A DNA stretch of 63,333 nucleotides from Pseudolabrys sp. (GTDB lineage Bacteria; Pseudomonadota; Alphaproteobacteria; Rhizobiales; Xanthobacteraceae), in contig JAICMO010000003.1 of NCBI GenBank assembly GCA_025929185.1, positions 1-63,333 of the forward strand, given 5' to 3'. This document shows, in pieces, positions 1 to 63,333 of the stretch. A program made the position numbers and the translations under genes. The notes beneath the pieces are model-generated. The model was not told the origin of the DNA. It saw only the letters and a list, made by a program, of their open reading frames with translations, and did no database searches. Positions within the stretch are counted from its first letter, which is position 1, and each line of letters begins with the position of its first letter.

Positions 1-2
1 TC

Positions 3-647
3 TTTCATCAGGCACTCGCGCGCAAGCTCGACCGTCCACATCCGATCGCGGTGCTCAATGTCGGCGGCGTGGCGAACGTCACGTATGTGGACGGGGGCGA
101 TCCGATCGCGTGCGACACCGGACCCGGCAATGCACTGATCGACGATTTCATGCGCGCGCGCACCGGCGCTCCGCTCGATCGCGACGGCGATCAGGCGGCG
201 AGAGGACGCGTCGATGAGGCGTTTGTCGCCCGCGTTCTCGAGAGCTCCTTCTTTGCCGAGCCTTATCCAAAGTCGCTCGATCGCAATGCGTTCGCGTTCG
301 CCAATATCGGACTGCCGGATTTTTCGGTTGCCGACGGCGCCGCAACTTTGTCGCGCCTGACTGCGGCATCGGTCGCGCGCGTGGTGCCACACTTGCCGTC
401 AGCGCCAAGAACCTGGATCGTCGCCGGCGGCGGCGCGCGCAACCCTACACTGATGCGGATGCTGGCAAGCTCTCTGAAGCCGGCAACAGTGGAAACGGCG
501 GACGCGGTCGGCTGGTCCTCGCAGGCCATCGAGGCGCAGGCGTTCGCCTATCTCGCGGTTCGTACGCTCAACGATATGCCGATTACGTTCCCGGCAACGA
601 CGGGTGCGCCGCGCCCGATGTGCGGCGGCGTGGTGGTAAAGCCGTAA
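3..647 (+). CDS. anmK: Anhydro-N-acetylmuramic acid kinase, C-terminal part (cut by window edge)
   Basis: AnmK phosphorylates and hydrolyses 1,6-anhydro-MurNAc to MurNAc-6-phosphate during cytoplasmic recycling of peptidoglycan. The frame is open from base 3, so the first listed Met (GTG 51) is an internal Val codon and only about the last 214 residues are present. Visible family motifs are [22 protein letters not shown] (sugar/ATP-site region) and the late glycine loop [12 protein letters not shown]. Family members are about 370 residues. The stop directly abuts the stop codon of the convergent hydrolase, with no base between them. The assignment is confident; the missing N-terminus is simply outside the window. 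Confidence 0.92.
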
Positions 648-1310
648 CTATGCTGCGCTCGGCTTGCGCTCTGTCTTGAGGCGCTTGTCGAGATAGGCGC
701 CGATCGCGGTCATCAGCGGCTCGATTTTGGCGTCGAAGAAATGATTGGCGCCCTGAATCACCTTCTGCTCGATCACGATGCCTTTCTGCGTCTTGAGCTT
801 TTCGACGAGCGTGGTGACGTCCTTGTACGGCACGACGGCGTCTTTATCGCCGTGAATGATAAGCCCAGACGACGGGCAGGGCGCGAGAAACGAAAAGTCG
901 TAAAGGTTTGCCGGCGGGCAGATCGAGATAAATCCTTCGATTTCCGGACGGCGCATCAGCAGCTGCATGCCGATCCACGCACCGAAGGAAAACCCGGCGA
1001 TCCAGCAGCTTTTCGCTTCCGGGCTGATCGTTTGTGCCCAATCGAGCGCGGCGGCCGCGTCCGACAATTCGCCGGTACCGTGATCGAACGAGCCCTGGCT
1101 GCGGCCGACGCCGCGGAAATTGAAGCGCAAGGCGGAAAAGCCGCGGTGCACGAACGCGTAATAGAGTTGGTAGATGATCTGATGGTTCATCGTCCCGCCG
1201 AACTGCGGGTGTGGGTGCAGGATGATGGCGATCGGCGCGTTCTTCTGCCGCGCCGGATGGTAGCGGCCCTCGATGCGTCCGGCCGGACCCGTAAAGATGA
1301 CTTCAGGCAT
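648..1310 (-). CDS. Alpha/beta hydrolase, dienelactone-hydrolase/CocE-like
   Basis: A 220-residue cytoplasmic alpha/beta-hydrolase with no signal peptide. It carries the oxyanion-region LHPHPQFGGTM, the nucleophile elbow GFSFG (Ser about 108), the acid loop HGDKDAVVP and the final His in GANHFF, so the triad looks complete. Small proteins of this type are common and conserved in alphaproteobacteria, but their substrate is unknown. It is convergent with anmK and divergent from the suf operon, whose upstream region (about 210 bp) it shares. No specific reaction can be assigned. Confidence 0.85.
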   Translation of the reverse strand: MPEVIFTGPAGRIEGRYHPARQKNAPIAIILHPHPQFGGTMNHQIIYQLYYAFVHRGFSALRFNFRGVGRSQGSFDHGTGELSDAAAALDWAQTISPEAKSCWIAGFSFGAWIGMQLLMRRPEIEGFISICPPANLYDFSFLAPCPSSGLIIHGDKDAVVPYKDVTTLVEKLKTQKGIVIEQKVIQGANHFFDAKIEPLMTAIGAYLDKRLKTERKPSAA

Positions 1311-1404
1311 GCTCTCGACCTTAACCGGGTTTCAAAGCCACGGCGGCACCCCGCCGGGCCAAGCTTATATGGCGTGTCACGCCCGCCAGCGGTGTCGGCA
1401 TCTG

Positions 1405-1421
1405 TTTGGAATTATTCTAAA
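1405..1421. promoter_or_regulatory. Irr/ICE-box-like operator upstream of the suf operon
   Basis: The 17-mer TTTGGAATTATTCTAAA is an inverted repeat (TTTxGAA-NNN-TTCTAAA) with a single mismatch. It matches, as I remember it, the iron control element bound by the haem-responsive regulator Irr in rhizobia. It lies about 100-150 bp before the first suf gene, in the divergent intergenic region. Suf operons are known iron-regulon members in Rhizobiales. The palindrome is seen directly; binding by Irr is inference. Confidence 0.6.
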
Positions 1422-1520
1422 TATCGAGAATTCCGCTGCGCTTTGGTTCGGCACAGGCTATAAGCTGGCCGAGAATGGCGGCTTCTAGCACGATCTCCCC
1501 GGCAAAATGCAAGGATTTTC

Positions 1521-2732
1521 GTGGGGCTAGCGCCGCAAAGGTATCTGATTAGTGCCGAAGTGACGATCGAACGCGCCTATTTCGATTGGAATGCGACATC
1601 ACCCCTGCGGACCGAGGCACGCGGGGCGATGACTGCTGCCCTTGGGCTCACTGGCAATGCTTCCTCCGTGCATGCCGAGGGTCGGGCAGCTCGGAAGCTG
1701 GTTGAGGATGCACGCGAGAAGGTTGCTGAACTGGTTGGGGCGGAGCCAAAGAATGTCACTTTCACCTCGGGGGGCACCGAAGCCAACGCGCTCGCCCTGA
1801 CCCCCGCCATCGAGGTCGGCGGGGACCGTCGGCGTCGCGATCGTTTGTTCGTCTCGGCCGTCGAGCACCCTTCCGTCCTTGGCGGTGGCCGCTTTGCATC
1901 GGACGCAGTCGAAAAACTACCGGTGGGCAGGGACGGTGTTCTCGATCTTGAGGCGCTTGCGAGCCGGCTGGCCGTATCCGAGCGGCCGCTCGTTTCGGTA
2001 ATGCTTGCCAATAACGAAACCGGCGTGATCCAGCCGATCGCACAGATCGCCGAAATCGTACGCGCGGCGAACGGTGTGTTGCACGTCGATGCCGTGCAGG
2101 GGGCCGGCCGCATCGATTGCGACATGGAAGAGCTCGGTGCCGATCTGCTCACACTGTCCAGCCACAAGATCGGCGGGCCGCAGGGCGTCGGCGTATTGGT
2201 GCGCCGCGGAAGCGTTCATATCATCGAGCCCTTGATCAAAGGCGGTGCGCAGGAGCGGGGCCAACGTGCCGGTACCGAGAACGTGGCAGCGATTGCCGGC
2301 TTCGGCGCGGCGGCGCAAACCGCGCTGCATACCCGGCAGGCGGAAGCAGCGCGCATGGCGCGCTTGCGCGGCATGCTCGAGGTGGGCCTGAAGGCGGCAT
2401 CGCCGGCGGTAATCATTTTCGGCGAAAATGCATCACGCTTGCCGAATACGACGCTTTTCACCGTCCCCGGTCTAAAGGCGGAAACGGCTGTCATTTCCTT
2501 TGATCTCAATGGGATAGCTGTTTCCTCGGGTTCCGCATGTTCATCGGGCAAGGTGCAGGAATCGCATGTCCTGGCCGCAATGGGCGTGGAACCTGCGCTC
2601 GCGCAGGGGGCGGTGCGCGTCAGCCTGGGCTGGGAAACGACTGAAGAGGAGGTCGAAAGGCTGCTGATTGCTTGGAATAAGGTTGCATCGTCATTACTTA
2701 AGAACAGAGATAAACGAGGCATCGCCGCATGA
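1521..2732 (+). CDS. Cysteine desulfurase, NifS/IscS-type (first gene of suf operon)
   Basis: A PLP-dependent class V aminotransferase-fold enzyme that converts cysteine to alanine and hands a persulfide to Fe-S assembly. The PLP lysine is in SSHKIGGPQG (about 216) and the catalytic cysteine in the long flexible loop SSGSACSSGK (about 340), the group I (IscS/NifS) signature. The cofactor-site motif SGGTEANA and the VEHPSV histidine are present. The track start is GTG 1521. GTG 1560, giving VTIERAYFDWNATS, fits the usual family N-terminus better. It heads a plus-strand run ending at the A-type carrier, and a second desulfurase (sufS) lies in the same operon. About 100 bp separate it from sufB. 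Confidence 0.93.
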   Translation: MGLAPQRYLISAEVTIERAYFDWNATSPLRTEARGAMTAALGLTGNASSVHAEGRAARKLVEDAREKVAELVGAEPKNVTFTSGGTEANALALTPAIEVGGDRRRRDRLFVSAVEHPSVLGGGRFASDAVEKLPVGRDGVLDLEALASRLAVSERPLVSVMLANNETGVIQPIAQIAEIVRAANGVLHVDAVQGAGRIDCDMEELGADLLTLSSHKIGGPQGVGVLVRRGSVHIIEPLIKGGAQERGQRAGTENVAAIAGFGAAAQTALHTRQAEAARMARLRGMLEVGLKAASPAVIIFGENASRLPNTTLFTVPGLKAETAVISFDLNGIAVSSGSACSSGKVQESHVLAAMGVEPALAQGAVRVSLGWETTEEEVERLLIAWNKVASSLLKNRDKRGIAA

Positions 2733-2830
2733 GGCGGCGCTGCGAAAAATGGGTGATCGGCGCGAGAAGCGAACGACCATAACCGACAAAATCCAACCCG
2801 CGGTCCTTGAAACCGTGAGCGGAGGGAAGA

Positions 2831-4308
<1,478 letters not shown>

Positions 4309-4312
<4 letters not shown>

Positions 4313-4605
4313 CTGCGGATGAGGTTAGAGCGGATGCGCGGGCGTGTCTGGCAAACAATCGCGCAGCGGGCGATCTGGTTGATTGCGTGGCAAAGAACTT
4401 TCCCGATGTCGAGGTCTACCGCGAGATGGACGATCTCATCATTAAAGGTGGCGGCCGTTTTCTCGTGGTGCGCCGGACCGGCGAAGATCGCTTTCGTGTT
4501 TCAGAGAACGCCTGGGCGCCGACGACCAACCTCGTGGATTTTGGCGGCGGCACCGATCGCAGCCTTGACCAGTTGATTGATGAAATTTCGACGTTCGCAA
4601 GTTAA
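4309..4605 (+). CDS. Unassigned 98-aa protein inside the suf operon
   Basis: A small acidic soluble protein of 98 residues with no signal peptide, no membrane segment and no cysteine pair that would obviously ligate a cluster (one Cys near residue 13, one near 26). It has an alpha/beta pattern: an N-terminal helix, then [20 protein letters not shown] and a C-terminal helix. Its ATG overlaps the sufB stop (ATGA) and sufC follows 12 bases after its end, so it is embedded and translationally coupled in the operon. I do not recognise the family. A role as accessory or regulator of SufBCD is inference from position only. Confidence 0.8.
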
Positions 4606-4617
4606 GTGGGATCAACA

Positions 4618-5373
4618 ATGCTGCTTGAAGTCAAAAACCTGCACGTCGAGATCGACGGTAAGGCGATTCTGAACGGCCTCGATCTGACCATCGAGCAGGG
4701 GCAGGTCGCAGCTATCATGGGTCCGAACGGCTCCGGCAAATCGACACTTGCCTATGTGCTCGCCGGCAAGCCGAACTACGAGGTGACGCAAGGCGAGGTT
4801 TTGTTCGATGGCGCGAACATACTCGACATGGAACCGGACGAGCGCGCAGCCAAAGGCCTGTTCCTTGCATTCCAGTATCCAGTGGAAATTCCCGGCGTCG
4901 CGACAATGACCTTCCTGCGCACGGCGCTCAACGCGCAACGCAAGGCACGTGGCGAAGCGGAGTTTTCCACGCCCGACTTCATGAGACGCGTGCGCGAAAC
5001 GTCGGCGCATCTCGGCATCGATCAAGAAATGCTGCGGCGCGCGGTCAACGTGGGCTTCTCCGGCGGCGAGAAGAAGCGCAATGAAATCATGCAAATGGCG
5101 ATGCTGGAGCCGCGGCTGGCGGTGCTCGACGAAACCGACTCCGGCCTCGACATCGACGCGCTCAAGATCGTCGCCGATGGTGTCAACCGGCTGCGCTCGC
5201 CCAAGCGCTCGACGGTCGTCATCACGCATTATCAGCGGCTGTTGAACTACATCGTGCCGGATGTCGTGCACGTAATGTCGAAAGGCCGCGTGGTGAAGTC
5301 GGGCGGCAAAGAGCTCGCGCTTGAGCTCGAGGCCAAGGGCTACGCGCAATTCCAGGACGAGGTTGCAGCGTGA
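4618..5373 (+). CDS. sufC: Fe-S assembly ATPase SufC
   Basis: The ABC-type ATPase that drives conformational change in the SufBC2D scaffold complex. Walker A is GPNGSGKST, the signature FSGGEKKRNEI is the SufC variant, and Walker B is LAVLDETDSGLDID. At about 251 residues it has the standard length. The track starts at GTG 4606, but ATG 4618 (MLLEVKNLHV) matches family members and follows gggatcaaca. It is a soluble partner and not a transporter component, as shown by the sufB and sufD neighbours. Confidence 0.97.
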   Translation: MLLEVKNLHVEIDGKAILNGLDLTIEQGQVAAIMGPNGSGKSTLAYVLAGKPNYEVTQGEVLFDGANILDMEPDERAAKGLFLAFQYPVEIPGVATMTFLRTALNAQRKARGEAEFSTPDFMRRVRETSAHLGIDQEMLRRAVNVGFSGGEKKRNEIMQMAMLEPRLAVLDETDSGLDIDALKIVADGVNRLRSPKRSTVVITHYQRLLNYIVPDVVHVMSKGRVVKSGGKELALELEAKGYAQFQDEVAA

Positions 5374-5386
5374 TGATTAACTTCCT

Positions 5387-5501
5387 GTCATTGCCCGCGA
5401 AGGCGTGCGATCCAGTAAACGCAGGAGCAGTTGTGCATCCGGCTCTTCGACTCGCGCGGGCCGCAGGATTTACCGGATGCCCCGCTTTGGCGGGGCATGA
5501 C
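5387..5501. repeat. REP-like palindromic repeat between sufC and sufD
   Basis: The 145-bp spacer breaking the otherwise tight suf operon begins GTCATTGCCCGC and ends GCATGACAG. It contains a perfect 9-bp stem ATGCCCCGC/GCGGGGCAT with a TTTG loop (5477-5498). The GTCAT...ATGAC ends resemble other dispersed palindromes in this window (24093-24127, 61513-61555, 62189 onward). It could alter read-through or mRNA stability between sufC and sufD. The sequence features are direct; a mobile-repeat origin is inference. Confidence 0.7.
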
Positions 5502-5518
5502 AGGCGCTTGGTGATGTA

Positions 5519-6829
5519 ATGACCGCCGATCTGCGCACAATCAAAACGCCCGCCGAGCAGGCGCTGCACGACGCCTATGCTGAGGCACGTGCGAATTTGC
5601 CCGGCAAGGGTGCGCTTGCAAAGCTGCGTGAAGATGCGTTTCGGCACTTCGATGCAACGGGCCTGCCGCATCGGCGTATCGAGGAATGGAAATACACCGA
5701 TCTGCGTGCACTGATGCGCGATGCAAAGCCGCTCGCCGGCGCGCCTGACGAAGCGGCAAAGGCGCGCGCGAAGAACGCTGGCAGCATGGTTGCCGGCCTC
5801 GACTGCCGGCGGCTGGTGTTCGTCGATGGTGTTTTTGCGCCCGAGCTTTCCGATTTATCTTCGGAGCAAGGCCTGACCGTCGGTTCGATGGCAGATGCGT
5901 TGGCGAAGGGTGATCCGCTCGTCACAGCTTACGTCGGCAAGACGATCGAAACGGACGACGCCATTGTCGCGCTCAACACGGCGCTGATGGGCGATGGCAT
6001 AGTGATTCGCATCTCTGCGGGCGCAACGCTAAGGCGGCCGATTTTGATCGACTTCGCTTCCAGCATTCAACCCTCGTCGATTTTCTTGCGCTCGTTGATT
6101 GTGATCGAGAAGGGGGGCAAAGCACTCATTGTTGAAAATCATGATGCCAATGCATCGCAGATCAATGCCGCGCTGGAGCTTGTCGTCGGCGAAGGGGCCG
6201 AAGTTGATTATGTCAAGATCGCGCGCGGGCAAACCATTCACGTCGGGACATTGATGGCGTCGGTCGGAGCGCAGGCCAAGTTTAACACTTTCAATTTCAC
6301 GCTCGGCGGAGCGACCGTACGAAACCAGAACCTCGTCCGCTTCGATGGTCAAGGCACGGTTTCTGGTATCCGCGGGGCGACTCTGCTCCGGGCCAAAGAA
6401 CACGCCGACAACACGCTGTTGATCGACCATGCGGCCGGTGCCTGTGAGAGCCGCGAGCAATTCCGGTCGGTTCTCGATGGCGAGAGCAGCGGCGTGTTTC
6501 AGGGCAAGATCATCGTGCGCCCGCACGCGCAGAAGACCGACGCCAAGATGTCGAGCAATGCGCTGCTCATTTCCGACGATGCCGAGGCCGACAACAAGCC
6601 CGAGCTGGAGATTTTCGCCGACGACGTGCAATGCGGCCATGGCGCGACCGCCGGCGCGCTCGATGAGAACCAGAAATTTTATCTAATGGCGCGCGGCATT
6701 CCGGAAAAAGAAGCCGATGCCCTGCTCATTCAAGCGTTTGTTGGCGAAGTGATCGACATGATTGCGCACGAAGGCGTGCGTGACGCGCTGCTGAACGCGG
6801 CGGCCGAATGGCTCGCGGCACGGGACTGA
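5519..6829 (+). CDS. sufD: Fe-S cluster assembly protein SufD
   Basis: The SufB paralogue that pairs with SufB and SufC in the scaffold complex and is needed for iron entry. The 436-residue protein has the N-terminal helical part with LPHRRIEEWKYTDLR (a SufD hallmark), a beta-helix core, and the C-terminal stretch LEIFADDVQCGHGATAGALDENQKFYLMARGIPEKEA that carries the conserved Cys and His of the SufB-SufD interface. Start ATG 5519 lies just after the palindromic repeat. sufS starts 4 bases after the stop. Confidence 0.97.
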   Translation: MTADLRTIKTPAEQALHDAYAEARANLPGKGALAKLREDAFRHFDATGLPHRRIEEWKYTDLRALMRDAKPLAGAPDEAAKARAKNAGSMVAGLDCRRLVFVDGVFAPELSDLSSEQGLTVGSMADALAKGDPLVTAYVGKTIETDDAIVALNTALMGDGIVIRISAGATLRRPILIDFASSIQPSSIFLRSLIVIEKGGKALIVENHDANASQINAALELVVGEGAEVDYVKIARGQTIHVGTLMASVGAQAKFNTFNFTLGGATVRNQNLVRFDGQGTVSGIRGATLLRAKEHADNTLLIDHAAGACESREQFRSVLDGESSGVFQGKIIVRPHAQKTDAKMSSNALLISDDAEADNKPELEIFADDVQCGHGATAGALDENQKFYLMARGIPEKEADALLIQAFVGEVIDMIAHEGVRDALLNAAAEWLAARD

Positions 6830-6833
6830 GGCC

Positions 6834-8075
6834 ATGCATCCGGCGGTGAAAAACGGCAGTTATGACGTGGCCCGCATCCGGCAGGATTTTCCCGCGCTGG
6901 CGATGCGGGTCTACGGCAAGCCGCTGGTTTATCTCGACAACGCCGCGTCTGCGCAGAAGCCGCAAGTTGTGCTCGACCGCATGGACCATGCCTACAAGGC
7001 CGAATATGCCAACGTGCATCGGGGATTGCACTATCTCGCCAACACCGCGACCGAAGCGTATGAGGGCGCGCGCGACAAGGTGCGCATGTTCATCAATGCC
7101 GAGCGGGCGGAAGAGATCGTCTTCACGCGCAATGCTACCGAGGCGATCAACCTCGTCGCCTATACGTTCGGTCGCGAGCACATCAAGGAAGGCGACGAGA
7201 TCGTGCTCTCGATCATGGAGCACCATTCCAATATCGTGCCGTGGCATTTCCTGCGCGAGCGCCAGGGCGCCGTGATCAAATGGGCGCCGGTCGACGATGA
7301 AGGCAATTTTCTGCTTGATGAGTTCGAGAAGCTGCTGTCTCCGCGCACCAAGCTCGTCGCCATTACTCACATGTCGAACATGCTCGGCACGGTCGTGCCG
7401 GTGAAAGAGGTTGTGGCGCTCGCCCATGCGCGCGGCATTCCGGTGCTCGTCGACGGCGCACAGGGCGCGGTGCATCTTGACGTCGACGTCCGCGATATCG
7501 ATTGCGACTTCTACGCGTTCACGGGACACAAGGTTTACGGGCCGACCGGCGTGGGCGTGCTTTACGGCAAACATAAGCACCTCGCCGCGATACCGCCGTT
7601 CAACGGCGGCGGCGAAATGATTCGCGAGGTATTCGAGGATCGCATCACCTACGGCGACCCGCCGCACAAGTTCGAGGCGGGAACGCCGTCGATCGTGCAG
7701 GCGATCGGGCTTGGCGCGGCGATCGATTATATCAATTCGATCGGTAAGGAACGCATCCGCGCCCACGAGCATGAGGTTGCGAACTACGTGCACGAGCGTC
7801 TCCGGCAAATCAATTCGCTTCGCATTGTCGGCAATGCCAAAGACAAAGGGCCGATCGTGTCGTTCGAAATGAAAGGGGCACATCCCCATGATGTCGCGAC
7901 GATCATTGATCGATCCGGCGTGGCCGTACGCGCGGGTACCCATTGTGTCATGCCGCTGCTCGCCCGCTTCGGATTGACCGCGACCTGCCGCGCCTCGTTC
8001 GGTCTCTACAACACGAAAGAAGAGGTCGATACGCTCGCCGCGTCGCTTGCCAAGGCACAGGAATTCTTTGCATGA
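6834..8075 (+). CDS. sufS: Cysteine desulfurase SufS (group II)
   Basis: The SUF-type PLP cysteine desulfurase that supplies persulfide sulfur to SufBCD. The PLP lysine is in TGHKVYGPTG (about 233) and the active-site Cys in RAGTHCVMPLL (about 371), on the short rigid loop typical of group II enzymes. At 413 residues it has the family length. Such enzymes normally need SufE or SufU as sulfur acceptor, and neither is seen in this window. The stop overlaps the sufT start as ATGA. Confidence 0.97.
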   Translation: MHPAVKNGSYDVARIRQDFPALAMRVYGKPLVYLDNAASAQKPQVVLDRMDHAYKAEYANVHRGLHYLANTATEAYEGARDKVRMFINAERAEEIVFTRNATEAINLVAYTFGREHIKEGDEIVLSIMEHHSNIVPWHFLRERQGAVIKWAPVDDEGNFLLDEFEKLLSPRTKLVAITHMSNMLGTVVPVKEVVALAHARGIPVLVDGAQGAVHLDVDVRDIDCDFYAFTGHKVYGPTGVGVLYGKHKHLAAIPPFNGGGEMIREVFEDRITYGDPPHKFEAGTPSIVQAIGLGAAIDYINSIGKERIRAHEHEVANYVHERLRQINSLRIVGNAKDKGPIVSFEMKGAHPHDVATIIDRSGVAVRAGTHCVMPLLARFGLTATCRASFGLYNTKEEVDTLAASLAKAQEFFA

Positions 8076-8464
8076 GTGAAGAAACACCAACGGTCGAGAA
8101 CCAGGCGGACACCGCGGTCGCGGAGCCGACACCCACGTCGGCGCTGCCGCAGGACGAGCTTAATAAGCTCACGGACGAGATCGTGTCGGCGCTGAAAACC
8201 GTCTACGACCCTGAAATTCCGGCCGATATCTACGAGCTTGGCCTGATCTACAAGATCGATGTCGAGGACGACCGCGCAGTCAAGATCGAGATGTCGCTGA
8301 CGACTCCCAATTGCCCCTCGGCGCAGGAATTGCCGGTCATGGTGGAAAACGCCGTCTCCAGCGTGCCGGGCGTAAAAGAAACCCGGGTATCTGTGGTATG
8401 GGACCCGCCATGGGACCCGAGCCGGATGTCCGACGAAGCCAGACTCGTGCTCAATATGTGGTGA
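8072..8464 (+). CDS. sufT: SUF-associated MIP18/DUF59 protein SufT
   Basis: A 130-residue protein with a low-complexity acidic N-terminus and a MIP18 (DUF59) domain from about residue 30: the motif VYDPEIPADIYELGLIY and the cysteine in TTPNCPSAQELP are both present. SufT aids maturation of Fe-S proteins, particularly under high demand. The track ORF begins at 7943 inside sufS; ATG 8072 overlaps the sufS stop (ATGA) and yields the expected protein. It is followed by a 68-bp gap and the A-type carrier. Confidence 0.93.
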   Translation: MSEETPTVENQADTAVAEPTPTSALPQDELNKLTDEIVSALKTVYDPEIPADIYELGLIYKIDVEDDRAVKIEMSLTTPNCPSAQELPVMVENAVSSVPGVKETRVSVVWDPPWDPSRMSDEARLVLNMW

Positions 8465-8532
8465 AGCTTCGGTGCGCTTGCCGTTGCGACGGTGAAACAC
8501 CAAATTAAAGACTTGGACGTACAGAGGACTGC

Positions 8533-8922
8533 ATGGCCACAGCACGACCCCGACCTCAGGTAATGCGACTTACGGAAGCCGCCGCCGCCCGCATCAAGGA
8601 AGTGATGGCGCGCGCAGAGCGGCCCGTTATAGGCGTGCGCGTTGGCGTTAAGAACGGCGGCTGCGCCGGCATGGAATACACGATGGAATACGCCGAGGCT
8701 GCGAAGCCTAACGACGAAGTCCTCGAAGACAAGGGAATTAAACTTCTGATCGACCCCAAGGCAGTGCTGTTCTTGCTGGGGACCGAAATGGATTTCAAGA
8801 CCGAGAAGCTGTCGGCGCAGTTCGTGTTCAACAATCCGAACCAAACGTCGGCCTGCGGCTGCGGTGAATCGGTTCAGCTCACGCCGGCAAAAGGCACGAG
8901 CGCGGACGCATCGTCGGCGTAA
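8533..8922 (+). CDS. sufA: A-type Fe-S carrier, SufA/IscA family
   Basis: A 129-residue HesB/IscA-family protein that delivers clusters to target proteins. The three conserved cysteines are present as NGGCAGMEY and SACGCGES. The C-terminal tail after CGCG is about 17 residues longer than in minimal IscA. It closes the suf operon; ATG 8533 follows cagaggactgc. SufA fits the context, though an ErpA-like target spectrum cannot be excluded from sequence alone. Confidence 0.92.
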   Translation: MATARPRPQVMRLTEAAAARIKEVMARAERPVIGVRVGVKNGGCAGMEYTMEYAEAAKPNDEVLEDKGIKLLIDPKAVLFLLGTEMDFKTEKLSAQFVFNNPNQTSACGCGESVQLTPAKGTSADASSA

Positions 8923-8983
8923 CCCTTCTCGGCCGGACAGCCGCCCGTCTCGCGCGAAAAAATTCTGAGAAGAAATCAAAGCT

Positions 8984-10048
8984 TTAAGCGACGCGGGTGG
9001 CGGCAGTCGCTTCCGGATCGGTTTCACATATTACGCGGTTGCGCCCGTGTCGCTTGGCGGCATAGAGGCACGCGTCGGCGCGCTCCAGAAATGTTTGCGC
9101 CGTCTCGCCGCTCTTGAGCGTGGCGACGCCGACCGAGATCGTGACCCGGCCGAGATGCTCGCCGGTTGAGCGCTTTATCAGCTCTCTCGTCATCACCGCA
9201 CGCCGGATATGATCGGCAACGGTGGCGGCCGCACGCAGTGGCGTCTTGGGCAGAACGACCGCAAACTCCTCGCCGCCATAACGCGCTGCCGTGTCCTGAC
9301 CTTTGACGTTTTGCTTCATGCACATGGCGACGAGGCGCAGCACCTGGTCGCCGGTGAGATGACCGAAGCTGTCATTGAACGTCTTGAAGTGGTCGATGTC
9401 GGCCATCAGCAGCGACAGCGGCTCGCTGCGCGCGTGAGCGTCCGCAATCGCGTGCTTGATGACCGCATCGAACGCTTTCCGGTTGGAGAGCTGCGTCAAC
9501 GGATCGGTCAAGCTTTCGGTGCGGACGGCTTCGAGATTCTGCTGCAGCTCACGAATTTCCCGCTTTGATGCACTGAGCCGGGCTTCAAGCTTCTGGTTCG
9601 ACGCTTCCATCTCCTTGGTCGTCTCTACCAGGCTTTCGACGATCGCACGCAAGCCCTCGCGGTCCTGCGATTGAACGATCTTCTCGCTCATATCGGCGAG
9701 GCTTTCGGTGTAGCTGCTGGCGCTGCCGGCGGCCGCGTCGATCATGGCCATCACCTGGTCGATCTCACCCACGACCTGGCTGCCGACCTTATCGATGCGC
9801 TCGGTCAGTCGCGCCGGCGACAAATAACTTTCGAAAAGCTGATTGAGGTCGTCCTCGCTTAGCGACCCCTTCTTTTGGAGGATTTCGTTTATTCGCTCGT
9901 TGAATGCCGCGTTATAGCCGGTCGCGTAGGTGTACCAGATTTCGTAATTGCGCGGATAAGCAGGCTGGGAGAGCGCCTTGATTTGCTCAAGCGCGATCTG
10001 CGCGAACGTCATCGTGCGTTCGTGGTCGTCCACGTGCCCTGCCGACAT
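8984..10048 (-). CDS. GGDEF-domain diguanylate cyclase
   Basis: A cytoplasmic 354-residue protein with an N-terminal helical region, a coiled coil (about 130-180, MEASNQKLEARLSASKREIREL) and a C-terminal GGDEF domain with the active variant RYGGEEF. The metal/substrate motif MADIDHFKTFND is intact, so c-di-GMP synthesis is expected. The usual inhibitory site RxxD five residues before GG(D/E)EF reads KGQD, so product inhibition may be weak. No membrane segment or PAS sensor is seen; the coiled coil probably mediates dimerisation. An alternative start is the Met at MTFAQI, 12 codons in. It lies downstream of the helicase on the same strand with a 164-bp gap. Confidence 0.93.
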   Translation of the reverse strand: MSAGHVDDHERTMTFAQIALEQIKALSQPAYPRNYEIWYTYATGYNAAFNERINEILQKKGSLSEDDLNQLFESYLSPARLTERIDKVGSQVVGEIDQVMAMIDAAAGSASSYTESLADMSEKIVQSQDREGLRAIVESLVETTKEMEASNQKLEARLSASKREIRELQQNLEAVRTESLTDPLTQLSNRKAFDAVIKHAIADAHARSEPLSLLMADIDHFKTFNDSFGHLTGDQVLRLVAMCMKQNVKGQDTAARYGGEEFAVVLPKTPLRAAATVADHIRRAVMTRELIKRSTGEHLGRVTISVGVATLKSGETAQTFLERADACLYAAKRHGRNRVICETDPEATAATRVA

Positions 10049-10212
10049 CGCAGAATCCCCACAACAGGCGATAGTGCATCCGGAAAAGATCTCAGGCCAG
10101 ACGAATTGAGTTCGTCTATGGCCCGAAATTACATGGTCAGCACGGTATTAGACTGCGGTGAATGGTACGTAAATTTATGCGACGCGTTTTTTGCGGTCGT
10201 GCGTCCCGATCC

Positions 10213-11553
10213 TCAGGCTCTGGCCGGAACGGGTCGAAGGAGAAATGCCGGTAAGTGGGTATTGTCGGTTTCGGTCTCGCGCGACGCGCGCGAGCGCTGC
10301 TGAAGGGCAGATCGGTCGTGCGTTCGTTGCTGTTGGGCACCATTGTGCTTGCGTGCGTGCCGGGCGTGGTCTCGCTGCTGATGTGAGCGCTGTTGCTGCC
10401 GCGGCGGCTCTTCCCGTTGTTCGTTCGGGAGGGAATTGCCTGCCCATGGAATGGTCTGCCCGATCAGCCGCTCGATCGTATCGACCGCGCGCCGGTCGAT
10501 CGGTGCGACAATAGTGACGGCGATGCCGCTCTTGCCGGCACGGCCAGTGCGGCCGATGCGATGGACGTAGTCGTCGGGGTGATGCGGCACGTCGAAATTG
10601 AACACGTGGCTGACTTCGGGAATATCGAGGCCGCGTGCCGCCACGTCGGAGGCGATCAGGAGCTTAGCGTCGCCTTTGCGGAAGGCGTCGAGCGCGGCCG
10701 TGCGCGCCGGTTGGTCCATGTCGCCGTGCAGGGCGACGGCGTTGAACTTGTGCCGCAGCAGCGAACGGTGCAGCTGCGCCACCTCGCGCTTGCGATTGCA
10801 GAAGACGATCGCGTTCTTGAAATTATCGGCCGAGCGGATGAGGTTGCGTAGCGTCTCGCGCTTTTCATCCGGATCGCGGCCGGTGGCGACGAGCTGTTGG
10901 CTGATCGTAGCGGCGGTGGTCGCCGGCTTCGATACTTCCACGCGCACCGGATTGTGCAGGAAGGTGTCGGCGATGTGCTGAATTTCCGATGGCATCGTCG
11001 CTGTGAAAAACAGCGTCTGGCGCGTAAACGGCACCAGTTTCCCGATACGTTCGATATCCGGGATGAAGCCCATGTCGAGCATGCGGTCGGCTTCGTCGAT
11101 GACCAAAAGCTCGACGCCGGAAAGCAGCAACCGTCCGCGCTCGGAATGGTCGAGTAAGCGTCCAGGCGTTGCGATCAGTACATCCACGCCGCGGACCAGC
11201 TTAGAGTCCTGATTGTCGAACGAAACGCCGCCGATGATCAGCGCAACATTGAGCTTGTGGTTCTTGCCGTATTTCTCGAAGTGATCGGCGACCTGGGCGG
11301 CGAGTTCGCGCGTCGGCTCGAGCATGAGCGTGCGCGGCATGCGCGCCCGGGCGCGGCCTTGCTCAAGCATCGTGAGCATCGGCAGGACAAAGGCAGCGGT
11401 CTTGCCGGTGCCGGTCTGCGCAATTCCGAGGACGTCCTTGCGCTGGAGAACGTGGGGAATTGCTTGTTCTTGAATGGGGGTGGGGGTCTTGTAACCGGCC
11501 GCTTCAATGGCGGCGAGAACCTTGTCGGACAAGCCGAGATGGGAGAAAGACAT
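10213..11553 (-). CDS. DEAD-box RNA helicase, RhlE-like
   Basis: An ATP-dependent RNA-unwinding enzyme for ribosome assembly or RNA turnover. Motifs in order: the Q-motif region TPTPIQEQAIP, motif I AQTGTGKT, Ia PTRELAAQ, II DEAD, III FTAT (the Ser of SAT replaced by Thr), V ASDVAARGLDIP and VI HRIGRTGRAG. The C-terminal extension is low-complexity, rich in Arg/Gln/His, and ends in LPAFLLRPV, similar to alphaproteobacterial RhlE tails. The track start at 11697 adds 48 unlikely residues. ATG 11553 (MSFSHLGLS) is the family start, giving 446 residues. Confidence 0.95.
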   Translation of the reverse strand: MSFSHLGLSDKVLAAIEAAGYKTPTPIQEQAIPHVLQRKDVLGIAQTGTGKTAAFVLPMLTMLEQGRARARMPRTLMLEPTRELAAQVADHFEKYGKNHKLNVALIIGGVSFDNQDSKLVRGVDVLIATPGRLLDHSERGRLLLSGVELLVIDEADRMLDMGFIPDIERIGKLVPFTRQTLFFTATMPSEIQHIADTFLHNPVRVEVSKPATTAATISQQLVATGRDPDEKRETLRNLIRSADNFKNAIVFCNRKREVAQLHRSLLRHKFNAVALHGDMDQPARTAALDAFRKGDAKLLIASDVAARGLDIPEVSHVFNFDVPHHPDDYVHRIGRTGRAGKSGIAVTIVAPIDRRAVDTIERLIGQTIPWAGNSLPNEQREEPPRQQQRSHQQRDHARHARKHNGAQQQRTHDRSALQQRSRASRETETDNTHLPAFLLRPVPARA

Positions 11554-11738
11554 AAATCCTCGAGTCGGGGCCGCCCGGAGCCCGCGCCGGATGAAAAACG
11601 GGTTGCGATGCGCGGAAGGACGGCCGAATCTTCTACTCGTACCGTTCAACCGGAACATAGGGGCGCAAGGGCGAAAGTCAATGCATCCGCAGTGCAATAA
11701 AGCATATTAATTCTTAATGTTTTCGTCTCCAGCGGATC

Positions 11739-12442
11739 ATGGTGCAACCTGTTCCGATCGTTCTCGTTCCCGGCCTGACCTGCACGGCACGGCTTTTTGC
11801 GCCGCAGCTTCCGGCGCTGTGGCCGTTCGGCCCGGTAACCATCGCGGACCATGGCCGCGACGACACACTGGAGAAGATCGCCGCCCGCATTCTGGCTAAT
11901 GCGCCGCCTTCTTTTGCGCTCGTTGGTCTCTCGATGGGCGGCTATATCGCATTCGCGATGCTACGGCTTGCGCCCGAGCGCATCACACGGCTCGCGCTTC
12001 TCGATACCTCGGCGCGGGCGGACAAGCCTGAGCAAACGGCGATGCGCAAAACGCAAATCGCCATGGCGCATCAAGGGCGCTACGGGGAAATAGCCGACCT
12101 GGCGATGCGGCGCTATCTGCATGCCAACCGTCAGAATGACGAGTCGCTCACAACGATCGTTCGTCAAATGGGCGAAGAAACGGGGGCAGAGGCCTTCATC
12201 CGTCAGATGACTGCGATCATGACGCGGCCAGATTCAAGAGCGCGCTACTGTCCGCCATCAAATGTCCGACATTGGTGCTGGTCGGCGACGGCGACGTGGC
12301 CACCCCGCCGGCGCTCTCGCGCGAGATCGCGGCAGGCATTGCCGGATCGAGGCTCTGCATCATTCCGGAGTGCGGGCATTTGTCGACGCTGGAACGTCCC
12401 GCCGCCGTCAATGCTGCGCTTGCGAGTTGGCTGAACGGCTGA
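11739..12442 (+). pseudogene. Alpha/beta hydrolase with a -1 frameshift near 12236
   Basis: The first about 165 codons encode an alpha/beta hydrolase (oxyanion region LVPGLTCTARLF, nucleophile elbow GLSMGG). After MTRPDS the annotated frame becomes Arg/Pro/Ser-rich nonsense. The next frame instead continues sensibly from about 12236 (LLSAIKCPTLVLVGDGD, then PECGHLSTLERP with the catalytic His) and stops at 12442. One lost base between about 12230 and 12245 explains this. If the base is restored the product is a normal hydrolase of about 234 residues. It is either a real pseudogene or a sequencing error; a similar single-base lesion occurs at 20343. It is divergent from the helicase and upstream of pobA. 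Confidence 0.85.
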
Positions 12443-12528
12443 GTCGGGCAAGCCTTTCCGGCATTTGTTCCTTTGCACCGTGTAATGCTGACCCTATAGC
12501 CGCAGAATTCATTGTCGGAATCGTTCGC

Positions 12529-13695
12529 ATGCGCACGCAAGTCGGCATCATTGGAGCGGGTCCCGCGGGCCTCATGCTCGCGCGCCTGCTTCAGCTTGCC
12601 GGCATCGAATCGATCGTGATCGAGAACCGCAGCCGCAACTATTGCGAAAGCCGCATCCGCGCCGGCCTGATCGAGCAGTGGGCGCACGACATGCTCGTCG
12701 AGGTTGGCGTCGGCGAGCGCATGGAACGCGAAGGGCTCTTTCATCGCGGCATCAAATGGAATTTCGCGGGCACACTGCATCCGATCGACTTCGTCGATCT
12801 GGTCGGCAAGGGCGTAGTCATTTATGGCCAGCAGGAAGTGGTCAAGGACATGATCGGGCACCGGCTCGGCACTGGTCAGCCGGTTCTGTTCGAGGTCGAG
12901 GACGTGAGCGTCCAGAACATCGACAGCAAGAAGCCGAAGATTCGTTTTCGCCACGAGGGAAAAGCGCAGGAGATCGACTGCGACTTCATCGGCGGCTGCG
13001 ACGGCTTTCATGGCATTTGCCGCCCGAGCATTCCGGATGGCGTTCTGACGACTTACGATCGCGAATATCCATTCGGATGGCTCGGCATCCTTTCGGAATC
13101 GCCACCGCCCGACGAAGAGCTGATTTATTCCTACCACGATCGCGGCTTTGCGCTCTTCACGATGAGGTCGCCACTGCTGGCGCGACTTTACTTCCAATGC
13201 GCACCGGATGAAGACATCGAGAAATGGCCCGACGATAAAATTTGGGAAGAGCTGCACGCGCGGCTCGGCGGCGTCCGCAAATTGCAGGAAGGAGAAATCG
13301 TGCAGAAGGGCGTTACGTCCATGCGCAGTTTCGTGGTCGAGCCGATGCAGTACGGCCGGCTTTTCCTTGCCGGGGACAGCGCGCATATCGTGCCGCCGAC
13401 CGGCGCCAAGGGCATGAACCTCGCATTGGCGGACGTGCGTATGCTGGCGCGGGCGATCGCGGAATTTTACCGTTCAGGTGCTACCGAACAGCTCGACGGC
13501 TATTCGAAAAAGGTGCTGCCGCGGGTATGGAAGGCGCAACGCTTCTCATGGTGGATGACGCAGATGCTGCATCATTTCCCGCACGAGAACGCCTTCGACC
13601 GGCGGCGCCAATTGGCCGAACTCGATTATCTGGTTAACTCGCGCGCGGCCATGACAACATTGGCCGAAAATTATGCCGGTCTGCCGATTGACTGA
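12529..13695 (+). CDS. pobA: 4-hydroxybenzoate 3-monooxygenase
   Basis: A FAD- and NAD(P)H-dependent class A flavoprotein hydroxylase that converts 4-hydroxybenzoate to protocatechuate, the entry to the beta-ketoadipate pathway. It has the FAD dinucleotide fold GAGPAG at residue 9, the NAD(P)H/FAD motif GCDGFHG, and GDSAHIVPPTGAKGMNLALAD. At 388 residues it has the family length with ATG 12529; the track extension from 12262 runs through the preceding hydrolase. No pca genes or PobR regulator are adjacent. It overlaps the convergent POT transporter by 25 bp at the 3' ends. Confidence 0.93.
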   Translation: MRTQVGIIGAGPAGLMLARLLQLAGIESIVIENRSRNYCESRIRAGLIEQWAHDMLVEVGVGERMEREGLFHRGIKWNFAGTLHPIDFVDLVGKGVVIYGQQEVVKDMIGHRLGTGQPVLFEVEDVSVQNIDSKKPKIRFRHEGKAQEIDCDFIGGCDGFHGICRPSIPDGVLTTYDREYPFGWLGILSESPPPDEELIYSYHDRGFALFTMRSPLLARLYFQCAPDEDIEKWPDDKIWEELHARLGGVRKLQEGEIVQKGVTSMRSFVVEPMQYGRLFLAGDSAHIVPPTGAKGMNLALADVRMLARAIAEFYRSGATEQLDGYSKKVLPRVWKAQRFSWWMTQMLHHFPHENAFDRRRQLAELDYLVNSRAAMTTLAENYAGLPID

Positions 13696-15071
13696 TCTTC
13701 CGCGATTAAATTCCGAAGCGGACGATGAAGTAAGGCGATCAAGCCGCCTGCCAGTCCGGCTATTACGGCGCAAAGCAAAAAGAAGCTAGCCTTATCCATT
13801 GCCGACCAGAAGCTGCCGAGATAGCCGGCCAAGAAGTTGCCGGTGAAGCTTGTCGCCAGCCAAATGCCCATCATCATCGACAGCACGCTTGCCGGCGCAA
13901 TCTTTGTCACGAGCGAGAGCGAGGTAGGCGAGAGGTAGAGTTCGCCAACAGTAAGGACAACAAAATAGCCAAATAGCCAGAGCCAGCTTGCCTTATCAGC
14001 AACGGCAAAATGCGCTGCAACAAACAGCACAAGAAAAGACGCTGCATTCAGGAAACAGCCGATCGCCATCTTTGCGACCGTTGAGGGCTCGCCCGCGCCT
14101 TGTCGGCGCCACAGCGCGACAATGAAGGGCGTGAAGGCGAAAATCATGAACGGGTTGATCGCCTGAAACCAGGTGACCGGAATCTCACCGCGCCAAAGAA
14201 AAAGATTGATGCTTCGGTCGGTAAAGCGGTCCGCCCACAGCACGATTGTGTTGCCCTGTTGCTCGTAGGTGGCCCAGAACAACGTCACCGGCAAAAACAG
14301 CACCAATAGTCCGGCTATCGCGCGCCAATCCGAACGTGTCAGCGGTGCAGGCTTGTCGCCGCCGCGGCTGCGCGTGAACTGGTCAGGCGGCAAGTAACGC
14401 GAGGCATAGACATAGACGAGCAATCCTGTCGTCATGCCGACGCCGGCCGCCGCGAAGCCGTAGTGCCAGCCATAGTCCTCGCCGAGTGTTCCACAGACGA
14501 GAGGCGCGAGAAACGCGCCGAGGTTAATGCCGACGTAGAAGATCGAGAACGCGCGGTCGCGCCGCCTGTCAGCCGGGGCGTACAGCGCGCCGACCTGTGT
14601 CGAGATGTTCGGCTTGAATGCGCCATTGCCGAGAATGAGGATCAGCAGCGCGATCAGGAACAACGCCTCGAACGCCATCATGAAGTGGCCGAGCGCCATC
14701 AACGCTGCGCCGACGATGACCGTGCGTCGTTGCCCCCATACGCGATCGGCAAGGAGGCCGCCGAAAATCGGCGTCAGATAAACGAGGCCCGTGTAGAAAC
14801 CGTAGATCTGCGAGGCGAGCGGTTGCAGATCAAGCGGCCCAAACACGAATTCGAGCGCACGGTGAAACGCCGCTAATCCGAGCACGTTGCCCGCATGCGG
14901 CGGCAAAAGCAGAAACTTGGTCATATAAAGCACGAGTAGCGCGCGCATTCCGTAGTACGAAAAGCGTTCCCACATCTCGGTTGCAAAAAGAAAGCTGAGG
15001 CCACGCGGGTGCCCGAATAGCTGGGCGCTCCGGACGTAACTCGTTTCGGCGGAGGAAAGCGTGGGGTGCAT
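13671..15071 (-). CDS. Proton-dependent oligopeptide transporter (POT/PTR family)
   Basis: An inner-membrane di/tripeptide:proton symporter of 466 residues with many hydrophobic segments. The N-terminal family signature is ATEMWERFSYYGMRALLVLYM (the ExxERFxYYG proton-coupling motif) and the second is FSIFYVGINLGAFLAPLVCG. ATG 15071 (MHPTLSSAETS) is preferred over the 67-residue track extension, which is Arg-rich and implausible. The 3' end overlaps the pobA 3' end by 25 bp. It shares a short divergent promoter region with the Bug protein gene. Confidence 0.93.
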   Translation of the reverse strand: MHPTLSSAETSYVRSAQLFGHPRGLSFLFATEMWERFSYYGMRALLVLYMTKFLLLPPHAGNVLGLAAFHRALEFVFGPLDLQPLASQIYGFYTGLVYLTPIFGGLLADRVWGQRRTVIVGAALMALGHFMMAFEALFLIALLILILGNGAFKPNISTQVGALYAPADRRRDRAFSIFYVGINLGAFLAPLVCGTLGEDYGWHYGFAAAGVGMTTGLLVYVYASRYLPPDQFTRSRGGDKPAPLTRSDWRAIAGLLVLFLPVTLFWATYEQQGNTIVLWADRFTDRSINLFLWRGEIPVTWFQAINPFMIFAFTPFIVALWRRQGAGEPSTVAKMAIGCFLNAASFLVLFVAAHFAVADKASWLWLFGYFVVLTVGELYLSPTSLSLVTKIAPASVLSMMMGIWLATSFTGNFLAGYLGSFWSAMDKASFFLLCAVIAGLAGGLIALLHRPLRNLIAEDQSIGRPA

Positions 15072-15199
15072 GATTTGCGGCGAATGCGGACGATGGAAAT
15101 CTAGCACATTTCTTCGGGCGGCATTTGCGGGCGCTGCCCGCCGGTGTAGTCTTTGCCGCCGCCCGTTCCGTGGAGAACGACGTCTAAGGAGGAGGACGC

Positions 15200-16186
15200 A
15201 TGACGAAAATTCGTGGTGCCGCTGTTGGCCTGGTAGTCGGGCTGCTGGCTTTGACGGGCGCTCAATCGGCACAGGCCCAAAATTCGAATTATCCGAACCA
15301 CGTGATTCGTGTGATCGTCGGTTTCGCGGCTGGCGGCGGCAACGACATTTTCGCGCGCCTCGTTGTTCCGAAGCTGCAAGAGGCGCTCGGCGGAACGACC
15401 ATCATCGTGGAGAACAAGCCCGGCGCGGGCGGGCGGATCGCCGCCGATTACGTCGCCCACCAGCCGGCCGACGGCTATACGTTGATGATCGGCGCCACCG
15501 GTCAGATGTCGGTTGCTGCCGCGATCTATCACAAGCTCAAATATCACCCGACCAAAAGCTTCGTGCCGCTGGCGATGATCGCGTCGTTTCCGTTGATTCT
15601 TGTGGTGCCTGCGACCGCTCCCATCAAATCCGTCGCCGAATTGGTCGCTTATGCCAAGGCGCATCCCGATAAGGCAAACTACGCGAGTTCATCGCCGGCT
15701 TTCACCATCGCGACCGAGTTGCTGAAGCTCAAGACCGGCATGCCCGGGACCATGATTCCATACAAGAGCAGCAATGAATCGAATCTCAGTGTCGTTGCCG
15801 GTCAAAGCCTGCTGACGATTTCCGATGGCCCTCCTGCGATGCCGCTCGTGAAGGGCGGAAAGACGCGCGCGCTGGCTGTAACCGGTTCGGAGCGTTCGCC
15901 CGAATTGCCCGATGTGCCGAGCATGGCCGAGGCCGGATTTCCCAGCGTAAACGTAAAATTGTGGAGCGGCTTCTTCGTGCCCGCAGGTACGCCCGCGCCG
16001 ATCGTGAAGAAGCTCGAGGAGGCGTTGTCGAAGGCGCTGGCAGACGGTGTCGTCAAGCAGCGGCTTGCCGCGATGGCAGTGACGCCAGGCGGGCCAACGG
16101 GAGACGCGTTCAGGAGGCTGATCGACGACGATATTAAAAACTACGCCGAAGTTGTGAAAGCCGCGAAGCTGAAATTTCCCGAGTAG
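15200..16186 (+). CDS. Tripartite tricarboxylate transporter (Bug/TctC) substrate-binding protein
   Basis: A periplasmic binding protein with an N-terminal signal peptide (hydrophobic run to about residue 25, cleavage near AQAQN). Family features are YPNHVIRVIVGFAAGGGNDIFAR, IVENKPGAGGRIAADYVA and DGYTLMIG, which define the Bug/TctC ligand cleft. At 328 residues it is full length. RBS ggaggagga lies before ATG 15200. No TctA/TctB membrane genes are nearby, as is common for Bug proteins, so the ligand (a carboxylate) is unknown. Confidence 0.93.
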   Translation: MTKIRGAAVGLVVGLLALTGAQSAQAQNSNYPNHVIRVIVGFAAGGGNDIFARLVVPKLQEALGGTTIIVENKPGAGGRIAADYVAHQPADGYTLMIGATGQMSVAAAIYHKLKYHPTKSFVPLAMIASFPLILVVPATAPIKSVAELVAYAKAHPDKANYASSSPAFTIATELLKLKTGMPGTMIPYKSSNESNLSVVAGQSLLTISDGPPAMPLVKGGKTRALAVTGSERSPELPDVPSMAEAGFPSVNVKLWSGFFVPAGTPAPIVKKLEEALSKALADGVVKQRLAAMAVTPGGPTGDAFRRLIDDDIKNYAEVVKAAKLKFPE

Positions 16187-16209
16187 GGCCACGAATCCGG
16201 TGGTGATAA

Positions 16210-16235
16210 CTACCGGCGGCGGTTGCCGGCGGTAG
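16210..16235. terminator. Hairpin downstream of the Bug gene
   Basis: CTACCG (16210-16215) pairs with CGGTAG (16230-16235) around a G/C-rich loop, 24 bases after the Bug stop. No clear U-tract follows, so a terminator role is tentative. Confidence 0.35.
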
Positions 16236-16281
16236 GTGCGTTGGTAATTTCTCGCGTGGGTGAGTGATCGGGTTTGTTGCT

Positions 16282-16794
16282 ATGCGCGTGTGTGCGGCGT
16301 TTGTCGCGGTGTTTGCGTTCCTCACGTCGGCAGCGGCTCGGGAACGGCCCATTGCGAAAATTTTCGAGCAATTCGGTTTGTTCGGTACGTGGGCGATCAA
16401 TTGCGAACGCAAGCCGTCGGTCGACAACCCGCGCGTGACGGTTGTCAAGCCAAGGGGACGAGGCCCGGTCATAGAAAAAGACGATGCCGGGCCCGGTACT
16501 TACGCCAACAGGTACACGATCGTTTCCGCGACTCCGCTCACCGCCGACACGGTCGAGGTCAACGTGCTTTATCGTATCGGAAAAGAGCACACGCAAGCGC
16601 AGAAGCAAATCTGGTTCGTTCGCGCCGGCAATTGGCGTACGCTCTTCAACAAGCCTAAGGGCGACAGCGCGCGCGTGAAGAATGGGATCGTGGTCGGCTC
16701 AGGAGCCGAGACACCGGTTCTGCATAAATGCAGTGATGCATCGCTCACACATCAAGCAGCTCTTCTTTGGCGAACTCGGCATTCTCCTGAATAA
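16282..16794 (+). CDS. Secreted protein of unknown function (invasion-associated-locus-B-like size)
   Basis: A 170-residue exported protein. ATG 16282 gives a signal peptide MRVCAAFVAVFAFLTSAAA with cleavage after AAA-RE; the upstream GTG 16264 adds six residues. The mature part has a beta-rich pattern beginning FEQFGLFGTWAINCERKPS and two cysteines (one there, one near the end in HKCSDA) that could form a disulfide. The FGxWxxxC opening recalls small periplasmic beta-sandwich proteins, but I cannot name the family. Its last 50 bp overlap the convergent parE 3' end, so the real stop may need checking. Confidence 0.7.
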   Translation: MRVCAAFVAVFAFLTSAAARERPIAKIFEQFGLFGTWAINCERKPSVDNPRVTVVKPRGRGPVIEKDDAGPGTYANRYTIVSATPLTADTVEVNVLYRIGKEHTQAQKQIWFVRAGNWRTLFNKPKGDSARVKNGIVVGSGAETPVLHKCSDASLTHQAALLWRTRHSPE

Positions 16795-18811
16795 ATGCGA
16801 AGCGCGCTTCGGCCTTCGTGCCCATCAAGCGCTCGACGGTCTTTTCGGTCGGCTTGCGTTCATTGTCCACCAGCACGACGCGGAGCAGCGTGCGCTTGCC
16901 CGGGTCCATTGTGGTTTCCTTCAACTGGGCTGCCATCATTTCACCCAATCCCTTGAAGCGGCTGATCTCGACTTTGGCGTTGGCGTGAAATTCTTTTTTG
17001 AGCAATTCCTCTTTGTGCTTGTCGTCGCGTGCGTAGACGATCTTGCCGCCGTGCGAGAGCCGGTAGAGCGGCGGCACGGCGAGATAGAGCCGTCCGGCGT
17101 CGATCAGCTGGCGCATTTGCCGGTAGAAGAAAGTGATCAGCAATGAGGCGATGTGCGCGCCGTCAACGTCGGCGTCGGTCATGATGATCACTTTCTCGTA
17201 GCGCAGATCCTTTTCGTGGAAGTGAACGCCGGTGGCGCAACCGAGCGCCTGGATGAGATCGGCAAGCTGCGCGTTTTGCGCGAGCTTGTCCTTGCCCGCC
17301 GAGGCAACGTTGAGGATTTTTCCGCGCAAGGGCAGCACGGCCTGCGTTCGCCGGTCGCGCGCCTGCTTGGCGGAGCCGCCGGCGCTGTCGCCTTCGACAA
17401 TGAAAATCTCCGAGCCCTCGGCCGCCGAATTCGTGCAGTCCGCGAGCTTCCCCGGCAGCCGCAGCTTGCGCACCGCGGTCTTGCGCGAGACTTCCTTTTC
17501 CTGGCGGCGCCGGATGCGTTCCTCGGCGCGCTCGATCACGAAGTCGAGCAGCTTATTGGCCTGCAACGGATTGCCGGCGAGCCAGTGATCGAACGGATCC
17601 TTGATCGCGTTCTCGACAATGCGCTGCGCTTCGGCGGTCGCGAGGCGATCCTTGGTCTGGCCCTGGAATTCCGGCTCGCGGATGAATACCGACAGCATGC
17701 AGGCCGCGCCGGTCATCACGTCATCGCTGGTTACTGGCGCGGCACGCTTACCCTGGCCGACACGTTCGGCGTGATCCTTCAGGCCGCGCAACAGTGCGCT
17801 GCGCAATCCCGATTCATGCGTTCCGCCGTCGGGGGTCGGGATCGTGTTGCAATAAGAGGCGAGGGAGCCATCGGCGTCCGCGGTCCACGCAATGGCCCAT
17901 TCGGCCGCGCCGTGGCGTCCCGTTTTGCCGGACGAGCCGGTGAAAATGTCCGGATGAACGAGCGTTGCGCCGTTGATATTGGCGGCGAGGTAGTCCTTGA
18001 GGCCCTCGGCGAAATGGAACGTTGCCTTTTCCGGGACGTCCTCGGCGGTTTTGAGCAGCGCCTTGTCGCAGCGCCAGCGGATTTCGACGCCACCGAACAG
18101 ATAGGCCTTCGAGCGTGCCATCTTGAACACGCGCTCGGGCCTGAAGGCTGCCTTGGGCCCGAAGATTTGCGGATCGGGCCTGAAGCGCACCTTGGTGCCG
18201 CGGCGGTTCGGCGCGCGGCCGGCCTTGACCAATTTGGTCTTCGGCTTTCCGCGCTCGAACGCCATTGTGTAGAGCGTCTGCTCGCGCGCGACCTCGACCT
18301 CCATGCGTTCCGAAAGCGCGTTGGCGACCGAGACGCCGACGCCATGCAGGCCGCCCGAGGTTTCGTACACCTTGGAATCGAATTTGCCGCCGGCGTGCAG
18401 CGTGCACATGATCACTTCGAGCGCCGACTTGTTCTTGAATTTCGGGTGCGGATCGACCGGAATGCCGCGGCCATTGTCGGTGACGCTGACGAAGCCGTCG
18501 GTCTCCATTTCGACTTCGATCCAGTCGGCATGGCCGGCCAATGCCTCGTCCATGGCGTTATCGATCACTTCCGCGAAGAGATGATGCAGCGCCTTTTCAT
18601 CGGTACCGCCGATGTACATGCCGGGCCGCCGGCGCACCGGCTCGAGGCCTTCGAGCACCTCGATATGCCTGGCGGTATAACCGCCGTCGCCGCCGGAACG
18701 GCCCGAAAGCTTGCTGCGCGCGGCCTGGGCCTTGCGGGCTGCGGCGCGGCTGGCCGGCGCTTCAAAGAGGTCTTGTTGTTTTGACGAGCTTTTGGCGGCG
18801 GTCTTCGGCAT
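16745..18811 (-). CDS. parE: DNA topoisomerase IV subunit B
   Basis: The ATPase and TOPRIM subunit of topoisomerase IV, which decatenates daughter chromosomes. In order: GHKL ATPase motifs EVIDNAMDEA and DNGRGIPVD, the lid YETSGGLHGVG, the transducer domain, the TOPRIM motif EGDSAGGSAKQ (with PLRGKILN, versus the GyrB version) and DADVDGAHI, then RFKGLGEM. At 688 residues with the long alphaproteobacterial N-terminal extension and lacking the GyrB insertion, ParE is preferred over GyrB. ParC is not in the window. Confidence 0.93.
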   Translation of the reverse strand: MPKTAAKSSSKQQDLFEAPASRAAARKAQAARSKLSGRSGGDGGYTARHIEVLEGLEPVRRRPGMYIGGTDEKALHHLFAEVIDNAMDEALAGHADWIEVEMETDGFVSVTDNGRGIPVDPHPKFKNKSALEVIMCTLHAGGKFDSKVYETSGGLHGVGVSVANALSERMEVEVAREQTLYTMAFERGKPKTKLVKAGRAPNRRGTKVRFRPDPQIFGPKAAFRPERVFKMARSKAYLFGGVEIRWRCDKALLKTAEDVPEKATFHFAEGLKDYLAANINGATLVHPDIFTGSSGKTGRHGAAEWAIAWTADADGSLASYCNTIPTPDGGTHESGLRSALLRGLKDHAERVGQGKRAAPVTSDDVMTGAACMLSVFIREPEFQGQTKDRLATAEAQRIVENAIKDPFDHWLAGNPLQANKLLDFVIERAEERIRRRQEKEVSRKTAVRKLRLPGKLADCTNSAAEGSEIFIVEGDSAGGSAKQARDRRTQAVLPLRGKILNVASAGKDKLAQNAQLADLIQALGCATGVHFHEKDLRYEKVIIMTDADVDGAHIASLLITFFYRQMRQLIDAGRLYLAVPPLYRLSHGGKIVYARDDKHKEELLKKEFHANAKVEISRFKGLGEMMAAQLKETTMDPGKRTLLRVVLVDNERKPTEKTVERLMGTKAEARFAFIQENAEFAKEELLDV

Positions 18812-18991
18812 GAGCTTGACAAATAGGGGTTAAGCGAATCGCTTGCCATCGACTATGCCATGATCGCGCCGCAAAGGTGACGGCGCGTGGTTTTGCCGAC
18901 AAGTCCACAGAGTGTGGAAGCAGGGGATTAAGGACGTGCTAACCTGCGCGGGAACCGCAGGCGCTCGGGATCAAGGGCCCCAATCCCCCGC

Positions 18992-19516
18992 ATGGATATA
19001 GAGCATTACGTCGAACCGATCGTTGCTTTCGTTCGGGACCATCAAGGCTGGACGCTTCCGATCGTCTTTGCGCTCGCGTTCGGTGAATCGCTCGCATTGA
19101 TATCTTTTTTGGTGCCGGCAACGGTCGCCTTGGTTGGCATCGGTGCGCTGATCGGCGCAAGCGGTATCGCCTTCATACCCATCTGGATTGCTGCGGCCCT
19201 CGGGGCGGCGGTAGGCGACTGGTTGTCTTATTGGTTAGGGGTCACATTCAAGGGTGCGGTGGCGAAGGTTTGGCCGTTGTCGCGCCATCCCGATCTGATA
19301 GAGCGCGGTCATCGCTTCGTCGAGCGCTACGGCGTCTACGCGGTCTTCGTCGGACGTTTCCTCGGTCCTCTGCGCGCTACTGTGCCGCTTGCCGCCGGCG
19401 TTCTGGTCATGCCGCAGCTGAAGTTCCAGATCGCGAACTTCTCGTCGGCATTCCTGTGGGCCGCGCTGTTGCTGGCGCCGGGCACCTTCGGCTTGAAATT
19501 TCTGCACCTCGGCTGA
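18992..19516 (+). CDS. DedA/VTT-family membrane protein
   Basis: A short (174-residue) DedA (SNARE-associated/VTT) protein of the inner membrane, a family linked to phospholipid or undecaprenyl-phosphate flipping and envelope homeostasis. It shows the conserved E in FALAFGESLALISFLVPA, the GDWLSYWLG motif and the VGRFLGPLRATVPLAAG stretch with its essential Arg. Hydrophobic segments fill the rest. ATG 18992 is 180 bp from the divergent parE start. A strong hairpin follows the stop. Confidence 0.9.
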   Translation: MDIEHYVEPIVAFVRDHQGWTLPIVFALAFGESLALISFLVPATVALVGIGALIGASGIAFIPIWIAAALGAAVGDWLSYWLGVTFKGAVAKVWPLSRHPDLIERGHRFVERYGVYAVFVGRFLGPLRATVPLAAGVLVMPQLKFQIANFSSAFLWAALLLAPGTFGLKFLHLG

Positions 19517-19524
19517 AAAACGCA

Positions 19525-19551
19525 GGGCTCCGCCGGATCGCGGCGGAGCCC
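19525..19551. terminator. Bidirectional terminator between dedA and the GlcG-like gene
   Basis: A perfect 11-bp stem GGGCTCCGCCG/CGGCGGAGCCC with a 5-base loop sits between two convergent genes, preceded by AAAAA on the plus strand (a U-run for minus-strand transcripts). Confidence 0.75.
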
Positions 19552-19582
19552 GCACCGATATGTATGAAAGCAGCCTCGCGTA

Positions 19583-20086
19583 CTACTTCACGGTATCGGC
19601 GGCCGCCTTGCAGGTGACGCCGTCCTGAGCGCCGGTGCCACCGGAGCAGCCAATCGCGCCAACCATCTTGCCGTCTTTCACGAGCGGAAAGCCGCCCGTA
19701 GAGGCCACCAATGTCGGGTCTAGCGTGGCAACATACGGATGGCCACTCTCGAAGGCCTTGAAGAAGACTTCGGTCGGTCGCCGGTAACGCGCGGCGGTGC
19801 GCGCCTTGCCTTGCGAGATATTGACCGACGCAATCTGTGCGCCATCCATGCGCTGGAATGCGATGAGATCGCCGTTATTGTCGACGACGGCGATATTCAT
19901 CTTCCAGCCGTGCTTCTTGGCCTCCGCAGCCGCCGTATTAATAAGCTTTATCGCCTCTTCGTAGTTGACGGGCGTTCCGTACGGAATGTCGAAAGGCATT
20001 TTTTCCGGCACTCCCTGCGCAAACGCGCTGCCGGTCGTCACGATCGCGGCCACGGCCGCGCCGGTCATCAGAGACAATAGACGCAT
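19583..20086 (-). CDS. Exported GlcG/HbpS-family (DUF336) haem-binding-like protein
   Basis: A 167-residue protein with a signal peptide (MRLLSLMTGAAVAAIVTTGSAFA, cleavage before QGV) and a DUF336 domain: EEAIKLINTAAAEAKKHGWKMNIAVVDNNGDLIAFQRMDGA, then GGFPLVKDGKMVGAIGCSGG. The family includes extracellular HbpS haem sensors and GlcG proteins of glycolate loci; activity here is unknown. ATG 20086 has a strong GGGAGG RBS, so the 14-residue upstream track extension is rejected. It is divergent from the MBL gene. Confidence 0.88.
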   Translation of the reverse strand: MRLLSLMTGAAVAAIVTTGSAFAQGVPEKMPFDIPYGTPVNYEEAIKLINTAAAEAKKHGWKMNIAVVDNNGDLIAFQRMDGAQIASVNISQGKARTAARYRRPTEVFFKAFESGHPYVATLDPTLVASTGGFPLVKDGKMVGAIGCSGGTGAQDGVTCKAAADTVK

Positions 20087-20313
20087 ATATTCCTCCCACG
20101 GGATATGATGCCGGTGTCGGTCCGGCATTGCTTCACCTGCCCTTTGGCGCAGGATCTGTCGACGGGGGATAGCTTAGCCAAGCTGCGAGCGCTCGCCTAC
20201 AGAGTTCGCCAGAGAGCCGCCGCCGAGCTTTTCGGAATATTTCGCCTGCGATGGGGTTACCGCGGTGAAATCCTCGCTCCCGCGCACAAAAATCCATACA
20301 GGAGGAAACGACA

Positions 20314-21299
20314 ATGACCGAACTCACACGTCGTCAAGCGCTGCCGCTGTCGCCGGCGCGACCGCAGTATCCACATTGCCATCGACCGGCCCTGCGAATG
20401 CGTCTGCGCCGGAAGCGGGCAAGCAGGCGCCCGGCATCTATCGATACAAGGTCGGCAGTTACGAGATGACGCAGATTGCCGACGGGGCACGCACTTTCCC
20501 GATGCCCGATAATTTCGTAACCGGCGCGACACCGGCGGAGGCCAAGAAAGCATTAGCGGACGCGTACATGCCGGACGGCAAGCTGACGATCATGTTCAAT
20601 CCGCTTGTCATCAACACGGGCTCCAAGCTCATCCTGATCGACACCGGCAATGGGCCGGCTGCCTATGCGCAGACGAAAGGCCAAGTCGGCCAACTACATG
20701 GCAATCTCGCGGCCGCGGGCATCGACCGCAAGGCAATCGATGTCGTTCTGATCTCGCACATGCACGGCGATCACATCAATGGGCTGCGCAACGCGGACGG
20801 CACGCCAGCTTTTCCGAATGCGGAAATTTTGGTCCCGACCGGCGAGTGGGCGTTCTGGATGAACGACGCCAACAGGAGCAAGGCCAATCCGTACAATCAT
20901 AATTACTTCCCCAACGTGAAGAAGGTGATGACCGGCCTTGAGAGCAAGGTGACGAAATACGAATGGGGCAAGGAAATTCTTCCCGGTATTCACTCGATCG
21001 GAACGCCGGGTCACACGCCTGGCCACACTTCGTTTATGGTGCAGTCGGGTAATGGCAAGCTGCTGGTTCAGTCGGACGTCTGCAACAATCCGCTGATGTT
21101 CATGAATCATACCGACTGGATCGCGCCGTTCGACAACGACCCGGCGCTGACGCTCAAGACCCGTCATAAATTCTATGACATGGCTTCAGCGGAAAAGGTG
21201 CTCGTCGCAGGATATCATTTCTCCTTCCCGGCCGTCGGGCACGTCGAGAAGAATGGCAAGAATTTCCGGCTGGTTCCGGTGCTCTGGACCCCGATCTGA
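20314..21299 (+). CDS. MBL-fold metallohydrolase with an out-of-frame Tat signal (frameshift near 20343)
   Basis: The mature enzyme is an intact metallo-beta-lactamase-fold hydrolase with the zinc motif SHMHGDHINGL (HxHxDH), a further His in TPGHTPGHTSF, the bridging Asp in VQSDVC and a late His in AGYHFSF. It resembles exported lactonase/parathion-hydrolase-like proteins. The clear start ATG 20314 (RBS ggagg at 20301) encodes MTELTRRQAL, a twin-arginine signal, but in the next frame. Restoring one G near 20343 joins it to AAVAGATAVSTLPSTGPANA and the mature protein. As given, translation in the enzyme frame would have to start at GTG 20265 without a Tat signal. Confidence 0.85.
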
Positions 21300-21325
21300 C
21301 ACCAAAAGCCGTGGGGAAGCGGGAA

Positions 21326-21355
21326 GGCCGCCCAGGTTGGGCGGTCTTCTTTTTC
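21326..21355 (+). terminator. Rho-independent terminator after the MBL gene
   Basis: A GC-rich stem GGCCGCCCA/TGGGCGGTC with a GGT loop is followed directly by TTCTTTTTT, 27 bases after the stop codon. Confidence 0.85.
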
Positions 21356-21424
21356 CGGGATCGCGCTGGCGAGGGCCCATTCGAGCGGTTACATTAAATT
21401 CGTCCGTTTGAATCGGGTGTTCCG

Positions 21425-22765
21425 ATGACCGCATCTGCCTTCGAATCTGCCCTGACTGCGCGCACCGATGAAATGCTTGAGGCGTGCACGAAATGCGGCA
21501 AGTGCGTCGAAGTCTGTCCGGTCATCGGCCCGGCCGGCGTCAACGCCGAGCCTGAGCAGGTAATCTCCGGCATCCTCGACATCGTCCGCACAGGGAGCGG
21601 GCCGGAAGCGTCGCGGGCGTGGGCGAAAGGCTGCGTGCTGACCGGCGACTGCATTACCGCTTGCAATTACGGCGTCAACCCGCGTTTCCTGCTGGCAATG
21701 GCGCGCATGAAAATGGCGCAGGATGCGAACGAGCCGCGCGAGCGCCGCAAAAAGGGCGTCGAAAATTTTCGCCTTGTTGCCGATGGCTCGAACGTCCTGG
21801 CGCGCATGCAATTGAGCGCCGATGAACTGACCCGGCTCGGGCAAAAAGTGAGCCAGCGGCTTGAATCGGGTTCGACGGTCAAGCCGGGCGAGCGTCCCGA
21901 TTTTGTGTTTTATACCGGGTGCAATGTGCTGAAGACACCGCACATCGCGCTGACCGCGCTCGACATCATGGACACGCTCGGCGTCACGTACAAAGTCATG
22001 GGCGGACCGAGCCATTGCTGCGGGATCGTCCAGTTGCGCACGGGCGACGCGGAAGTGTCCGGCCGCGTTGCCACCAATTCGCTCGACAAGCTGGCGGAGG
22101 GAAAAACGGGCGTGATCTCGTGGTGCGCAAGCTGCCACGTCCAGTTTACCGAGAACACGCTGCCGACGATCGAGAAGGTGCGCGGCTCGCGGCCGTTCGA
22201 AATGACGCCGTTCATGCTGTTCCTCAAGACACGTTTCGACGATCTGCGGCCGCTGCTGCGCAAACCGGTGCCACTGAAAGTCGCGTTGCACAAACACCCC
22301 GGCATTAAGGGCGTGGTCGAAGCCGCTACCGAGCTCCTGCAAATGGTGCCGGGTGTCGAACTGATCGATTTGCACCAGCCGGCCGTCGGCTTGATGAGTA
22401 ACTTCCTCAACACCCTGCCGGAGTACAAGCGCGGGCTCTATCTGGCCGAGCTGGAAGCGGCAGAAAGGGCCGGCGTCGATGCCCTTGCTGCGATCTATCA
22501 TCCCGACCATCGCGACCTGTGCGCGCACGAGCGCGACTGGCCGTTCAAGATCGTTAACGTTCTCGACATCGTCGGCGAAAGCATGGGTCTGAGCCATGCG
22601 GACCATTTCAAGCGGCTCAAGATCATGCAGGATGCCGATGCGATCGTCGCCGATTGCAAGGATCTGATCGCTGCCAATGATGTCGATCCCGCCTTGGCGC
22701 GCGACATGGTCGTTAAGGCAATGCTGATCGACCAACCGGTGCCTCTCGGAAGGCCGGCCGCTTGA
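21425..22765 (+). CDS. Fe-S oxidoreductase subunit (HdrD/GlpC-like, CCG domain)
   Basis: A 446-residue cytoplasmic protein. The N-terminus has a 4Fe-4S motif CTKCGKCVEVCP; the second ferredoxin-like set is reduced to KGCVLTGDCITACNYG. A CCG (DUF224) domain follows with C in YTGCNVLK, HCCG, and WCASCH. The second CCG domain, usual in GlpC/HdrB/LutA-like proteins, lacks its cysteines (the corresponding region reads LHKHPGIKG). It probably moves electrons for a dehydrogenase or heterodisulfide-type reaction. No partner subunit is adjacent, so the substrate is open. Confidence 0.85.
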   Translation: MTASAFESALTARTDEMLEACTKCGKCVEVCPVIGPAGVNAEPEQVISGILDIVRTGSGPEASRAWAKGCVLTGDCITACNYGVNPRFLLAMARMKMAQDANEPRERRKKGVENFRLVADGSNVLARMQLSADELTRLGQKVSQRLESGSTVKPGERPDFVFYTGCNVLKTPHIALTALDIMDTLGVTYKVMGGPSHCCGIVQLRTGDAEVSGRVATNSLDKLAEGKTGVISWCASCHVQFTENTLPTIEKVRGSRPFEMTPFMLFLKTRFDDLRPLLRKPVPLKVALHKHPGIKGVVEAATELLQMVPGVELIDLHQPAVGLMSNFLNTLPEYKRGLYLAELEAAERAGVDALAAIYHPDHRDLCAHERDWPFKIVNVLDIVGESMGLSHADHFKRLKIMQDADAIVADCKDLIAANDVDPALARDMVVKAMLIDQPVPLGRPAA

Positions 22766-23011
22766 CGGGCGAGAGCCGGCGGCCTATCTCAGCCGCCGAT
22801 GAAAATGACTTCCACCAGCCGCCGCTTGCTCCGCCGCCGTATGGTCACGGCACGGGAGCGCTCGCGCGCGTGAGAAGTCCCGTGCCGCCGGACCTAGATC
22901 CCGCGGCGCCTCTCTCCTTGCTGCTCTCCAAGTCCGGCGTTCCGAAGACCACTCGCTGCTGCGCGAGGCGATGAATTCCGGCGCTGTGCCGGCGTGAGGA
23001 AAGGGGCTGTC

Positions 23012-24070
23012 ATGGCCAACAGGGCAAGAGTCGGTGTCTTGGGCGCGTCGGGTTATACCGGCGCCGAACTGGTGCGGCTGCTGCTCCGCCATCCGCGCGC
23101 CGAGATTGCATTGCTGACGGCGGAACGTCGGGCCGGCCTGGAGATGCGGCAGGTGTTTCCGCAATTCGCGCCATTCGCGTTGCCGAAGCTCGTCTCCATC
23201 GACGACGTCGACTGGCTCGGCGCCAATCTCGATGTGATCTTCTGCGCGCTGCCGCATGCAACGACGCAAAAAGTCGTCTCGGCGATTTTCGGTGCAATAC
23301 CCGCGACGAAGGTTGTGGACCTGTCGGCCGACTTTCGGCTGGGGGATACGGCCGCTTACGCGAAATGGTATGGGCACGAACACCATGCGCCAGACCTGCA
23401 AAAGCAAGCGGTGTACGGACTCGTCGAAGTGCATCGGCGCGACATCAAAAATGCGCATCTCGTCGCCAATCCAGGCTGCTATACCACGACGGCGCAGTTG
23501 CCGCTTGTTCCGCTGATCAAAGCCAAGGCAATCGATCTCGACGAGATCGTGATCGACGCCAAGTCGGGCATGACCGGCGCGGGACGCGCAGTAAAAGAAT
23601 CGATGATCTTCTCCGAGGTCTCGGAGGGGTTTCACGCGTATGGCATAGGGCACCATCGACACATGGCAGAACTCGACCAGGAGTTTTCACTCGCCGCCGG
23701 CCGCGAGGTTACCGTGACCTTCACCCCGCATCTCGTCCCGATGAATCGGGGAATCCTGGCGACCATCTACGTTCGGGGAAAGCGCGGCCGCACGGCCGAA
23801 GATCTTCACGCGATACTTTTAAAGTCCTACGCGAAGGAGCCGTTCGTGCACGTGCTGCCGTTCGGGGAAACCCCGCAGACGCGCCATGTGCGGGGCTCCA
23901 ACATGACGTTTATCGGCGTTGCCAAAGATCGGATCGAGGGCCGCGCCATCGTGGTCTCGGCGCTCGATAATCTGGTGAAGGGCGCCTCCGGCCAGGCGAT
24001 CCAAAACATGAACCTGATGCTTGGGCTTCCGGAGGCGATGGGCCTCGAGCAGGTGGCGCTGTTTCCGTGA
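23012..24070 (+). CDS. argC: N-acetyl-gamma-glutamyl-phosphate reductase
   Basis: Catalyses the NADPH-dependent reduction of N-acetylglutamyl phosphate, the third step of arginine synthesis. It has the NADP fold GASGYTGAELVRLL, the catalytic Cys in VANPGCYTTT, SGMTGAGRA and the histidine stretch YGIGHHRHMAE. At 352 residues from ATG 23012 (RBS gagga/aagg) it is the long type 1 form; the track adds six residues from GTG 22994. It stands alone with a 246-bp upstream gap that holds no recognisable gene. Confidence 0.96.
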   Translation: MANRARVGVLGASGYTGAELVRLLLRHPRAEIALLTAERRAGLEMRQVFPQFAPFALPKLVSIDDVDWLGANLDVIFCALPHATTQKVVSAIFGAIPATKVVDLSADFRLGDTAAYAKWYGHEHHAPDLQKQAVYGLVEVHRRDIKNAHLVANPGCYTTTAQLPLVPLIKAKAIDLDEIVIDAKSGMTGAGRAVKESMIFSEVSEGFHAYGIGHHRHMAELDQEFSLAAGREVTVTFTPHLVPMNRGILATIYVRGKRGRTAEDLHAILLKSYAKEPFVHVLPFGETPQTRHVRGSNMTFIGVAKDRIEGRAIVVSALDNLVKGASGQAIQNMNLMLGLPEAMGLEQVALFP

Positions 24071-24092
24071 GGCACTCTCCGGAATATTCTCT

Positions 24093-24127
24093 GTCATTCC
24101 GGGGCGGTCGCTGCTTCCCGGAATGAC
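24093..24127. repeat. Palindromic repeat (possible terminator) after argC
   Basis: A perfect 11-bp inverted repeat GTCATTCCGGG/CCCGGAATGAC with a 13-base loop lies between argC and the next gene. It has the same GTCAT...ATGAC ends as other dispersed palindromes in the window; no U-tract is present. Confidence 0.7.
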
Positions 24128-24138
24128 TGGGGAAGACA

Positions 24139-25761
24139 ATGTTCGACGTCAGCAATCAGCCGCCGCCGCTTGAGCCGTATAATGTTTTTACGAGCGACGC
24201 CGCGCTGCGCGAAGCGGTCAGGCGCGAGCGCGCGAATTGGGCTGACGCCAACTTAAGCGCGCTCGGTGCGACGCTGGGCAAGCCGGAGACCATCAAGGCC
24301 GGTTTTGATGCCAACAAATATCCGCCGGTTCTGAAAACGCTCGATCGCTACGGCCATCGGCTCGACGAAGTGGAATTCCATCCCGCCTGGCACGCGCTGA
24401 TGACGATCGCGCTCGAAGCGGGTCTGCATTCGAGCCCCTGGGCAGAGCCGAAACCGGGTGCGCACGTCGCGCGCGCGGCGGGCACCTACCTGCTCAATCA
24501 GATCGAAAGCGGCGTTTATTGCCCGCTCGCGATGACCTACGGCTCGGTGCCGACGCTACGGCACGCGCCGGCAATCGCCGCCGAATGGCTGCCGCGCGTC
24601 TTTTCGCGCCGCTACGATCCGCGCTTCCGGCCGGCCAAGGACAAAACGTCGGCGCTGTTCGGCATGGGCATGACCGAAAACCAGGGCGGCTCCGACTTGC
24701 GCACCAACACGACGCGGGCCGAGCCGACATCCGACGGCAGCTTTCGTCTTACCGGGCACAAGTGGTTCATGTCGGCGCCGATGTGCGACGCTTTCCTCGT
24801 GCTGGCGCAGGCGCCGAAAGGCTTGAGCTGTTTTCTGCTGCCGCGCTGGACGCCGGACGGCGAACGCAACGCGATTCAGATTATCCGGCTCAAGGATAAG
24901 CTCGGCAACCGTTCGAACGCGTCGAGCGAGGTGGAGTTCTTCGGCGCCTACGCGCAACTCGTCGGGGAGGAGGGGCGCGGCATTCCGACCATCATCGAGA
25001 TGGGCAATTACACGCGGCTTGACTGCGCCATCGGCTCATCGAGCCTGATGCGCGCGGCGGTGGCGCAGGCGATCCATCATGCAAGGCATCGCATCGCGTT
25101 CCAGAAGCATCTTGTCGATCAGCCGCTGATGACTAACGTGCTTGCCGATGTGGCGCTCGAATCGGAAGCGGCGCTGGCGCTGACGATGCGGCTCGCGCGC
25201 GCCTATGACGAGAGCGACGAAGCATCCATCGTCTTCCGTCGCGTGGTGACGCCTGCGGCCAAGTTCTGGATTTGCAAGCGCGCGGCGGCGTTCTCGCAAG
25301 AGGCGATGGAGGTCCTGGGCGGCTCCGGCTACATCGAGGAATGCGTGATGCCGCGCATCTATCGCGAGGCGCCGGTCAATTCGATCTGGGAAGGCTCCGC
25401 CAACATCATGTGTCTCGACGTGCTGCGCGCCATCGAGCGCACGCCGTCGGCGGTCGACGTATTGGTGGCGGAGGTGAGCGCGGCCGGCGCCGGCCATTCG
25501 GGCTTGAAAGCGTTTACGGCGAGCCTGCAGAAGCGTTTGACGACTCGCGACCGCGCCGATGAATCACAGGCACGCTCTTTCGCGCGGGACCTGGTGCTCG
25601 CCTTGCAAGCGGCCCTGCTGATCGAGCATGCGCCGGCGGCGGTCGCCGACGCCTTCTGCGCATCGCGGTTGGCAGACAATCGCGGCGGCGCGTTCGGCAT
25701 GTTGCCGCGCGGTGCCGACATGCAGGCGATCGTCGTCCGCGCCGCGCCTCAATCGGTCTAA
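24139..25761 (+). CDS. Acyl-CoA dehydrogenase, AidB family
   Basis: A 540-residue flavoprotein with the AidB-type N-terminal extension (ending LEPYNVFTSD) and the ACAD core: FGMGMTENQGGSDLRTNTTRA (FAD binding), GHKWFMSAPMCD, VLGGSGYIEECVMPRIYREAPVNSIWEGSANIM with the catalytic-Glu region. AidB proteins are associated with alkylation stress in E. coli, but isovaleryl-CoA dehydrogenase activity has been reported; the role here is unproven. No ada gene is adjacent. Start ATG 24139 follows ggggaagaca. Confidence 0.9.
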   Translation: MFDVSNQPPPLEPYNVFTSDAALREAVRRERANWADANLSALGATLGKPETIKAGFDANKYPPVLKTLDRYGHRLDEVEFHPAWHALMTIALEAGLHSSPWAEPKPGAHVARAAGTYLLNQIESGVYCPLAMTYGSVPTLRHAPAIAAEWLPRVFSRRYDPRFRPAKDKTSALFGMGMTENQGGSDLRTNTTRAEPTSDGSFRLTGHKWFMSAPMCDAFLVLAQAPKGLSCFLLPRWTPDGERNAIQIIRLKDKLGNRSNASSEVEFFGAYAQLVGEEGRGIPTIIEMGNYTRLDCAIGSSSLMRAAVAQAIHHARHRIAFQKHLVDQPLMTNVLADVALESEAALALTMRLARAYDESDEASIVFRRVVTPAAKFWICKRAAAFSQEAMEVLGGSGYIEECVMPRIYREAPVNSIWEGSANIMCLDVLRAIERTPSAVDVLVAEVSAAGAGHSGLKAFTASLQKRLTTRDRADESQARSFARDLVLALQAALLIEHAPAAVADAFCASRLADNRGGAFGMLPRGADMQAIVVRAAPQSV

Positions 25762-26156
25762 AGCGCTCCGAAAATCGCCAATGCGAGCCAGACCTGTGCC
25801 GCAAACCCGACTGCAAAGGCGAGGGTGCGGAACACCGGAATGCCGAGCGTATAGACGATGACGTGCGCAACGCGCGCCCAAAAGTAAACGGCGCATGCCG
25901 TCACCGTGCCGGCGGTCGAATGGCCCATCGAATCGAGGATCAGTACCAGGCTGGCAAAGATGACCAGGTTCTCGACCGCGTTCGTGTGGGCGAAATAGAG
26001 GCGTTGTGCCCATGCGGATTGCGGCTTGTCGCCGCGCGAGGGATTGGCCATCGCGCCCATCAGCCCGCGCACGGCGATGCGGTCGAGAATGTAGGGCACC
26101 CACATCAGGCCGGTCAGGATTACGGTGAGCGTCAGCCACAAAAGCTCTCTGGACAT
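25758..26156 (-). CDS. MAPEG-family membrane protein
   Basis: A 132-residue protein with four hydrophobic segments. The pattern is that of bacterial MAPEG (membrane-associated eicosanoid/glutathione metabolism) proteins: AQRLYFAHTNAVENLVIFASLVLI then YFWARVAHVIVYTLGIPVFRTLAFAVGF. The NxxE motif typical of glutathione-binding members is visible (NAVEN). Its stop overlaps the convergent acyl-CoA dehydrogenase stop region. The substrate is unknown. Confidence 0.88.
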   Translation of the reverse strand: MSRELLWLTLTVILTGLMWVPYILDRIAVRGLMGAMANPSRGDKPQSAWAQRLYFAHTNAVENLVIFASLVLILDSMGHSTAGTVTACAVYFWARVAHVIVYTLGIPVFRTLAFAVGFAAQVWLALAIFGAL

Positions 26157-26184
26157 CGCATCCCCCTAACTGCGCAGGTTTGCG

Positions 26185-27990
26185 CTAGTCCCGAACTTTA
26201 ACATAAGAGCCGGGGGCGTCCTCGATGGGTTTCAGTTTTCCGCCGCCGACTTTTCGGGCAGCCACCATCTTGCGGTCGTGCGACTTGATCCAGCCGACCC
26301 AATCCGGCCACCACGAGCCGGGATGAGCCGTTGCGCGGGCGAGCCATTTCTCGAGATCGCCGCCTGCCAGGTTCGTCGCGGTCCAGTATTGGTATTTCTT
26401 CTTCGCGGGCGGGTTGACCACGCCGGCGATATGGCCGGAGCCCGCGAGCACGAATTTCACCGGCCCGCCGAAATATTTCGACCCTTTCAGTACGGATTTT
26501 GCGGGCGCGATATGGTCCTCGCGCGTGGCGAGATTGTAAATCGGGACCTTGATCTTGCCGACGTCGAGCGTGACGCCACCGATCTTCATTTTGCCGTTGG
26601 CGAGATTGTTATGGAGATAGCAATTCCGCAAATAGAAGGAGTGATTGGCTGCCGGCATGCGCGTGGCGTCCGAATTCCAATAAAGGATGTCGAACGGCAC
26701 CGGTTTTTTCCCGCGTATGTAGTTGTTGACGACGTAGGGCCAGATGAGATCGTTCGAGCGCAAAAGATTGAAAGCGGTCGCCATGCGTGACGCTTCCAGG
26801 TAGCCCTGCCGCTTCATGTGAGCTTCGAGCGACCTGATCCGCTCCTCGTCAACGAATATCTTGAGGTCGCCGGCGTGTGCGAAATCCACCTGCGCCGTAA
26901 AGAACGTTGCCGATACGGCACGGCTCTGCCTCTTTGCGGCAAGATAGGCGAGCGCAATCGCAAGCAACGTTCCGCCGACGCAATAGCCGACCGCATGCAC
27001 CTTGTGTTCGCCGGTTGCCTTTTCGACCACGTCGAGCGCGGTGAGAATTCCCTCCCGCATATATTCCTCGAAGCTTTTTTCGGCGAGTTTCGCATCCGGA
27101 TTGACCCAGGAGATCACGAAGACAGTGAGGCCGTTGTCGACGGCCCATTTTATGAAGGATTTATCCGGCGTCAGGTCGAGGATGTAGAACTTGTTGATCC
27201 ATGGCGGCACGATCAGTAGCGGATATTTGTGCACTTTGTTGGTGGCCGGTTGGTATTGAATGAGCTGCATCAATTCGTTCTGATAAATCACTTTGCCGGG
27301 CGTGGTTGCGAGATTGCGGCCGACCTCGAAAACGGAGGGATCTGACTGGCGAATCTTGAGATTGCCTTTTCCGGCGGCGATGTCCTCGGTCAGCATGCTC
27401 ATGCCGCGCACGAGATTGCCGGCATTCGAGGCAAACGTCTCGCGCAGCAACTCCGGATTGGTCAGTACGAAGTTGGACGGGGAAATCGCATTGGTGATCT
27501 GCCTGATATAGAACTCTGCCTTTTGCCGCACGTGCGGATCGATTCCCGCGGCATCGCGCACCAGCCGATCCGCCCAATCCGACGTGAGCAGGTAGAGCTG
27601 CTTTAAAAAATCGAAGAACTGGTTCGAGGACCATTCCGGGTCGTCAAAGCGCTTGTCTTTGGGATCCGGTGCAGCCGCCGGCGGAGCCGCTTCGCCGGCC
27701 ATGCGCTTGACCATCCCCGCCCATAGATCGAGATAGGCGCGACCGAGGCTTGTCTGTAGTTCGACCGTCCGTTGCGGGTCGGAAAGCCAATATTCCGCAA
27801 CTTGACCGATGGTCTTGACGATATCGGCAACATCCTCGGTCATGCTGCCGTCAAGCTGTCCCTGTTCGCGCGGCTTGAGATACGCAGCCAGGGCCTTACC
27901 GCCTTCTTCGACCAGGCGCGCGATGTTACGCGCAAACGTCTCAATGTCGACGTCGCCAACTTTGGCCGGTTCGGTCGTCCGCTTGTCCAT
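26185..27990 (-). CDS. phaC: Class I poly(3-hydroxyalkanoate) synthase
   Basis: Polymerises 3-hydroxyacyl-CoA into PHA carbon-storage granules. The lipase-like box GYCVGG places the catalytic Cys at about 337; the catalytic Asp lies in REDHIAP and the His in [12 protein letters not shown]. The N-terminal PhaC domain (about 100-260) and [13 protein letters not shown] are typical. At 601 residues from ATG 27990 ([10 protein letters not shown], preceded by GGGGA) it matches class I. The track extension to 28092 adds 34 doubtful residues. PhaA/PhaB/PhaR are not in the window. Confidence 0.96.
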
Positions 27991-28178
27991 ACGCAGTCGG
28001 TCCCCTCTGGCAGAAATGGCCCGGGGCGGCCACTCCTGCAAGTCGCGTTCGAGACCGTGGTTTCGCCTATGAAAACGTTCCGCTTTCGCCACCTTGCTCC
28101 CGACACATTAGGGGCCTACCCGGCCTCTGATATAATTCATTGAGTCTTCAGCGGTTTCGCGTCCGAGAAGGGCTTTTA

Positions 28179-28544
28179 ATGCATTCGCGGGGACATTGGG
28201 CCGGGATGGCGGGGGTATTCATTGCGGTCTGCCTGCTTGTTGGCTGCACGGCAGCGGCTATCGAAAACAACCTGCCGTCTTCCGTCGCCTTGCCGCCCGA
28301 TGCACCGGCAAGACCTGCGACGCCCTACGAGTACCCCGCCGTTCATGACATGCCTCCGCCGCGTTCCGGCAAGCCTCTGACCGAGGACGAGCAAATCAGG
28401 CTACAGAAAGAACTCACGAATCTGCGCGAGAAGCAGGAAAGCCTTAACGCCCAGGCTGCCAAGCCCAAGCCGTCCGCAAAGCGGAAAAAGAAGCCGTCTC
28501 CTTTGGCGACGGGCCAAAGCGATGGCGCAAAGAGTAACCCGTGA
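28179..28544 (+). CDS. Small putative lipoprotein, Pro/Lys-rich
   Basis: A 121-residue protein starting at ATG 28179, with a lipoprotein signal peptide: hydrophobic AGVFIAVCLLVGC with a lipobox ending in Cys (about 24). The mature part is low-complexity, with a proline-rich segment (PPDAPARPATPYEYPAVHDMPPPRSGKP), a short helix that may form a coiled coil (EDEQIRLQKELTNLREKQESL) and a Lys-rich tail. It is conserved in style with small rhizobial lipoproteins upstream of the alaC gene, but has no known function. It is divergent from phaC. Confidence 0.75.
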   Translation: MHSRGHWAGMAGVFIAVCLLVGCTAAAIENNLPSSVALPPDAPARPATPYEYPAVHDMPPPRSGKPLTEDEQIRLQKELTNLREKQESLNAQAAKPKPSAKRKKKPSPLATGQSDGAKSNP

Positions 28545-28629
28545 TAAAAGCCGGGCAGGCAATGTCCGCCAGATGGAAGGCGGCCTGCGCCAAGCGCAGG
28601 CAGGACACCAATGATCAAGGGTTGAGCCC

Positions 28630-29847
28630 ATGGACGACTTTCACCGCATCCGCCGTTTGCCACCCTACGTTTTCGAAGAGGTAAACCAAGCCAAGGCCCG
28701 CGCGCGGAATGCGGGTGCCGACATTATCGACCTCGGCATGGGCAATCCGGATCTGCCGGCGCCGGCCCACGTCATCGAGAAGATGAAGGAGACATTGGGA
28801 AAGCCGCGTACGGACCGTTATTCCGCATCGCGTGGAATTCCGGGGCTGCGTCGCGCGCAAGCGGCGTACTACGGTCGCCGCTTCGGCGTGAAACTCAATC
28901 CCGAAACGCAAATCGTCGCGACCCTCGGCTCCAAAGAGGGCTTTGCCAACGTGGCGCAGGCGATCACCGCGCCCGGCGACGTGGTGCTCGTTCCCAATCC
29001 GAGTTATCCCATTCACGCGTTCGGGTTTCTGATGGCGGGCGGTACGATCCGCTCCGTCCCGTCCGAGCCGACGCCGAATTTTTTCCACACGCTCGAGCGC
29101 GCGATCATCCACTCGATCCCGAAGCCGATCGCGGTAGTCGTCTGCTATCCGGCGAACCCGACGGCGTACGTCGCAAGCCTCGACTTTTATAAAGACCTTG
29201 TTGTCTTCGCCAAGAAGTACAGCATCTTTGTCCTTTCCGATCTCGCGTACGCGGAGGTTTACTTCGAGGGCAATCCGCCGCCGTCGTTGCTACAGGTGTC
29301 GGGTGCCATGGACATCGCCGTGGAGTTCACGTCGCTGTCGAAAACTTTTTCGATGCCGGGATGGCGCATGGGCTTCGCGGTCGGCAATGAGCGGATCATC
29401 GCGGCGCTCGCGCGTGTCAAATCCTATCTCGACTATGGCGCGTTCACGCCGGTGCAGGTCGCCGCGACAGCCGCGCTCAATGGACCGGAGGATTGCATCC
29501 AGGAAATGCGCGAAACCTACAAGCGTCGTCGCGACGTGCTGGTCGAAAGCTTCGGCCGTGCCGGCTGGCACGTGCCAAGCCCGCGCGCCTCGATGTTCGC
29601 CTGGGCGCCGATTCCGGATCCGTTCAAAAGCCTCGGCAGCATCGAATTCTCGACGCTTCTCGTCGAGAAGGCGGAGCTCGCGGTTTCTCCTGGGATCGGA
29701 TTCGGCGAATACGGCGAAGGCTACGTACGCATCGCGTTGGTGGAGAACGAACAGCGCATTCGGCAGGCAGCGCGCAACGTCCGCCGCTTTCTTGAAAGCG
29801 GTGCGGAAAAGTTGCACAACGTCGTTCCCCTCGCTACGCGGCGCTAG
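28630..29847 (+). CDS. Class I/II PLP aminotransferase, AlaC-like
   Basis: A 405-residue fold-type I aminotransferase. The PLP lysine is in SLSKTFSMPGWRMGFAVGN and the substrate-carboxylate Arg in YVRIALVEN; DLGMGNPDLPAP and VVVCYPANPTAYVAS are family features. Members are annotated AlaC (glutamate-pyruvate), aspartate or LL-diaminopimelate aminotransferase. The immediate downstream hom gene suggests aspartate-family amino-acid metabolism, though an alanine transaminase is equally possible. The gap to hom is 77 bp. Confidence 0.88.
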   Translation: MDDFHRIRRLPPYVFEEVNQAKARARNAGADIIDLGMGNPDLPAPAHVIEKMKETLGKPRTDRYSASRGIPGLRRAQAAYYGRRFGVKLNPETQIVATLGSKEGFANVAQAITAPGDVVLVPNPSYPIHAFGFLMAGGTIRSVPSEPTPNFFHTLERAIIHSIPKPIAVVVCYPANPTAYVASLDFYKDLVVFAKKYSIFVLSDLAYAEVYFEGNPPPSLLQVSGAMDIAVEFTSLSKTFSMPGWRMGFAVGNERIIAALARVKSYLDYGAFTPVQVAATAALNGPEDCIQEMRETYKRRRDVLVESFGRAGWHVPSPRASMFAWAPIPDPFKSLGSIEFSTLLVEKAELAVSPGIGFGEYGEGYVRIALVENEQRIRQAARNVRRFLESGAEKLHNVVPLATRR

Positions 29848-29924
29848 GGCCTTGAGTTTCATCCGCTTTTGCGGCGGGGCTATTATTCATTCGTGCCGAT
29901 ACAAAGGTAACGCATTAATTTTTC

Positions 29925-31253
29925 ATGACGAATGAATCTCAGCCGCTGAAATTGGGCATCGCCGGATTGGGCACGGTCGGGTCCGCGTTGGTGTCCCAGC
30001 TAATCGATCAGCGCGATGCTCTCGCCGCGCGCTGCGGACGCGCAATTGAGGTCGTTGCGGTGTGTGCCCGCTCGCGCAGGAAGAATCGCGGGCTCGATCT
30101 AAGAAAAACCAAATGGTTTTCCGATCCGGTCGCGCTCGCGCGTGAATCCGATACCGACGTTTTTGTGGAGCTGATCGGCGGAGCGGGCAATCCGGCGAAG
30201 GCGGCGGTCGAAGCGGCGCTTTCGTCCGGCAAGTCGGTCGTTACCGCAAACAAAGCGCTGCTCGCGAAACACGGATTGGCGCTTGCTGCGCTGGCCGAAC
30301 GGAATAAGGCGGCGTTGAATTTCGAGGCGGCGGTAGGCGGCGCTATTCCGATCGTCAAAACGCTTCGCGAAGGACTCGCTGGAAATGCAATCGATCGCAT
30401 CTACGGCATTCTGAACGGCACCTGCAATTACGTCCTTACGAGGATGGAGCAGGAGAAGATGAGCTTCGCGGATTCTCTCAAGGAGGCGCAGCGTCTCGGC
30501 TACGCCGAGGCCGATCCGAGTTTCGATGTTGAAGGTCACGATACCGCGCAGAAGCTCGCAATTCTTGCAAGCCTCGCGTTCGGCACTCGCGTCGACCAGA
30601 GCGCCGTTTACGTCGAAGGCATTTCGTCAATCACGCCGGCTGATCTTTCTGCTGCCGACGAGCTTGGCTATCGCGTGAAGCTGCTGGGCGTCGCAGTGCG
30701 CACTCAAAAAGGCATCGAGCAGCGCGTCCACCCGACGATGGTGCGCAAGGATGCGGCTATCGCGCAGGTGATGGGCGTCACGAATGCGGTCACGATTGAT
30801 CCCGCCGGGATTAATCCACTTACCCTGGTCGGCCCCGGCGCGGGTGGAATGGCGACCGCGTCCGCGGTTTTGTCGGACATCGGCGACATCGCGCGCCATG
30901 GCGGCGCACAGACTGCTCCCTTCGGCCGTCCGGTCGCCGCCCTTGCGGAAGTGCGCAAAGCGCCGATGCAGCGCCACGAGGGCGGCTACTACATCCGACT
31001 CCTCGCGCGCGACAAGCCGGGAACCGCGGCCACCATCGCCAAACGCCTCGCGCAGCACGATATTTCGATGGAATCGATCGTCCAGCGGCACGGCAAAGAG
31101 GCGAGCGCGCAAGAAAGATCGAACGGTGCCGTGCCCGTCATTCTTATCACCTATGCCACCACCGAAGACGCCGTGCGCAAAGCTCTTGCGGCGGTAGGCG
31201 GCGATAAGGTGATCTCGGGGCAGCCGCAGGTGATCCGGATCGAAAAGAACTGA
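29925..31253 (+). CDS. hom: Homoserine dehydrogenase
   Basis: Reduces aspartate semialdehyde to homoserine, the branch to threonine and methionine. The N-terminal NAD(P) fold is GIAGLGTVGSALV; catalytic-domain stretches GILNGTCNYVLTRME and AEADPSFDVEGHDTAQKLAIL follow; a C-terminal ACT domain (about 360-440, LLARDKPGTAATIAKRLAQH) gives threonine feedback. At 442 residues it has standard length. It is followed after 38 bp by glpX, a conserved pairing in Rhizobiales. Confidence 0.97.
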   Translation: MTNESQPLKLGIAGLGTVGSALVSQLIDQRDALAARCGRAIEVVAVCARSRRKNRGLDLRKTKWFSDPVALARESDTDVFVELIGGAGNPAKAAVEAALSSGKSVVTANKALLAKHGLALAALAERNKAALNFEAAVGGAIPIVKTLREGLAGNAIDRIYGILNGTCNYVLTRMEQEKMSFADSLKEAQRLGYAEADPSFDVEGHDTAQKLAILASLAFGTRVDQSAVYVEGISSITPADLSAADELGYRVKLLGVAVRTQKGIEQRVHPTMVRKDAAIAQVMGVTNAVTIDPAGINPLTLVGPGAGGMATASAVLSDIGDIARHGGAQTAPFGRPVAALAEVRKAPMQRHEGGYYIRLLARDKPGTAATIAKRLAQHDISMESIVQRHGKEASAQERSNGAVPVILITYATTEDAVRKALAAVGGDKVISGQPQVIRIEKN

Positions 31254-31291
31254 TCCGCGGGCGGCGAGTTAAGGAGCAGGGAAAATACGAC

Positions 31292-32287
31292 ATGGCCTCG
31301 CCGATCACGGTTCAGCCCAATCTGCTGCTGGAACGCATTTTGACCATCGAGATCGTCCGTGTGACCGAACGCGCGGCGGTGTCGGCGGCGCGGCTGCGTG
31401 GGCGCGGCCAGGAAAAAGCTGCGGATCAGGCGGCGGTTGATGCGATGCGCCGCGAACTCAACAAACTGCCGATTGACGGCACGGTGGTCATCGGCGAGGG
31501 CGAGCTCGACGAGGCGCCGATGCTGTTCATCGGCGAGCAGGTCGGCAACAAATCCGGCCCGAAGGTCGATATCGCCGTCGATCCGCTCGAGGGCACGACG
31601 CTCTGCGCGAAGAACATGCCCGGCTCGATTGCCACTCTCGCGATGGCGGAAGAGGGCACGCTGCTGCATGCGCCCGATGTTTACATGGACAAGATCGCCA
31701 TCGGCCCCGGCTATCCAAAAGGCACGATCGATCTCGATGCGCCGCCGGAACAAAATATCTTAAATCTCGCGCGCGCAAAGGGCGTGAAACCGGATGGCAT
31801 CACCGCAATTTTGCTCGATCGGCCCCGCCACGCGGATACCATCGCAGCGGTGCGCAAGACCGGCGCATCTGTAACGCTGATTACGGACGGAGATGTTGCC
31901 GGCGTCATTCACTGCGCCGAGCCGAAGACCGGCATCGACATCTATCTTGGCATTGGAGGCGCGCCGGAAGGCGTCCTAGCGGCGGCCGCGCTGCGCTGTA
32001 TCGGCGGGCAGATGCAGTGCCGCCTTGTTCTCGATACCGACGAGCGCCGTGAGCGCGCGGAGAAAATGGGCATCAAGGACCCGAGAAAGAAGTATGAGAT
32101 CGAGGACATGGTGCGCGGCGATTGCCTGTTCGCCGCAACCGGCGTTACCGACGGCCCGATGCTCAGCGGGGTGAAGTTTGCGAAGGGCGTGATCGAAACC
32201 GAGACCGTGGTGATGCGCTCGGTTACCGGCACCGTCCGGCGCGTGCAGGCCGAACATAGGCAATTCGATAAATTTCATCTCGACTGA
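31292..32287 (+). CDS. glpX: Class II fructose-1,6-bisphosphatase GlpX
   Basis: Hydrolyses fructose-1,6-bisphosphate in gluconeogenesis. It has the metal-site motif VIGEGELDEAPMLFIGE, the Li-sensitive phosphatase motif VDPLEGTT and the late GGAPEGVLAAAALRCIGGQ. At 331 residues it is full length, and an RBS-like AAGGAG precedes ATG 31292. It is read with hom, and its 3' end is convergent with an ATP-grasp gene 14 bases away. Confidence 0.96.
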   Translation: MASPITVQPNLLLERILTIEIVRVTERAAVSAARLRGRGQEKAADQAAVDAMRRELNKLPIDGTVVIGEGELDEAPMLFIGEQVGNKSGPKVDIAVDPLEGTTLCAKNMPGSIATLAMAEEGTLLHAPDVYMDKIAIGPGYPKGTIDLDAPPEQNILNLARAKGVKPDGITAILLDRPRHADTIAAVRKTGASVTLITDGDVAGVIHCAEPKTGIDIYLGIGGAPEGVLAAAALRCIGGQMQCRLVLDTDERRERAEKMGIKDPRKKYEIEDMVRGDCLFAATGVTDGPMLSGVKFAKGVIETETVVMRSVTGTVRRVQAEHRQFDKFHLD

Positions 32288-32301
32288 ACACGCCGCCTGT
32301 T

Positions 32302-33324
32302 TCAGGTTAGCGGAGCGAGCGCCGGAGTTTCTTGCTTTCTGCCTGCTTGCTGCACCAGCAACCCGCCCAGATAACTCGCGATCGCACCCATGCCGCTGTG
32401 CGCCGTGTTCTGGCGCCCGTCGTTTGCTTCCGCATCCGGATTGTAATTGGTGTTGGTATTGACGTCGTACGTATAGGAGCGTCCGCTTTCATCGACGATG
32501 AATTCTATTCCTGCAATTCCGATATCGTTGGCGGCAAGGAAATTTGTCCAGCGCGGCAGTGCCGGATGCTCGAAACTGCGCACGATCCTGAATTTGTCGC
32601 TCGGCGCAACCGCGGGGCAGACCCCGGCCAACGCGGAGGCATCAATCTGGCATACGTCGGCCGGACACAATTCGAAACCTTGTGAGGTATCGACCCGCAC
32701 GGCGTAGAGAAACTTTCCGCCGACAAATTCGACCCGCGTAATGAAGGGTTCTGACGCTTTTATGTAACGTTGCACCAGCGTAATGCCATCGATCGATTCG
32801 ACGAAGCCGCCACTGGCAAGGCGCTCGTCGAGTGCGGTAGGCGACAGAAACAACCGCACCCCAAGACCCTTGCCGGCACGATTGTGCTTGAGAATGAGCG
32901 GAAAGCCGAGCCGCTTGGCAGCCGCCGGAATGTTCTCTTTGCCGACGACCGCGATCGTATCCGGGACCTCGAGGCCAAATTTGGCGAGCGCCTGATATTG
33001 CGCCACCTTGGAGACTTCGAGTTGCAAGGCGCGCTCGCCATTGATGACGATTCGCCCGTAACGCTTGAGCCAGGCGAGAACCGCGGCGGTCAGTTCGGGT
33101 GCGTAGCGGTGATCGCGCGTGTGCGAGGAAGCGCTCATGCGGTTGTAGAAGACGCCCGGCGGCGGAGCGATCTGAAGGTCCAGAATTCCCTGGTCAAGAA
33201 ACCATTCACTGAAAGGTATTTGGCGTAGCTCGAACTCCTTGCGCAGCGGTTCAACCCAGGCGTCGTTCTCGTGGATAACATAGACGCGCGACGTCTGATT
33301 CTGATGCGTAAGGTCTTGGCGCAT
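32302..33324 (-). CDS. ATP-grasp (RimK-like) protein of unknown substrate
   Basis: A 340-residue cytoplasmic protein with an ATP-grasp fold: an N-terminal preATP-grasp part with FYNRMSASSHTRDHRYAPE, the ATP-binding lysine region FPLILKHNRAGKGLGVRLF, and the Mg-binding end YDVNTNTNYNPDAE. Such enzymes ligate a carboxylate to an amine or thiol via acyl phosphate. No substrate can be named. It sits on the minus strand between glpX and recJ, interrupting the plus-strand series, and is divergent from recJ. Confidence 0.8.
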   Translation of the reverse strand: MRQDLTHQNQTSRVYVIHENDAWVEPLRKEFELRQIPFSEWFLDQGILDLQIAPPPGVFYNRMSASSHTRDHRYAPELTAAVLAWLKRYGRIVINGERALQLEVSKVAQYQALAKFGLEVPDTIAVVGKENIPAAAKRLGFPLILKHNRAGKGLGVRLFLSPTALDERLASGGFVESIDGITLVQRYIKASEPFITRVEFVGGKFLYAVRVDTSQGFELCPADVCQIDASALAGVCPAVAPSDKFRIVRSFEHPALPRWTNFLAANDIGIAGIEFIVDESGRSYTYDVNTNTNYNPDAEANDGRQNTAHSGMGAIASYLGGLLVQQAGRKQETPALAPLT

Positions 33325-33499
33325 GATTTGCTCATATTCCGGTTAGGCGCTCAGAAAGGGAGATATTCCCCAATCCGCGGGCCGGCAACACCCTCCGCGC
33401 GAACAGCAACGAGATGTCGCGACAATACCCCAGCCCAGTTGGTATTTTCTTTCAGAAGGCGATTCTCTGGGCGAAGATTGTCTAATTGGTCGTTTACGC

Positions 33500-35317
33500 A
33501 TGGCAGTGGCCGCTTACATCGATCCGTTTCCGACGTCGGCCTTTCTGGGCGTCGAGCGGTCGGTCACCGGGCGCTCGTGGCGTGATCGCCTGGACGCGCG
33601 CGGCTCTGCCCGCGCACTGGCGATCGCACAACAACACGGTATTTCCGAACTGCTGGCGCGCGTGCTCGCTGGTCGTGGCGTCGAGTCGGATGCGGTCGAG
33701 GCTTACCTCGATCCGACCATTAAGCGACTATTGCCCGATCCGCACGGCCTGACGTCGATGCCGATAGCGGCATCCCGGATCGCGGACGCTGTCACAAAAG
33801 GCGAGATCGTCGCGATCTTCGGTGACTATGATGTGGATGGAGCAACCGCATCGGCGTTGCTCGCCCATTATCTGCGTCGGTGCGGTCTCGATCCGATCAT
33901 CCATATTCCGGACCGCATCTTCGAAGGCTACGGTCCGAATGTTGACGCTGTCCGCTCGCTTGCGCAGCGGGGCGTGACGCTTCTAATTACCGTTGATTGC
34001 GGCACCACGAGCATCGAGCCGCTGGCGGAAGCACGACAGCTTGGCGTCGATACGATCGTGATTGATCATCATCAGGCTGACGAACGGCTTCCTCCTGCGC
34101 TAGCGATCGTCAATCCTAATCGTGCCGACGACCTCTCCGGGCTTGGTCATCTGGCGGCGGTAGGTTTGGTTTTCGTGACGCTGGTTGCGGTAGCGCGCGA
34201 GCTGCGCCGCCGCGGCTTCTGGAATGCGATACATGCAGAACCCGACCTGTTATCGCTGCTGCATCTGGTCGCGCTCGGCACGATCGCCGACGTGGTGCCG
34301 CTCAAAGGGCTCAACCGCGCATTCGTCGCCAAGGGCCTGATCGCGCTGAGAAGGCGAGAGCACGCCGGCACGACCGCACTGATGGATGCCGCGCGGCTGT
34401 CCGGTCCGCCGGAGCCCTGGCATCTCGGCTTCCTGCTTGGACCACGCATCAATGCCGGCGGTCGCATTGGACGCGCAGATCTCGGCGCTCGCCTCCTGCT
34501 GGAAGAAGACGCAAGCGAGGCCGCGCGCATCGCCGGTGAGCTCGAGCGGCTCAACCGGGAGCGGCAGGCGCTCGAATTGGCGATGCTCCAGCAAGCCGAA
34601 GCCGAAGCTTTGGGGGCCCTTGGGCTTGAGGATAAAGGTGCCGTGATCGTCACGGCGCAGGACGGCTGGCATCCCGGCGTGGTCGGGCTGATTGCCGCGC
34701 GGTTGAAGGAGCGTTATGGCCGCCCGGCCTTTGCAATCGCGTTAGAGCCTGGCGGTACGGGCACGGGCTCGGGACGGTCGATCGCGGGGGTGGACCTTGG
34801 AAAAGCGGTGCGGCGTGCCGTCAGCAAGGGATTGCTACTGAAAGGCGGCGGCCACGCCATGGCGGCCGGCGTCACGTTGCGCAGGGACGCTCTCGCGGCA
34901 TTCAGAGCCTTCCTCGAAGAAGCTTTAGCGTCGGCCGTCGAAGTTGCCCGGCGCGATACTGCATTGCTCGTCGACGGTGCCGTAAGTGCGGGCGGTGCGA
35001 CCGTCGAACTGGTCGAAGCGATCTCAAGGGCAGGGCCGTTTGGGGCCGGCAACCCGGAGCCGGTCCTCGCGCTACCTTCGCATACATTGGCTTATGTCGA
35101 TCCGGTCGGAGACAACCACATCCGCGCGCGGCTTCGTTCCGGTGACGGACGATTCATCAACGCAATCGCCTTCCGCGCCGCGGGGCAGCCGCTCGGCAAG
35201 GCGTTAGTGGAAAGCCGAGGCCGGCCGATGCACGCGGCGGGCAGCCTCACCATCGACAGATGGCAGGGCACCGAACGCGTGCAGATGCGGCTTATCGACG
35301 TGGCGCCGCCGAACTAG
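33500..35317 (+). CDS. recJ: Single-stranded-DNA-specific 5'-3' exonuclease RecJ
   Basis: Processes DNA ends in RecF-pathway recombination and mismatch repair. It has DHH-family motifs: GDYDVDGATASALL, VDCGTTS, the DHH of IVIDHHQADERLPPALAIVNPN, and the DHHA1 GGGHAMAAGVT near 450. The C-terminal OB-like domain (FGAGNPEPVLALP) is present. At 605 residues it is full length. ATG 33500 encodes MAVAAYIDPFPTSAFLGVERSVTGR, typical of alphaproteobacterial RecJ. Confidence 0.97.
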   Translation: MAVAAYIDPFPTSAFLGVERSVTGRSWRDRLDARGSARALAIAQQHGISELLARVLAGRGVESDAVEAYLDPTIKRLLPDPHGLTSMPIAASRIADAVTKGEIVAIFGDYDVDGATASALLAHYLRRCGLDPIIHIPDRIFEGYGPNVDAVRSLAQRGVTLLITVDCGTTSIEPLAEARQLGVDTIVIDHHQADERLPPALAIVNPNRADDLSGLGHLAAVGLVFVTLVAVARELRRRGFWNAIHAEPDLLSLLHLVALGTIADVVPLKGLNRAFVAKGLIALRRREHAGTTALMDAARLSGPPEPWHLGFLLGPRINAGGRIGRADLGARLLLEEDASEAARIAGELERLNRERQALELAMLQQAEAEALGALGLEDKGAVIVTAQDGWHPGVVGLIAARLKERYGRPAFAIALEPGGTGTGSGRSIAGVDLGKAVRRAVSKGLLLKGGGHAMAAGVTLRRDALAAFRAFLEEALASAVEVARRDTALLVDGAVSAGGATVELVEAISRAGPFGAGNPEPVLALPSHTLAYVDPVGDNHIRARLRSGDGRFINAIAFRAAGQPLGKALVESRGRPMHAAGSLTIDRWQGTERVQMRLIDVAPPN

Positions 35318-35330
35318 TTTCGGCGGACGG

Positions 35331-36326
35331 CTACCGTCCGAGTTTCAACCCGATTCGCGCAACGACCTCACGCCACTTTGCGGAATCCTTTGCGATAATT
35401 GCCGCGAATTCTTCCGGCGTGCCGCCGGCCGCTTCATCGCCGATGCCGGCAAGTTTGTCGGTGAATAATTTCGATTTGAGGCCTCGATTGATGGCGGCGT
35501 TGAGCTTTTCAACGATCGGCCTTGGAACGCCGGCCGGCGCGATGACGCCACTCCATGTGCCTGCTTCATAGCCGGGTACGCCGGCTTCTGCGATCGTCGG
35601 AATGTCGGGGAACGCCAGAGACCGCTTCGCGCCGGTGACGCCGAGCGCACGCACCTGGCCGTTGTGAGCGAACGGCGAGATCGAATTCAGACTCTCGAAC
35701 ATGATCTGTACGCGGCCGCCAATCAGGTCCTTGATAGCGTCGGCGCCACCCTTGTAAGGCACGTGCACAATCTTCGTGCCGGTCATGTACTTGAACAGTT
35801 CCGCGCCAACGTGGCCCGGCGAGCCGATGCTTGAGGATGCATTGAGCAGTTCGCCCGGATGCGCTTTGGCGTAGGCGACGAGTTCTTTCACCGAATGCAC
35901 CGGCAGCGACGGCGTAACCGCCAGCATCAGGTGGCCGCGCGTAGCGAGACAGATCGGCTGGAAGTCGCGCTCGATATTGTAGGGCACCTTTGCAATCATG
36001 TGGCGCGTTATGGCAAGCGCGCCGATCGGGCCCATGCCGATCGTGTAGCCGTCCGGCGGCGATTTGGCGAGCAGATCGAGACCGAGCGTCAACGCGCCGC
36101 CGGGCCGGTCGTCCACCACGATGGTCTGGCCAAGCTCCGGACCGGCGGTGGCGGCGACCAGGCGCGCCAGTGTATCGGTCGCGCTGCCGGCTGCTTGCGG
36201 CACGATAAGACGGATCGGATGGTCCGGATACTCGGCGGCGGCCGGTACGGTAAGCGCGGCGTTGATGACCGCGGCAATCAGGAGCGCTCCCCGAAGGCCG
36301 CGATGCGTGCTCTGCCTTCCGATCAT
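35331..36326 (-). CDS. Second Bug/TctC-type substrate-binding protein
   Basis: A periplasmic binding protein of 331 residues with a signal peptide (GALLIAAVINAALTVPAAA, cleavage before EYP). Family motifs are YPDHPIRLIVPQAAGSATDTLAR, IVVDDRPGGA and DGYTIGMGPIG. No membrane components are adjacent. It follows the SqrR/BigR-like repressor gene on the same strand after 81 bp, so the two may be co-transcribed. It is distinct from the Bug protein at 15.2 kb, sharing the fold motifs but differing along most of the length. The ligand is unknown. Confidence 0.92.
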   Translation of the reverse strand: MIGRQSTHRGLRGALLIAAVINAALTVPAAAEYPDHPIRLIVPQAAGSATDTLARLVAATAGPELGQTIVVDDRPGGALTLGLDLLAKSPPDGYTIGMGPIGALAITRHMIAKVPYNIERDFQPICLATRGHLMLAVTPSLPVHSVKELVAYAKAHPGELLNASSSIGSPGHVGAELFKYMTGTKIVHVPYKGGADAIKDLIGGRVQIMFESLNSISPFAHNGQVRALGVTGAKRSLAFPDIPTIAEAGVPGYEAGTWSGVIAPAGVPRPIVEKLNAAINRGLKSKLFTDKLAGIGDEAAGGTPEEFAAIIAKDSAKWREVVARIGLKLGR

Positions 36327-36407
36327 GACAGGCCCCTCGTGCGCGCCGAATGCCGCGCGTCGTTCAGGAGATTGTGCGCTCGCTGCGCCGCTGTTGGCTA
36401 TAAAATT

Positions 36408-36752
36408 TTAGCGCCGAAATGCCTTGCGGCAGAAGACGTCGTACATCGCGCCGATGAGCATGCGGACGTCGCTGCTCGCCAGGCTATAATAGACGATCTT
36501 TCCGTTTCGCCGTGTCGAAACCAATCCCTCGGCGCGCAGGCGCGCAAGTTGTTGCGACACCGTTGGCTGGCGCAAAGAGAGCATTTGCTCCAGTTCGCCG
36601 ACCGACTTCTCGCCTTCGGCGAGAATGCACAAAATCATCAGCCGGTTTTCATGCGCGACCGCTTTCAAGAAATTGCTTGCGCGTTTCGCATGGCCCACCA
36701 TGCGGTCGAGGTCGCGCGTGTGGCCGCCAATCTCGATTTGCTGCACGTCCAT
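36408..36752 (-). CDS. ArsR-family repressor with SqrR/BigR-like cysteine pair
   Basis: A 114-residue winged-helix repressor starting at ATG 36752 (MDVQQIEIGG); the track extension is rejected. The HTH is GEKSVGELEQMLSLRQPTVSQQLARLRAEGLVSTRRNGKIVYY. Cysteines lie at about 42 (LMILCILAEGE, helix 2) and 108 (YDVFCRKAFRR, C-terminal helix), the positions of the persulfide-sensing pair of SqrR (Cys41/Cys107) and BigR; metal-site motifs of classical ArsR are absent. It likely senses reactive sulfur, consistent with the Sox genes 4-8 kb away. DNA targets are not shown by sequence. Confidence 0.85.
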   Translation of the reverse strand: MDVQQIEIGGHTRDLDRMVGHAKRASNFLKAVAHENRLMILCILAEGEKSVGELEQMLSLRQPTVSQQLARLRAEGLVSTRRNGKIVYYSLASSDVRMLIGAMYDVFCRKAFRR

Positions 36753-37384
36753 GGTGTTTCCACAATGCGCATAATCCGCTGCGTGAATAGAGACGATTAG
36801 CCGATTTCGCGCAACGCTTTTTCGGATATCGAAATCGTGTGCCTGCGCGGCACGTTGAATTAGAATGATGGACGCGCCTGCAGCCATGAAAACAGAAGAA
36901 TTTTCCGCCATGTTTTCGTGCGCGCCCGTTCCATTCTAGACCGCCCTGAGCCGCACCTGAAAAGCTTCACACGGCAAAAGCAATCTCGAACTTTGCCATC
37001 CATCCTGCTCAGTTTCCAGATTTCAAAAGATGCCCGGTAGCCGCTGGCTGACTCGGCGATCACCCATGTGCGGGGCGCGATGTAGCAGCGGCGAAGAAAG
37101 TTAGTTGCAATGGCAAAGCGGTTTTTATCCGGCAAGCAGCGCACGCGCGCCTTCGTCCATGCCGGCGCATTCGCCATTAACCTAATGATTATACCGTCCT
37201 AGTCCCGGCGCATCGGCATTATCGGAACCGCGGCCGTGACATTCGGTAACCATGGTCTTTGAATAGGTCGCGTTGTTCTTGCTCCCGTGGCGCAGCATGG
37301 GTTTATAGATTGCGTTTAGGAAACCCACCAAGGGGGCGCTGGCGCACGCTGACGAGCGTGCGCGGGAAAAGCTAGGTCGATCTT
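36753..37384. other. 632-bp intergenic region without a confident gene
   Basis: This divergent region separates the repressor and the flavin oxidoreductase genes and probably holds both promoters. A 105-aa minus-strand ORF (36860-37177) is Arg/Cys/Trp-rich, has no recognisable motif and no good RBS, and is left uncalled. No clear ATTC-N8-GAAT operator was found. A perfect hairpin sits at its right end. Confidence 0.6.
37342..37363 (+). promoter_or_regulatory. Perfect 9-bp hairpin just upstream of the flavin oxidoreductase start
   Basis: GCGCACGCT and AGCGTGCGC pair perfectly around a GACG loop, ending 21 bases before ATG 37385. It would lie in the 5' leader next to the ribosome-binding region, or could be an operator. 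The function is unknown. Confidence 0.5.
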
Positions 37385-38620
37385 ATGTCGCATGACGCGT
37401 GTGAAGTTGCCATTGTCGGCGCCGGCCCTTACGGGCTTGCTATTTCAACCCATCTGAAAGTTGCCGGGGTATCTAGCAGAGTCTTCGGCGATACGATGGG
37501 CTTCTGGCGCAAGAATATGCCGAACGGCATGAAACTGCGCTCGCCCTGGCGCGCATCGCACATCATCGATCCCTCAGGCGAGCATTCGCTCGATGCGTTC
37601 GCGACGGCGAACGGGATCACGCGCACCGAGAATTTGCCGCTTAAGGATTTCGTTCGTTATGGCGAATGGTTCCAGCGCCGCGCCGTGCCGGACGTCGATC
37701 CGCGCATGGTCAAATCGATTGCGCCGGGTCGCAACGGCTTCCGGATCACGCTCGAAGATGGCGACACAGTCGATGCTCTGCGCGTCGTCGTCGCAATGGG
37801 CCTCACAAACCAGGCATTCCTGCCACAGCAATTCGATGGATTGCCGGCGGAACTTGCCAGCCATTCATCGGCGGTGGTTACGCCGGCGGATTTTCGCGGA
37901 AAGAAGGTTGCCGTGATTGGGCGTGGCCAGAGCGCGTGCGAGTCTGCTGTGTTGCTCAACGAAGCCGGCGCCGAGGTCGAGCTTATTTGCCGGGGGCCGG
38001 TACGCTGGATTGGCGCCGAAGCTTCGCAGCAGGGCCGCAGCGAGGTCGTCAAATGGTGGGTGCATAGGGTGATGACTGCGCCTTCGGCGATCGGACCATT
38101 TCCGTTCAACTGGGCGGTTGATGTGCCAAATGTTTTGCGCCTTTTACCGGGTAATTGGCGTGACGCGCTTAGTGCGCGCAGCCTGAGGGCGGCAGCCAGC
38201 GCATGGCTGCGCGCGCGCGCCGAAGGTGTCCGGATAAACACCGGACGCACCGTGCGTGAGGCGAGGGTGAGCGGCAGCCGCATCGCATTACACCTCGACA
38301 ACGGTATTTCCCTGTTTGATCATGTGGTGCTTGCAACCGGGTACAAAACCGATATCGCGAGACTCAATGTGTTATCGCCCGAGTTGTTGAAGCGTATCGC
38401 GCTGCGGGAGAATTTCCCGATCTTATCGCGCGGCTTCGAATCCTCGGTGCCGGGACTTCATTTTGTCGGATCGACGGCAGTCGGAAGCTTCGGTCCGTTG
38501 CCGCGTTTCGTTGCGGGCTGCGGTTATGCCGCGCGTTGCCTGACACGTGCCGTTCGCGCCGGGGCACAGTCCTCGCCCGTTGCCACCTTAATGCAACCGG
38601 CAATGCAGCCGCAGCAATGA
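37385..38620 (+). CDS. FAD-dependent oxidoreductase, flavin-monooxygenase-like
   Basis: A 411-residue two-dinucleotide-fold flavoprotein. The FAD motif is VAIVGAGPYGLAISTHL and the NADPH motif VAVIGRGQSACESAVLLNEAGAEVELICR; ATGYKTDIARLN near 325 is the FMO/N-hydroxylase ATG motif. There is no signal peptide. It is not an SQR, since the redox cysteines of that family are missing. The TGA stop is followed, in the same frame and after 30 bases, by the ATP-grasp gene with only a TTG start, so the two are probably functionally coupled. The substrate is unknown. Confidence 0.82.
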   Translation: MSHDACEVAIVGAGPYGLAISTHLKVAGVSSRVFGDTMGFWRKNMPNGMKLRSPWRASHIIDPSGEHSLDAFATANGITRTENLPLKDFVRYGEWFQRRAVPDVDPRMVKSIAPGRNGFRITLEDGDTVDALRVVVAMGLTNQAFLPQQFDGLPAELASHSSAVVTPADFRGKKVAVIGRGQSACESAVLLNEAGAEVELICRGPVRWIGAEASQQGRSEVVKWWVHRVMTAPSAIGPFPFNWAVDVPNVLRLLPGNWRDALSARSLRAAASAWLRARAEGVRINTGRTVREARVSGSRIALHLDNGISLFDHVVLATGYKTDIARLNVLSPELLKRIALRENFPILSRGFESSVPGLHFVGSTAVGSFGPLPRFVAGCGYAARCLTRAVRAGAQSSPVATLMQPAMQPQQ

Positions 38621-38650
38621 CGTTGGATTTGTGAGCGCCGGGATTCGACC

Positions 38651-39916
38651 TTGACCGCCTCTCGACATCGCGACCCCGGTGCGCTCATCGTCGGCGGCGC
38701 GCATGGCGGACTTGCAGTCGCTCGCAGCCTCGGCCGCCAGGGCATACCGATTTTTTTTCTCACGCACGACAACCTGATTACGAAGTTTTCGCGTTACGTC
38801 ACGGGAAGCGCCGCCTGGTCGGGGCCGGAGCAGCCGGATGCCGCCGAAGAGCTGTTGAAGATTGGCCGCAAGCATGGTCTCGAAGGTTGCGTGCTGTTGC
38901 CGGGAGGTGATGCCGAAGTCCAGCTAATCGCCAAAAATCATGCCGCGTTGTCGAAATTCTTCCGGGTCACCACGCCGGATTGGACGACTTGCAAGTGGGC
39001 GCTCGACAAGCGGCTGACCTATCAGCGCGCCGCCTCCCTCGGCATAGGCTATCCGCGCAGCTTTTATCCGCATAACAGGATGGAGCTTGCGCACCTCGAC
39101 TGCCGCTTCCCAGTCGTTTTGAAACCAACGGCGCGGCATAGCGTAAACGCCTTCACGTTGGCAAAAGCCTGGCAAGCTGACGATCCGGCAAGCTTAACTG
39201 AGCGCTACGATCAAGCGTCTGCCTTGGTGGGTGCGGACGGGATCGTCCTGCAAGAAATGATCGTGGGCGGGGGCGAGTCGCAGTATTCGTATGCAGCCGT
39301 CTGGGATCACGGGCGGCCTGTTGCATCTTTGGTTGCGCGCCGTGCGCGGCAATACCCGATCCACTTCGGCTTCACCAGCACGCTCGTGCAAAGCATGGAC
39401 TGTCCCGAAGTGGCAGAGGCCGGCTCTCGCTTTTTGCAGTCGCTCGATTATCACGGTATCGCCGAAGTCGAATTCAAGTACGACGCCGCCGACGGTCGTT
39501 ATAAGATTCTCGACGTTAACGCGCGCGCCTGGACCTGGATCGCGCTCGGAGGCAGTGCTGGCGTCGATTTTCCATACATTCTCTGGCAGGTCGCGACAGG
39601 TAAGACGGTTACGCCGGTGCGTGGTCGTAGCGGTGCGACATGGATGCACTTTTCGAGAGATCTTGCGGCGGCTTGCCAGGAAATTATCGTGGGACGCATC
39701 AAGCCGGCTACCTACCTGAGATCGTTCCGTTGGCCGACGACCTTTGCCGCCTTTGCCACCGACGATTTGTTGCCAGGCGTAATGGATTTGCCGTTGCTTG
39801 GATGGCGGCTCATTTCTCGTCGATTGCCGGGGCTTTTACGAAGGATCGGCTTTCAAATCGTAAAAGGCTTTAATCGCGCCCGCGATTTCGCTCATCCGCC
39901 GATACAACGGTCATAG
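38651..39916 (+). CDS. ATP-grasp carboxylate-amine ligase-like protein (TTG start)
   Basis: A 421-residue protein with a preATP-grasp Rossmann-like start (GALIVGGAHGGLAVARSLG), the KPTARHSVNAFTLAKAW ATP-binding segment, an IVLQEMIVGGG stretch and the Mg-binding end AEVEFKYDAADGRYKILDVNARAW. It is similar in layout to carbamoyl-phosphate-synthase-like and D-aspartate-ligase-like enzymes, often found in polysaccharide or peptide-modification loci. The C-terminal about 80 residues form a basic amphipathic tail. TTG 38651 is the only possible start before the upstream in-frame TGA. It is paired with the flavin oxidoreductase; the product is unknown. Confidence 0.8.
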   Translation: MTASRHRDPGALIVGGAHGGLAVARSLGRQGIPIFFLTHDNLITKFSRYVTGSAAWSGPEQPDAAEELLKIGRKHGLEGCVLLPGGDAEVQLIAKNHAALSKFFRVTTPDWTTCKWALDKRLTYQRAASLGIGYPRSFYPHNRMELAHLDCRFPVVLKPTARHSVNAFTLAKAWQADDPASLTERYDQASALVGADGIVLQEMIVGGGESQYSYAAVWDHGRPVASLVARRARQYPIHFGFTSTLVQSMDCPEVAEAGSRFLQSLDYHGIAEVEFKYDAADGRYKILDVNARAWTWIALGGSAGVDFPYILWQVATGKTVTPVRGRSGATWMHFSRDLAAACQEIIVGRIKPATYLRSFRWPTTFAAFATDDLLPGVMDLPLLGWRLISRRLPGLLRRIGFQIVKGFNRARDFAHPPIQRS

Positions 39917-39931
39917 TATTTATTGAGACGC

Positions 39932-39952
39932 CTCGCCACCGAAGGCGGCGAG
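39932..39952. terminator. Weak hairpin after the ATP-grasp gene
   Basis: CTCGCC and GGCGAG can pair 16-36 bases after the stop. No U-tract follows, so this is a tentative terminator. Confidence 0.3.
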
Positions 39953-40052
39953 TATACGAAAGCTTCGTACTGGCGCGCATCGCGACATTCGCATCGGCGT
40001 ATCTCAGCCTGTTCGTGCTCGCGTTGACGCTCGGTTTGTCAGCGACCGTGCA

Positions 40053-40826
40053 TTAGCCGAAGCGGAAAGCGAGCAGATTATCGATTGCGCGCAGTTCATC
40101 CAATATCCGACGTACGCGGCCCAAGTCCTTCTCAGCTACTGCCTGCCGAATTAGCGTGAGACTTTGTTTGGCGCCGTCTACAAGTCGGCGGAACGTCGGC
40201 TGCACGCGGATGTCGTCGCCCGCGATATCGTCGCAATGACGAAGCTGTGCATCGTAACGTTTGACTTCGTCGGCGAGCCCGTTGCGGGTTTTCGCGGTAG
40301 CGAGATCAAGATCATCTTTGTCATATTTGGCGAGCGCTTCCATCACATTGTTGGCACGCAGGATGCAGTCGGGGAGCACATCGACTCCTGCCGATTGACG
40401 CAGATTTGCAATTTCGATGCGAATGGCGGCAAGCGATTGCGCGGCGATATCAGGGCGCCCCATCGTGAGCATCATGTCGGCGGCGACAAGGCGCGTGCTG
40501 ACGTCGGTAAGGACGGTTGTGTAGCGGGTGACATCCTTGAAGATCGGCGGTCGCTTTGCCGCAAAGCTGCCGACGAATTCACGCCACGCGGTCCGTGCGC
40601 GATCGATTTCGAGCGAAGCGATATCTGTGTTGCCTGTGCGAAGATAACCAAGAGCGACGCGGTTGTGGGCCGACGCTCGTTCGACGGCGGCATTAAAATC
40701 CGCAAGCTGGTCCGCATGCGCTGAACAGCCGAGAAACACCGTGGTGGCAAACAAAGCCGGGATGAGCGTTCGAAGGGCGGCCGCCATTCGGTCTTGAACT
40801 GCGCGCCAGGCATGGCTGACGACCAT
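40053..40826 (-). CDS. Secreted helical protein of unknown function, divergent from the sox genes
   Basis: A 257-residue protein from ATG 40826 (GGAG directly before; a second Met 13 codons later gives a cleaner signal peptide, MAAALRTLIPALFATTVFLGCSAHA, cleaved before DQL). The mature part is almost entirely predicted helix with repeated Leu/Ala heptads and two possible helical hairpins (LADFNAAVERASAHNRVALGYLRTG... and RRLVDGAKQSLTLIRQAVAEKDLGR...). There is no CxxCH, so it is not a cytochrome c'. It has two Cys about 45 residues apart in the mature part. It shares a 104-bp divergent promoter region with the Sox operon, suggesting co-regulation. I do not recognise the family. Confidence 0.7.
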   Translation of the reverse strand: MVVSHAWRAVQDRMAAALRTLIPALFATTVFLGCSAHADQLADFNAAVERASAHNRVALGYLRTGNTDIASLEIDRARTAWREFVGSFAAKRPPIFKDVTRYTTVLTDVSTRLVAADMMLTMGRPDIAAQSLAAIRIEIANLRQSAGVDVLPDCILRANNVMEALAKYDKDDLDLATAKTRNGLADEVKRYDAQLRHCDDIAGDDIRVQPTFRRLVDGAKQSLTLIRQAVAEKDLGRVRRILDELRAIDNLLAFRFG

Positions 40827-40930
40827 CTCCTTCACCTGTCCCTTAGCCAATTGTATATACCTGCGACTATAGACACGGAGGCCGTCGGCGGGCGAGCGAG
40901 TTGCGTCCGCGTGGTTAGGAAACAGCATCT

Positions 40931-41497
40931 ATGAACAGGCGGGATTTGCTGGCCGGCATGGCCTCGATTGGTGCGCTCACGGTGACCCGCGGCGACGCCG
41001 AGCCGATTCTCACCGATGATGGACTCTACAAAGAATCATGGTTTCTCGAGAGCTTCCTCGATCTGCCGGACGACCTCGAGGATGCGCACAAAGAGGGCAA
41101 GCGCTTTGCCATCATGTGGGAGTTGAAAGGCTGCCCCTACTGCAAGGAAACGCATTTCGTCAATTTTGCGCAGGCGCGTATCTCGGACTACATCCGCTTC
41201 AATTTCGAGGTTTTGCAGCTCAATATCATCGGCTCTCGCAAGGTGACGGATTTCGACGGCGCCGAATTGGGCGAGAAGGAGCTCGCAGCGAAATACAACA
41301 TTCGCTTCACCCCCACGTTCCAGTTCTTTCCGGAGCGGGCGGAGGGCCTCAAAGACCTGGCCCCCACGAAACGGGAGGTGGCGCGCGCTCCCGGCTACAT
41401 GCGCCCCGACGACTTCCTCGCGCTGTTCCGCTACATCCGGGAGAAAGGTTACGAAACCAAGAGCTTCCGCGATTTTCTCAAGGCGTTGCCGAGCTGA
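40931..41497 (+). CDS. Periplasmic thioredoxin-fold protein, SoxS/SoxW-like
   Basis: A 188-residue exported thioredoxin-fold protein. The N-terminus MNRRDLLAGMASIGALTVTRGDA is a short twin-arginine-type signal. The active site is WELKGCPYCKETHF (CPYC) and the cis-Pro is in RFTPTFQFF. In Sox systems SoxS/SoxW keep the SoxY carrier cysteine reduced. It is the first gene of the sox series, 110 bp before soxY. The exact SoxS versus SoxW name cannot be decided here. Confidence 0.88.
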   Translation: MNRRDLLAGMASIGALTVTRGDAEPILTDDGLYKESWFLESFLDLPDDLEDAHKEGKRFAIMWELKGCPYCKETHFVNFAQARISDYIRFNFEVLQLNIIGSRKVTDFDGAELGEKELAAKYNIRFTPTFQFFPERAEGLKDLAPTKREVARAPGYMRPDDFLALFRYIREKGYETKSFRDFLKALPS

Positions 41498-41607
41498 ATT
41501 GGTACATCTTAAAGCTATTCCCGAGAATGATTTGAACAGGCCTCGCGCCGCCGCTATGGTGCCGCACGGTGGCTGATCCAGCCTCGAAGCTGTCAGGGAG
41601 TAACTCG

Positions 41608-42063
41608 ATGCGACTGATTTCCCGCCGCCGCGCGCTCGTGCTGACTGCCGGCAGCGCGGCCGCGGCAGCGCTTGGCTGGAGCGGCAAGAGCCGCGCCACG
41701 CCCAAGGACGCCGCCGAAGCAATTGCGAAATTCACCGGCGGCAAGACGGCCGAAAACGGCAAGATAAGTATCGAACTCCCGGAAATCGCCGAAAACGGCA
41801 ATACGGTGCCGCTCAAAGTGAGCGTGGATGCGCCAATGAATGCTGACGATTACGTCAGCGACATTCTTGTCATTGCGGACGGCAATCCGCTGCCGCGCGT
41901 CGTGACCTTCCGCTTTACGCCGATGTCGGGAAAAGCGGTGGCGTCCACCCGTATCCGGCTTGCCACCACCGAAAACATCATCGCCGTCGCGAAGACGAGC
42001 GGCGGCCAGATTTTCACTGCTCAGAAACTGGTGAAGGTCACGATCGGCGGCTGCGGCGGCTGA
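41608..42063 (+). CDS. soxY: Thiosulfate-oxidation carrier protein SoxY
   Basis: SoxY covalently holds sulfur intermediates on its C-terminal swinging arm during periplasmic thiosulfate oxidation. The protein ends in VTIGGCGG, the conserved GGCGG-type arm with the carrier Cys. The N-terminus SRRRALVLTAGSAAAAALGWSG is a twin-arginine signal, matching Tat export of SoxYZ. ATG 41608 follows cagggag; the track start at 41569 adds 13 residues ahead of the Tat motif. At 151 residues it is full length. Confidence 0.97.
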   Translation: MRLISRRRALVLTAGSAAAAALGWSGKSRATPKDAAEAIAKFTGGKTAENGKISIELPEIAENGNTVPLKVSVDAPMNADDYVSDILVIADGNPLPRVVTFRFTPMSGKAVASTRIRLATTENIIAVAKTSGGQIFTAQKLVKVTIGGCGG

Positions 42064-42092
42064 GAAGAACAACATAAATCGGGAGAACGGAT

Positions 42093-42416
42093 ATGGCCGC
42101 GACGCCGCGCCTCAAGCTTCCGCGGGAAGCCAAGAAAGGCGATATCATCGAGATCAAGACCTTGCTTCCGCACCCGATGGAGTCCGGACAGCGCAAGGGG
42201 AAGGACGGCAAGGTGATCCCGCGCAAGATCATCAACAAGTTTGTTTGCACGTTCAATGATAAGCCGGTGTTCACCGCCGGTCTTGAGCCCGCGGTCGCCG
42301 CCAATCCTTACCTGGAATTTTTCGCGAAGGTCGAGGAAAGCGGCACGTTCAAATTTACCTGGACGGACGACGACGGCACCGTGACGACTGCGGAGCAAAA
42401 GATCATCGTGACGTGA
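42093..42416 (+). CDS. soxZ: Sulfur-oxidation protein SoxZ
   Basis: The non-covalent partner of SoxY, co-exported with it because it lacks its own signal peptide. The 107-residue sequence has the family start RLKLPREAKKGDIIEIKTLLPHPMESGQRKG and the Ig-like fold ending GTFKFTWTDDDGTVTTAEQKIIV. RBS gggagaacgg precedes ATG 42093. It is 29 bp after soxY and 57 bp before the fused soxXA gene. Confidence 0.97.
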   Translation: MAATPRLKLPREAKKGDIIEIKTLLPHPMESGQRKGKDGKVIPRKIINKFVCTFNDKPVFTAGLEPAVAANPYLEFFAKVEESGTFKFTWTDDDGTVTTAEQKIIVT

Positions 42417-42473
42417 GCGGTTAATGCCGCACGACAGGCATCCGGAAGACAACAAGAAAATCGGGAGGAATCG

Positions 42474-43739
42474 ATGAGGCAGGGGGGTATATTCGCCGCG
42501 GGCGCGGCATTCTTGATCGTCGCGGGCGCCTTCGTGCTTGCCGTTACCCCTGCGTCGTTCGCGCAGGCGAAAGAATTAGCTCCACTCGATACCAAAGGCG
42601 ACGCCTCGATCCGGCCGTGGAAGCGCTATGACAAGTGGCCCAAGCGCGACGAGTCTAAATTCAACACGCTTGCGAAAATCTCCTCGCCACCCGCGCCGAA
42701 AGAGCCCCGCAAGCTGTCCGGGCCGATCAAAGGCGATGCCGCCAACGGCGCAAAACTGGTTTCCAACCGCAAACGCGGCGGCTCTTGTCTCGCCTGTCAT
42801 GTGATGGGACCGGCGGGCGGTGCCAATCTTCCGGGCAATGTGGGACCGGACCTGTCTGAAATCGGAAATGCAAATCTGACGGACGAATTCCTGTTCAACT
42901 ACATTTACGACGCGCGTGTCTACAATCCGGAGACTGTCATGCCGCCGTGGGGCAGCCACGGCCTGTTCAACGATCAGGAAATCAGCGACATGGTCGCGTT
43001 CCTGAAAACGCTGAAGTCTCCGGCGGTATTCAAGACTGCACTCGACAATCCCGAGAAACGGCCTGCGCCGGTTGAAAAGCGCGCTAATCTTGACCCGATG
43101 GAAAATCCGGGCATGTGGGCGATCGACAAGGCGAAGGAGCTTTGGAGCAAGGTCGGCTCGACCGGCAAGTCCTGCGCCAGTTGCCACGGCAATCCCGCCA
43201 TGCAGTTCAAGGCTTGGGCATCGTCCCTGCCGAAATGGGAACCGCGGCTTAACAAGGTGCTGGGCGTGGAGGAATTCATTACGCGCCACGCGCGAGCGAC
43301 AACCGGCGCCGAGTACCTGATGGAGACCGACGACAATCGCGTCCTGTCGGTCTATCTGCACAATCTTGCAGAAGGCGTGCCGATCACGGTTGACGTTTCC
43401 AACGCCGCGGCCAAAGCCGCCTACAAGCGCGGTGAGGTGTTGGCCAACCGTAAACTCGGCCAGTTGAACTTTGCCTGCACCGATTGCCACGGCAAATCGG
43501 CCAACCACTGGATCCGCGGCCAATGGTTGGGGACATTGAAGGGCCAGTACGACCACTTCCCGACCTGGCGCACCAGCCAGCTCGTCATCTGGGACATTCG
43601 TCAGCGTTTCCAATGGTGCCAAGTCAATATTCGTGCTGACGAACTGCCACCCGATGCGAAGGAATACGGCGATCTCGAGCTTTACCTGGCAGCACAGAAC
43701 GACGGCCTTAAAGAGAACGTGCCGGGCATTCGTCACTAG
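42474..43739 (+). CDS. Fused SoxX-SoxA cytochrome c, three haem motifs
   Basis: SoxXA couples thiosulfate to the SoxY cysteine. Normally two polypeptides, here one 421-residue chain. In order: signal peptide (about 1-32, cleaved near FAQA); a SoxX domain with GSCLACH (Cys105-Cys108-His109) and the distal Met in ETVMPPWG (Met156); a linker (about 180-205); a SoxA domain with GKSCASCHG (234-238), FACTDCHG (335-339) and the catalytic/haem-ligand Cys in QRFQWCQVNIRADE (382). A single ORF without frameshift supports a true fusion. It lies between soxZ and soxB, and no separate soxX or soxA exists in the window. Confidence 0.94.
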   Translation: MRQGGIFAAGAAFLIVAGAFVLAVTPASFAQAKELAPLDTKGDASIRPWKRYDKWPKRDESKFNTLAKISSPPAPKEPRKLSGPIKGDAANGAKLVSNRKRGGSCLACHVMGPAGGANLPGNVGPDLSEIGNANLTDEFLFNYIYDARVYNPETVMPPWGSHGLFNDQEISDMVAFLKTLKSPAVFKTALDNPEKRPAPVEKRANLDPMENPGMWAIDKAKELWSKVGSTGKSCASCHGNPAMQFKAWASSLPKWEPRLNKVLGVEEFITRHARATTGAEYLMETDDNRVLSVYLHNLAEGVPITVDVSNAAAKAAYKRGEVLANRKLGQLNFACTDCHGKSANHWIRGQWLGTLKGQYDHFPTWRTSQLVIWDIRQRFQWCQVNIRADELPPDAKEYGDLELYLAAQNDGLKENVPGIRH

Positions 43740-43797
43740 TCCGCCGGGCAAGGGCGTGCGTTCGCTTGTAGGTTTGCCGGTGTGAAGGGCAGGGCGG

Positions 43798-45483
43798 ATG
43801 ATTACGCGCCGTGAGTTTGTGGGAGTAGCGGCGGCCACTGCCACGTTGGCGGTGGGCGGCGGTTCCCTTACCCGCGCGCTGACCAAGCAGCGGCTTACCG
43901 AAGCGGAGTTGTTTAAATTCGACCCGCTCGGCAATGTGACGATCCTGCATGTCGCCGATCTGCACGCACAACTGCAACCGGTCTATTTTCGCGAACCGTC
44001 GATCAATCTCGGCATCGGCTCAAGCAAGGGCCTGGCGCCACATCTGACCGGGCGCGCGTTCCTTAAGCATTTCGGCATCAAGGAAAGGTCGCCGGCAGCT
44101 TACGCTTTGACATCGCTCGAATTCGCAGCGCTCGCCAGAGAGTACGGCCGCATGGGTGGGCTGGACCGCCTTGCAACAGCGCTCAAGCACGTCCGTGCCG
44201 AACGCGGCGAGGACAAGGTACTGTTTCTTGACGGCGGCGACAGTCTGCAAGGCTCGCTCGGCGCGAACCAAAGCAAAGGCCAAGATGTCCTCGACTGCAT
44301 GCGGCTGCTCAAGCCCGACGCCATGACCGGCCATTGGGAATTCACGTACGGCGAAACGCGCGTGAAGGAGATTGCCAAGTCCGTTCCGTTTCTTGCACTC
44401 AACGTGCGTGATACGGAGTGGAACGAGCCGGTTTTCGAGCCGATGAGGCTGTTCGAGAAAGGCGGCGTGAAGGTGGCCGTGCTTGGCCAGGCTTTTCCGT
44501 ACACGCCGATCGCGAACCCGGCCTGGATGATGCCGAATTGGTCCTTCGGCATTCGCGAGGACGACGTGCGCGCCAATGTCGAGAAGGCGCGCAAGAACGG
44601 GGCACAACTGATCGTATTGCTCTCGCACAACGGCTTTGATGTTGACCGCAAGCTGGCGTCACGCGTCGCAGGCATCGACGTGATCCTCACAGGACACACC
44701 CACGATGCGCTTCCTGAAGTCGTCAAGGTTGGCACGACGTTGCTGGTTGCGTCCGGCTGCGACGGGAAATTCCTTTCGCGGCTCGATCTCGATGTGCAAG
44801 GCGGACAGGTGAAGGATTTTCGCTACAAACTCATTCCTCTGTTTGCCGATGCAATCACGCCGGACAAAGAAATGACGCTGGCTATCGAAAAGGCGCGGGC
44901 GCCATATGCAAAAGAGCTCAGGCGCATTGTGGGCCACACGGAAACGCTGCTTTACCGACGCGGCAATTTCAACGGCACGTTCGACGACCTCATCTGCGCT
45001 GCAATCATGCAGGCACGCGATGCCGAAATCGCGCTCTCGCCCGGCTTTCGCTGGGGGACGAGCTTGCTGCCGGGGCAGACGATCACGGTCGAGGACATCC
45101 ATAACGTGACCGCCATCAGCTACCCGCAGGTCTATCGCACGACGATGACGGGCGAACGCCTGAAGGAGATTCTGGAGGACGTTGCCGACAATCTGTTCAA
45201 CCCCGATCCCTATTACCAGCAAGGCGGCGACATGGTCCGCTGTGGCGGCCTCGGTTATGCAATCGACGTTGGCAAGCCAGCCGGTCAGCGTATTTCGGCG
45301 ATGACTCACCGGAAATCAGGCAAGCCGATCGAGGCTGGCAAAAATTACGTCATCACCGGCTGGGCCAGCGTCAACCATGGCACCGAAGGTCCTCAGATAT
45401 GGGAACTGGTCGAGCGTTACGTGGCGGCGGAAAAAACTGTGCGGATGAAGCCCAATAGGTTGGTCACGATTTCCGGGGCCTGA
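43798..45483 (+). CDS. soxB: Sulfate thiohydrolase SoxB
   Basis: A di-manganese periplasmic hydrolase that releases sulfate from the SoxY-bound thiosulfonate. The N-terminus ITRREFVGVAAATATLAVGGGS is a Tat signal. Metal-site motifs of the 5'-nucleotidase-like fold are VTILHVADLHAQLQPVYFREPS, LDGGDSLQGS, the SoxB-specific TGHWEFTYG, LLSHNGFDVD and LTGHTHD. At 561 residues it is full length. It closes the sox series, 58 bp after soxXA; soxCD does not follow. Confidence 0.97.
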   Translation: MITRREFVGVAAATATLAVGGGSLTRALTKQRLTEAELFKFDPLGNVTILHVADLHAQLQPVYFREPSINLGIGSSKGLAPHLTGRAFLKHFGIKERSPAAYALTSLEFAALAREYGRMGGLDRLATALKHVRAERGEDKVLFLDGGDSLQGSLGANQSKGQDVLDCMRLLKPDAMTGHWEFTYGETRVKEIAKSVPFLALNVRDTEWNEPVFEPMRLFEKGGVKVAVLGQAFPYTPIANPAWMMPNWSFGIREDDVRANVEKARKNGAQLIVLLSHNGFDVDRKLASRVAGIDVILTGHTHDALPEVVKVGTTLLVASGCDGKFLSRLDLDVQGGQVKDFRYKLIPLFADAITPDKEMTLAIEKARAPYAKELRRIVGHTETLLYRRGNFNGTFDDLICAAIMQARDAEIALSPGFRWGTSLLPGQTITVEDIHNVTAISYPQVYRTTMTGERLKEILEDVADNLFNPDPYYQQGGDMVRCGGLGYAIDVGKPAGQRISAMTHRKSGKPIEAGKNYVITGWASVNHGTEGPQIWELVERYVAAEKTVRMKPNRLVTISGA

Positions 45484-45542
45484 GCCGCTTTGCGTGCACG
45501 CCGTCTTTCGCCTATGAAATTCTGCCCGAACTGGAAAAAGCC

Positions 45543-46529
45543 ATGCCTCGATTGAACTTGTCCGTCGCCGTCGGCGCTTACGATCGCACCCGTGCGCTTG
45601 TTGACGGCAGCGTGCAGATCGACGGTGTGCAGGCGACCTGCATGACGCTCTCGCCGGAGGAAATCTTCTTCCGTGCCTTTCGCCATGCCGAATTCGACAT
45701 TTGCGAATTGTCGCTGTCGAGTTTTACGGTCAAGACCGCGCAGGGCGGTGCACCTTACGTCGGCGTGCCGGCTTTCGTTTCGCGCATGTTTCGTCACAAC
45801 TCGATTTACGTGCGCACGGACCGCATCAAGAAGCCGGAAGACTTGAAGGGCAAAAAGGTCGGCCTGCCGGAATATCAATTGACCGCCAACGTGTGGGCGC
45901 GCGCCATCCTGCAGGACGATTATGGTGTGAAGGCATCGGACATCCACTGGATCCGCGGGGGCATCGAGGACGCCGACCGTCCGGAAAAGATAACGATCAA
46001 ATTGCCGGCGGATGTGAAGCTCGAGAACGCGCCGCGCGGCAAGACAATTTCCACGCTGCTCGCGGATGGCGCCATCGACGCGTTCATGGCGCCACGTCCG
46101 CCCTCGCTGCCGGAGAACACGCCGAATGTCGGGTGGCTCTTTTCCGACCCCGCCGCCGCTGCGCAGGATTACTTCAAACGTACTGGCATTTTTCCGATCA
46201 TGCACATCGTCGGCGTGCGGCGTGAGCTTGCGGAAAAGCATCCATGGTTACCCGGCGCGGTATACAAGGCCTTCGAGCAATCGAAGACGGCGGCGCTTGA
46301 ATTGCTCGCTGATACTTCGGCGGCAAAAGTGACGCTGCCGTTTGTCGAGGAGCGGCTGAAAGAGGCGCGCGAATTAATGGGCGAAGATTTCTGGCCCTAC
46401 GGCTTCGATGCCAATCGCAAAACGTTGGAGACTTTCCTGCGACACCACCATGCGCAGGGGCTTTCGCCCCGGCTGGTAAAGCCGGAAGAACTTTTCCATC
46501 CAGGCACGCACGAATCTTTCAAGCTCTAG
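45543..46529 (+). CDS. NMT1-fold / 4,5-dihydroxyphthalate-decarboxylase-like protein
   Basis: A 328-residue periplasmic-binding-fold protein with no signal peptide, of the type annotated as 4,5-dihydroxyphthalate decarboxylase or ABC substrate-binding protein. Family features are MTLSPEEIFFRAFRHAEFDICELSLSSF, GVPAFVSRMFRHNSIYVRTD, PEDLKGKKVGLPEYQLTANVWARAILQ, and FPIMHIVGVRRELAEKHPW. The lack of a signal argues for a cytosolic enzyme rather than transport. A paralogue lies at 54653. It is 59 bp after soxB but probably unrelated to sulfur oxidation. It converges with the ABC operon together with the ModA-like gene. Confidence 0.85.
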   Translation: MPRLNLSVAVGAYDRTRALVDGSVQIDGVQATCMTLSPEEIFFRAFRHAEFDICELSLSSFTVKTAQGGAPYVGVPAFVSRMFRHNSIYVRTDRIKKPEDLKGKKVGLPEYQLTANVWARAILQDDYGVKASDIHWIRGGIEDADRPEKITIKLPADVKLENAPRGKTISTLLADGAIDAFMAPRPPSLPENTPNVGWLFSDPAAAAQDYFKRTGIFPIMHIVGVRRELAEKHPWLPGAVYKAFEQSKTAALELLADTSAAKVTLPFVEERLKEARELMGEDFWPYGFDANRKTLETFLRHHHAQGLSPRLVKPEELFHPGTHESFKL

Positions 46530-46547
46530 CCTCGAAATGGAGGGCCG

Positions 46548-47306
46548 ATGAAGAGCCTGTCAGGATCGATCACCTTATGCGCCATGGTAACTAGCATGTC
46601 CGTGTCAGCCACTGAAATCCATGTCATGAGCGGCGGCGCACCAAAGGAAGTCTTCGCGCACCTCACGCCGGAATTCGAGAAGCAGACCGGACACAACGTC
46701 AAATTCACTTATGCCGTCATCACCGAGTTGCGCCAGAAAATTGCGGCCGGCGAGAAGGCCGATGTCCTGGTCATGCCGATGCCGGTGCTCGATCAACTTG
46801 CCAAGGAAAACAAATTGCGCGCCGACAGTCGCGCCACATTTGGCACGGTCGGCATCAGCGTGGTGGTGAAGGAGGGCTCGCCCAAGCCGGACATTTCGAC
46901 CAAAGAGAAATTCCGGGAGGCGATGCTCGCCGCAAAATCGGTGGTGCACGCGACACCCGGCAAAACGCCGAGCGGCACGCACATGGGCAAAGTGATGGAG
47001 CAACTCGGCATTGCCGAGGCTATGGCCAAGAAGGTCATGCACAAGCCGGCGCTCGACGGCGGGGTGCAACTCGTTTCGGCCGGACAGGCCGATATCGGCA
47101 TCTATCCGGCGAGCGAAGTTGCGACCGTCAAGGGGCTGACGATCGTCGGCTCGCTGCCCGCGGGCATCGACTTCACCATCGTCTACGGCGGGGCTGCAAC
47201 GGCAGGCAGCGCCGCGGGAGATGCCGCCGCAGCCTTCGTGACGTTCATGGCTGGTCCGGAAAACCGCGGCGTCTGGAAGGAGGCGGGCTTCGAGCCGCCG
47301 AAGTAA
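46548..47306 (+). CDS. Orphan ModA-like substrate-binding protein
   Basis: A 252-residue exported protein of the ModA/solute-binding type: short signal peptide (MKSLSGSITLCAMVTSMSVSA, cleavage before TEIHVM), then a two-lobe fold with LTPEFEKQTGHNVKFTYA, LVMPMPVLDQLAKENKL and ADIGIYPASEV. GGAGG precedes ATG 46548, 18 bp after the previous gene. No modB/modC is present, and orphan members of this clade often bind ligands other than molybdate. The ligand is unknown. Confidence 0.85.
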   Translation: MKSLSGSITLCAMVTSMSVSATEIHVMSGGAPKEVFAHLTPEFEKQTGHNVKFTYAVITELRQKIAAGEKADVLVMPMPVLDQLAKENKLRADSRATFGTVGISVVVKEGSPKPDISTKEKFREAMLAAKSVVHATPGKTPSGTHMGKVMEQLGIAEAMAKKVMHKPALDGGVQLVSAGQADIGIYPASEVATVKGLTIVGSLPAGIDFTIVYGGAATAGSAAGDAAAAFVTFMAGPENRGVWKEAGFEPPK

Positions 47307-47313
47307 GCGCGCC

Positions 47314-48108
47314 TCAAGTCCGCTTGATGGCGTCAAGGCCACCGAGGCGGCCGATCGCCGCATTTGCGCCGATTGCGAGCACGAACAGCACGATGAGCAT
47401 TGCGTACATTCGCGGCATGTCGAAGGTGCTGTAGGCCTGGATAATGAGGAAGCCGATGCCTTTGTTGGAAAGCTTCGTTTCGGCCAGCAACGTGCCGATC
47501 AGCGCAAAGCCGAAGCCTAGCCGCACGCCATTGATGATCGGGTGGCGCATCGCCGGCAGATAGATTTTCCGCACCATTTGGGCGGTGGTGGCGCGGAAGC
47601 TTTTGCCGACACGGATCAGCACGGTGTCTATCTGCCGCATGCCGGCGGCGACATTGAGCGCGATCGGAAAGAAGCAGGACAGGGTCCCGAGGGCGATTTT
47701 CGATTCAGAACCCACGCCGAACCACATGATCATCACCGGAAAAAAGATGATCTTCGGAGTCGGGCCAAGGTAATAAAGATAGGGTTCAAACGCCTTTGCC
47801 AAAAAACGGTTGCCGCCGAGCAACAGTCCCACCGCGATCCCGCTGAAACCGCCGATCAGCAGCGCGATCCCGATTTCTCCGGCGGTGACACCGAGATTGT
47901 AATAGTAACCGCCGTCGGACAGCAGGCTGCCCAGCGCGCGCGCAATCCGGACGAGCGAGGGCACCACATCGCGATAGAGCAGGCCGGAGCGCGCCAGCAG
48001 TTCCCAAATCGCCAGCAGCGCCAGCACCAACACAATGCGCAACAGCGTAACCGGGCTAAGCAGCGGCCCTGCAGCGCTCGTGCGCGTCAATCGACCGGTC
48101 TTAACCAT
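47314..48108 (-). CDS. ABC transporter permease (NitT/TauT/SsuC type), second copy
   Basis: A 264-residue inner-membrane permease with about six hydrophobic segments. The EAA-type cytoplasmic loop is GKSFRATTAQMVRKIYLPAMRHPIINGVRLGFGFALIG. ATG 48108 (MVKTGRLTRTS) is preferred; the track extends 11 residues to 48141. The start overlaps the stop of the upstream permease by 22 bp, showing translational coupling. It is the last gene of a four-gene minus-strand operon. The neighbouring ModA-like gene runs convergently. Confidence 0.9.
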   Translation of the reverse strand: MVKTGRLTRTSAAGPLLSPVTLLRIVLVLALLAIWELLARSGLLYRDVVPSLVRIARALGSLLSDGGYYYNLGVTAGEIGIALLIGGFSGIAVGLLLGGNRFLAKAFEPYLYYLGPTPKIIFFPVMIMWFGVGSESKIALGTLSCFFPIALNVAAGMRQIDTVLIRVGKSFRATTAQMVRKIYLPAMRHPIINGVRLGFGFALIGTLLAETKLSNKGIGFLIIQAYSTFDMPRMYAMLIVLFVLAIGANAAIGRLGGLDAIKRT

Positions 48109-48866
48109 CGCTCGACTTGCTCCAGCGCCATGAAGAAACATACGCTGACAAGGATCACGAAGCAGATTGCAGCATAAGTGCCGCCGAGATCATAACGCTC
48201 GGCAAGGTCGTTGATGAGCTGGCCGAGCCCGCCGAAATTGATCAGAAATTCGGTACCGACGATGTTGATGAGGGCGAAGACAAGCCCAAGCCGCACGCCG
48301 ACGAAAATGGTCGGCATCGCGGCGGGAAACAGGATTTTCCGGAACTGTTGGCTGCCGGTGAGATTGAAACTGCGCCCGACGTTCACCAGCACGCGGCGCG
48401 TGCCCGATATGCCTTCGATCGTCTTCAGGATCACCGGCGGCAGGCCGGAGACGAAGCCCATCATGATGATGGTCCAGGCGTTGCGGCCGAATATCACCAT
48501 GAAGAGCGGATAGGCGAGGACAAACGGCGCCGATGCAAGCGCCGCCACCCACGTCTCGCAGGCTTGCTGCAAGAGGCGGACGCGATGCATCAAGACGCCA
48601 ATGCCGACGCCGCAAACCGTGATCATGACACCCGCAACGAGGCATTCGCCGACGGTGTAGAAGAAGCGATGGACGATGTGCTCTTCGAGGAAAAGCCGAG
48701 CGAAACTCGCCGCAATCTCCGATGGTGGCGGCACGATGAATTGGCTGATCCAGCCGATGCGGATGATCGCTTCGGCCAGCAGTAGGGCAAGGATAACGGT
48801 GGCGAGCCCCACCAGGCGAGGCAAATACGCGCTCGCCGCGCGCGGGCGGGAAACGACCGTTGTCAT
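48087..48866 (-). CDS. ABC transporter permease (NitT/TauT/SsuC type), first copy
   Basis: A 259-residue permease with a hydrophobic N-terminal segment (LVGLATVILALLLAEAIIRI) and further segments, and the loop GRSFNLTGSQQFRKILFPAAMPTIFVGVRLGLVFALIN, the EAA motif of the family. Its start overlaps the ATPase stop by 4 bp (ATGA). Two different permeases suggest a heterodimeric channel. The substrate is unknown; nitrate, taurine, sulfonates and aromatic carboxylates are used by relatives. Confidence 0.9.
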   Translation of the reverse strand: MTTVVSRPRAASAYLPRLVGLATVILALLLAEAIIRIGWISQFIVPPPSEIAASFARLFLEEHIVHRFFYTVGECLVAGVMITVCGVGIGVLMHRVRLLQQACETWVAALASAPFVLAYPLFMVIFGRNAWTIIMMGFVSGLPPVILKTIEGISGTRRVLVNVGRSFNLTGSQQFRKILFPAAMPTIFVGVRLGLVFALINIVGTEFLINFGGLGQLINDLAERYDLGGTYAAICFVILVSVCFFMALEQVERWLRPVD

Positions 48867-49696
48867 GCCGTTCCGCTCCCACGTTGCAAGGCGTGCTTTT
48901 CCTCGTCACGCAGGCCGCGGTTCGCTTCTTCCCGCAGATCGTTCCAAATTTGCGCGACATAGCGGCCGAAGGCTTCGCTGCCGACAATTTCCGAGGTGCG
49001 GGGACGCGGCAAATCGATATCGACAATCCGCTTCACCTTGCCGGGCCGGTAGGTCATCACCAGGATGCGGTCCGACATCTGCACGGCCTCGGTGATGTTG
49101 TGGGTGATGAGCAGGGTCGTCTGCTTGATCTGCTGCTGGATTTGCAAAACCTTGTCGCCGAGTAAAAGCCGCGTTTGCTCGTCAAGCGCCGCGAAGGGCT
49201 CATCCATCAGCAAAATCTTCGGCTCGGAAGCGAGCGTTCGCGCGAGCGACACGCGCTGGCGCATGCCACCGGACAACTCGCCCGGAAATCGGTTCTCGAA
49301 ACCGTCGAGGCCAACCATGGAAATGAAATGCCGCGCTCGCTCGCTGCGCTTTTCCTTCGGCATGCCGATGAGCTCGAGCGGAAAGGCGACGTTGTCGCGC
49401 ACGGTACGCCAAGGAAAGGTGGACTCTTCCTGAAACACCATCCCAATCGACTTATGCGGACCGGAAACGGTTTCGCCGCCAACCCTGACTTCGCCTTGAT
49501 GGTTCCCGAGTAGGCCGCCGATCACATTGAACAATGTCGACTTGCCGCAGCCGGAGGGGCCGATCACCGACAGGAATTCACCTTGTTTTACCGTAAGGGA
49601 AACATCGTCTACCGCTGTAATCGAGCCTTCCGCCGTGTCGAAGCGGACCGAAACAGCGTCCACCTTCAGAAGGGCGCTATCGGACACGGCCGGCAT
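48863..49696 (-). CDS. ABC transporter ATPase (NitT/TauT/SsuB type)
   Basis: The nucleotide-binding subunit, 277 residues: Walker A GPSGCGKST, Q-loop VFQEESTFPWRTVRDNVAFPLE, signature LSGGMRQRVSLART, Walker B ILLMDEPFAALDEQTR and switch His in LLITHNITEA. The FPWRTV segment is typical of NitT/TauT/SsuB-class ATPases. Its start overlaps the end of the TPP enzyme gene by 20 bp. A cognate binding protein is missing from the operon. Confidence 0.94.
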   Translation of the reverse strand: MPAVSDSALLKVDAVSVRFDTAEGSITAVDDVSLTVKQGEFLSVIGPSGCGKSTLFNVIGGLLGNHQGEVRVGGETVSGPHKSIGMVFQEESTFPWRTVRDNVAFPLELIGMPKEKRSERARHFISMVGLDGFENRFPGELSGGMRQRVSLARTLASEPKILLMDEPFAALDEQTRLLLGDKVLQIQQQIKQTTLLITHNITEAVQMSDRILVMTYRPGKVKRIVDIDLPRPRTSEIVGSEAFGRYVAQIWNDLREEANRGLRDEEKHALQRGSGTA

Positions 49697-51479
49697 CTCC
49701 GTCGCCTTTGCGCGTCATGGCCGCGGTTGTGGCGGCGGTGTAGCCGGGCTCGACCCAGACATCGATGACCGCCACGGCGCCGCTTTCGACGGCGGCAATG
49801 GCTTCGGCAAAGGTCGCCTTCAGATCGGCGATCGCCTTCACAGGGCCGTACCCTTGCGCGCCTTGCGCGCGTGCCATTGCTGCGAGATCGATGTCCGGCT
49901 CGGAAATCCGTTGGCCAATCCACCGATTTTCGACCGGCCGATTTCGCACGCGCGCGACGCGCTCCTGGTGCAGTTCATCGTTGAAAAAGGAGCGGTTGTT
50001 GGCGATCACCATCAACAGCGGAATGTGGTAGTGCGCCGCGGTCCACAGCGCGGTGACGCCCATCAGGAAATCGCCGTCGCCACAGACGGCGATCGGCAAG
50101 CGGCCGGAGCCTTTCAGCGCCAGCGCCGCTCCCACCGAAATGCCGGGGCCGCCACCGACGCCGCCGCCGCCATCGCTCCCAAGGTAGGACAGCGGATGAT
50201 CGAAGGCCCAACTGCTGCCGTTCCACGACAGCGAGACATGGGTCAGTGATGTCGGCCGGTTGCCGACCGCCTCGCGCAGAGCCGCGGCCATGTGATCAAC
50301 CGTAAGTCTGTCGCCGGCCGGCCGCGGAAATTCCTTGCCTCGCCTCTCGGCTGTTCGCGCCTTGCGTTGGCCGAGCGCTTCCAACAAAACCGGCACAGCC
50401 ACGTCGGGCTCGCAGTCGATGAACACATCGACGGGCGGAAGGCCCTGGTAATCCATGCTCCAGCCGTTGTGCAGCCGATGATCGACCGAAACCTGCACGG
50501 TTTTGGCGGTGACGTTGCCGATGGCTTTGAAGGTTCCGGCCGGGTCGAGCCAGTCGAGGCTGAGAATAACGTCGGCCGAGCGGATTGCTTCCGCCGCCTC
50601 CGGCGCGAGCACCGTACCGCCGGGCGCGCCGACATGCAGGTAATGCGAGGTCGGGAACGAAGCGGCGATCTTGAGATCGGTGACGACACCGGCATTAAGC
50701 CGCTCCGCGAGCATCACTCGGTCGTTCCACGCCTTCTCGCTGCGGGAGCAACGGCCAGCCAGGATGACCGGACGTTTGGCGTTGCCGATCAAATCGGACG
50801 CGGCTTCGATGCTTTGTGCGTTTGCCGCCCCTGCGATCGACGGCATGAAACGCTGCGCCTCAAGCGGCGGCGCGGGCTCGGCGAGCTTCTCCTCCTGCAT
50901 TCCGGCATCGAGATTGACGTAAGTTGGCCCGCACGGCGCGGTGTTCGCGATCCAGCCAGCGCGCAGAATGGCCTCGCGCGCCGCCGCCGGTGACGCCGGT
51001 TGATCATCCCATTTGGTGAAACCGCGCACGAGCGCGCCCTGATCGCGTGCGGTATGGATCCAGTCGATCCATGGGCGCCGTTTAACCGCATCGACCGGGC
51101 CGGTAGCGCCAAGGATCACCATCGGCATGCGATCACACCAGGCATTGAAGATCGCCATCGCGCCGTGCATCAAGCCGACGTTCGAATGGACGGCGGCAGC
51201 CATCGCTTTGCCGGTGACCTTGGCATATCCGTGCGCGATCGCGATCGCGCTCTCCTCGTGCAGGCAGAGCAGCATCTGCGGCCGCTCGTTGCCGAGATAA
51301 TTCACCAGACTATCGTGCAGCCCGCGGTAGCTCGCACCCGGATTGAGCGCGATATACGGAATGTCGAGCGCGCGCAGCGCATCCGCTGCGACGTCGCTGC
51401 CGAACTGGACCGCATTCACGCCCGCCGGTACAGGGCGGTCGAGCTTCGCAGTCGGCACAGCAGACTTGGGATTGGACAA
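49677..51479 (-). CDS. Thiamine-pyrophosphate-dependent enzyme (acetolactate synthase/decarboxylase-like)
   Basis: A 600-residue TPP enzyme with three domains: the N-terminal Pyr domain with the activating Glu in LCLHEESAIAIAHGYAKVTGK, a central domain (about 200-350) and the C-terminal PP domain with the TPP motif CGDGDFLMGVTALWTAAHYHIPLLMVIANN. FAD or quinone motifs are not obvious. Such proteins decarboxylate 2-oxo acids or act as benzoylformate-decarboxylase-like enzymes. Being the first gene of an operon with an ABC importer, it may act on the imported compound; this is inference. Start ATG 51479. Confidence 0.87.
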   Translation of the reverse strand: MSNPKSAVPTAKLDRPVPAGVNAVQFGSDVAADALRALDIPYIALNPGASYRGLHDSLVNYLGNERPQMLLCLHEESAIAIAHGYAKVTGKAMAAAVHSNVGLMHGAMAIFNAWCDRMPMVILGATGPVDAVKRRPWIDWIHTARDQGALVRGFTKWDDQPASPAAAREAILRAGWIANTAPCGPTYVNLDAGMQEEKLAEPAPPLEAQRFMPSIAGAANAQSIEAASDLIGNAKRPVILAGRCSRSEKAWNDRVMLAERLNAGVVTDLKIAASFPTSHYLHVGAPGGTVLAPEAAEAIRSADVILSLDWLDPAGTFKAIGNVTAKTVQVSVDHRLHNGWSMDYQGLPPVDVFIDCEPDVAVPVLLEALGQRKARTAERRGKEFPRPAGDRLTVDHMAAALREAVGNRPTSLTHVSLSWNGSSWAFDHPLSYLGSDGGGGVGGGPGISVGAALALKGSGRLPIAVCGDGDFLMGVTALWTAAHYHIPLLMVIANNRSFFNDELHQERVARVRNRPVENRWIGQRISEPDIDLAAMARAQGAQGYGPVKAIADLKATFAEAIAAVESGAVAVIDVWVEPGYTAATTAAMTRKGDGDAGRVR

Positions 51480-51531
51480 GGGATCGGCTTTCGTCTGGAA
51501 GCCCGGCGGGCGTTGGCCGCATCCAACCGGA

Positions 51532-52767
51532 TCAGGCTCCCTGACGCAACCGGGCGAGCACCTTGAGGCCCGCGTAACCGTCAGCGGGTTTCATTCCGAC
51601 CTGTTTCTGGAACGCAAGGATCGCCTTCACGGTATCGCTGCCCGTACGGCCGTCAACGCCATCGGTCTTGAAGCCGCGGTCGTTCAACCGGCGCTGGATT
51701 TCCTTTACCTCACTAAGCGTCGGCGTGCGTTCGCCGCCCGGAAACTGTTGCCGGAACGGACCTTCGCCACGGATCAAATCGCCGAGGTGGACGAGCGCCA
51801 GGGTGTAGCTGGATGAGGGGTTGTACGAGCGTACGGCAAAGAAATTCTGCCCGACGAGAAAGGCCGGCCCTCCGGCGACCGGTTGCCACAAGCGTGCGCG
51901 GTTCTGCGGTTGTCCGAAGGCGGCGCCGTCGGCTCGCCTGACGCCGAGTTCGTGCCATTGCCCGTAAGTCCGCCAGCGGTTGCCCTCGGCAAGCTGGGGA
52001 TTGCCCAGTTTGACTTCGCAGCCCCAGCTTTCGCCCCGACGATAGTGGCCGCGCTCGATCAGGTAACGCGCAGTGCCGGCGAGCGAGTCGTCCGGCTTGC
52101 CGAAAGGTGAGATACGGCCGTCGTGATCGTAGTCGACGCCCATGTGCAGCCACACCTCCGGCATCCATTGCGTGTGGCCCATGGCGCCGGCCCACGAGCC
52201 GATCATTTCTCCGGGCTTTGCCCAGCCGCGGTCGACGATCACCAGCGCGTTGAGCAACTCCTGCTCCCAATAGGCGCGCCGACGTCGCTCACCCCAAGCG
52301 AGCGCCGCGAGAGCCGGGATGACCGGCCGCATGTATTTGGGATTGGTGATGACATCACCGAACGAAGACTCCATCCCCCACAATCCAAGCAATGTGTAGC
52401 GGTCGACACCATAATCGCGCTCAAGCTTCGTCAGCAGGTGCGTGTACTCTTTCGCCCGCTCCTTGCCTGTGATGACCCGCCAGTCCGAGCAGCGTCGATT
52501 GATGTATTGCCAAAGCAATTCGGTGAATTCGGGTTGCGCATGGTAGAGGGCGTAAACGCCGGTGTCCGGCTTCAGCGTTTCCATCACGCGATCATAGGTC
52601 TTTTCCGAAATGCCGCGCCGCATTGCGCGCCGGCGAAATTCCGCCACCCATGCCGAAAAACTTGCAGCGGCGGTCGGCTCGATGCTCGCAAGACCTGCGG
52701 CTGCCGCCGCGGTTCCGGCCAGGAGAGCACGGCGCGTGAAGAGGGGATGGGGACCGATTCGGATCAT
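51532..52767 (-). CDS. Lytic murein transglycosylase (MltB-like) with peptidoglycan-binding domain
   Basis: A 411-residue exported enzyme cleaving peptidoglycan glycan strands to 1,6-anhydro-MurNAc. The N-terminus FTRRALLAGTAAAAAGLASIEPTAAA is a Tat-like signal. The SLT_2 domain (about 35-330) has the catalytic Glu in LLGLWGMESSFGD, GAMGHTQWMPEVW and DSLAGTARYL. A C-terminal PG_binding_1 domain (about 345-410) has VKEIQRRLNDRGFKTDGVDGRTG. It lies 53 bp after the M23 protein gene on the same strand, a plausible cell-wall pair. Confidence 0.93.
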   Translation of the reverse strand: MIRIGPHPLFTRRALLAGTAAAAAGLASIEPTAAASFSAWVAEFRRRAMRRGISEKTYDRVMETLKPDTGVYALYHAQPEFTELLWQYINRRCSDWRVITGKERAKEYTHLLTKLERDYGVDRYTLLGLWGMESSFGDVITNPKYMRPVIPALAALAWGERRRRAYWEQELLNALVIVDRGWAKPGEMIGSWAGAMGHTQWMPEVWLHMGVDYDHDGRISPFGKPDDSLAGTARYLIERGHYRRGESWGCEVKLGNPQLAEGNRWRTYGQWHELGVRRADGAAFGQPQNRARLWQPVAGGPAFLVGQNFFAVRSYNPSSSYTLALVHLGDLIRGEGPFRQQFPGGERTPTLSEVKEIQRRLNDRGFKTDGVDGRTGSDTVKAILAFQKQVGMKPADGYAGLKVLARLRQGA

Positions 52768-52820
52768 GCCCGATATTATGTAGCGGACTTTGCGGCGGAA
52801 TCGGCCACGTGAAGCGCCAA

Positions 52821-54521
52821 TTAGCCGCGGTGAGCCAGCCGATGTCTGACCCGCCTGTGCCGCTTCAGGATGCGATGATGGTGCTTGCGTTTAACTTTTA
52901 TATGAGCCGCAGCTGTTTTCTCTCTGCTATCCGTGCTCGCGCTGGATTCCACCGTCACCGTTGCCGAAGGAAGAATGATCGGAGGCTTGTCGGGGACGGG
53001 TGGCGGCGGATCACCGGCCGTAATCTCCACACCCCGCGCGCCGATCAGGCGCTCGTACGCGACCACCAAGCTCATATAGGGGCTGACCCACGCCCACCCC
53101 GCTTTGGTAAACACTTGGATGTTGAAATGAATGTGGTACGAGGTACCGCGCGGATAATCTCCCCAAGTTCCGACTCTGCCGATGATTTCGCCTTCGCTGA
53201 CCTTACGGCCGCTTAGCATTCCGTCGGCATCCATCATCTTTGGATTCATGTGCAGGTAGCGGAAGCGCACGAGATCGTTCGGCGTGTTGACGACGACCCA
53301 AAGGCCGAGATTACCGGCGCGCCGCCAAATGAGGCCGTCGCGGACGGCGGCGACCGCGTGCTGGTAGGGAAGACAACGATCGGAATCTTTGTCGCCGAGT
53401 ACGCAATTGGCGGGGCGAATGTCCTCGCCTTGGTGACCGTGACCTCCTGGGCATTGCCCGACGACGAAATCGCGCAGTTCGCAGAAATTGTCGCGCCAAG
53501 GGTAGGTGAAATTCGCGGTGGCCGACTCGTCGAATACCAGGGGAATGTCATTCACCTTGCAGCGATAGACCGAGCCCTTCTTGCCCATGCTGCCGACGTG
53601 GCCCCCGCGATAGCAGTCTCCCCACGGCATGAACGATTGCGATTTCACATAAGCGGGAGCATCGGCAATCGGAAAACGGATTCGCGCGTAGATATGACGA
53701 TCCTCGCGGCCCGGCAGCTTGTTCCAGCCGGTGTTCGGAATCAGATCGCCGGGGCCATAGTAGGTAAATGAGCCGGATATCGTGCTCGGTTGGGTGAGGT
53801 CGATTTTCGGCTGCTGTATTTGAGCCGGCGTTCCTCCGGCGGTGTGCAAAGCGCGCAGAAAACGCTCGGCAACAGGATCGGCTTCTCGGCACGAAACGTA
53901 GCGATCGGAGGGCGGGCGATCGTAACACTGAATGGAAACGACATAAGGTACGCCGAAGCGCTCGAAAGCGTAACGCACATGTGCGTCGCGCAAAATGCGT
54001 CGGATACCCGGAAATAAATCTTCCAATGCTTTCGGCGTCGATTCTTCCTGATGATCGGGGCCGTCGAGATCGTAGGTGAAAGCGGCGCCGGTAATTTCCA
54101 CCTCGATCGGTCTTTTCCTGTACTCGAAGTTAAGGCCCGCATCTGCCGTATCGATGAAGAAGGTTGCGGTGTAACCGGCAGGACCCGCTAGAAAGAATTT
54201 CGATGGATAAAAACCGCCGAAATATTTCCTGGATGTATAAACATCGCTATGCCCCGCAACAAAATCTTTGCGAAACGCATCGATATCGATGGGCAACAGC
54301 ACTGGCACCGCGCTCTTGCCGATGCCGGCGAATCGCGTCCCGGTCTGCGCATTCAGCCGAGCGAAAAGAGCATCGGCCTTGCCGCTGCTCTGGCCAGAGA
54401 CCGTCGATGCAGCCGAAGCCCAATCGACGTGCGAAAGGGTGACACGGGGAGCCTCGATTTCGCCGGCTGTTGCTGCGGTCGCCAGAAGGAGTGCAAGGCT
54501 GGCAAAAATCGAAGATCTCAA
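52821..54521 (-). CDS. Secreted M23-type metallopeptidase-like protein with large unknown N-terminal part
   Basis: A 566-residue exported protein (signal MRSSIFASLALLLATAATAG). The first about 340 residues are an unrecognised Cys-containing region. Then a LytM/M23 core with ligand motif GHGHQGEDIRP (His363, Asp367), RYLHM (His424) and SYHIHFNIQ (His463/His465), all ligands present. A Pro-rich linker and a very basic tail (KVKRKHHHRILKRHRRVRHRLAHRG) end the protein. An endopeptidase acting on peptidoglycan is likely. It precedes the transglycosylase gene in the same direction; ATG 54521. Confidence 0.85.
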   Translation of the reverse strand: MRSSIFASLALLLATAATAGEIEAPRVTLSHVDWASAASTVSGQSSGKADALFARLNAQTGTRFAGIGKSAVPVLLPIDIDAFRKDFVAGHSDVYTSRKYFGGFYPSKFFLAGPAGYTATFFIDTADAGLNFEYRKRPIEVEITGAAFTYDLDGPDHQEESTPKALEDLFPGIRRILRDAHVRYAFERFGVPYVVSIQCYDRPPSDRYVSCREADPVAERFLRALHTAGGTPAQIQQPKIDLTQPSTISGSFTYYGPGDLIPNTGWNKLPGREDRHIYARIRFPIADAPAYVKSQSFMPWGDCYRGGHVGSMGKKGSVYRCKVNDIPLVFDESATANFTYPWRDNFCELRDFVVGQCPGGHGHQGEDIRPANCVLGDKDSDRCLPYQHAVAAVRDGLIWRRAGNLGLWVVVNTPNDLVRFRYLHMNPKMMDADGMLSGRKVSEGEIIGRVGTWGDYPRGTSYHIHFNIQVFTKAGWAWVSPYMSLVVAYERLIGARGVEITAGDPPPPVPDKPPIILPSATVTVESSASTDSREKTAAAHIKVKRKHHHRILKRHRRVRHRLAHRG

Positions 54522-54652
54522 TGCGTGTCTCTCAAATCGGCGCTATGGACTTGGCAACGCGCCAGAGTAGAGGCATAGGACTGCCGCATACAAGGGCTGC
54601 CGCTGCATCGTCCCACGGCGAATTGTGGCGGGTTAAAAGGACATCCCAATCC

Positions 54653-55720
54653 ATGACCGTGCAAATGCCGGAGAATAGAGGAACGGCCGGCGGGCCGGAT
54701 CGCGCGCCCCAGATTGTGGAGAGCGGCGGGGCCGCCCGTCTGCATTTGACACTCGCCGCGACCGATTACGATCACGTGCGCGATCTGATGAACGGGACGG
54801 TGCGGGTCGACGGCATTACGCTGACTTCGTTCGTCTTGCCGGTCGAGGAAGTGTTTTTTCGATTCATCAAAAACCGTGAGTGGGACATTTCAGAATTATC
54901 GTTTGGCAAGTTCATCGGCTTCGCCTCGCAGGGAGATTCGCCATTTGTCGGCATTCCGGTGTTTCCGTCGCGCGTCTTCCGGCAATCGGCGTTCTATGCG
55001 CGCGCAGATCGCAAAATAGCATCGCCGAAAGATTTGGTCGGCAAAACTGTCGGAATTCCGGAATGGGCGCAGACCGCCGGAATCTATGCGCGCGGTTACT
55101 TAGCGGAAAGTTGCGGTATCGACCTCAAATCGATTCAATGGGTTCAGGCGGGCATGAATCAGGCTGGCCGCGAGGAAAAGGTTGAGTTCAAACTGCCGAA
55201 GGGAATCCGCTACGAACAGCGCCGCGACGCCAGCATCAGTGCATTATTGCTCTCCGGTGAGATCGATGCCGCTATTTCGGCCCGGGTGCCGGATGCGTTC
55301 AAGCAGGGAGAAGGAAAGATTGTTCGGCTCTTTCCCAATTATCGTGCGGCGGAAGCGCGCTACTACCGCGAAACAGGAATTTTCCCCATCATGCACGTGA
55401 TCGCTCTCCGGCGCGCATTGTTCGAGCGTTATCCGTGGGTGGCGATGAACTTGTTCAAAGCCTTTGAGGAAGCGAAAGCACGCAGCCTCGAGCGGATGCA
55501 TGACTTAACCGCGTCGCGCATTCCGGTGCCGTGGTCGGCGGCGATCGCCGAGGAGTGGGGCAAGGACTTCGGCAACGATCCGTTTGCGTACGGACTGGAA
55601 GCGAACCGCAAGACCCTCGATGCGTTTTGCCGCTTCGCGCACGATCAGGGCGTGACCGCGAAGCGAATGACGCCTGACGATCTGTTTCCGAAAGAGATGA
55701 GGGCAAGCGTGCGGGTGTAA
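54653..55720 (+). CDS. Second 4,5-dihydroxyphthalate-decarboxylase-like (NMT1-fold) protein
   Basis: A 355-residue paralogue of the gene at 45543: LPVEEVFFRFIKNREWDISELSFGKF, GIPVFPSRVFRQSAFYARAD, SPKDLVGKTVGIPEWAQTAGIYARGYLAE and GIFPIMHVIALRRALFERYPW align with that protein. There is no signal peptide; an N-terminal about 30-residue extension is low-complexity. ATG 54653 (MTVQMPENRG) is used; the track adds 61 Arg/Ser-rich residues overlapping the divergent M23 gene. It may be an enzyme rather than a binding protein. It is convergent with efp. Confidence 0.85.
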   Translation: MTVQMPENRGTAGGPDRAPQIVESGGAARLHLTLAATDYDHVRDLMNGTVRVDGITLTSFVLPVEEVFFRFIKNREWDISELSFGKFIGFASQGDSPFVGIPVFPSRVFRQSAFYARADRKIASPKDLVGKTVGIPEWAQTAGIYARGYLAESCGIDLKSIQWVQAGMNQAGREEKVEFKLPKGIRYEQRRDASISALLLSGEIDAAISARVPDAFKQGEGKIVRLFPNYRAAEARYYRETGIFPIMHVIALRRALFERYPWVAMNLFKAFEEAKARSLERMHDLTASRIPVPWSAAIAEEWGKDFGNDPFAYGLEANRKTLDAFCRFAHDQGVTAKRMTPDDLFPKEMRASVRV

Positions 55721-55749
55721 ATGCGCTGCGGAGCAGGGCACGGAAGGAA

Positions 55750-56316
55750 TCAATCCTTCGCGCGCTCGACGTACGAGCCGTCGGCCGTCATCACCACGAT
55801 GCGGGCGCCGATCGTGATATGTGTCGGCACCATCGTACGCACACCATTCGAAAGTTTTGCGGGCTTGAACGACCCGGCCGCCGTTTGTCCCTTTACGACC
55901 GGCTCCGTGTCGACGACCTCCAGAGTCGCCTTTTGCGGCAACTCGATCGCGACCGGAATTCCTTCGTGAATGCTAAGGTTCACCGTCATGTTTTCCTGAA
56001 GATAGACGGACTGATCCCCGATCGCGTCAGCCGGAAGCGTGACCTGATCGTAATTTTCGGCGTTCATAAAATGGAAGCCTTCGCCGTCCTGATAGAGATA
56101 CTGAAACGCATGGTCCTCGACGTGCGCCCGCTCGACCTGATCGGTGGTCTTGTAGCGCACGGAGGTCTTCACGCCGTCCGAGATTCGGCGCATGTCAACC
56201 TGGGTGGTCGGAGTTCCCTTGCCCGGATGAAAATTCTCGGCAGTGAGAACGACATAGAGTTTCCCGTCTACATCGACAATATTGCCTTTGCGAAGCGAGC
56301 TAGCGATGACTTTCAC
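55750..56316 (-). CDS. efp: Elongation factor P
   Basis: EF-P relieves ribosomes stalled at polyproline. The 188-residue protein has the KOW-like N-domain with the modified-lysine loop [13 protein letters not shown] (Lys at about 33), domain II and the C-terminal OB domain ([15 protein letters not shown]). GTG 56316 gives the standard [12 protein letters not shown] start; the track extension is spurious. It is divergent from the epmA-epmB genes whose products beta-lysylate that lysine. Confidence 0.97.
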
Positions 56317-56430
56317 GTCTCTAATCCTTGATCGATATGGCCTGACGTTCTGCGATTTCGGGGCGCACCATACCCATCTTGGCGTCGGATGCCAGCCCTC
56401 CGCGCAAAGGCGAGCAGGCTTGAGGTAAAC

Positions 56431-57477
56431 GTGCCGAGCCGCCTTCCGTCCTTCTGGTCGCCGGAAATCTACGCCCGACGCCGTCCTTTCCTTTTGGCGC
56501 GGCAACGCATTGCTTCAGCGATGAGGGCCTGGTTTGCAGACCAGGATTTCGTCGAAGTTGAAACCGCCGCGCTCCAGATTTCGCCGGGCAACGAGACGCA
56601 TTTGCACGCCTTCTCCACCGAGTTGGCGGCTCCGAGCGGCGACCGCGCCACGCTCTACCTGCGGACCTCGCCGGAGTTCGCGTGCAAGAAGCTGCTGAGC
56701 GGGGGGGAGCCGCGCATCTACGATTTCGCCCGCGTGTTCCGCAACCGTGAGCGCGGGCCGCTGCATCATCCTGAGTTCACGCTGCTCGAGTGGTATCGGA
56801 CGAATGAGCCGTACGAACGGATTATGGAAGATTGCGCCGCGCTGCTGGCGGAAGCTGCGCAGGCGGCGGCGACCAAAAAATTCAGCTTTCGTGGACGGGA
56901 AATCGATCCCTTCACCACGCCCGAGCAAATGACTGTGGCCGAGGCTTTCGACCGCTACGCCGGCGTCGACCTGCTGGCGACGATGAGCGACCGGGAAGGC
57001 GATCGCAACAGATTAGCAGCGGCAGCAAATGCGATCGGCGTCCGAATTGCCGACGATGATACGTGGGGTGACATCTTCAGCCGGATTCTGGTTGAAAAGA
57101 TCGAGCCGCGGCTCGGCAATGGGCGCGCCACGATTCTTTACGAGTATCCGATTGCACAAGCGGCACTCGCGCGTCCCAAGCCAGGCGAGACAAAAATTGC
57201 CGAGCGCTTCGAGCTTTACGCCTGCGGCGTCGAGCTTGCGAATGCTTTCGGCGAACTGACCGATGTGGCGGAGCAGCGTCGCCGCTTCGCGTCCGCCATG
57301 GAAGAAAAGCAACGCATTTATGGTGAGCGCTATCCGGTCGATGAGGATTTTCTTGCCGCGCTCTCGCAGATGCCGCAGGCAAGCGGGATCGCGCTTGGTT
57401 TCGATAGGTTGGTCATGCTGGCAACCGGCGCGGAACGAATCGAGCAAGTGTTGTGGACGCCGGTCGCTGAGCGGTAA
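56431..57477 (+). CDS. epmA: EF-P (R)-beta-lysine ligase EpmA (PoxA/GenX)
   Basis: A lysyl-tRNA-synthetase-like class II enzyme that attaches beta-lysine to EF-P. It lacks the tRNA-anticodon domain, and shows motif 2 [24 protein letters not shown] and motif 3 [14 protein letters not shown], with [15 protein letters not shown] near the N-terminus. GTG 56431 (after tgaggtaaac) gives 348 residues; the track start at 56389 adds 14 residues in the shared efp promoter region. epmB follows 28 bp later. Confidence 0.95.
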
Positions 57478-57505
57478 CAGACGGCGCGAGCAAAGGGACG
57501 AAGTC

Positions 57506-58567
57506 ATGAAATCCGGAACGTTGCGCAAGCCGGTGCAATTCGTTGAGCAAGGCTTGGCCTCTCCCGATCGGCTTGCCGATTTGGAAGCCGTTGCGTCTCG
57601 TTATGCAACGGCGCTGCCGCCCGCATTCGCCGATCTGATCGACAAGTCGGACTCGCGGGATCCAATCGCGCGTCAATTCGTTCCTGATGCCGCGGAGTTG
57701 AGCGTGCGGGAAAACGAAAGCTCCGATCCGATCGGAGACGGCACGCACAGCCCGGTCGAAGGAATCGTGCACCGCTATCCCGACCGCGCGTTGCTCAAGC
57801 TCGTGCACGTTTGCGCGGTCTACTGCCGCTTTTGCTTCCGACGGGAGATGGTGGGTCCGGGTAAAGCAAATGCATTGTCAGCGACCGCCTTGAGCACCGC
57901 GCTCGACTACATCCGGTCGAATAAGGAAATTTGGGAGGTCATCCTCACCGGCGGAGATCCATTGGTGCTGTCGTCCCGTCGCTTGCGTGCGGTGATGAAG
58001 CAGCTTGCGGCGATCGAGCATGTCAAGATCGTGCGCATTCACACGCGTGTTCCTGTCGCCGATCCGGGCCGAATTTCAGCGGATATGGTGCGAGCGATGA
58101 AGGCGTGCAAAAAGGCCGTTTATGTTGCGATCCACGTTAATCACGCGCGCGAACTGACACAGCTTGCGCGTGTTGCCTGCGCTCGCATTGTTGACGCTGG
58201 CATTCCGATGGTGAGCCAATCGGTGCTGCTTTCAGGAGTGAACGATACGCCGGAAGCGCTCGGCGCCTTGCTGCGCGCCTTGGTCGAGTGCCGGATCAAG
58301 CCGTATTACTTGCACCACGGCGATCTGGCGCCGGGGACGTCGCATCTGCGCACTAATATCGAGACGGGGCGCGCGTTGATGCGTGCTATGCACGGCCGGC
58401 TGTCCGGCTTGTGCCAACCCGTGTACGTTCTCGACATTCCGGGCGGTTTTGGAAAGTCGCCGATCGGTCCGTGCTATTTGGAGCCGACACGCGACGGTGC
58501 GAAAGGCTTTTATGAAGTGCAGGACTTCAGCGGCCGGCGTCACGGCTATCCGCCGAACCCCTCATGA
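57506..58567 (+). CDS. epmB: Lysine 2,3-aminomutase EpmB (radical SAM)
   Basis: Makes (R)-beta-lysine for EF-P modification. The radical SAM motif CAVYCRFCF places Cys at 103, 107 and 110; the PLP lysine lies near PGGFGKSPIGP, and LTGGDPL is the SAM-site glycine motif. At 353 residues it has the EpmB length, shorter than clostridial KamA. ATG 57506 has an aagggacgaag RBS. It completes the full EF-P modification set with efp and epmA. Confidence 0.95.
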   Translation: MKSGTLRKPVQFVEQGLASPDRLADLEAVASRYATALPPAFADLIDKSDSRDPIARQFVPDAAELSVRENESSDPIGDGTHSPVEGIVHRYPDRALLKLVHVCAVYCRFCFRREMVGPGKANALSATALSTALDYIRSNKEIWEVILTGGDPLVLSSRRLRAVMKQLAAIEHVKIVRIHTRVPVADPGRISADMVRAMKACKKAVYVAIHVNHARELTQLARVACARIVDAGIPMVSQSVLLSGVNDTPEALGALLRALVECRIKPYYLHHGDLAPGTSHLRTNIETGRALMRAMHGRLSGLCQPVYVLDIPGGFGKSPIGPCYLEPTRDGAKGFYEVQDFSGRRHGYPPNPS

Positions 58568-58581
58568 ACCCTGCCTGTAAT

Positions 58582-58725
58582 TCAGTGGCGGATCGAAATC
58601 AGATCGAGCAAGGCCGCGGCCACCGCGAGACTGGCAAAGCCGATAAATACGATCGCGATTATGGCGTGCCAAACGAATGATACGTCGCGCCGCAGCGCCG
58701 CCACTATGTTCTTGCTGTTCACCAT
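58582..58725 (-). CDS. Unannotated 47-aa single-span membrane protein
   Basis: Too short for the ORF track. The ATG at 58725 is preceded by GAGGAG with 8-base spacing, an excellent RBS. The product begins MVNSKNIVAALRRDVS, then a hydrophobic span HAIIAIVFIGFASLAVAAALLDLI and the end SIRH. The basic N-terminus suggests N-in orientation. It is convergent with epmB (stops 14 bp apart). The family is unknown. Confidence 0.6.
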   Translation of the reverse strand: MVNSKNIVAALRRDVSFVWHAIIAIVFIGFASLAVAAALLDLISIRH

Positions 58726-59209
58726 GGCCTGACGCTCCTCTTGGAGCTCATCGAAAGGCAACGAAAGATAACGCGACGGCGCTCGATAGGGTCATAATTT
58801 CTGCGTTAAATGCGGGGCAAATGCGCGCAGGCGCATGGCCGATATGCATTGTCGCGCGTCACTTTGGCGCGCCTGCTTCTCCGACTGCGGCGAGGGAAAA
58901 GCGAGGCGTCCCTAGGCGCGATCTTCGGGCCAAGCGATTTGCACCGGCATGCCGGAAGTCCGCTGCTGAGACAGTTTTGGAGCACGGACGATTCTACAAA
59001 GGCGGCGGGCAGCGAGCTCGTCACGTGCTAGCCCGCGCGGCGTGAAAGCTCAGCGACGCTCCAATCGCTCTTGCACAATCGGATAAATCTCTTGCTCATT
59101 AAAATTGGCGTGCCGAACGGGAAGCGATTTTTGCTCTTCCATTGCGCCTTGGTCCTGCACGGCCATCGCGATTATGCGGCGGGTTGCCTCAGCCAAACCG
59201 GCAGTCGCA
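58726..59209. other. 484-bp intergenic region without a confident gene
   Basis: No convincing gene. Overlapping 70-aa ORFs on both strands are Arg/Ser-rich and motif-free. A minus-strand reading frame ending at 59050 (ORF 59050-59346, continuing through the tRNA) has a protein-like end, MEEQKSLPVRHANFNEQEIYPIVQERLERR, and might be a small or truncated gene; it is not called. Confidence 0.5.
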
Positions 59210-59285
59210 TGGCGCGCCCTAGGGGAATCGAACCCCTGTTTCCGCCGTGAAAGGGCGGCGTCCTGGACCGCTAGACGAAGGGCGC
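59210..59285 (-). tRNA. tRNA-Glu (anticodon UUC), CCA encoded
   Basis: The minus strand folds into a 76-base cloverleaf: acceptor GCGCCCT/AGGGCGC, D-arm GTCTAGCGGTCCAGGAC, anticodon stem CCGCC/GGCGG with loop CTTTCAC (anticodon UUC), T-arm GGGGTTCGATTCCCC, discriminator G and encoded CCA. Confidence 0.95.
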
Positions 59286-59368
59286 TGCACTCGCGCAGAA
59301 GGCGCAAGCCGCGGCGAGGTATAAAGAGGTTGGCGCAGACCGGCAAGCGAGCCGGAACGGGGTGCCGT

Positions 59369-59827
59369 CTACCATCTGCCCGTGTTCTGCATAGATTTCC
59401 AGGGTTCCTGCGGCGGTTTCCCCTCGCCTTTCTGTAGGAGTTCGATCGAGTGCTTGTCGGGGGAGCGCACGAAAGCCATCACACCGTCGCGTGGCGGACG
59501 GTTGATCGTCACGCCGCCTTTCATCAGCCGCTCGCACGTCGCGTAAATGTCATCGACCTCGTAGGCGAGGTGACCGAAGAAGCGCGCTTCGCCGTAATCC
59601 TCGGCGTCCCAGTTGTAGGTGAGCTCGACCACCGGCGCGTCACGCCGTCCGGCCTTGAGCGCCGCTTCCGCCGCCGGCGCGTCATCCGGCGCCGCGAGGA
59701 ACACGAGCGTGTAGCGGTTCTTTTCATCCACGCGTCGTCGGACCTCTTTCAGGCCCAGCAATGTTCCGTAGAACTCGAGCGCCGCATCGAGATTGCGTAC
59801 GCGCAGCATCGTATGCAGAAATCGCAT
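59369..59827 (-). CDS. gloA: Lactoylglutathione lyase (glyoxalase I)
   Basis: Detoxifies methylglyoxal by isomerising its glutathione hemithioacetal. The 152-residue protein from ATG 59827 (MRFLHTMLRVRNLDAALEFYGTLLGLKEVRR) has metal ligands His5, Glu in VELTYNWD, His in FFGHLAYEV and Glu in HSIELLQ. The substrate region around MKGGVTINRPPRDGVMAFVRSPD is typical. The track start at 59941 adds 38 residues. It is divergent from the sirtuin gene over 51 bp. Confidence 0.95.
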   Translation of the reverse strand: MRFLHTMLRVRNLDAALEFYGTLLGLKEVRRRVDEKNRYTLVFLAAPDDAPAAEAALKAGRRDAPVVELTYNWDAEDYGEARFFGHLAYEVDDIYATCERLMKGGVTINRPPRDGVMAFVRSPDKHSIELLQKGEGKPPQEPWKSMQNTGRW

Positions 59828-59878
59828 GATAAAACCTCTTGATACGAGGAGGAGCCTCTCTCGCCCCGGATTATATTG

Positions 59879-60640
59879 ATGATCGCATCCGATCTGAACA
59901 CCGCCATTGCACGGCTCGGCGCACTCGTTGAAGAGGCGCATTTTGTGCTGCCCTTCACGGGTGCGGGCATATCGACTGAGTGCGGCATTCCCGATTTCCG
60001 GTCGCCCGGGGGGTTATGGAGCAAGATTCAGCCCATCCCGTTCGATGCGTTTTTGGCGGGCCAGGAGATGCGCGATGAAACCTGGCGTCGCCGATTTATC
60101 TTGGCCGACGCGATCGGGCGGCCGCAGCCTGGGCGAGGCCATCGCGCACTTGCGAGCCTTTACAGGACGGGCAAGGCGCCAGCGCTTATCACGCAAAACA
60201 TCGACAATTTGCACCAGGATTCCGGCATTGCTCCCGCGGATGTCGTCGAGTTACACGGCAATACCACCTATGCGCTCTGCCTCGATTGCGCACGGCGATA
60301 TGAACTGGGCTGGGTGCGGGAGAAATTCGAAGCGACCGCACGCGCGCCGGACTGCGAAGCATGCGGTGGCTACATCAAAACTGCGACGATTTCATTCGGG
60401 CAGGCGATGCCGGAGGAGGCCCTGCGCCGTGCCGAAAACATGACTCTCCGTTGTGACCTGTTCCTTGCGATCGGATCCTCCCTCGTCGTATGGCCGGCCG
60501 CCGGATTCCCTTTGACGGCGAAAAGAAACGGCGCGCGTCTCGCGATTATCAATCGGGAAGCAACCGATTTCGACGAAATCGCCGATCTCGTCGTCCGGCA
60601 GGACATCGGCGACGTGCTCGCGCCGTTTATTCGGCACTGA
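59879..60640 (+). CDS. NAD-dependent protein deacylase (sirtuin, CobB-like)
   Basis: A Sir2-family deacylase of 253 residues. Motifs: FTGAGISTECGIPDFRS (NAD), TQNIDNLHQDSG, the catalytic His in ELHGNTT (about 126), the Zn site CxxC at 134/137 and 159/162, AIGSSLVVWPAAGFP. ATG 59879 (MIASDLN) is preferred to TTG 59876. CobB-type desuccinylase residues (Tyr/Arg pair) are not evident, so lysine deacetylation is more likely. It is divergent from gloA. Confidence 0.93.
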   Translation: MIASDLNTAIARLGALVEEAHFVLPFTGAGISTECGIPDFRSPGGLWSKIQPIPFDAFLAGQEMRDETWRRRFILADAIGRPQPGRGHRALASLYRTGKAPALITQNIDNLHQDSGIAPADVVELHGNTTYALCLDCARRYELGWVREKFEATARAPDCEACGGYIKTATISFGQAMPEEALRRAENMTLRCDLFLAIGSSLVVWPAAGFPLTAKRNGARLAIINREATDFDEIADLVVRQDIGDVLAPFIRH

Positions 60641-60782
60641 TTCGCAAAATTTTCCGCTGTGCATACTCCTGTGCGCAAGCATATTTTGCACTTTCCGCTT
60701 TTAGCCTCGGTGTTATCTTCGAATCACAGATTCGTGGAAGCGCCCTTGAAGAGGCGCCACAACAGCGGCGGCGTACGACGTC

Positions 60783-61385
60783 ATGGCGTCGGACGGATTC
60801 GAGTCGAAAATGCCAGGGGCACATCTCGGACCGGGGACGGTCAGAGAACTCGTTGATGAAACAACGGCAAACCTGATCGAGTTATCGGGTGTCATCAAGT
60901 GGTTCGACGTCTCCAAGGGCTTCGGTTTCATTATTCCAGACAACGGAATGCCGGACGTGCTCTTGCATGTCACCTGCTTGCGGCGGGACGGCTTTCAGAC
61001 GGCGTATGAGGGCGCTCGCGTCGTCTGCGAGGTGCTGCAACGCGCAAAAGGGCTACAGGCGTTTCGCATTCTGTCGATGGACGAGTCGACGGCCGTTCAT
61101 CCGGCGCAAATGCCGCCGCCACGAACCCACGTCACCGTCACGCCGACCAGCGGCCTCGAGCGGGCGCAAGTCAAATGGTTCAACCGCTTGCGTGGCTTTG
61201 GATTTCTGACGCGGGGCGAGGGCACGCCGGACATCTTCGTTCACATGGAGACCCTGCGGCGGTATGGCATTGCCGAATTGCGCCCCGGCCAAACCGTGCT
61301 GGTGCGCTTCGGGCCCGGGCCGAAAGGCTTGATGGCGGCGGAGGTCCGGCCGGATGGCGGATCCCACGGGCCGATCTCGCATTAG
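60783..61385 (+). CDS. Tandem cold-shock-domain protein
   Basis: A 200-residue nucleic-acid-binding protein with two CSDs: about 34-95 (SGVIKWFDVSKGFGFIIPDN, DVLLHVTCL) and about 126-192 (AQVKWFNRLRGFGFLTRGEGTPDIFVHMETL). RNP1 is KGFGFI in the first and RGFGFL in the second. A linker rich in Pro/Thr joins them. Doubled CSD proteins of this layout are characteristic of alphaproteobacteria (stationary-phase Csps). Its 142-bp leader has no clear promoter. Confidence 0.93.
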   Translation: MASDGFESKMPGAHLGPGTVRELVDETTANLIELSGVIKWFDVSKGFGFIIPDNGMPDVLLHVTCLRRDGFQTAYEGARVVCEVLQRAKGLQAFRILSMDESTAVHPAQMPPPRTHVTVTPTSGLERAQVKWFNRLRGFGFLTRGEGTPDIFVHMETLRRYGIAELRPGQTVLVRFGPGPKGLMAAEVRPDGGSHGPISH

Positions 61386-61395
61386 AATTATTTTT

Positions 61396-61440
61396 CCTCG
61401 CCCTTGCGAAGCGAGGAGGAGTCGCTCGCGAAAGCGAGCG
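61396..61440 (+). terminator. Double hairpin after the cold-shock gene
   Basis: CCTCGC/GCGAGG (61396-61416) and CGCTCGC-GAAA-GCGAGCG (61423-61440) lie 11-55 bases after the stop. The second has a GNRA loop. No U-tract follows, so the terminator call is moderate. Confidence 0.45.
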
Positions 61441-61512
61441 GCGGGTTGGGGAATCTGTGTGAACCCCAGCCGCCCCTTCGTTCGCTGAGATTGGCGCACG
61501 GAATCCTGGCCC

Positions 61513-61555
61513 GTCACCCTTCGACTCACGCTTCGCGTGAGCACCTCAGCGTGAC
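61513..61555. repeat. GTCAC...GTGAC palindromic repeat
   Basis: GTCACCCTTCGA...CACCTCAGCGTGAC with the inner stem CTCACGC/GCGTGAG is a member of the palindrome family concentrated at the right end of the window. Confidence 0.7.
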
Positions 61556-61605
61556 GGAGCGGAATTTGGTTGCCGCGCCATTTTTCCGCGCGTAAAGGCG
61601 AGGCT

Positions 61606-62058
61606 ATGCGGGCCTTTCTCTCGATTACCTTCGTCGTTGCGGCTTTGGCGATCACGGCAGTGCACGTGCGCGCCGCGGAAATGCAAACGCTGGAGATCGC
61701 GAGCAAAACCGGCGTCCATACATTTGCGGTCGAGATCGTCGATAATGACGCCGCCCGGGAGCGCGGGCTGATGTTCCGCAAGTCGCTTCCCGAAGGCCAG
61801 GGCATGCTGTTCGACTTCAAAACCGAGCAGCCGGTCAATTTTTGGATGAAAAATACCTACATTCCCCTCGACATGCTGTTCATCCGGCAGGACGGCAGCA
61901 TTTTGCGCATCGCCGAAAACACGACGCCGCTGTCGACGCGAATAATCTCGTCGGGCGGACCTGTGCGGGCGGTACTGGAACTGATCGGCGGGACGGCGCG
62001 CAAGCTCGGTATCGCGCCGGGCGACCGCGTCGCATATCGGATCTTCAGCGGGCATTGA
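61606..62058 (+). CDS. Exported DUF192 protein
   Basis: A 150-residue protein with a signal peptide (MRAFLSITFVVAALAITAVHVRAA, cleavage before EMQ) and a DUF192 domain: VEIVDNDAARERGLMFRKSLPEGQGMLFDF, NFWMKNTYIPLDMLFI, ENTTPLS and LELIGGTARKLGIAPGDRV. Function of DUF192 is unknown. The start is ATG 61606; the track adds 12 residues. It commonly follows a double CSD gene in Rhizobiales, as here. Confidence 0.92.
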   Translation: MRAFLSITFVVAALAITAVHVRAAEMQTLEIASKTGVHTFAVEIVDNDAARERGLMFRKSLPEGQGMLFDFKTEQPVNFWMKNTYIPLDMLFIRQDGSILRIAENTTPLSTRIISSGGPVRAVLELIGGTARKLGIAPGDRVAYRIFSGH

Positions 62059-62188
62059 GGTTTACCTGGCTTTACTTGGCCGTGCGAGAGGCCGTGTATT
62101 CGTCGCCGGGTTGGCGGCTTAACGCAGAGTGATTCAATCCGTCTTCCTGGGGCGATGGAGGAAGGGATAGGCGCGCACGCCGCCAACC

Positions 62189-62367
62189 CGTCATCCTGAG
62201 GCGCGACCCCGGCCTTGAGCCGGGGGAGCCTCGAAGGATGACGGGCAATGAACCAAGAGGCCGATTGCAAAAAGAGTCACCGACCGCCCTTCGAGGGCTG
62301 CGCTGGCGCGCAGCCACCTCAGGGTAACGGGGACAGGCCGCCTGCGGCGGCCTCTTCAGGGCGACGG
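62189..62367. repeat. About 178-bp direct repeat, left copy
   Basis: Begins GTCATCCTGAGGCGCGACCC and ends GCGACGG. It contains a palindrome (GTCATCC...GGATGAC) and the segment GGCCGCCTGCGGCGGCC. It is nearly identical to 62686-62862, with a handful of substitutions and two single-base indels. It fills most of the gap after the DUF192 gene (62059-62405), which holds no other gene. Confidence 0.9.
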
Positions 62368-62405
62368 CGATATGCTTTGTGAGCCAGATGCGGATGGGAA
62401 TCAGA

Positions 62406-62577
62406 ATGGGCGCGTTCGTCTATATGCTCGGATGCAGCGACGGCTCATATTACGTCGGCAGCGCGACGGGCGACGATCTTTCAAAATGCATTGAAGGAGG
62501 CGCTGATCAAAGGCGACTGGGCCTCCGTTCGCGCGCTTTCCAAGCGGCGCGGCGGCCGCTCTAAGCGATCCTCCTGA
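62406..62577 (+). pseudogene. GIY-YIG endonuclease remnant with internal deletion and frameshift
   Basis: The first about 25 codons encode MGAFVYMLGCSDGSYYVGSA, the GIY-YIG start. The frame then jumps from about 62482 to a different frame, which reads QNALKEALIKGDWASVRALSKRRGG, the C-terminal end of the UPF0213/UvrC-N family, stopping at 62577. The central about 40 residues with the catalytic Arg and Glu are missing, so the gene cannot be functional. It lies between two copies of the 178-bp repeat. Confidence 0.8.
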
Positions 62578-62584
62578 AGTGTGC

Positions 62585-62630
62585 GTCGCCCTTCGAGGCC
62601 CGCGCTAACGCGCGGGCTCCTCAGGGTGAC
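62585..62630. repeat. Palindromic repeat between pseudogene and right direct-repeat copy
   Basis: GTCGCCCTTCGAGG...CCTCAGGGTGAC with an inner stem CCCGCG/CGCGGG; same family as neighbouring palindromes. Confidence 0.7.
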
Positions 62631-62685
62631 GGAGAGAGGTTGTCACGCCTGGTCGCGCTCTCTCATTGCTAAGTGCGCTGTTTCC

Positions 62686-62862
62686 GTCATCCTGAGGCGC
62701 GACCCCGGCCTTGAGCCGGGGGAGCCTCGAAGGATGACGGGCAATGAACCAAGAGGCCGATTGCAAAAAGAGTCACCGGCCGCCCTTCGAGGGCTGCGCT
62801 GGCGCGCAGCCACCTCAGGGTGACGGCGACAGGCCGCCTGCGGCGGCCTCCTCAGGTGACGG
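62686..62862. repeat. About 178-bp direct repeat, right copy
   Basis: Starts GTCATCCTGAGGCGCGACCC and ends GGTGACGG, nearly identical to the copy at 62189. The spacing between copies is 497 bp. Together with adjacent palindromes it fills 62578-62935, which has no gene. Confidence 0.9.
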
Positions 62863-62914
62863 AGAGAGGCTGTCACGCTCGCTCGCGCTCTCTCGTTGCG
62901 AATTGCACTGCTTC

Positions 62915-62957
62915 CGTCATCCTGAGGCGCGCGCGTCAGCGCGCCTCGAAGGATGAC
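62915..62957. repeat. Palindromic repeat overlapping the integrase 3' end
   Basis: GTCATCCTGAGGCGCGCGCG...CGCGCCTCGAAGGATGAC is a long near-perfect palindrome. The last codons of the integrase frame (ending SSFEAR) lie inside it, suggesting the C-terminus was extended by repeat sequence. Confidence 0.75.
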
Positions 62958-63332
62958 GGCGACGCGCCAGGCCTTGCGGCAAATTGCGGCGCGGGAGGCG
63001 AGCCGCCGTTCATGCGGCTTACGCCCGGATACGTCACCACGTCCTGGATGAGATCGGCCGCGCCGATCAGCGTCTCTTGCGTCAGATGCGCGTAGCGCTG
63101 CGTGGTGCGCGCGTGCAGGTGCCCGAGCAGTCCCTGCACGACGTAAAGCGACACGCCGCGGTTGACCAGGAAGCTCGCGAACGAATGGCGCAGGTCGTGC
63201 AGGCGCACGTCTTCCAGTCCGGCGCGCTTGCGAATGCGGTCCCAGGGAAAGAACAGCGACGCGCAGGGACGCCCGTTGACCGGCGACGGAAAGATGTACG
63301 GGTTGCCCTCAATGCGCGGCGCCGACGTCAGC
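62936..63332 (-). CDS. Tyrosine recombinase/phage-type integrase, C-terminal part (cut by window edge)
   Basis: The minus frame is open to the window end. It starts LTSAPRIEGNPYIFPSPVNGRP and has the catalytic HxxR in RLHDLRHSFASFLVNRG, the box II LLGHLHARTTQRYAHL with the His and the nucleophile Tyr. It lacks the N-terminal arm- and core-binding domains, which lie beyond the window. It probably marks the edge of an integrated element extending rightward. The last about 20 residues overlap a palindromic repeat. Confidence 0.9.
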   Translation of the reverse strand, partial: LTSAPRIEGNPYIFPSPVNGRPCASLFFPWDRIRKRAGLEDVRLHDLRHSFASFLVNRGVSLYVVQGLLGHLHARTTQRYAHLTQETLIGAADLIQDVVTYPGVSRMNGGSPPAPQFAARPGASPSSFEAR

Positions 63333-63333
63333 A

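Follow-up and report, generated by a model that had tools for sequence, protein, structure and literature searches.

Polysulfide bridges the two cysteines of the ArsR-type repressor SoxR of Hyphomicrobium denitrificans, which then releases its DNA (PMC10451225), and deletion of soxR in Bradyrhizobium diazoefficiens derepresses soxS, soxV, soxW and soxY1 (PMC5748708). SoxR co-occurs with SoxT (PMC11582611), and the recognition sequence deduced for the related repressor SqrR is ATTC-N8-GAAT (PMC9774250). The SoxR proteins of H. denitrificans, Pseudaminobacter, Paracoccus and Bradyrhizobium share their cysteine pair and approximate size with a protein encoded in the window, by which we mean the whole 63,333-nucleotide stretch of DNA analysed here. 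This ArsR protein of an uncultured Pseudolabrys-type bacterium is assigned here to the sulfane-sulfur sensors. Among ArsR-family repressors it very probably belongs to the SqrR/SoxR/BigR group and is of the SoxR type; its operators at the local sox genes are missing, and it would no longer repress those genes. Compared with the known SoxR systems, we found no sox-promoter operators, soxS, soxC or soxT in the window genome, and a cassette has been inserted between soxR and the sox genes. We regard the protein as an unexceptional representative of a known kind whose regulatory state is unusual, as judged from one draft assembly (3.6 Mb, 90% complete, 281 contigs) and one parallel case. The features of the locus are as follows.

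35331-36326, minus strand: TctC/Bug periplasmic binding protein, 81 bp downstream of soxR and codirectional with it; 82% identical to its counterpart beside soxR at locus L061
36408-36752, minus strand: soxR, SqrR/SoxR-type ArsR-family sulfane-sulfur sensor of 114 aa with C42 and C108 (translation, alignment, tree, structure match)
36753-37384: intergenic region between soxR and the flavoprotein gene; best operator score 4.7 bits, no soxS relic
37385-38620, plus strand: FAD/NAD(P)-dependent oxidoreductase whose gene opens the inserted two-gene cassette
38651-39916, plus strand: ATP-grasp protein, second cassette gene
39985-40004: ACATTCGCATCGGCGTATCT, 8.9 bits, perhaps a remnant of the ancestral soxS/soxR operator
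40053-40928, minus strand: "DUF40", a protein of uncharacterised function that probably carries a signal peptide, start probably at about 40826; accompanies soxR in relatives
40931-41497, plus strand: thioredoxin-like protein in SoxW-type position, CPYC
41515-41530: CTATTC-CCGA-GAATGA, a SoxR operator broken by a spacer of 4 where relatives have 8, immediately 5' of the -35 element
41532-41560, plus strand: soxY core promoter, TTGAAC (41532-41537), 17 bp, TATGGT (41555-41560); conserved
41569-42063, plus strand: SoxY (curated model), GGCGG tail intact
42093-42416, plus strand: SoxZ (curated model)
42474-43739, plus strand: fused SoxX-SoxA triheme cytochrome (curated model)
43798-45483, plus strand: SoxB (curated model)
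45484-45542: junction of soxB and the next gene; the relatives' soxCD and operator are both absent

Translation of 36408-36752 yields 114 residues with cysteines at 42 and 108 only, the positions that an earlier, sequence-only reading of this DNA had given approximately, and its matching of the two to the redox pair of SqrR and BigR is borne out by ungapped alignments, in which the protein is 57% identical over 97 residues to SqrR of Rhodobacter capsulatus, 47% to BigR and 42% to HlyU, with both cysteines falling on the sensor pair in each case. The two occupy the SqrR positions that define the family, one in helix 2 and the other in the C-terminal helix, are invariant in an alignment of 40 homologs, and are kept in every ortholog inspected; a loss in close orthologs, for which we checked, did not occur. 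Coincidence with the sensor pair, together with invariance among homologs, is therefore not a matter of chance. The recognition helix (RQPTVSQQLARLR) is mostly invariant in the same alignment and is unchanged in the window protein. The extra N-terminal cysteine of SqrR, C9, is lacking. The relative rate of divergence of the window soxR is 1.69, against 1.34 in housekeeping neighbors, 1.71 in an ABC neighbor and 1.51 in DUF40, and these rates show no clear relaxation.

The same translation contains neither the CxC metal motif of helix 3 nor the Asp/His one of helix 5, in agreement with the earlier statement that a metal-site motif is absent. The best solved relatives by sequence are R. capsulatus SqrR (E 1e-29), BigR and HlyU, with metal sensors at 1e-10 or worse, and an AlphaFold model (mean pLDDT 86) is matched first by SqrR structures, including the disulfide and tetrasulfide states, then by HlyU and BigR, and only afterwards by metal sensors. 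In a tree with long, weakly supported deep branches, the protein groups with SoxR and SqrR in one clade; BigR and HlyU come next, and the metal sensors branch outside, so that the placement in a metal-sensing clade for which we had checked did not arise. An SmtB/ArsR-type sensor of metals or arsenic would share the ArsR-family fold, and the general metalloregulator model does match above its cut-off; yet the missing motifs in helices 3 and 5, the position of the two cysteines precisely on the SqrR pair, and the large distance that separates it from SmtB and ArsR, both in the tree and by score, leave this function scarcely credible, and we rejected it.

BigR of Xylella fastidiosa, sHdrR, YgaV and HlyU belong to the same ArsR subgroup and carry the same cysteine pair, but their gene neighborhoods differ from that of the window. 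That the protein is a BigR-type regulator of sulfide or sulfite detoxification, and not a SoxR ortholog, would fit the shared fold and cysteine pair and the rank of NCBIfam BigR as the best-matching curated model, and a 49%-identical paralog in genome G202 with a strong box of its own hints that the group may share one operator type. We nevertheless consider it highly improbable and set it aside, as the match reaches only 107 bits against a cut-off of 155, identity to SqrR exceeds that to BigR, the tree disfavors it, and the orthologs are situated in soxV/soxSR loci. Because these orthologs stand beside sox genes and the BigR score is below its cut-off, the protein is best called SoxR-type on sequence grounds, a known kind of sulfane-sulfur-responsive repressor, which sharpens the original proposal of a SqrR/BigR-like persulfide sensor that alignment and tree otherwise support. 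SqrR remains its relative of closest fold; the window SoxR, however, is linked to sox genes, whereas SqrR is named for control of sqr.

The closest relatives of the window genome are largely labelled Pseudolabrys, Xanthobacteraceae or Rhizobiales, and sox genes lie within 10 kb of soxR in most of 80 orthologous loci. Gene clustering gives their order as soxV(-)/soxS(+)-soxR(+), adjoining DUF40 and a divergent thioredoxin-soxY-Z-X/A-B-C-D series; in Bradyrhizobium and Stappia, soxR is followed by soxT. SoxC, SoxX, SoxA and SoxT-like proteins of relatives were checked against curated models, and SoxS, SoxV and SoxD were named from sequence and position. This soxV/soxSR neighborhood is shared, as an orthologous one, with the known ArsR-type SoxR, and control of local sox genes by soxR is likely to be ancestral. 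The window soxR is also near sox genes, but without adjacent soxV, soxS or soxT: the distance to the first gene of the sox operon, previously put at about 4 kb, measures ~4.2 kb (thioredoxin-like gene) to 4.8 kb (soxY), and curated models bear out the identities of SoxY, SoxZ, SoxXA and SoxB. The SoxX-SoxA fusion, with hemes at residues 105, 234 and 335, recurs in many Pseudolabrys-type loci.

A palindrome search supplied with no motif, and run on the relatives' DUF40/thioredoxin and upstream-of-soxS intergenic regions, returned related AT-rich palindromes from the Bradyrhizobium and non-Bradyrhizobium sets, the latter and the pooled set giving ATATTC-N8-GAATAT, which contains the published SqrR site. 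The operator type of the window's relatives is that of SqrR. The matrix also finds strong sites in regions outside its training, between thioredoxin and soxY (up to 25.6 bits) and between soxB and soxC (up to 24.6 bits), and up to four sox promoters per locus carry the palindrome in relatives. Counted over the 80 loci, sites that score 17 bits or more number 0.83 per kb in these slots and 0.026 elsewhere, a roughly 31-fold difference in density, and many of those outside the slots are likewise close to sox genes; the chance of a 17-bit site in a 150-bp slot is ~1e-4 by simulation. The sequence ATATTC-N8-GAATAT is not printed in the H. denitrificans SoxR papers searched, and what we add here is a testable, predicted operator for SoxR across Xanthobacteraceae and Bradyrhizobium. 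Just upstream of the gene of the paralog in G202 lies a 25-bit palindrome (L205:5862-5910). Because this paralog carries its own palindrome, paralogous sulfur sensors appear to share one operator and may cross-regulate.

The ATTC-N8-GAAT element expected at sox promoters under a linked repressor, present in relatives, is absent from the window, where the four slots score -1.5 (DUF40/thioredoxin), 2.3 (soxY), -1.4 (after soxB) and 4.7 bits (upstream of soxR) and contain no site. Scans of 36.8-37.4 and 40.83-40.93 kb, the promoters singled out by the sequence-only reading, found no operator in either, and its suggestion that the protein may control the sulfur oxidation genes is not supported, since every sox promoter in the window lacks the operator. 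When soxY promoters are aligned, the relatives' TATTCTTTTTTGTGAATATGATTTGAAC is seen to be replaced by CTATTCCCGAGAATGATTTGAAC in the window, with the -35 TTGAAC, the -10 TATGGT and their 17-bp spacing conserved despite the broken operator; the remaining sox genes, like this core promoter, appear undamaged. A candidate at 39985-40004 scores at chance level (8.9 bits), is notable solely for its position just 3' of DUF40, where relatives have their operator, and may be what remains of the operator that ancestrally served soxS/soxR. SoxR could still bind an operator that has diverged, and repression of the local sox genes might persist through a degenerate or shifted element such as that at 41515-41530, where half-sites ATTC and GAAT both survive beside the intact core promoter and would face an unchanged recognition helix. 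We think this unlikely, however, since the spacer is 4 rather than 8 bp, the outer half-site bases are altered, the region scores at background (at most 2.3 bits), and the other three sox slots are also devoid of a site.

Searches of the draft genome found no soxS, nothing closer to soxC than a 31% relative, and for soxT one YeeE-type protein only (27-30% identical to SoxT); soxV and soxD were not found at the window locus, and a SoxV-like CcdA protein (54%) is encoded on another contig. Because the assembly is 90% complete and in 281 contigs, missing genes may lie in its gaps. A substrate-binding-protein gene, which follows soxCD at locus L042, stands directly after soxB in the window, and a search of the window for relics of soxS, soxV, soxT, soxC and soxD gave none that was clear: thioredoxin-fold matches to the SoxW-like gene were weak, and a 45% partial match at 45051-45437, inside soxB, was put down to an ORF called too long in L047. 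Nor did we recognise any sHdr genes that might substitute for soxCD; a Cys-rich protein on contig C222, tried as a sign of this alternative sulfane-sulfur route, has as its neighbors an iron-sulfur subunit and a flavoprotein resembling fumarate reductase instead of sHdr genes.

The place expected for soxS is occupied by the flavoprotein/ATP-grasp cassette, whose divergent flavin oxidoreductase had been named as a possible target. These divergent genes do share a 632-bp intergenic region with soxR, but that region (the 36.8-37.4 kb interval included) has no operator, and the genes belong to an unrelated cassette: the flavoprotein has relatives in 19 of the 200 genomes of the family, and among the closest relatives inspected an ATP-grasp gene stands beside the flavoprotein in all five and soxR beside none. 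Control of the pair by SoxR is accordingly very unlikely, and was rejected.

A comparable state recurs in a second lineage of the genus. At locus L062 (contig C50 of genome G228), SoxR is intact, soxS is missing, soxV is present as a decayed fragment, and the operator is scrambled next to a core promoter that is conserved; L043 and L057, near relatives of this locus, retain soxV, soxS and boxes. Because the operators are missing, soxS, soxC and soxT were not found, the cassette separates soxR from sox, and G228 is similar, SoxR control of the local sox genes in the window genome is not supported by the sequence. Elsewhere, soxR persists at loci devoid of sox genes, with no box upstream (G209, G128) or with the box kept (G215/L061 and L046); G209, G128 and G215 are further genomes of the same genus. 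Within the genus, a box lies upstream of soxR at 14 of 18 loci with soxS and at 2 of 6 without, an association of soxS loss with operator loss that is suggestive only.

If the window protein works in the way shown for SoxR of H. denitrificans and SqrR of R. capsulatus, its homodimer would, in the reduced (dithiol) state, bind ATTC-N8-GAAT operators that overlap or abut sox promoters; persulfide or polysulfide would join C42 and C108 by a sulfur bridge, and the bridged dimer would leave the DNA, inducing the sox genes. We infer this mechanism for the window SoxR from its homologs, and infer likewise that local sox control was lost and soxR retained for other targets: the protein would no longer repress the local sox genes and would act, if at all, on itself, on the downstream Bug gene or on distant sites. 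We suggest, quite tentatively, that the tie between the sensor and its ancestral regulon was severed in no fewer than two lineages of a single genus, leaving sox constitutive and the sensor rewired. In both the window and G228, soxR is intact, the sox-promoter operators have decayed, and at the locus soxS appears to be lost and soxV to be decayed or lost; soxC was not found in either of these two incomplete assemblies. If the uncoupling is real, it constitutes a natural experiment on a redox-sensor repressor deprived of its regulon, in which thiosulfate oxidation would be unregulated and the remaining sulfane sulfur would have no identified route.

Among the proposed targets, only the Bug gene has some support. 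It lies 81 bp after soxR in the window; because the same Bug gene follows soxR in L061, whose soxR keeps its upstream operator, soxR and Bug are plausibly co-transcribed in the window. A genome-wide search for the canonical operator with two patterns gave 9 and 40 sites, those inspected being mostly intragenic and of chance-level score. One intergenic, operator-like site of 19.6 bits (C60:83-98, locus L186) is located at the edge of its contig, in front of a gene that resembles those for NADP-dependent oxidoreductases; as 0.76 such sites are expected by chance, it is a possible distant SoxR target or a chance occurrence.

An Rfam scan returned no match, and the DUF40 protein matches no Pfam or NCBIfam model. 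The DUF40 gene, found with soxR in many relatives, stays with it where the sox genes are gone (L046, L197, L198, L132). Adjoining sox in the window, 45543-51479 encodes substrate-binding proteins, an ABC importer and a TPP enzyme, and parts of this cluster recur in L042, L046 and L132.

Follow-up and report, generated by a model that had tools for sequence, protein, structure and literature searches.

A fused SoxX-SoxA gene with a histidine at the haem-1 distal position in the sox cluster of a Pseudolabrys genome

The sox cluster and its fused gene

The DNA analysed here (the window) is a stretch of 63,333 nucleotides from Pseudolabrys sp., and it carries a sox cluster in which profile matches above their cut-offs gave the gene order soxY-soxZ-soxXA-soxB (Table 1). 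Among the routes of thiosulfate oxidation in bacteria, the commonest begins with SoxAX; here SoxX and SoxA are specified by one gene. The divergently placed gene beside the cluster encodes a protein that matched nothing in Pfam or NCBIfam. Further out lies a gene for an ArsR-family repressor, which was also found near related clusters. Between the repressor gene and the sox cluster (37385-39916) are a gene for a FAD-dependent oxidoreductase and an ATP-grasp-like gene, which were not detected in related loci. Directly 3' of soxB (45543-47306) are two solute-binding-protein genes, one SsuA/NMT1-like and one ModA-like, which recur in several relatives (e.g., L003, L009 and L011).

Table 1. Coordinates of the sox cluster, its neighbours and the parts of soxXA in the window
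Feature	Positions	Strand	Basis
ArsR-family repressor, BigR-like but sub-threshold	36408..36911	-	106 bits vs cut-off 155
Protein, divergently placed, conserved beside the sox cluster of Pseudolabrys-type loci	40053..40928	-	synteny
Thioredoxin-like protein, conserved in Pseudolabrys-type sox cluster	40931..41497	+	PF13098; synteny
soxY, product ends GGCGG	41569..42063	+	TIGR04488 above cut-off
soxZ	42093..42416	+	TIGR04490 above cut-off
soxXA, SoxX-SoxA fusion, 421 aa, three CxxCH	42474..43739	+	single open frame
Predicted signal peptide, residues 1-31, hydrophobic core, cleavage after AQA	42474..42566	+	sequence reading
SoxX domain, residues 85-181	42726..43016	+	TIGR04485 above cut-off
SoxX haem motif CLACH, residues 105-109	42786..42800	+	invariant 55/55
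Met156, distal ligand of SoxX haem	42939..42941	+	invariant 55/55
Linker, residues 181-211, 31 aa	43014..43106	+	same length 55/55; pLDDT 83-90
SoxA domain, residues 205-421	43086..43736	+	TIGR04484 above cut-off; fold match 1h31_A
SoxA haem-1 motif CASCH, residues 234-238	43173..43187	+	invariant 55/55
His272, replacing haem-1 distal cysteine	43287..43289	+	invariant 55/55; absent from separate SoxA
SoxA catalytic haem motif CTDCH, residues 335-339	43476..43490	+	invariant 55/55
Cys382, catalytic haem ligand	43617..43619	+	aligned to solved SoxA; invariant 55/55
soxB	43798..45483	+	TIGR04486, 823 bits

The soxXA frame begins at an ATG (42474) preceded by GGGAGG, ends with the last base of its stop codon at 43739, and reads through a signal peptide, a SoxX domain and a dihaem SoxA domain without interruption. 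Residues 102-180 scored 76.8 bits against the SoxX model TIGR04485 (cut-off 61), and residues 212-420 scored 159 bits against the SoxA model TIGR04484 (cut-off 110), spanning model positions 1-211 of 212; both thresholds are the curated equivalog cut-offs of NCBI. The assignment was the same whether the protein was scanned whole or as separate halves, the first half matching SoxX and the second SoxA. For the first half SoxX was the top-scoring model by a wide margin, so that a non-Sox cytochrome in this position was rejected. A sequence search against solved structures matched SoxA and SoxX chains only. The AlphaFold2 model (pLDDT 84.5, pTM 0.82), in which the predicted signal peptide is disordered, ranked solved SoxA chains first and SoxX chains next; its SoxA part matched 1h31_A with an rmsd of 1.8 and a TM-score of 0.77 normalised by target, and its SoxX part gave TM-scores by target of 0.46-0.62 against solved SoxX chains.

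A scan of named species genomes recovered the same fusion at full length in 54 further sequences from 53 other genomes, at 51-78% identity. Together with soxXA of the window these make up the 55 aligned sequences, all of which keep the three CxxCH motifs, Met156 and Cys382. Arg348, Arg366 and Arg378 are invariant or nearly so among the fused relatives, and the signal peptide cleavage site has the consensus A-x-AQA. A preliminary description of this DNA had proposed the SoxX and SoxA domains, three haems, Met156, Cys382 as a ligand, and a position between soxZ and soxB, and on each of these points the present data agree with it. The linker is exactly 31 residues long in every one of the 55 sequences, its sequence is partly conserved, and it is predicted to be ordered, which suggests a fixed structural element rather than a loose tether.

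The distal position of haem 1

In the alignment with SoxA of Rhodovulum and Paracoccus, His272 falls, with no local gap, on the cysteine that follows haem 1 (within NACR or NACV), which serves as the distal haem-1 ligand in both structures. A histidine occupies this position in 55 of 55 sequences of the lineage and in none of 59 separate SoxA proteins, nearly all of which have cysteine and a few serine or glutamate; among the latter are the dihaem SoxA proteins L063 and L120 (serine) and L128 (glutamate). The histidine is also found in a distant fused protein (L098, genome G527). It was missing from the preliminary description. When the SoxA tree was reconstructed with the trait column left out, all histidine-bearing sequences fell into one clade (support 100/99), so that on this tree the substitution counts as one evolutionary event and not many. 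In another six SoxA proteins (L059, L060, L077, L089, L105 and L107), YxxCF or YxxCY replaces the haem-1 CxxCH, and these probably have no haem 1, though they are otherwise like the dihaem type.

Since His272 takes the place of the distal cysteine, haem 1 is probably ligated by two histidines (His238 and His272) instead of His/Cys. It could be supposed that His272 points away, and that haem 1 is five-coordinate or bound by some other ligand: the ligand role of His272 is read from an alignment, the predicted model contains no haem, and the separate SoxA proteins with serine or glutamate indicate a site that tolerates ligand loss. However, the histidine is present in all 55 sequences and in L098 as well, exactly at the position of the ligand cysteine, which makes this alternative unlikely, and the His/His assignment is preferred.

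Haem 1 has no clear role in canonical SoxAX. If it is His/His ligated in the fused protein, its potential should exceed that of a His/Cys haem; the His/Cys active-site haems of SoxAX have reported potentials at or below about -400 mV (PMC6879331). That a higher potential makes haem 1 useful is speculation. The wider proposal, that these proteins form a distinct, widespread single-chain SoxXA lineage whose haem 1 has shifted from His/Cys to His/His ligation, and in which haem 1 may do useful work in electron transfer within a fixed three-haem chain, is put forward tentatively, as a possibility judged less likely than not.

Distribution and origin of the fusion

Carriers of the fused gene include Pseudolabrys, Reyranella, Enhydrobacter aerosaccus ATCC 27094, Vineibacter terrae, Xanthobacteraceae and some Rhodocyclaceae, with isolate genomes among them. 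One more copy was located on a complete plasmid of Indioceanicola profundi. One relative (L028) has tandem fused copies (4305-5684 and 5956-7188) upstream of soxB, both with the histidine. Of 37 fusion-carrying genomes checked, 24 also have a canonical SoxA and 13 have no other SoxA; in these 13, and in the gammaproteobacterial genomes G780 and G638, the sole SoxX sits in the same frame as SoxA. The fusion is thus the sole SoxX and the sole SoxA in 15 further genomes, including that of the isolate Pseudolabrys sp. Root1462. In the family of the window (GTDB), seven of 120 sampled genomes gave SoxA matches in frames of fused length and within the score range of the fused type, most SoxA-bearing genomes of the sample having the canonical form; two genomes of its own genus have the canonical form only. 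Fused and separate forms therefore replace one another among close relatives. No soxC scored above cut-off in the source assembly, which is 90% complete (best match 157 bits against 420), but a link between the fusion and loss of SoxCD was rejected, as soxC was above cut-off in 25 of the 37 fused genomes, often just downstream. In L003, the closest relative, soxC is on a different stretch than the gene order of the window would suggest.

The fused protein might be a paralogue acting on another substrate or with another partner, and not the enzyme that joins thiosulfate to SoxYZ, the histidine and long branch reflecting a changed function. Its SoxA domain does form a separate, long-branched clade, a canonical SoxA accompanies it in the 24 genomes mentioned, and neither soxYZ nor soxB was recognised in G780 or G638 within about 6 kb. 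On the other side, the fusion is the only SoxXA in the source genome as well as in the 15 others, soxYZ and soxB lie alongside it here and in nearly all alphaproteobacterial loci, and the catalytic cysteine and arginine residues are invariant. A paralogue of this kind is accordingly considered quite improbable. The preliminary description had suggested that the fusion is the working SoxXA, with no second soxX or soxA nearby; none was found anywhere in the source assembly (281 contigs, 90% complete), and its inference gains support from the genomes in which the fusion stands alone.

Residues 209 and 214, close to the join, are methionines and could in principle provide an internal start, giving a separate SoxA besides the fusion. 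A protein begun at either of them would carry no signal peptide and hence would not be exported for haem attachment, and the length of the linker and part of its sequence are conserved. Such a second product is very improbable. That a sequencing or assembly error joined adjacent soxX and soxA genes, as might be suspected of a contig from a fragmented assembly of 281, has a negligible chance of being correct and is refuted by the relatives, because the same join, with an open frame and a 31-residue linker, recurs in 54 full-length sequences from independent assemblies, isolates among them, and on the complete plasmid of I. profundi; a hidden stop and restart is in effect excluded by the same sequences.

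Fusion does not require the histidine, since three gammaproteobacterial fused SoxXA proteins, L099 (G836), L100 (G813) and L101 (G626), keep the haem-1 cysteine; on this reading of the sequences, the histidine marks one fused lineage. The SoxA tree places L100 and L101 among separate SoxA proteins, adjoining L104 and L108, which are encoded by unfused genes. As fused proteins occupy at least two places in this tree, the SoxX-SoxA fusion probably arose two or more times, in each case with SoxX as the leading part, and L099, L100 and L101 are apparently independent fusions. The tree of the shorter SoxX had the same outline at lower resolution. A single origin of all fused SoxXA was absent from the best tree and was mildly rejected (p-AU 0.035), with long branches in play. 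In four gammaproteobacterial genomes with long flanks (L132, L133, L135 and L136, with L138 left out) and in L137, no counterpart of soxYZ and soxB of the window was found within about 6 kb. L098 (G527:C1:1253647-1254780) is very divergent, sits away from recognisable soxYZ and soxB, and its genome also has three canonical SoxA genes.

Proposed function and relation to known systems

The gene very likely encodes a single-chain periplasmic SoxXA that conjugates thiosulfate to SoxYZ and passes electrons out via the SoxX haem, with haem 1 probably His/His ligated. In the SoxA family, thiosulfate becomes bound to the catalytic cysteine as an S-thiosulfonate; SoxYZ resolves this adduct, and electrons exit through the SoxX haem. 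For the fused protein, one signal peptide would export the entire chain, to which three haems c would be attached. At the catalytic haem (CTDCH, ligand Cys382), thiosulfate would then be oxidatively joined to the SoxYZ arm cysteine by way of a cysteine S-thiosulfonate, SoxYZ, supplied by the neighbouring genes, resolving this intermediate, and SoxB would next hydrolyse off sulfate. Electrons would travel, without leaving the polypeptide, to the His/Met haem of SoxX and from there to a soluble cytochrome c. The fusion would fix the ratio of SoxA to SoxX and keep the electron exit beside the catalytic haem. The S-thiosulfonate mechanism has been supported in the SoxA-family enzyme TsdA (PMC4423706).

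SoxAX has been termed highly recalcitrant to mechanistic analysis (PMC4423706), and a stable form in one chain, its stoichiometry fixed, would be a convenient subject for study, while the natural exchange of cysteine for histidine offers a direct comparison for the role of haem 1. There is also a consequence for annotation, as surveys that count soxX and soxA separately may score genomes with the fusion as missing one of them.

The SoxX-SoxA architecture is already known: in Halorhodospira, SoxX is fused to the N-terminus of SoxA as a single tri-haem protein (PMC8877833, published in 2022). The departure from the usual heterodimer pointed out in the preliminary description is therefore real but not singular, having been published for that genus and occurring in over 50 other genomes. 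Among open-access papers, no report was found of a fused SoxXA in Alphaproteobacteria or of the haem-1 histidine, and none that names such a protein from Pseudolabrys or Reyranella. The proteins of Halorhodospira, compared by description only, likewise place SoxX N-terminal to a dihaem SoxA in one chain, but their hosts are gammaproteobacterial halophilic phototrophs and that of the window is an alphaproteobacterium. TsdBA of Marichromatium purpuratum (5lo9) is similar in that a SoxA-family catalytic part is fused to an electron-accepting dihaem cytochrome (PMC6879331); however, it makes tetrathionate without SoxYZ, and the fold match to soxXA is weak (TM about 0.2). SoxAX of Starkeya novella (3oa8) shares the family and the catalytic haem, but it has two chains and its SoxA has no haem 1, whereas soxXA has the haem-1 motif in one chain. 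Domains, haem number, catalytic cysteine and fold are shared with the tri-haem SoxAX of Rhodovulum sulfidophilum and Paracoccus pantotrophus (1h31, 2c1d). Canonical SoxAX is made of separate chains and soxXA of one frame; compared with the dihaem SoxA of these two species, soxXA has the haem-1 motif without the distal cysteine. Theirs is a protein of two chains with a cysteine at the distal position of haem 1, and that of the window a single chain with a histidine.
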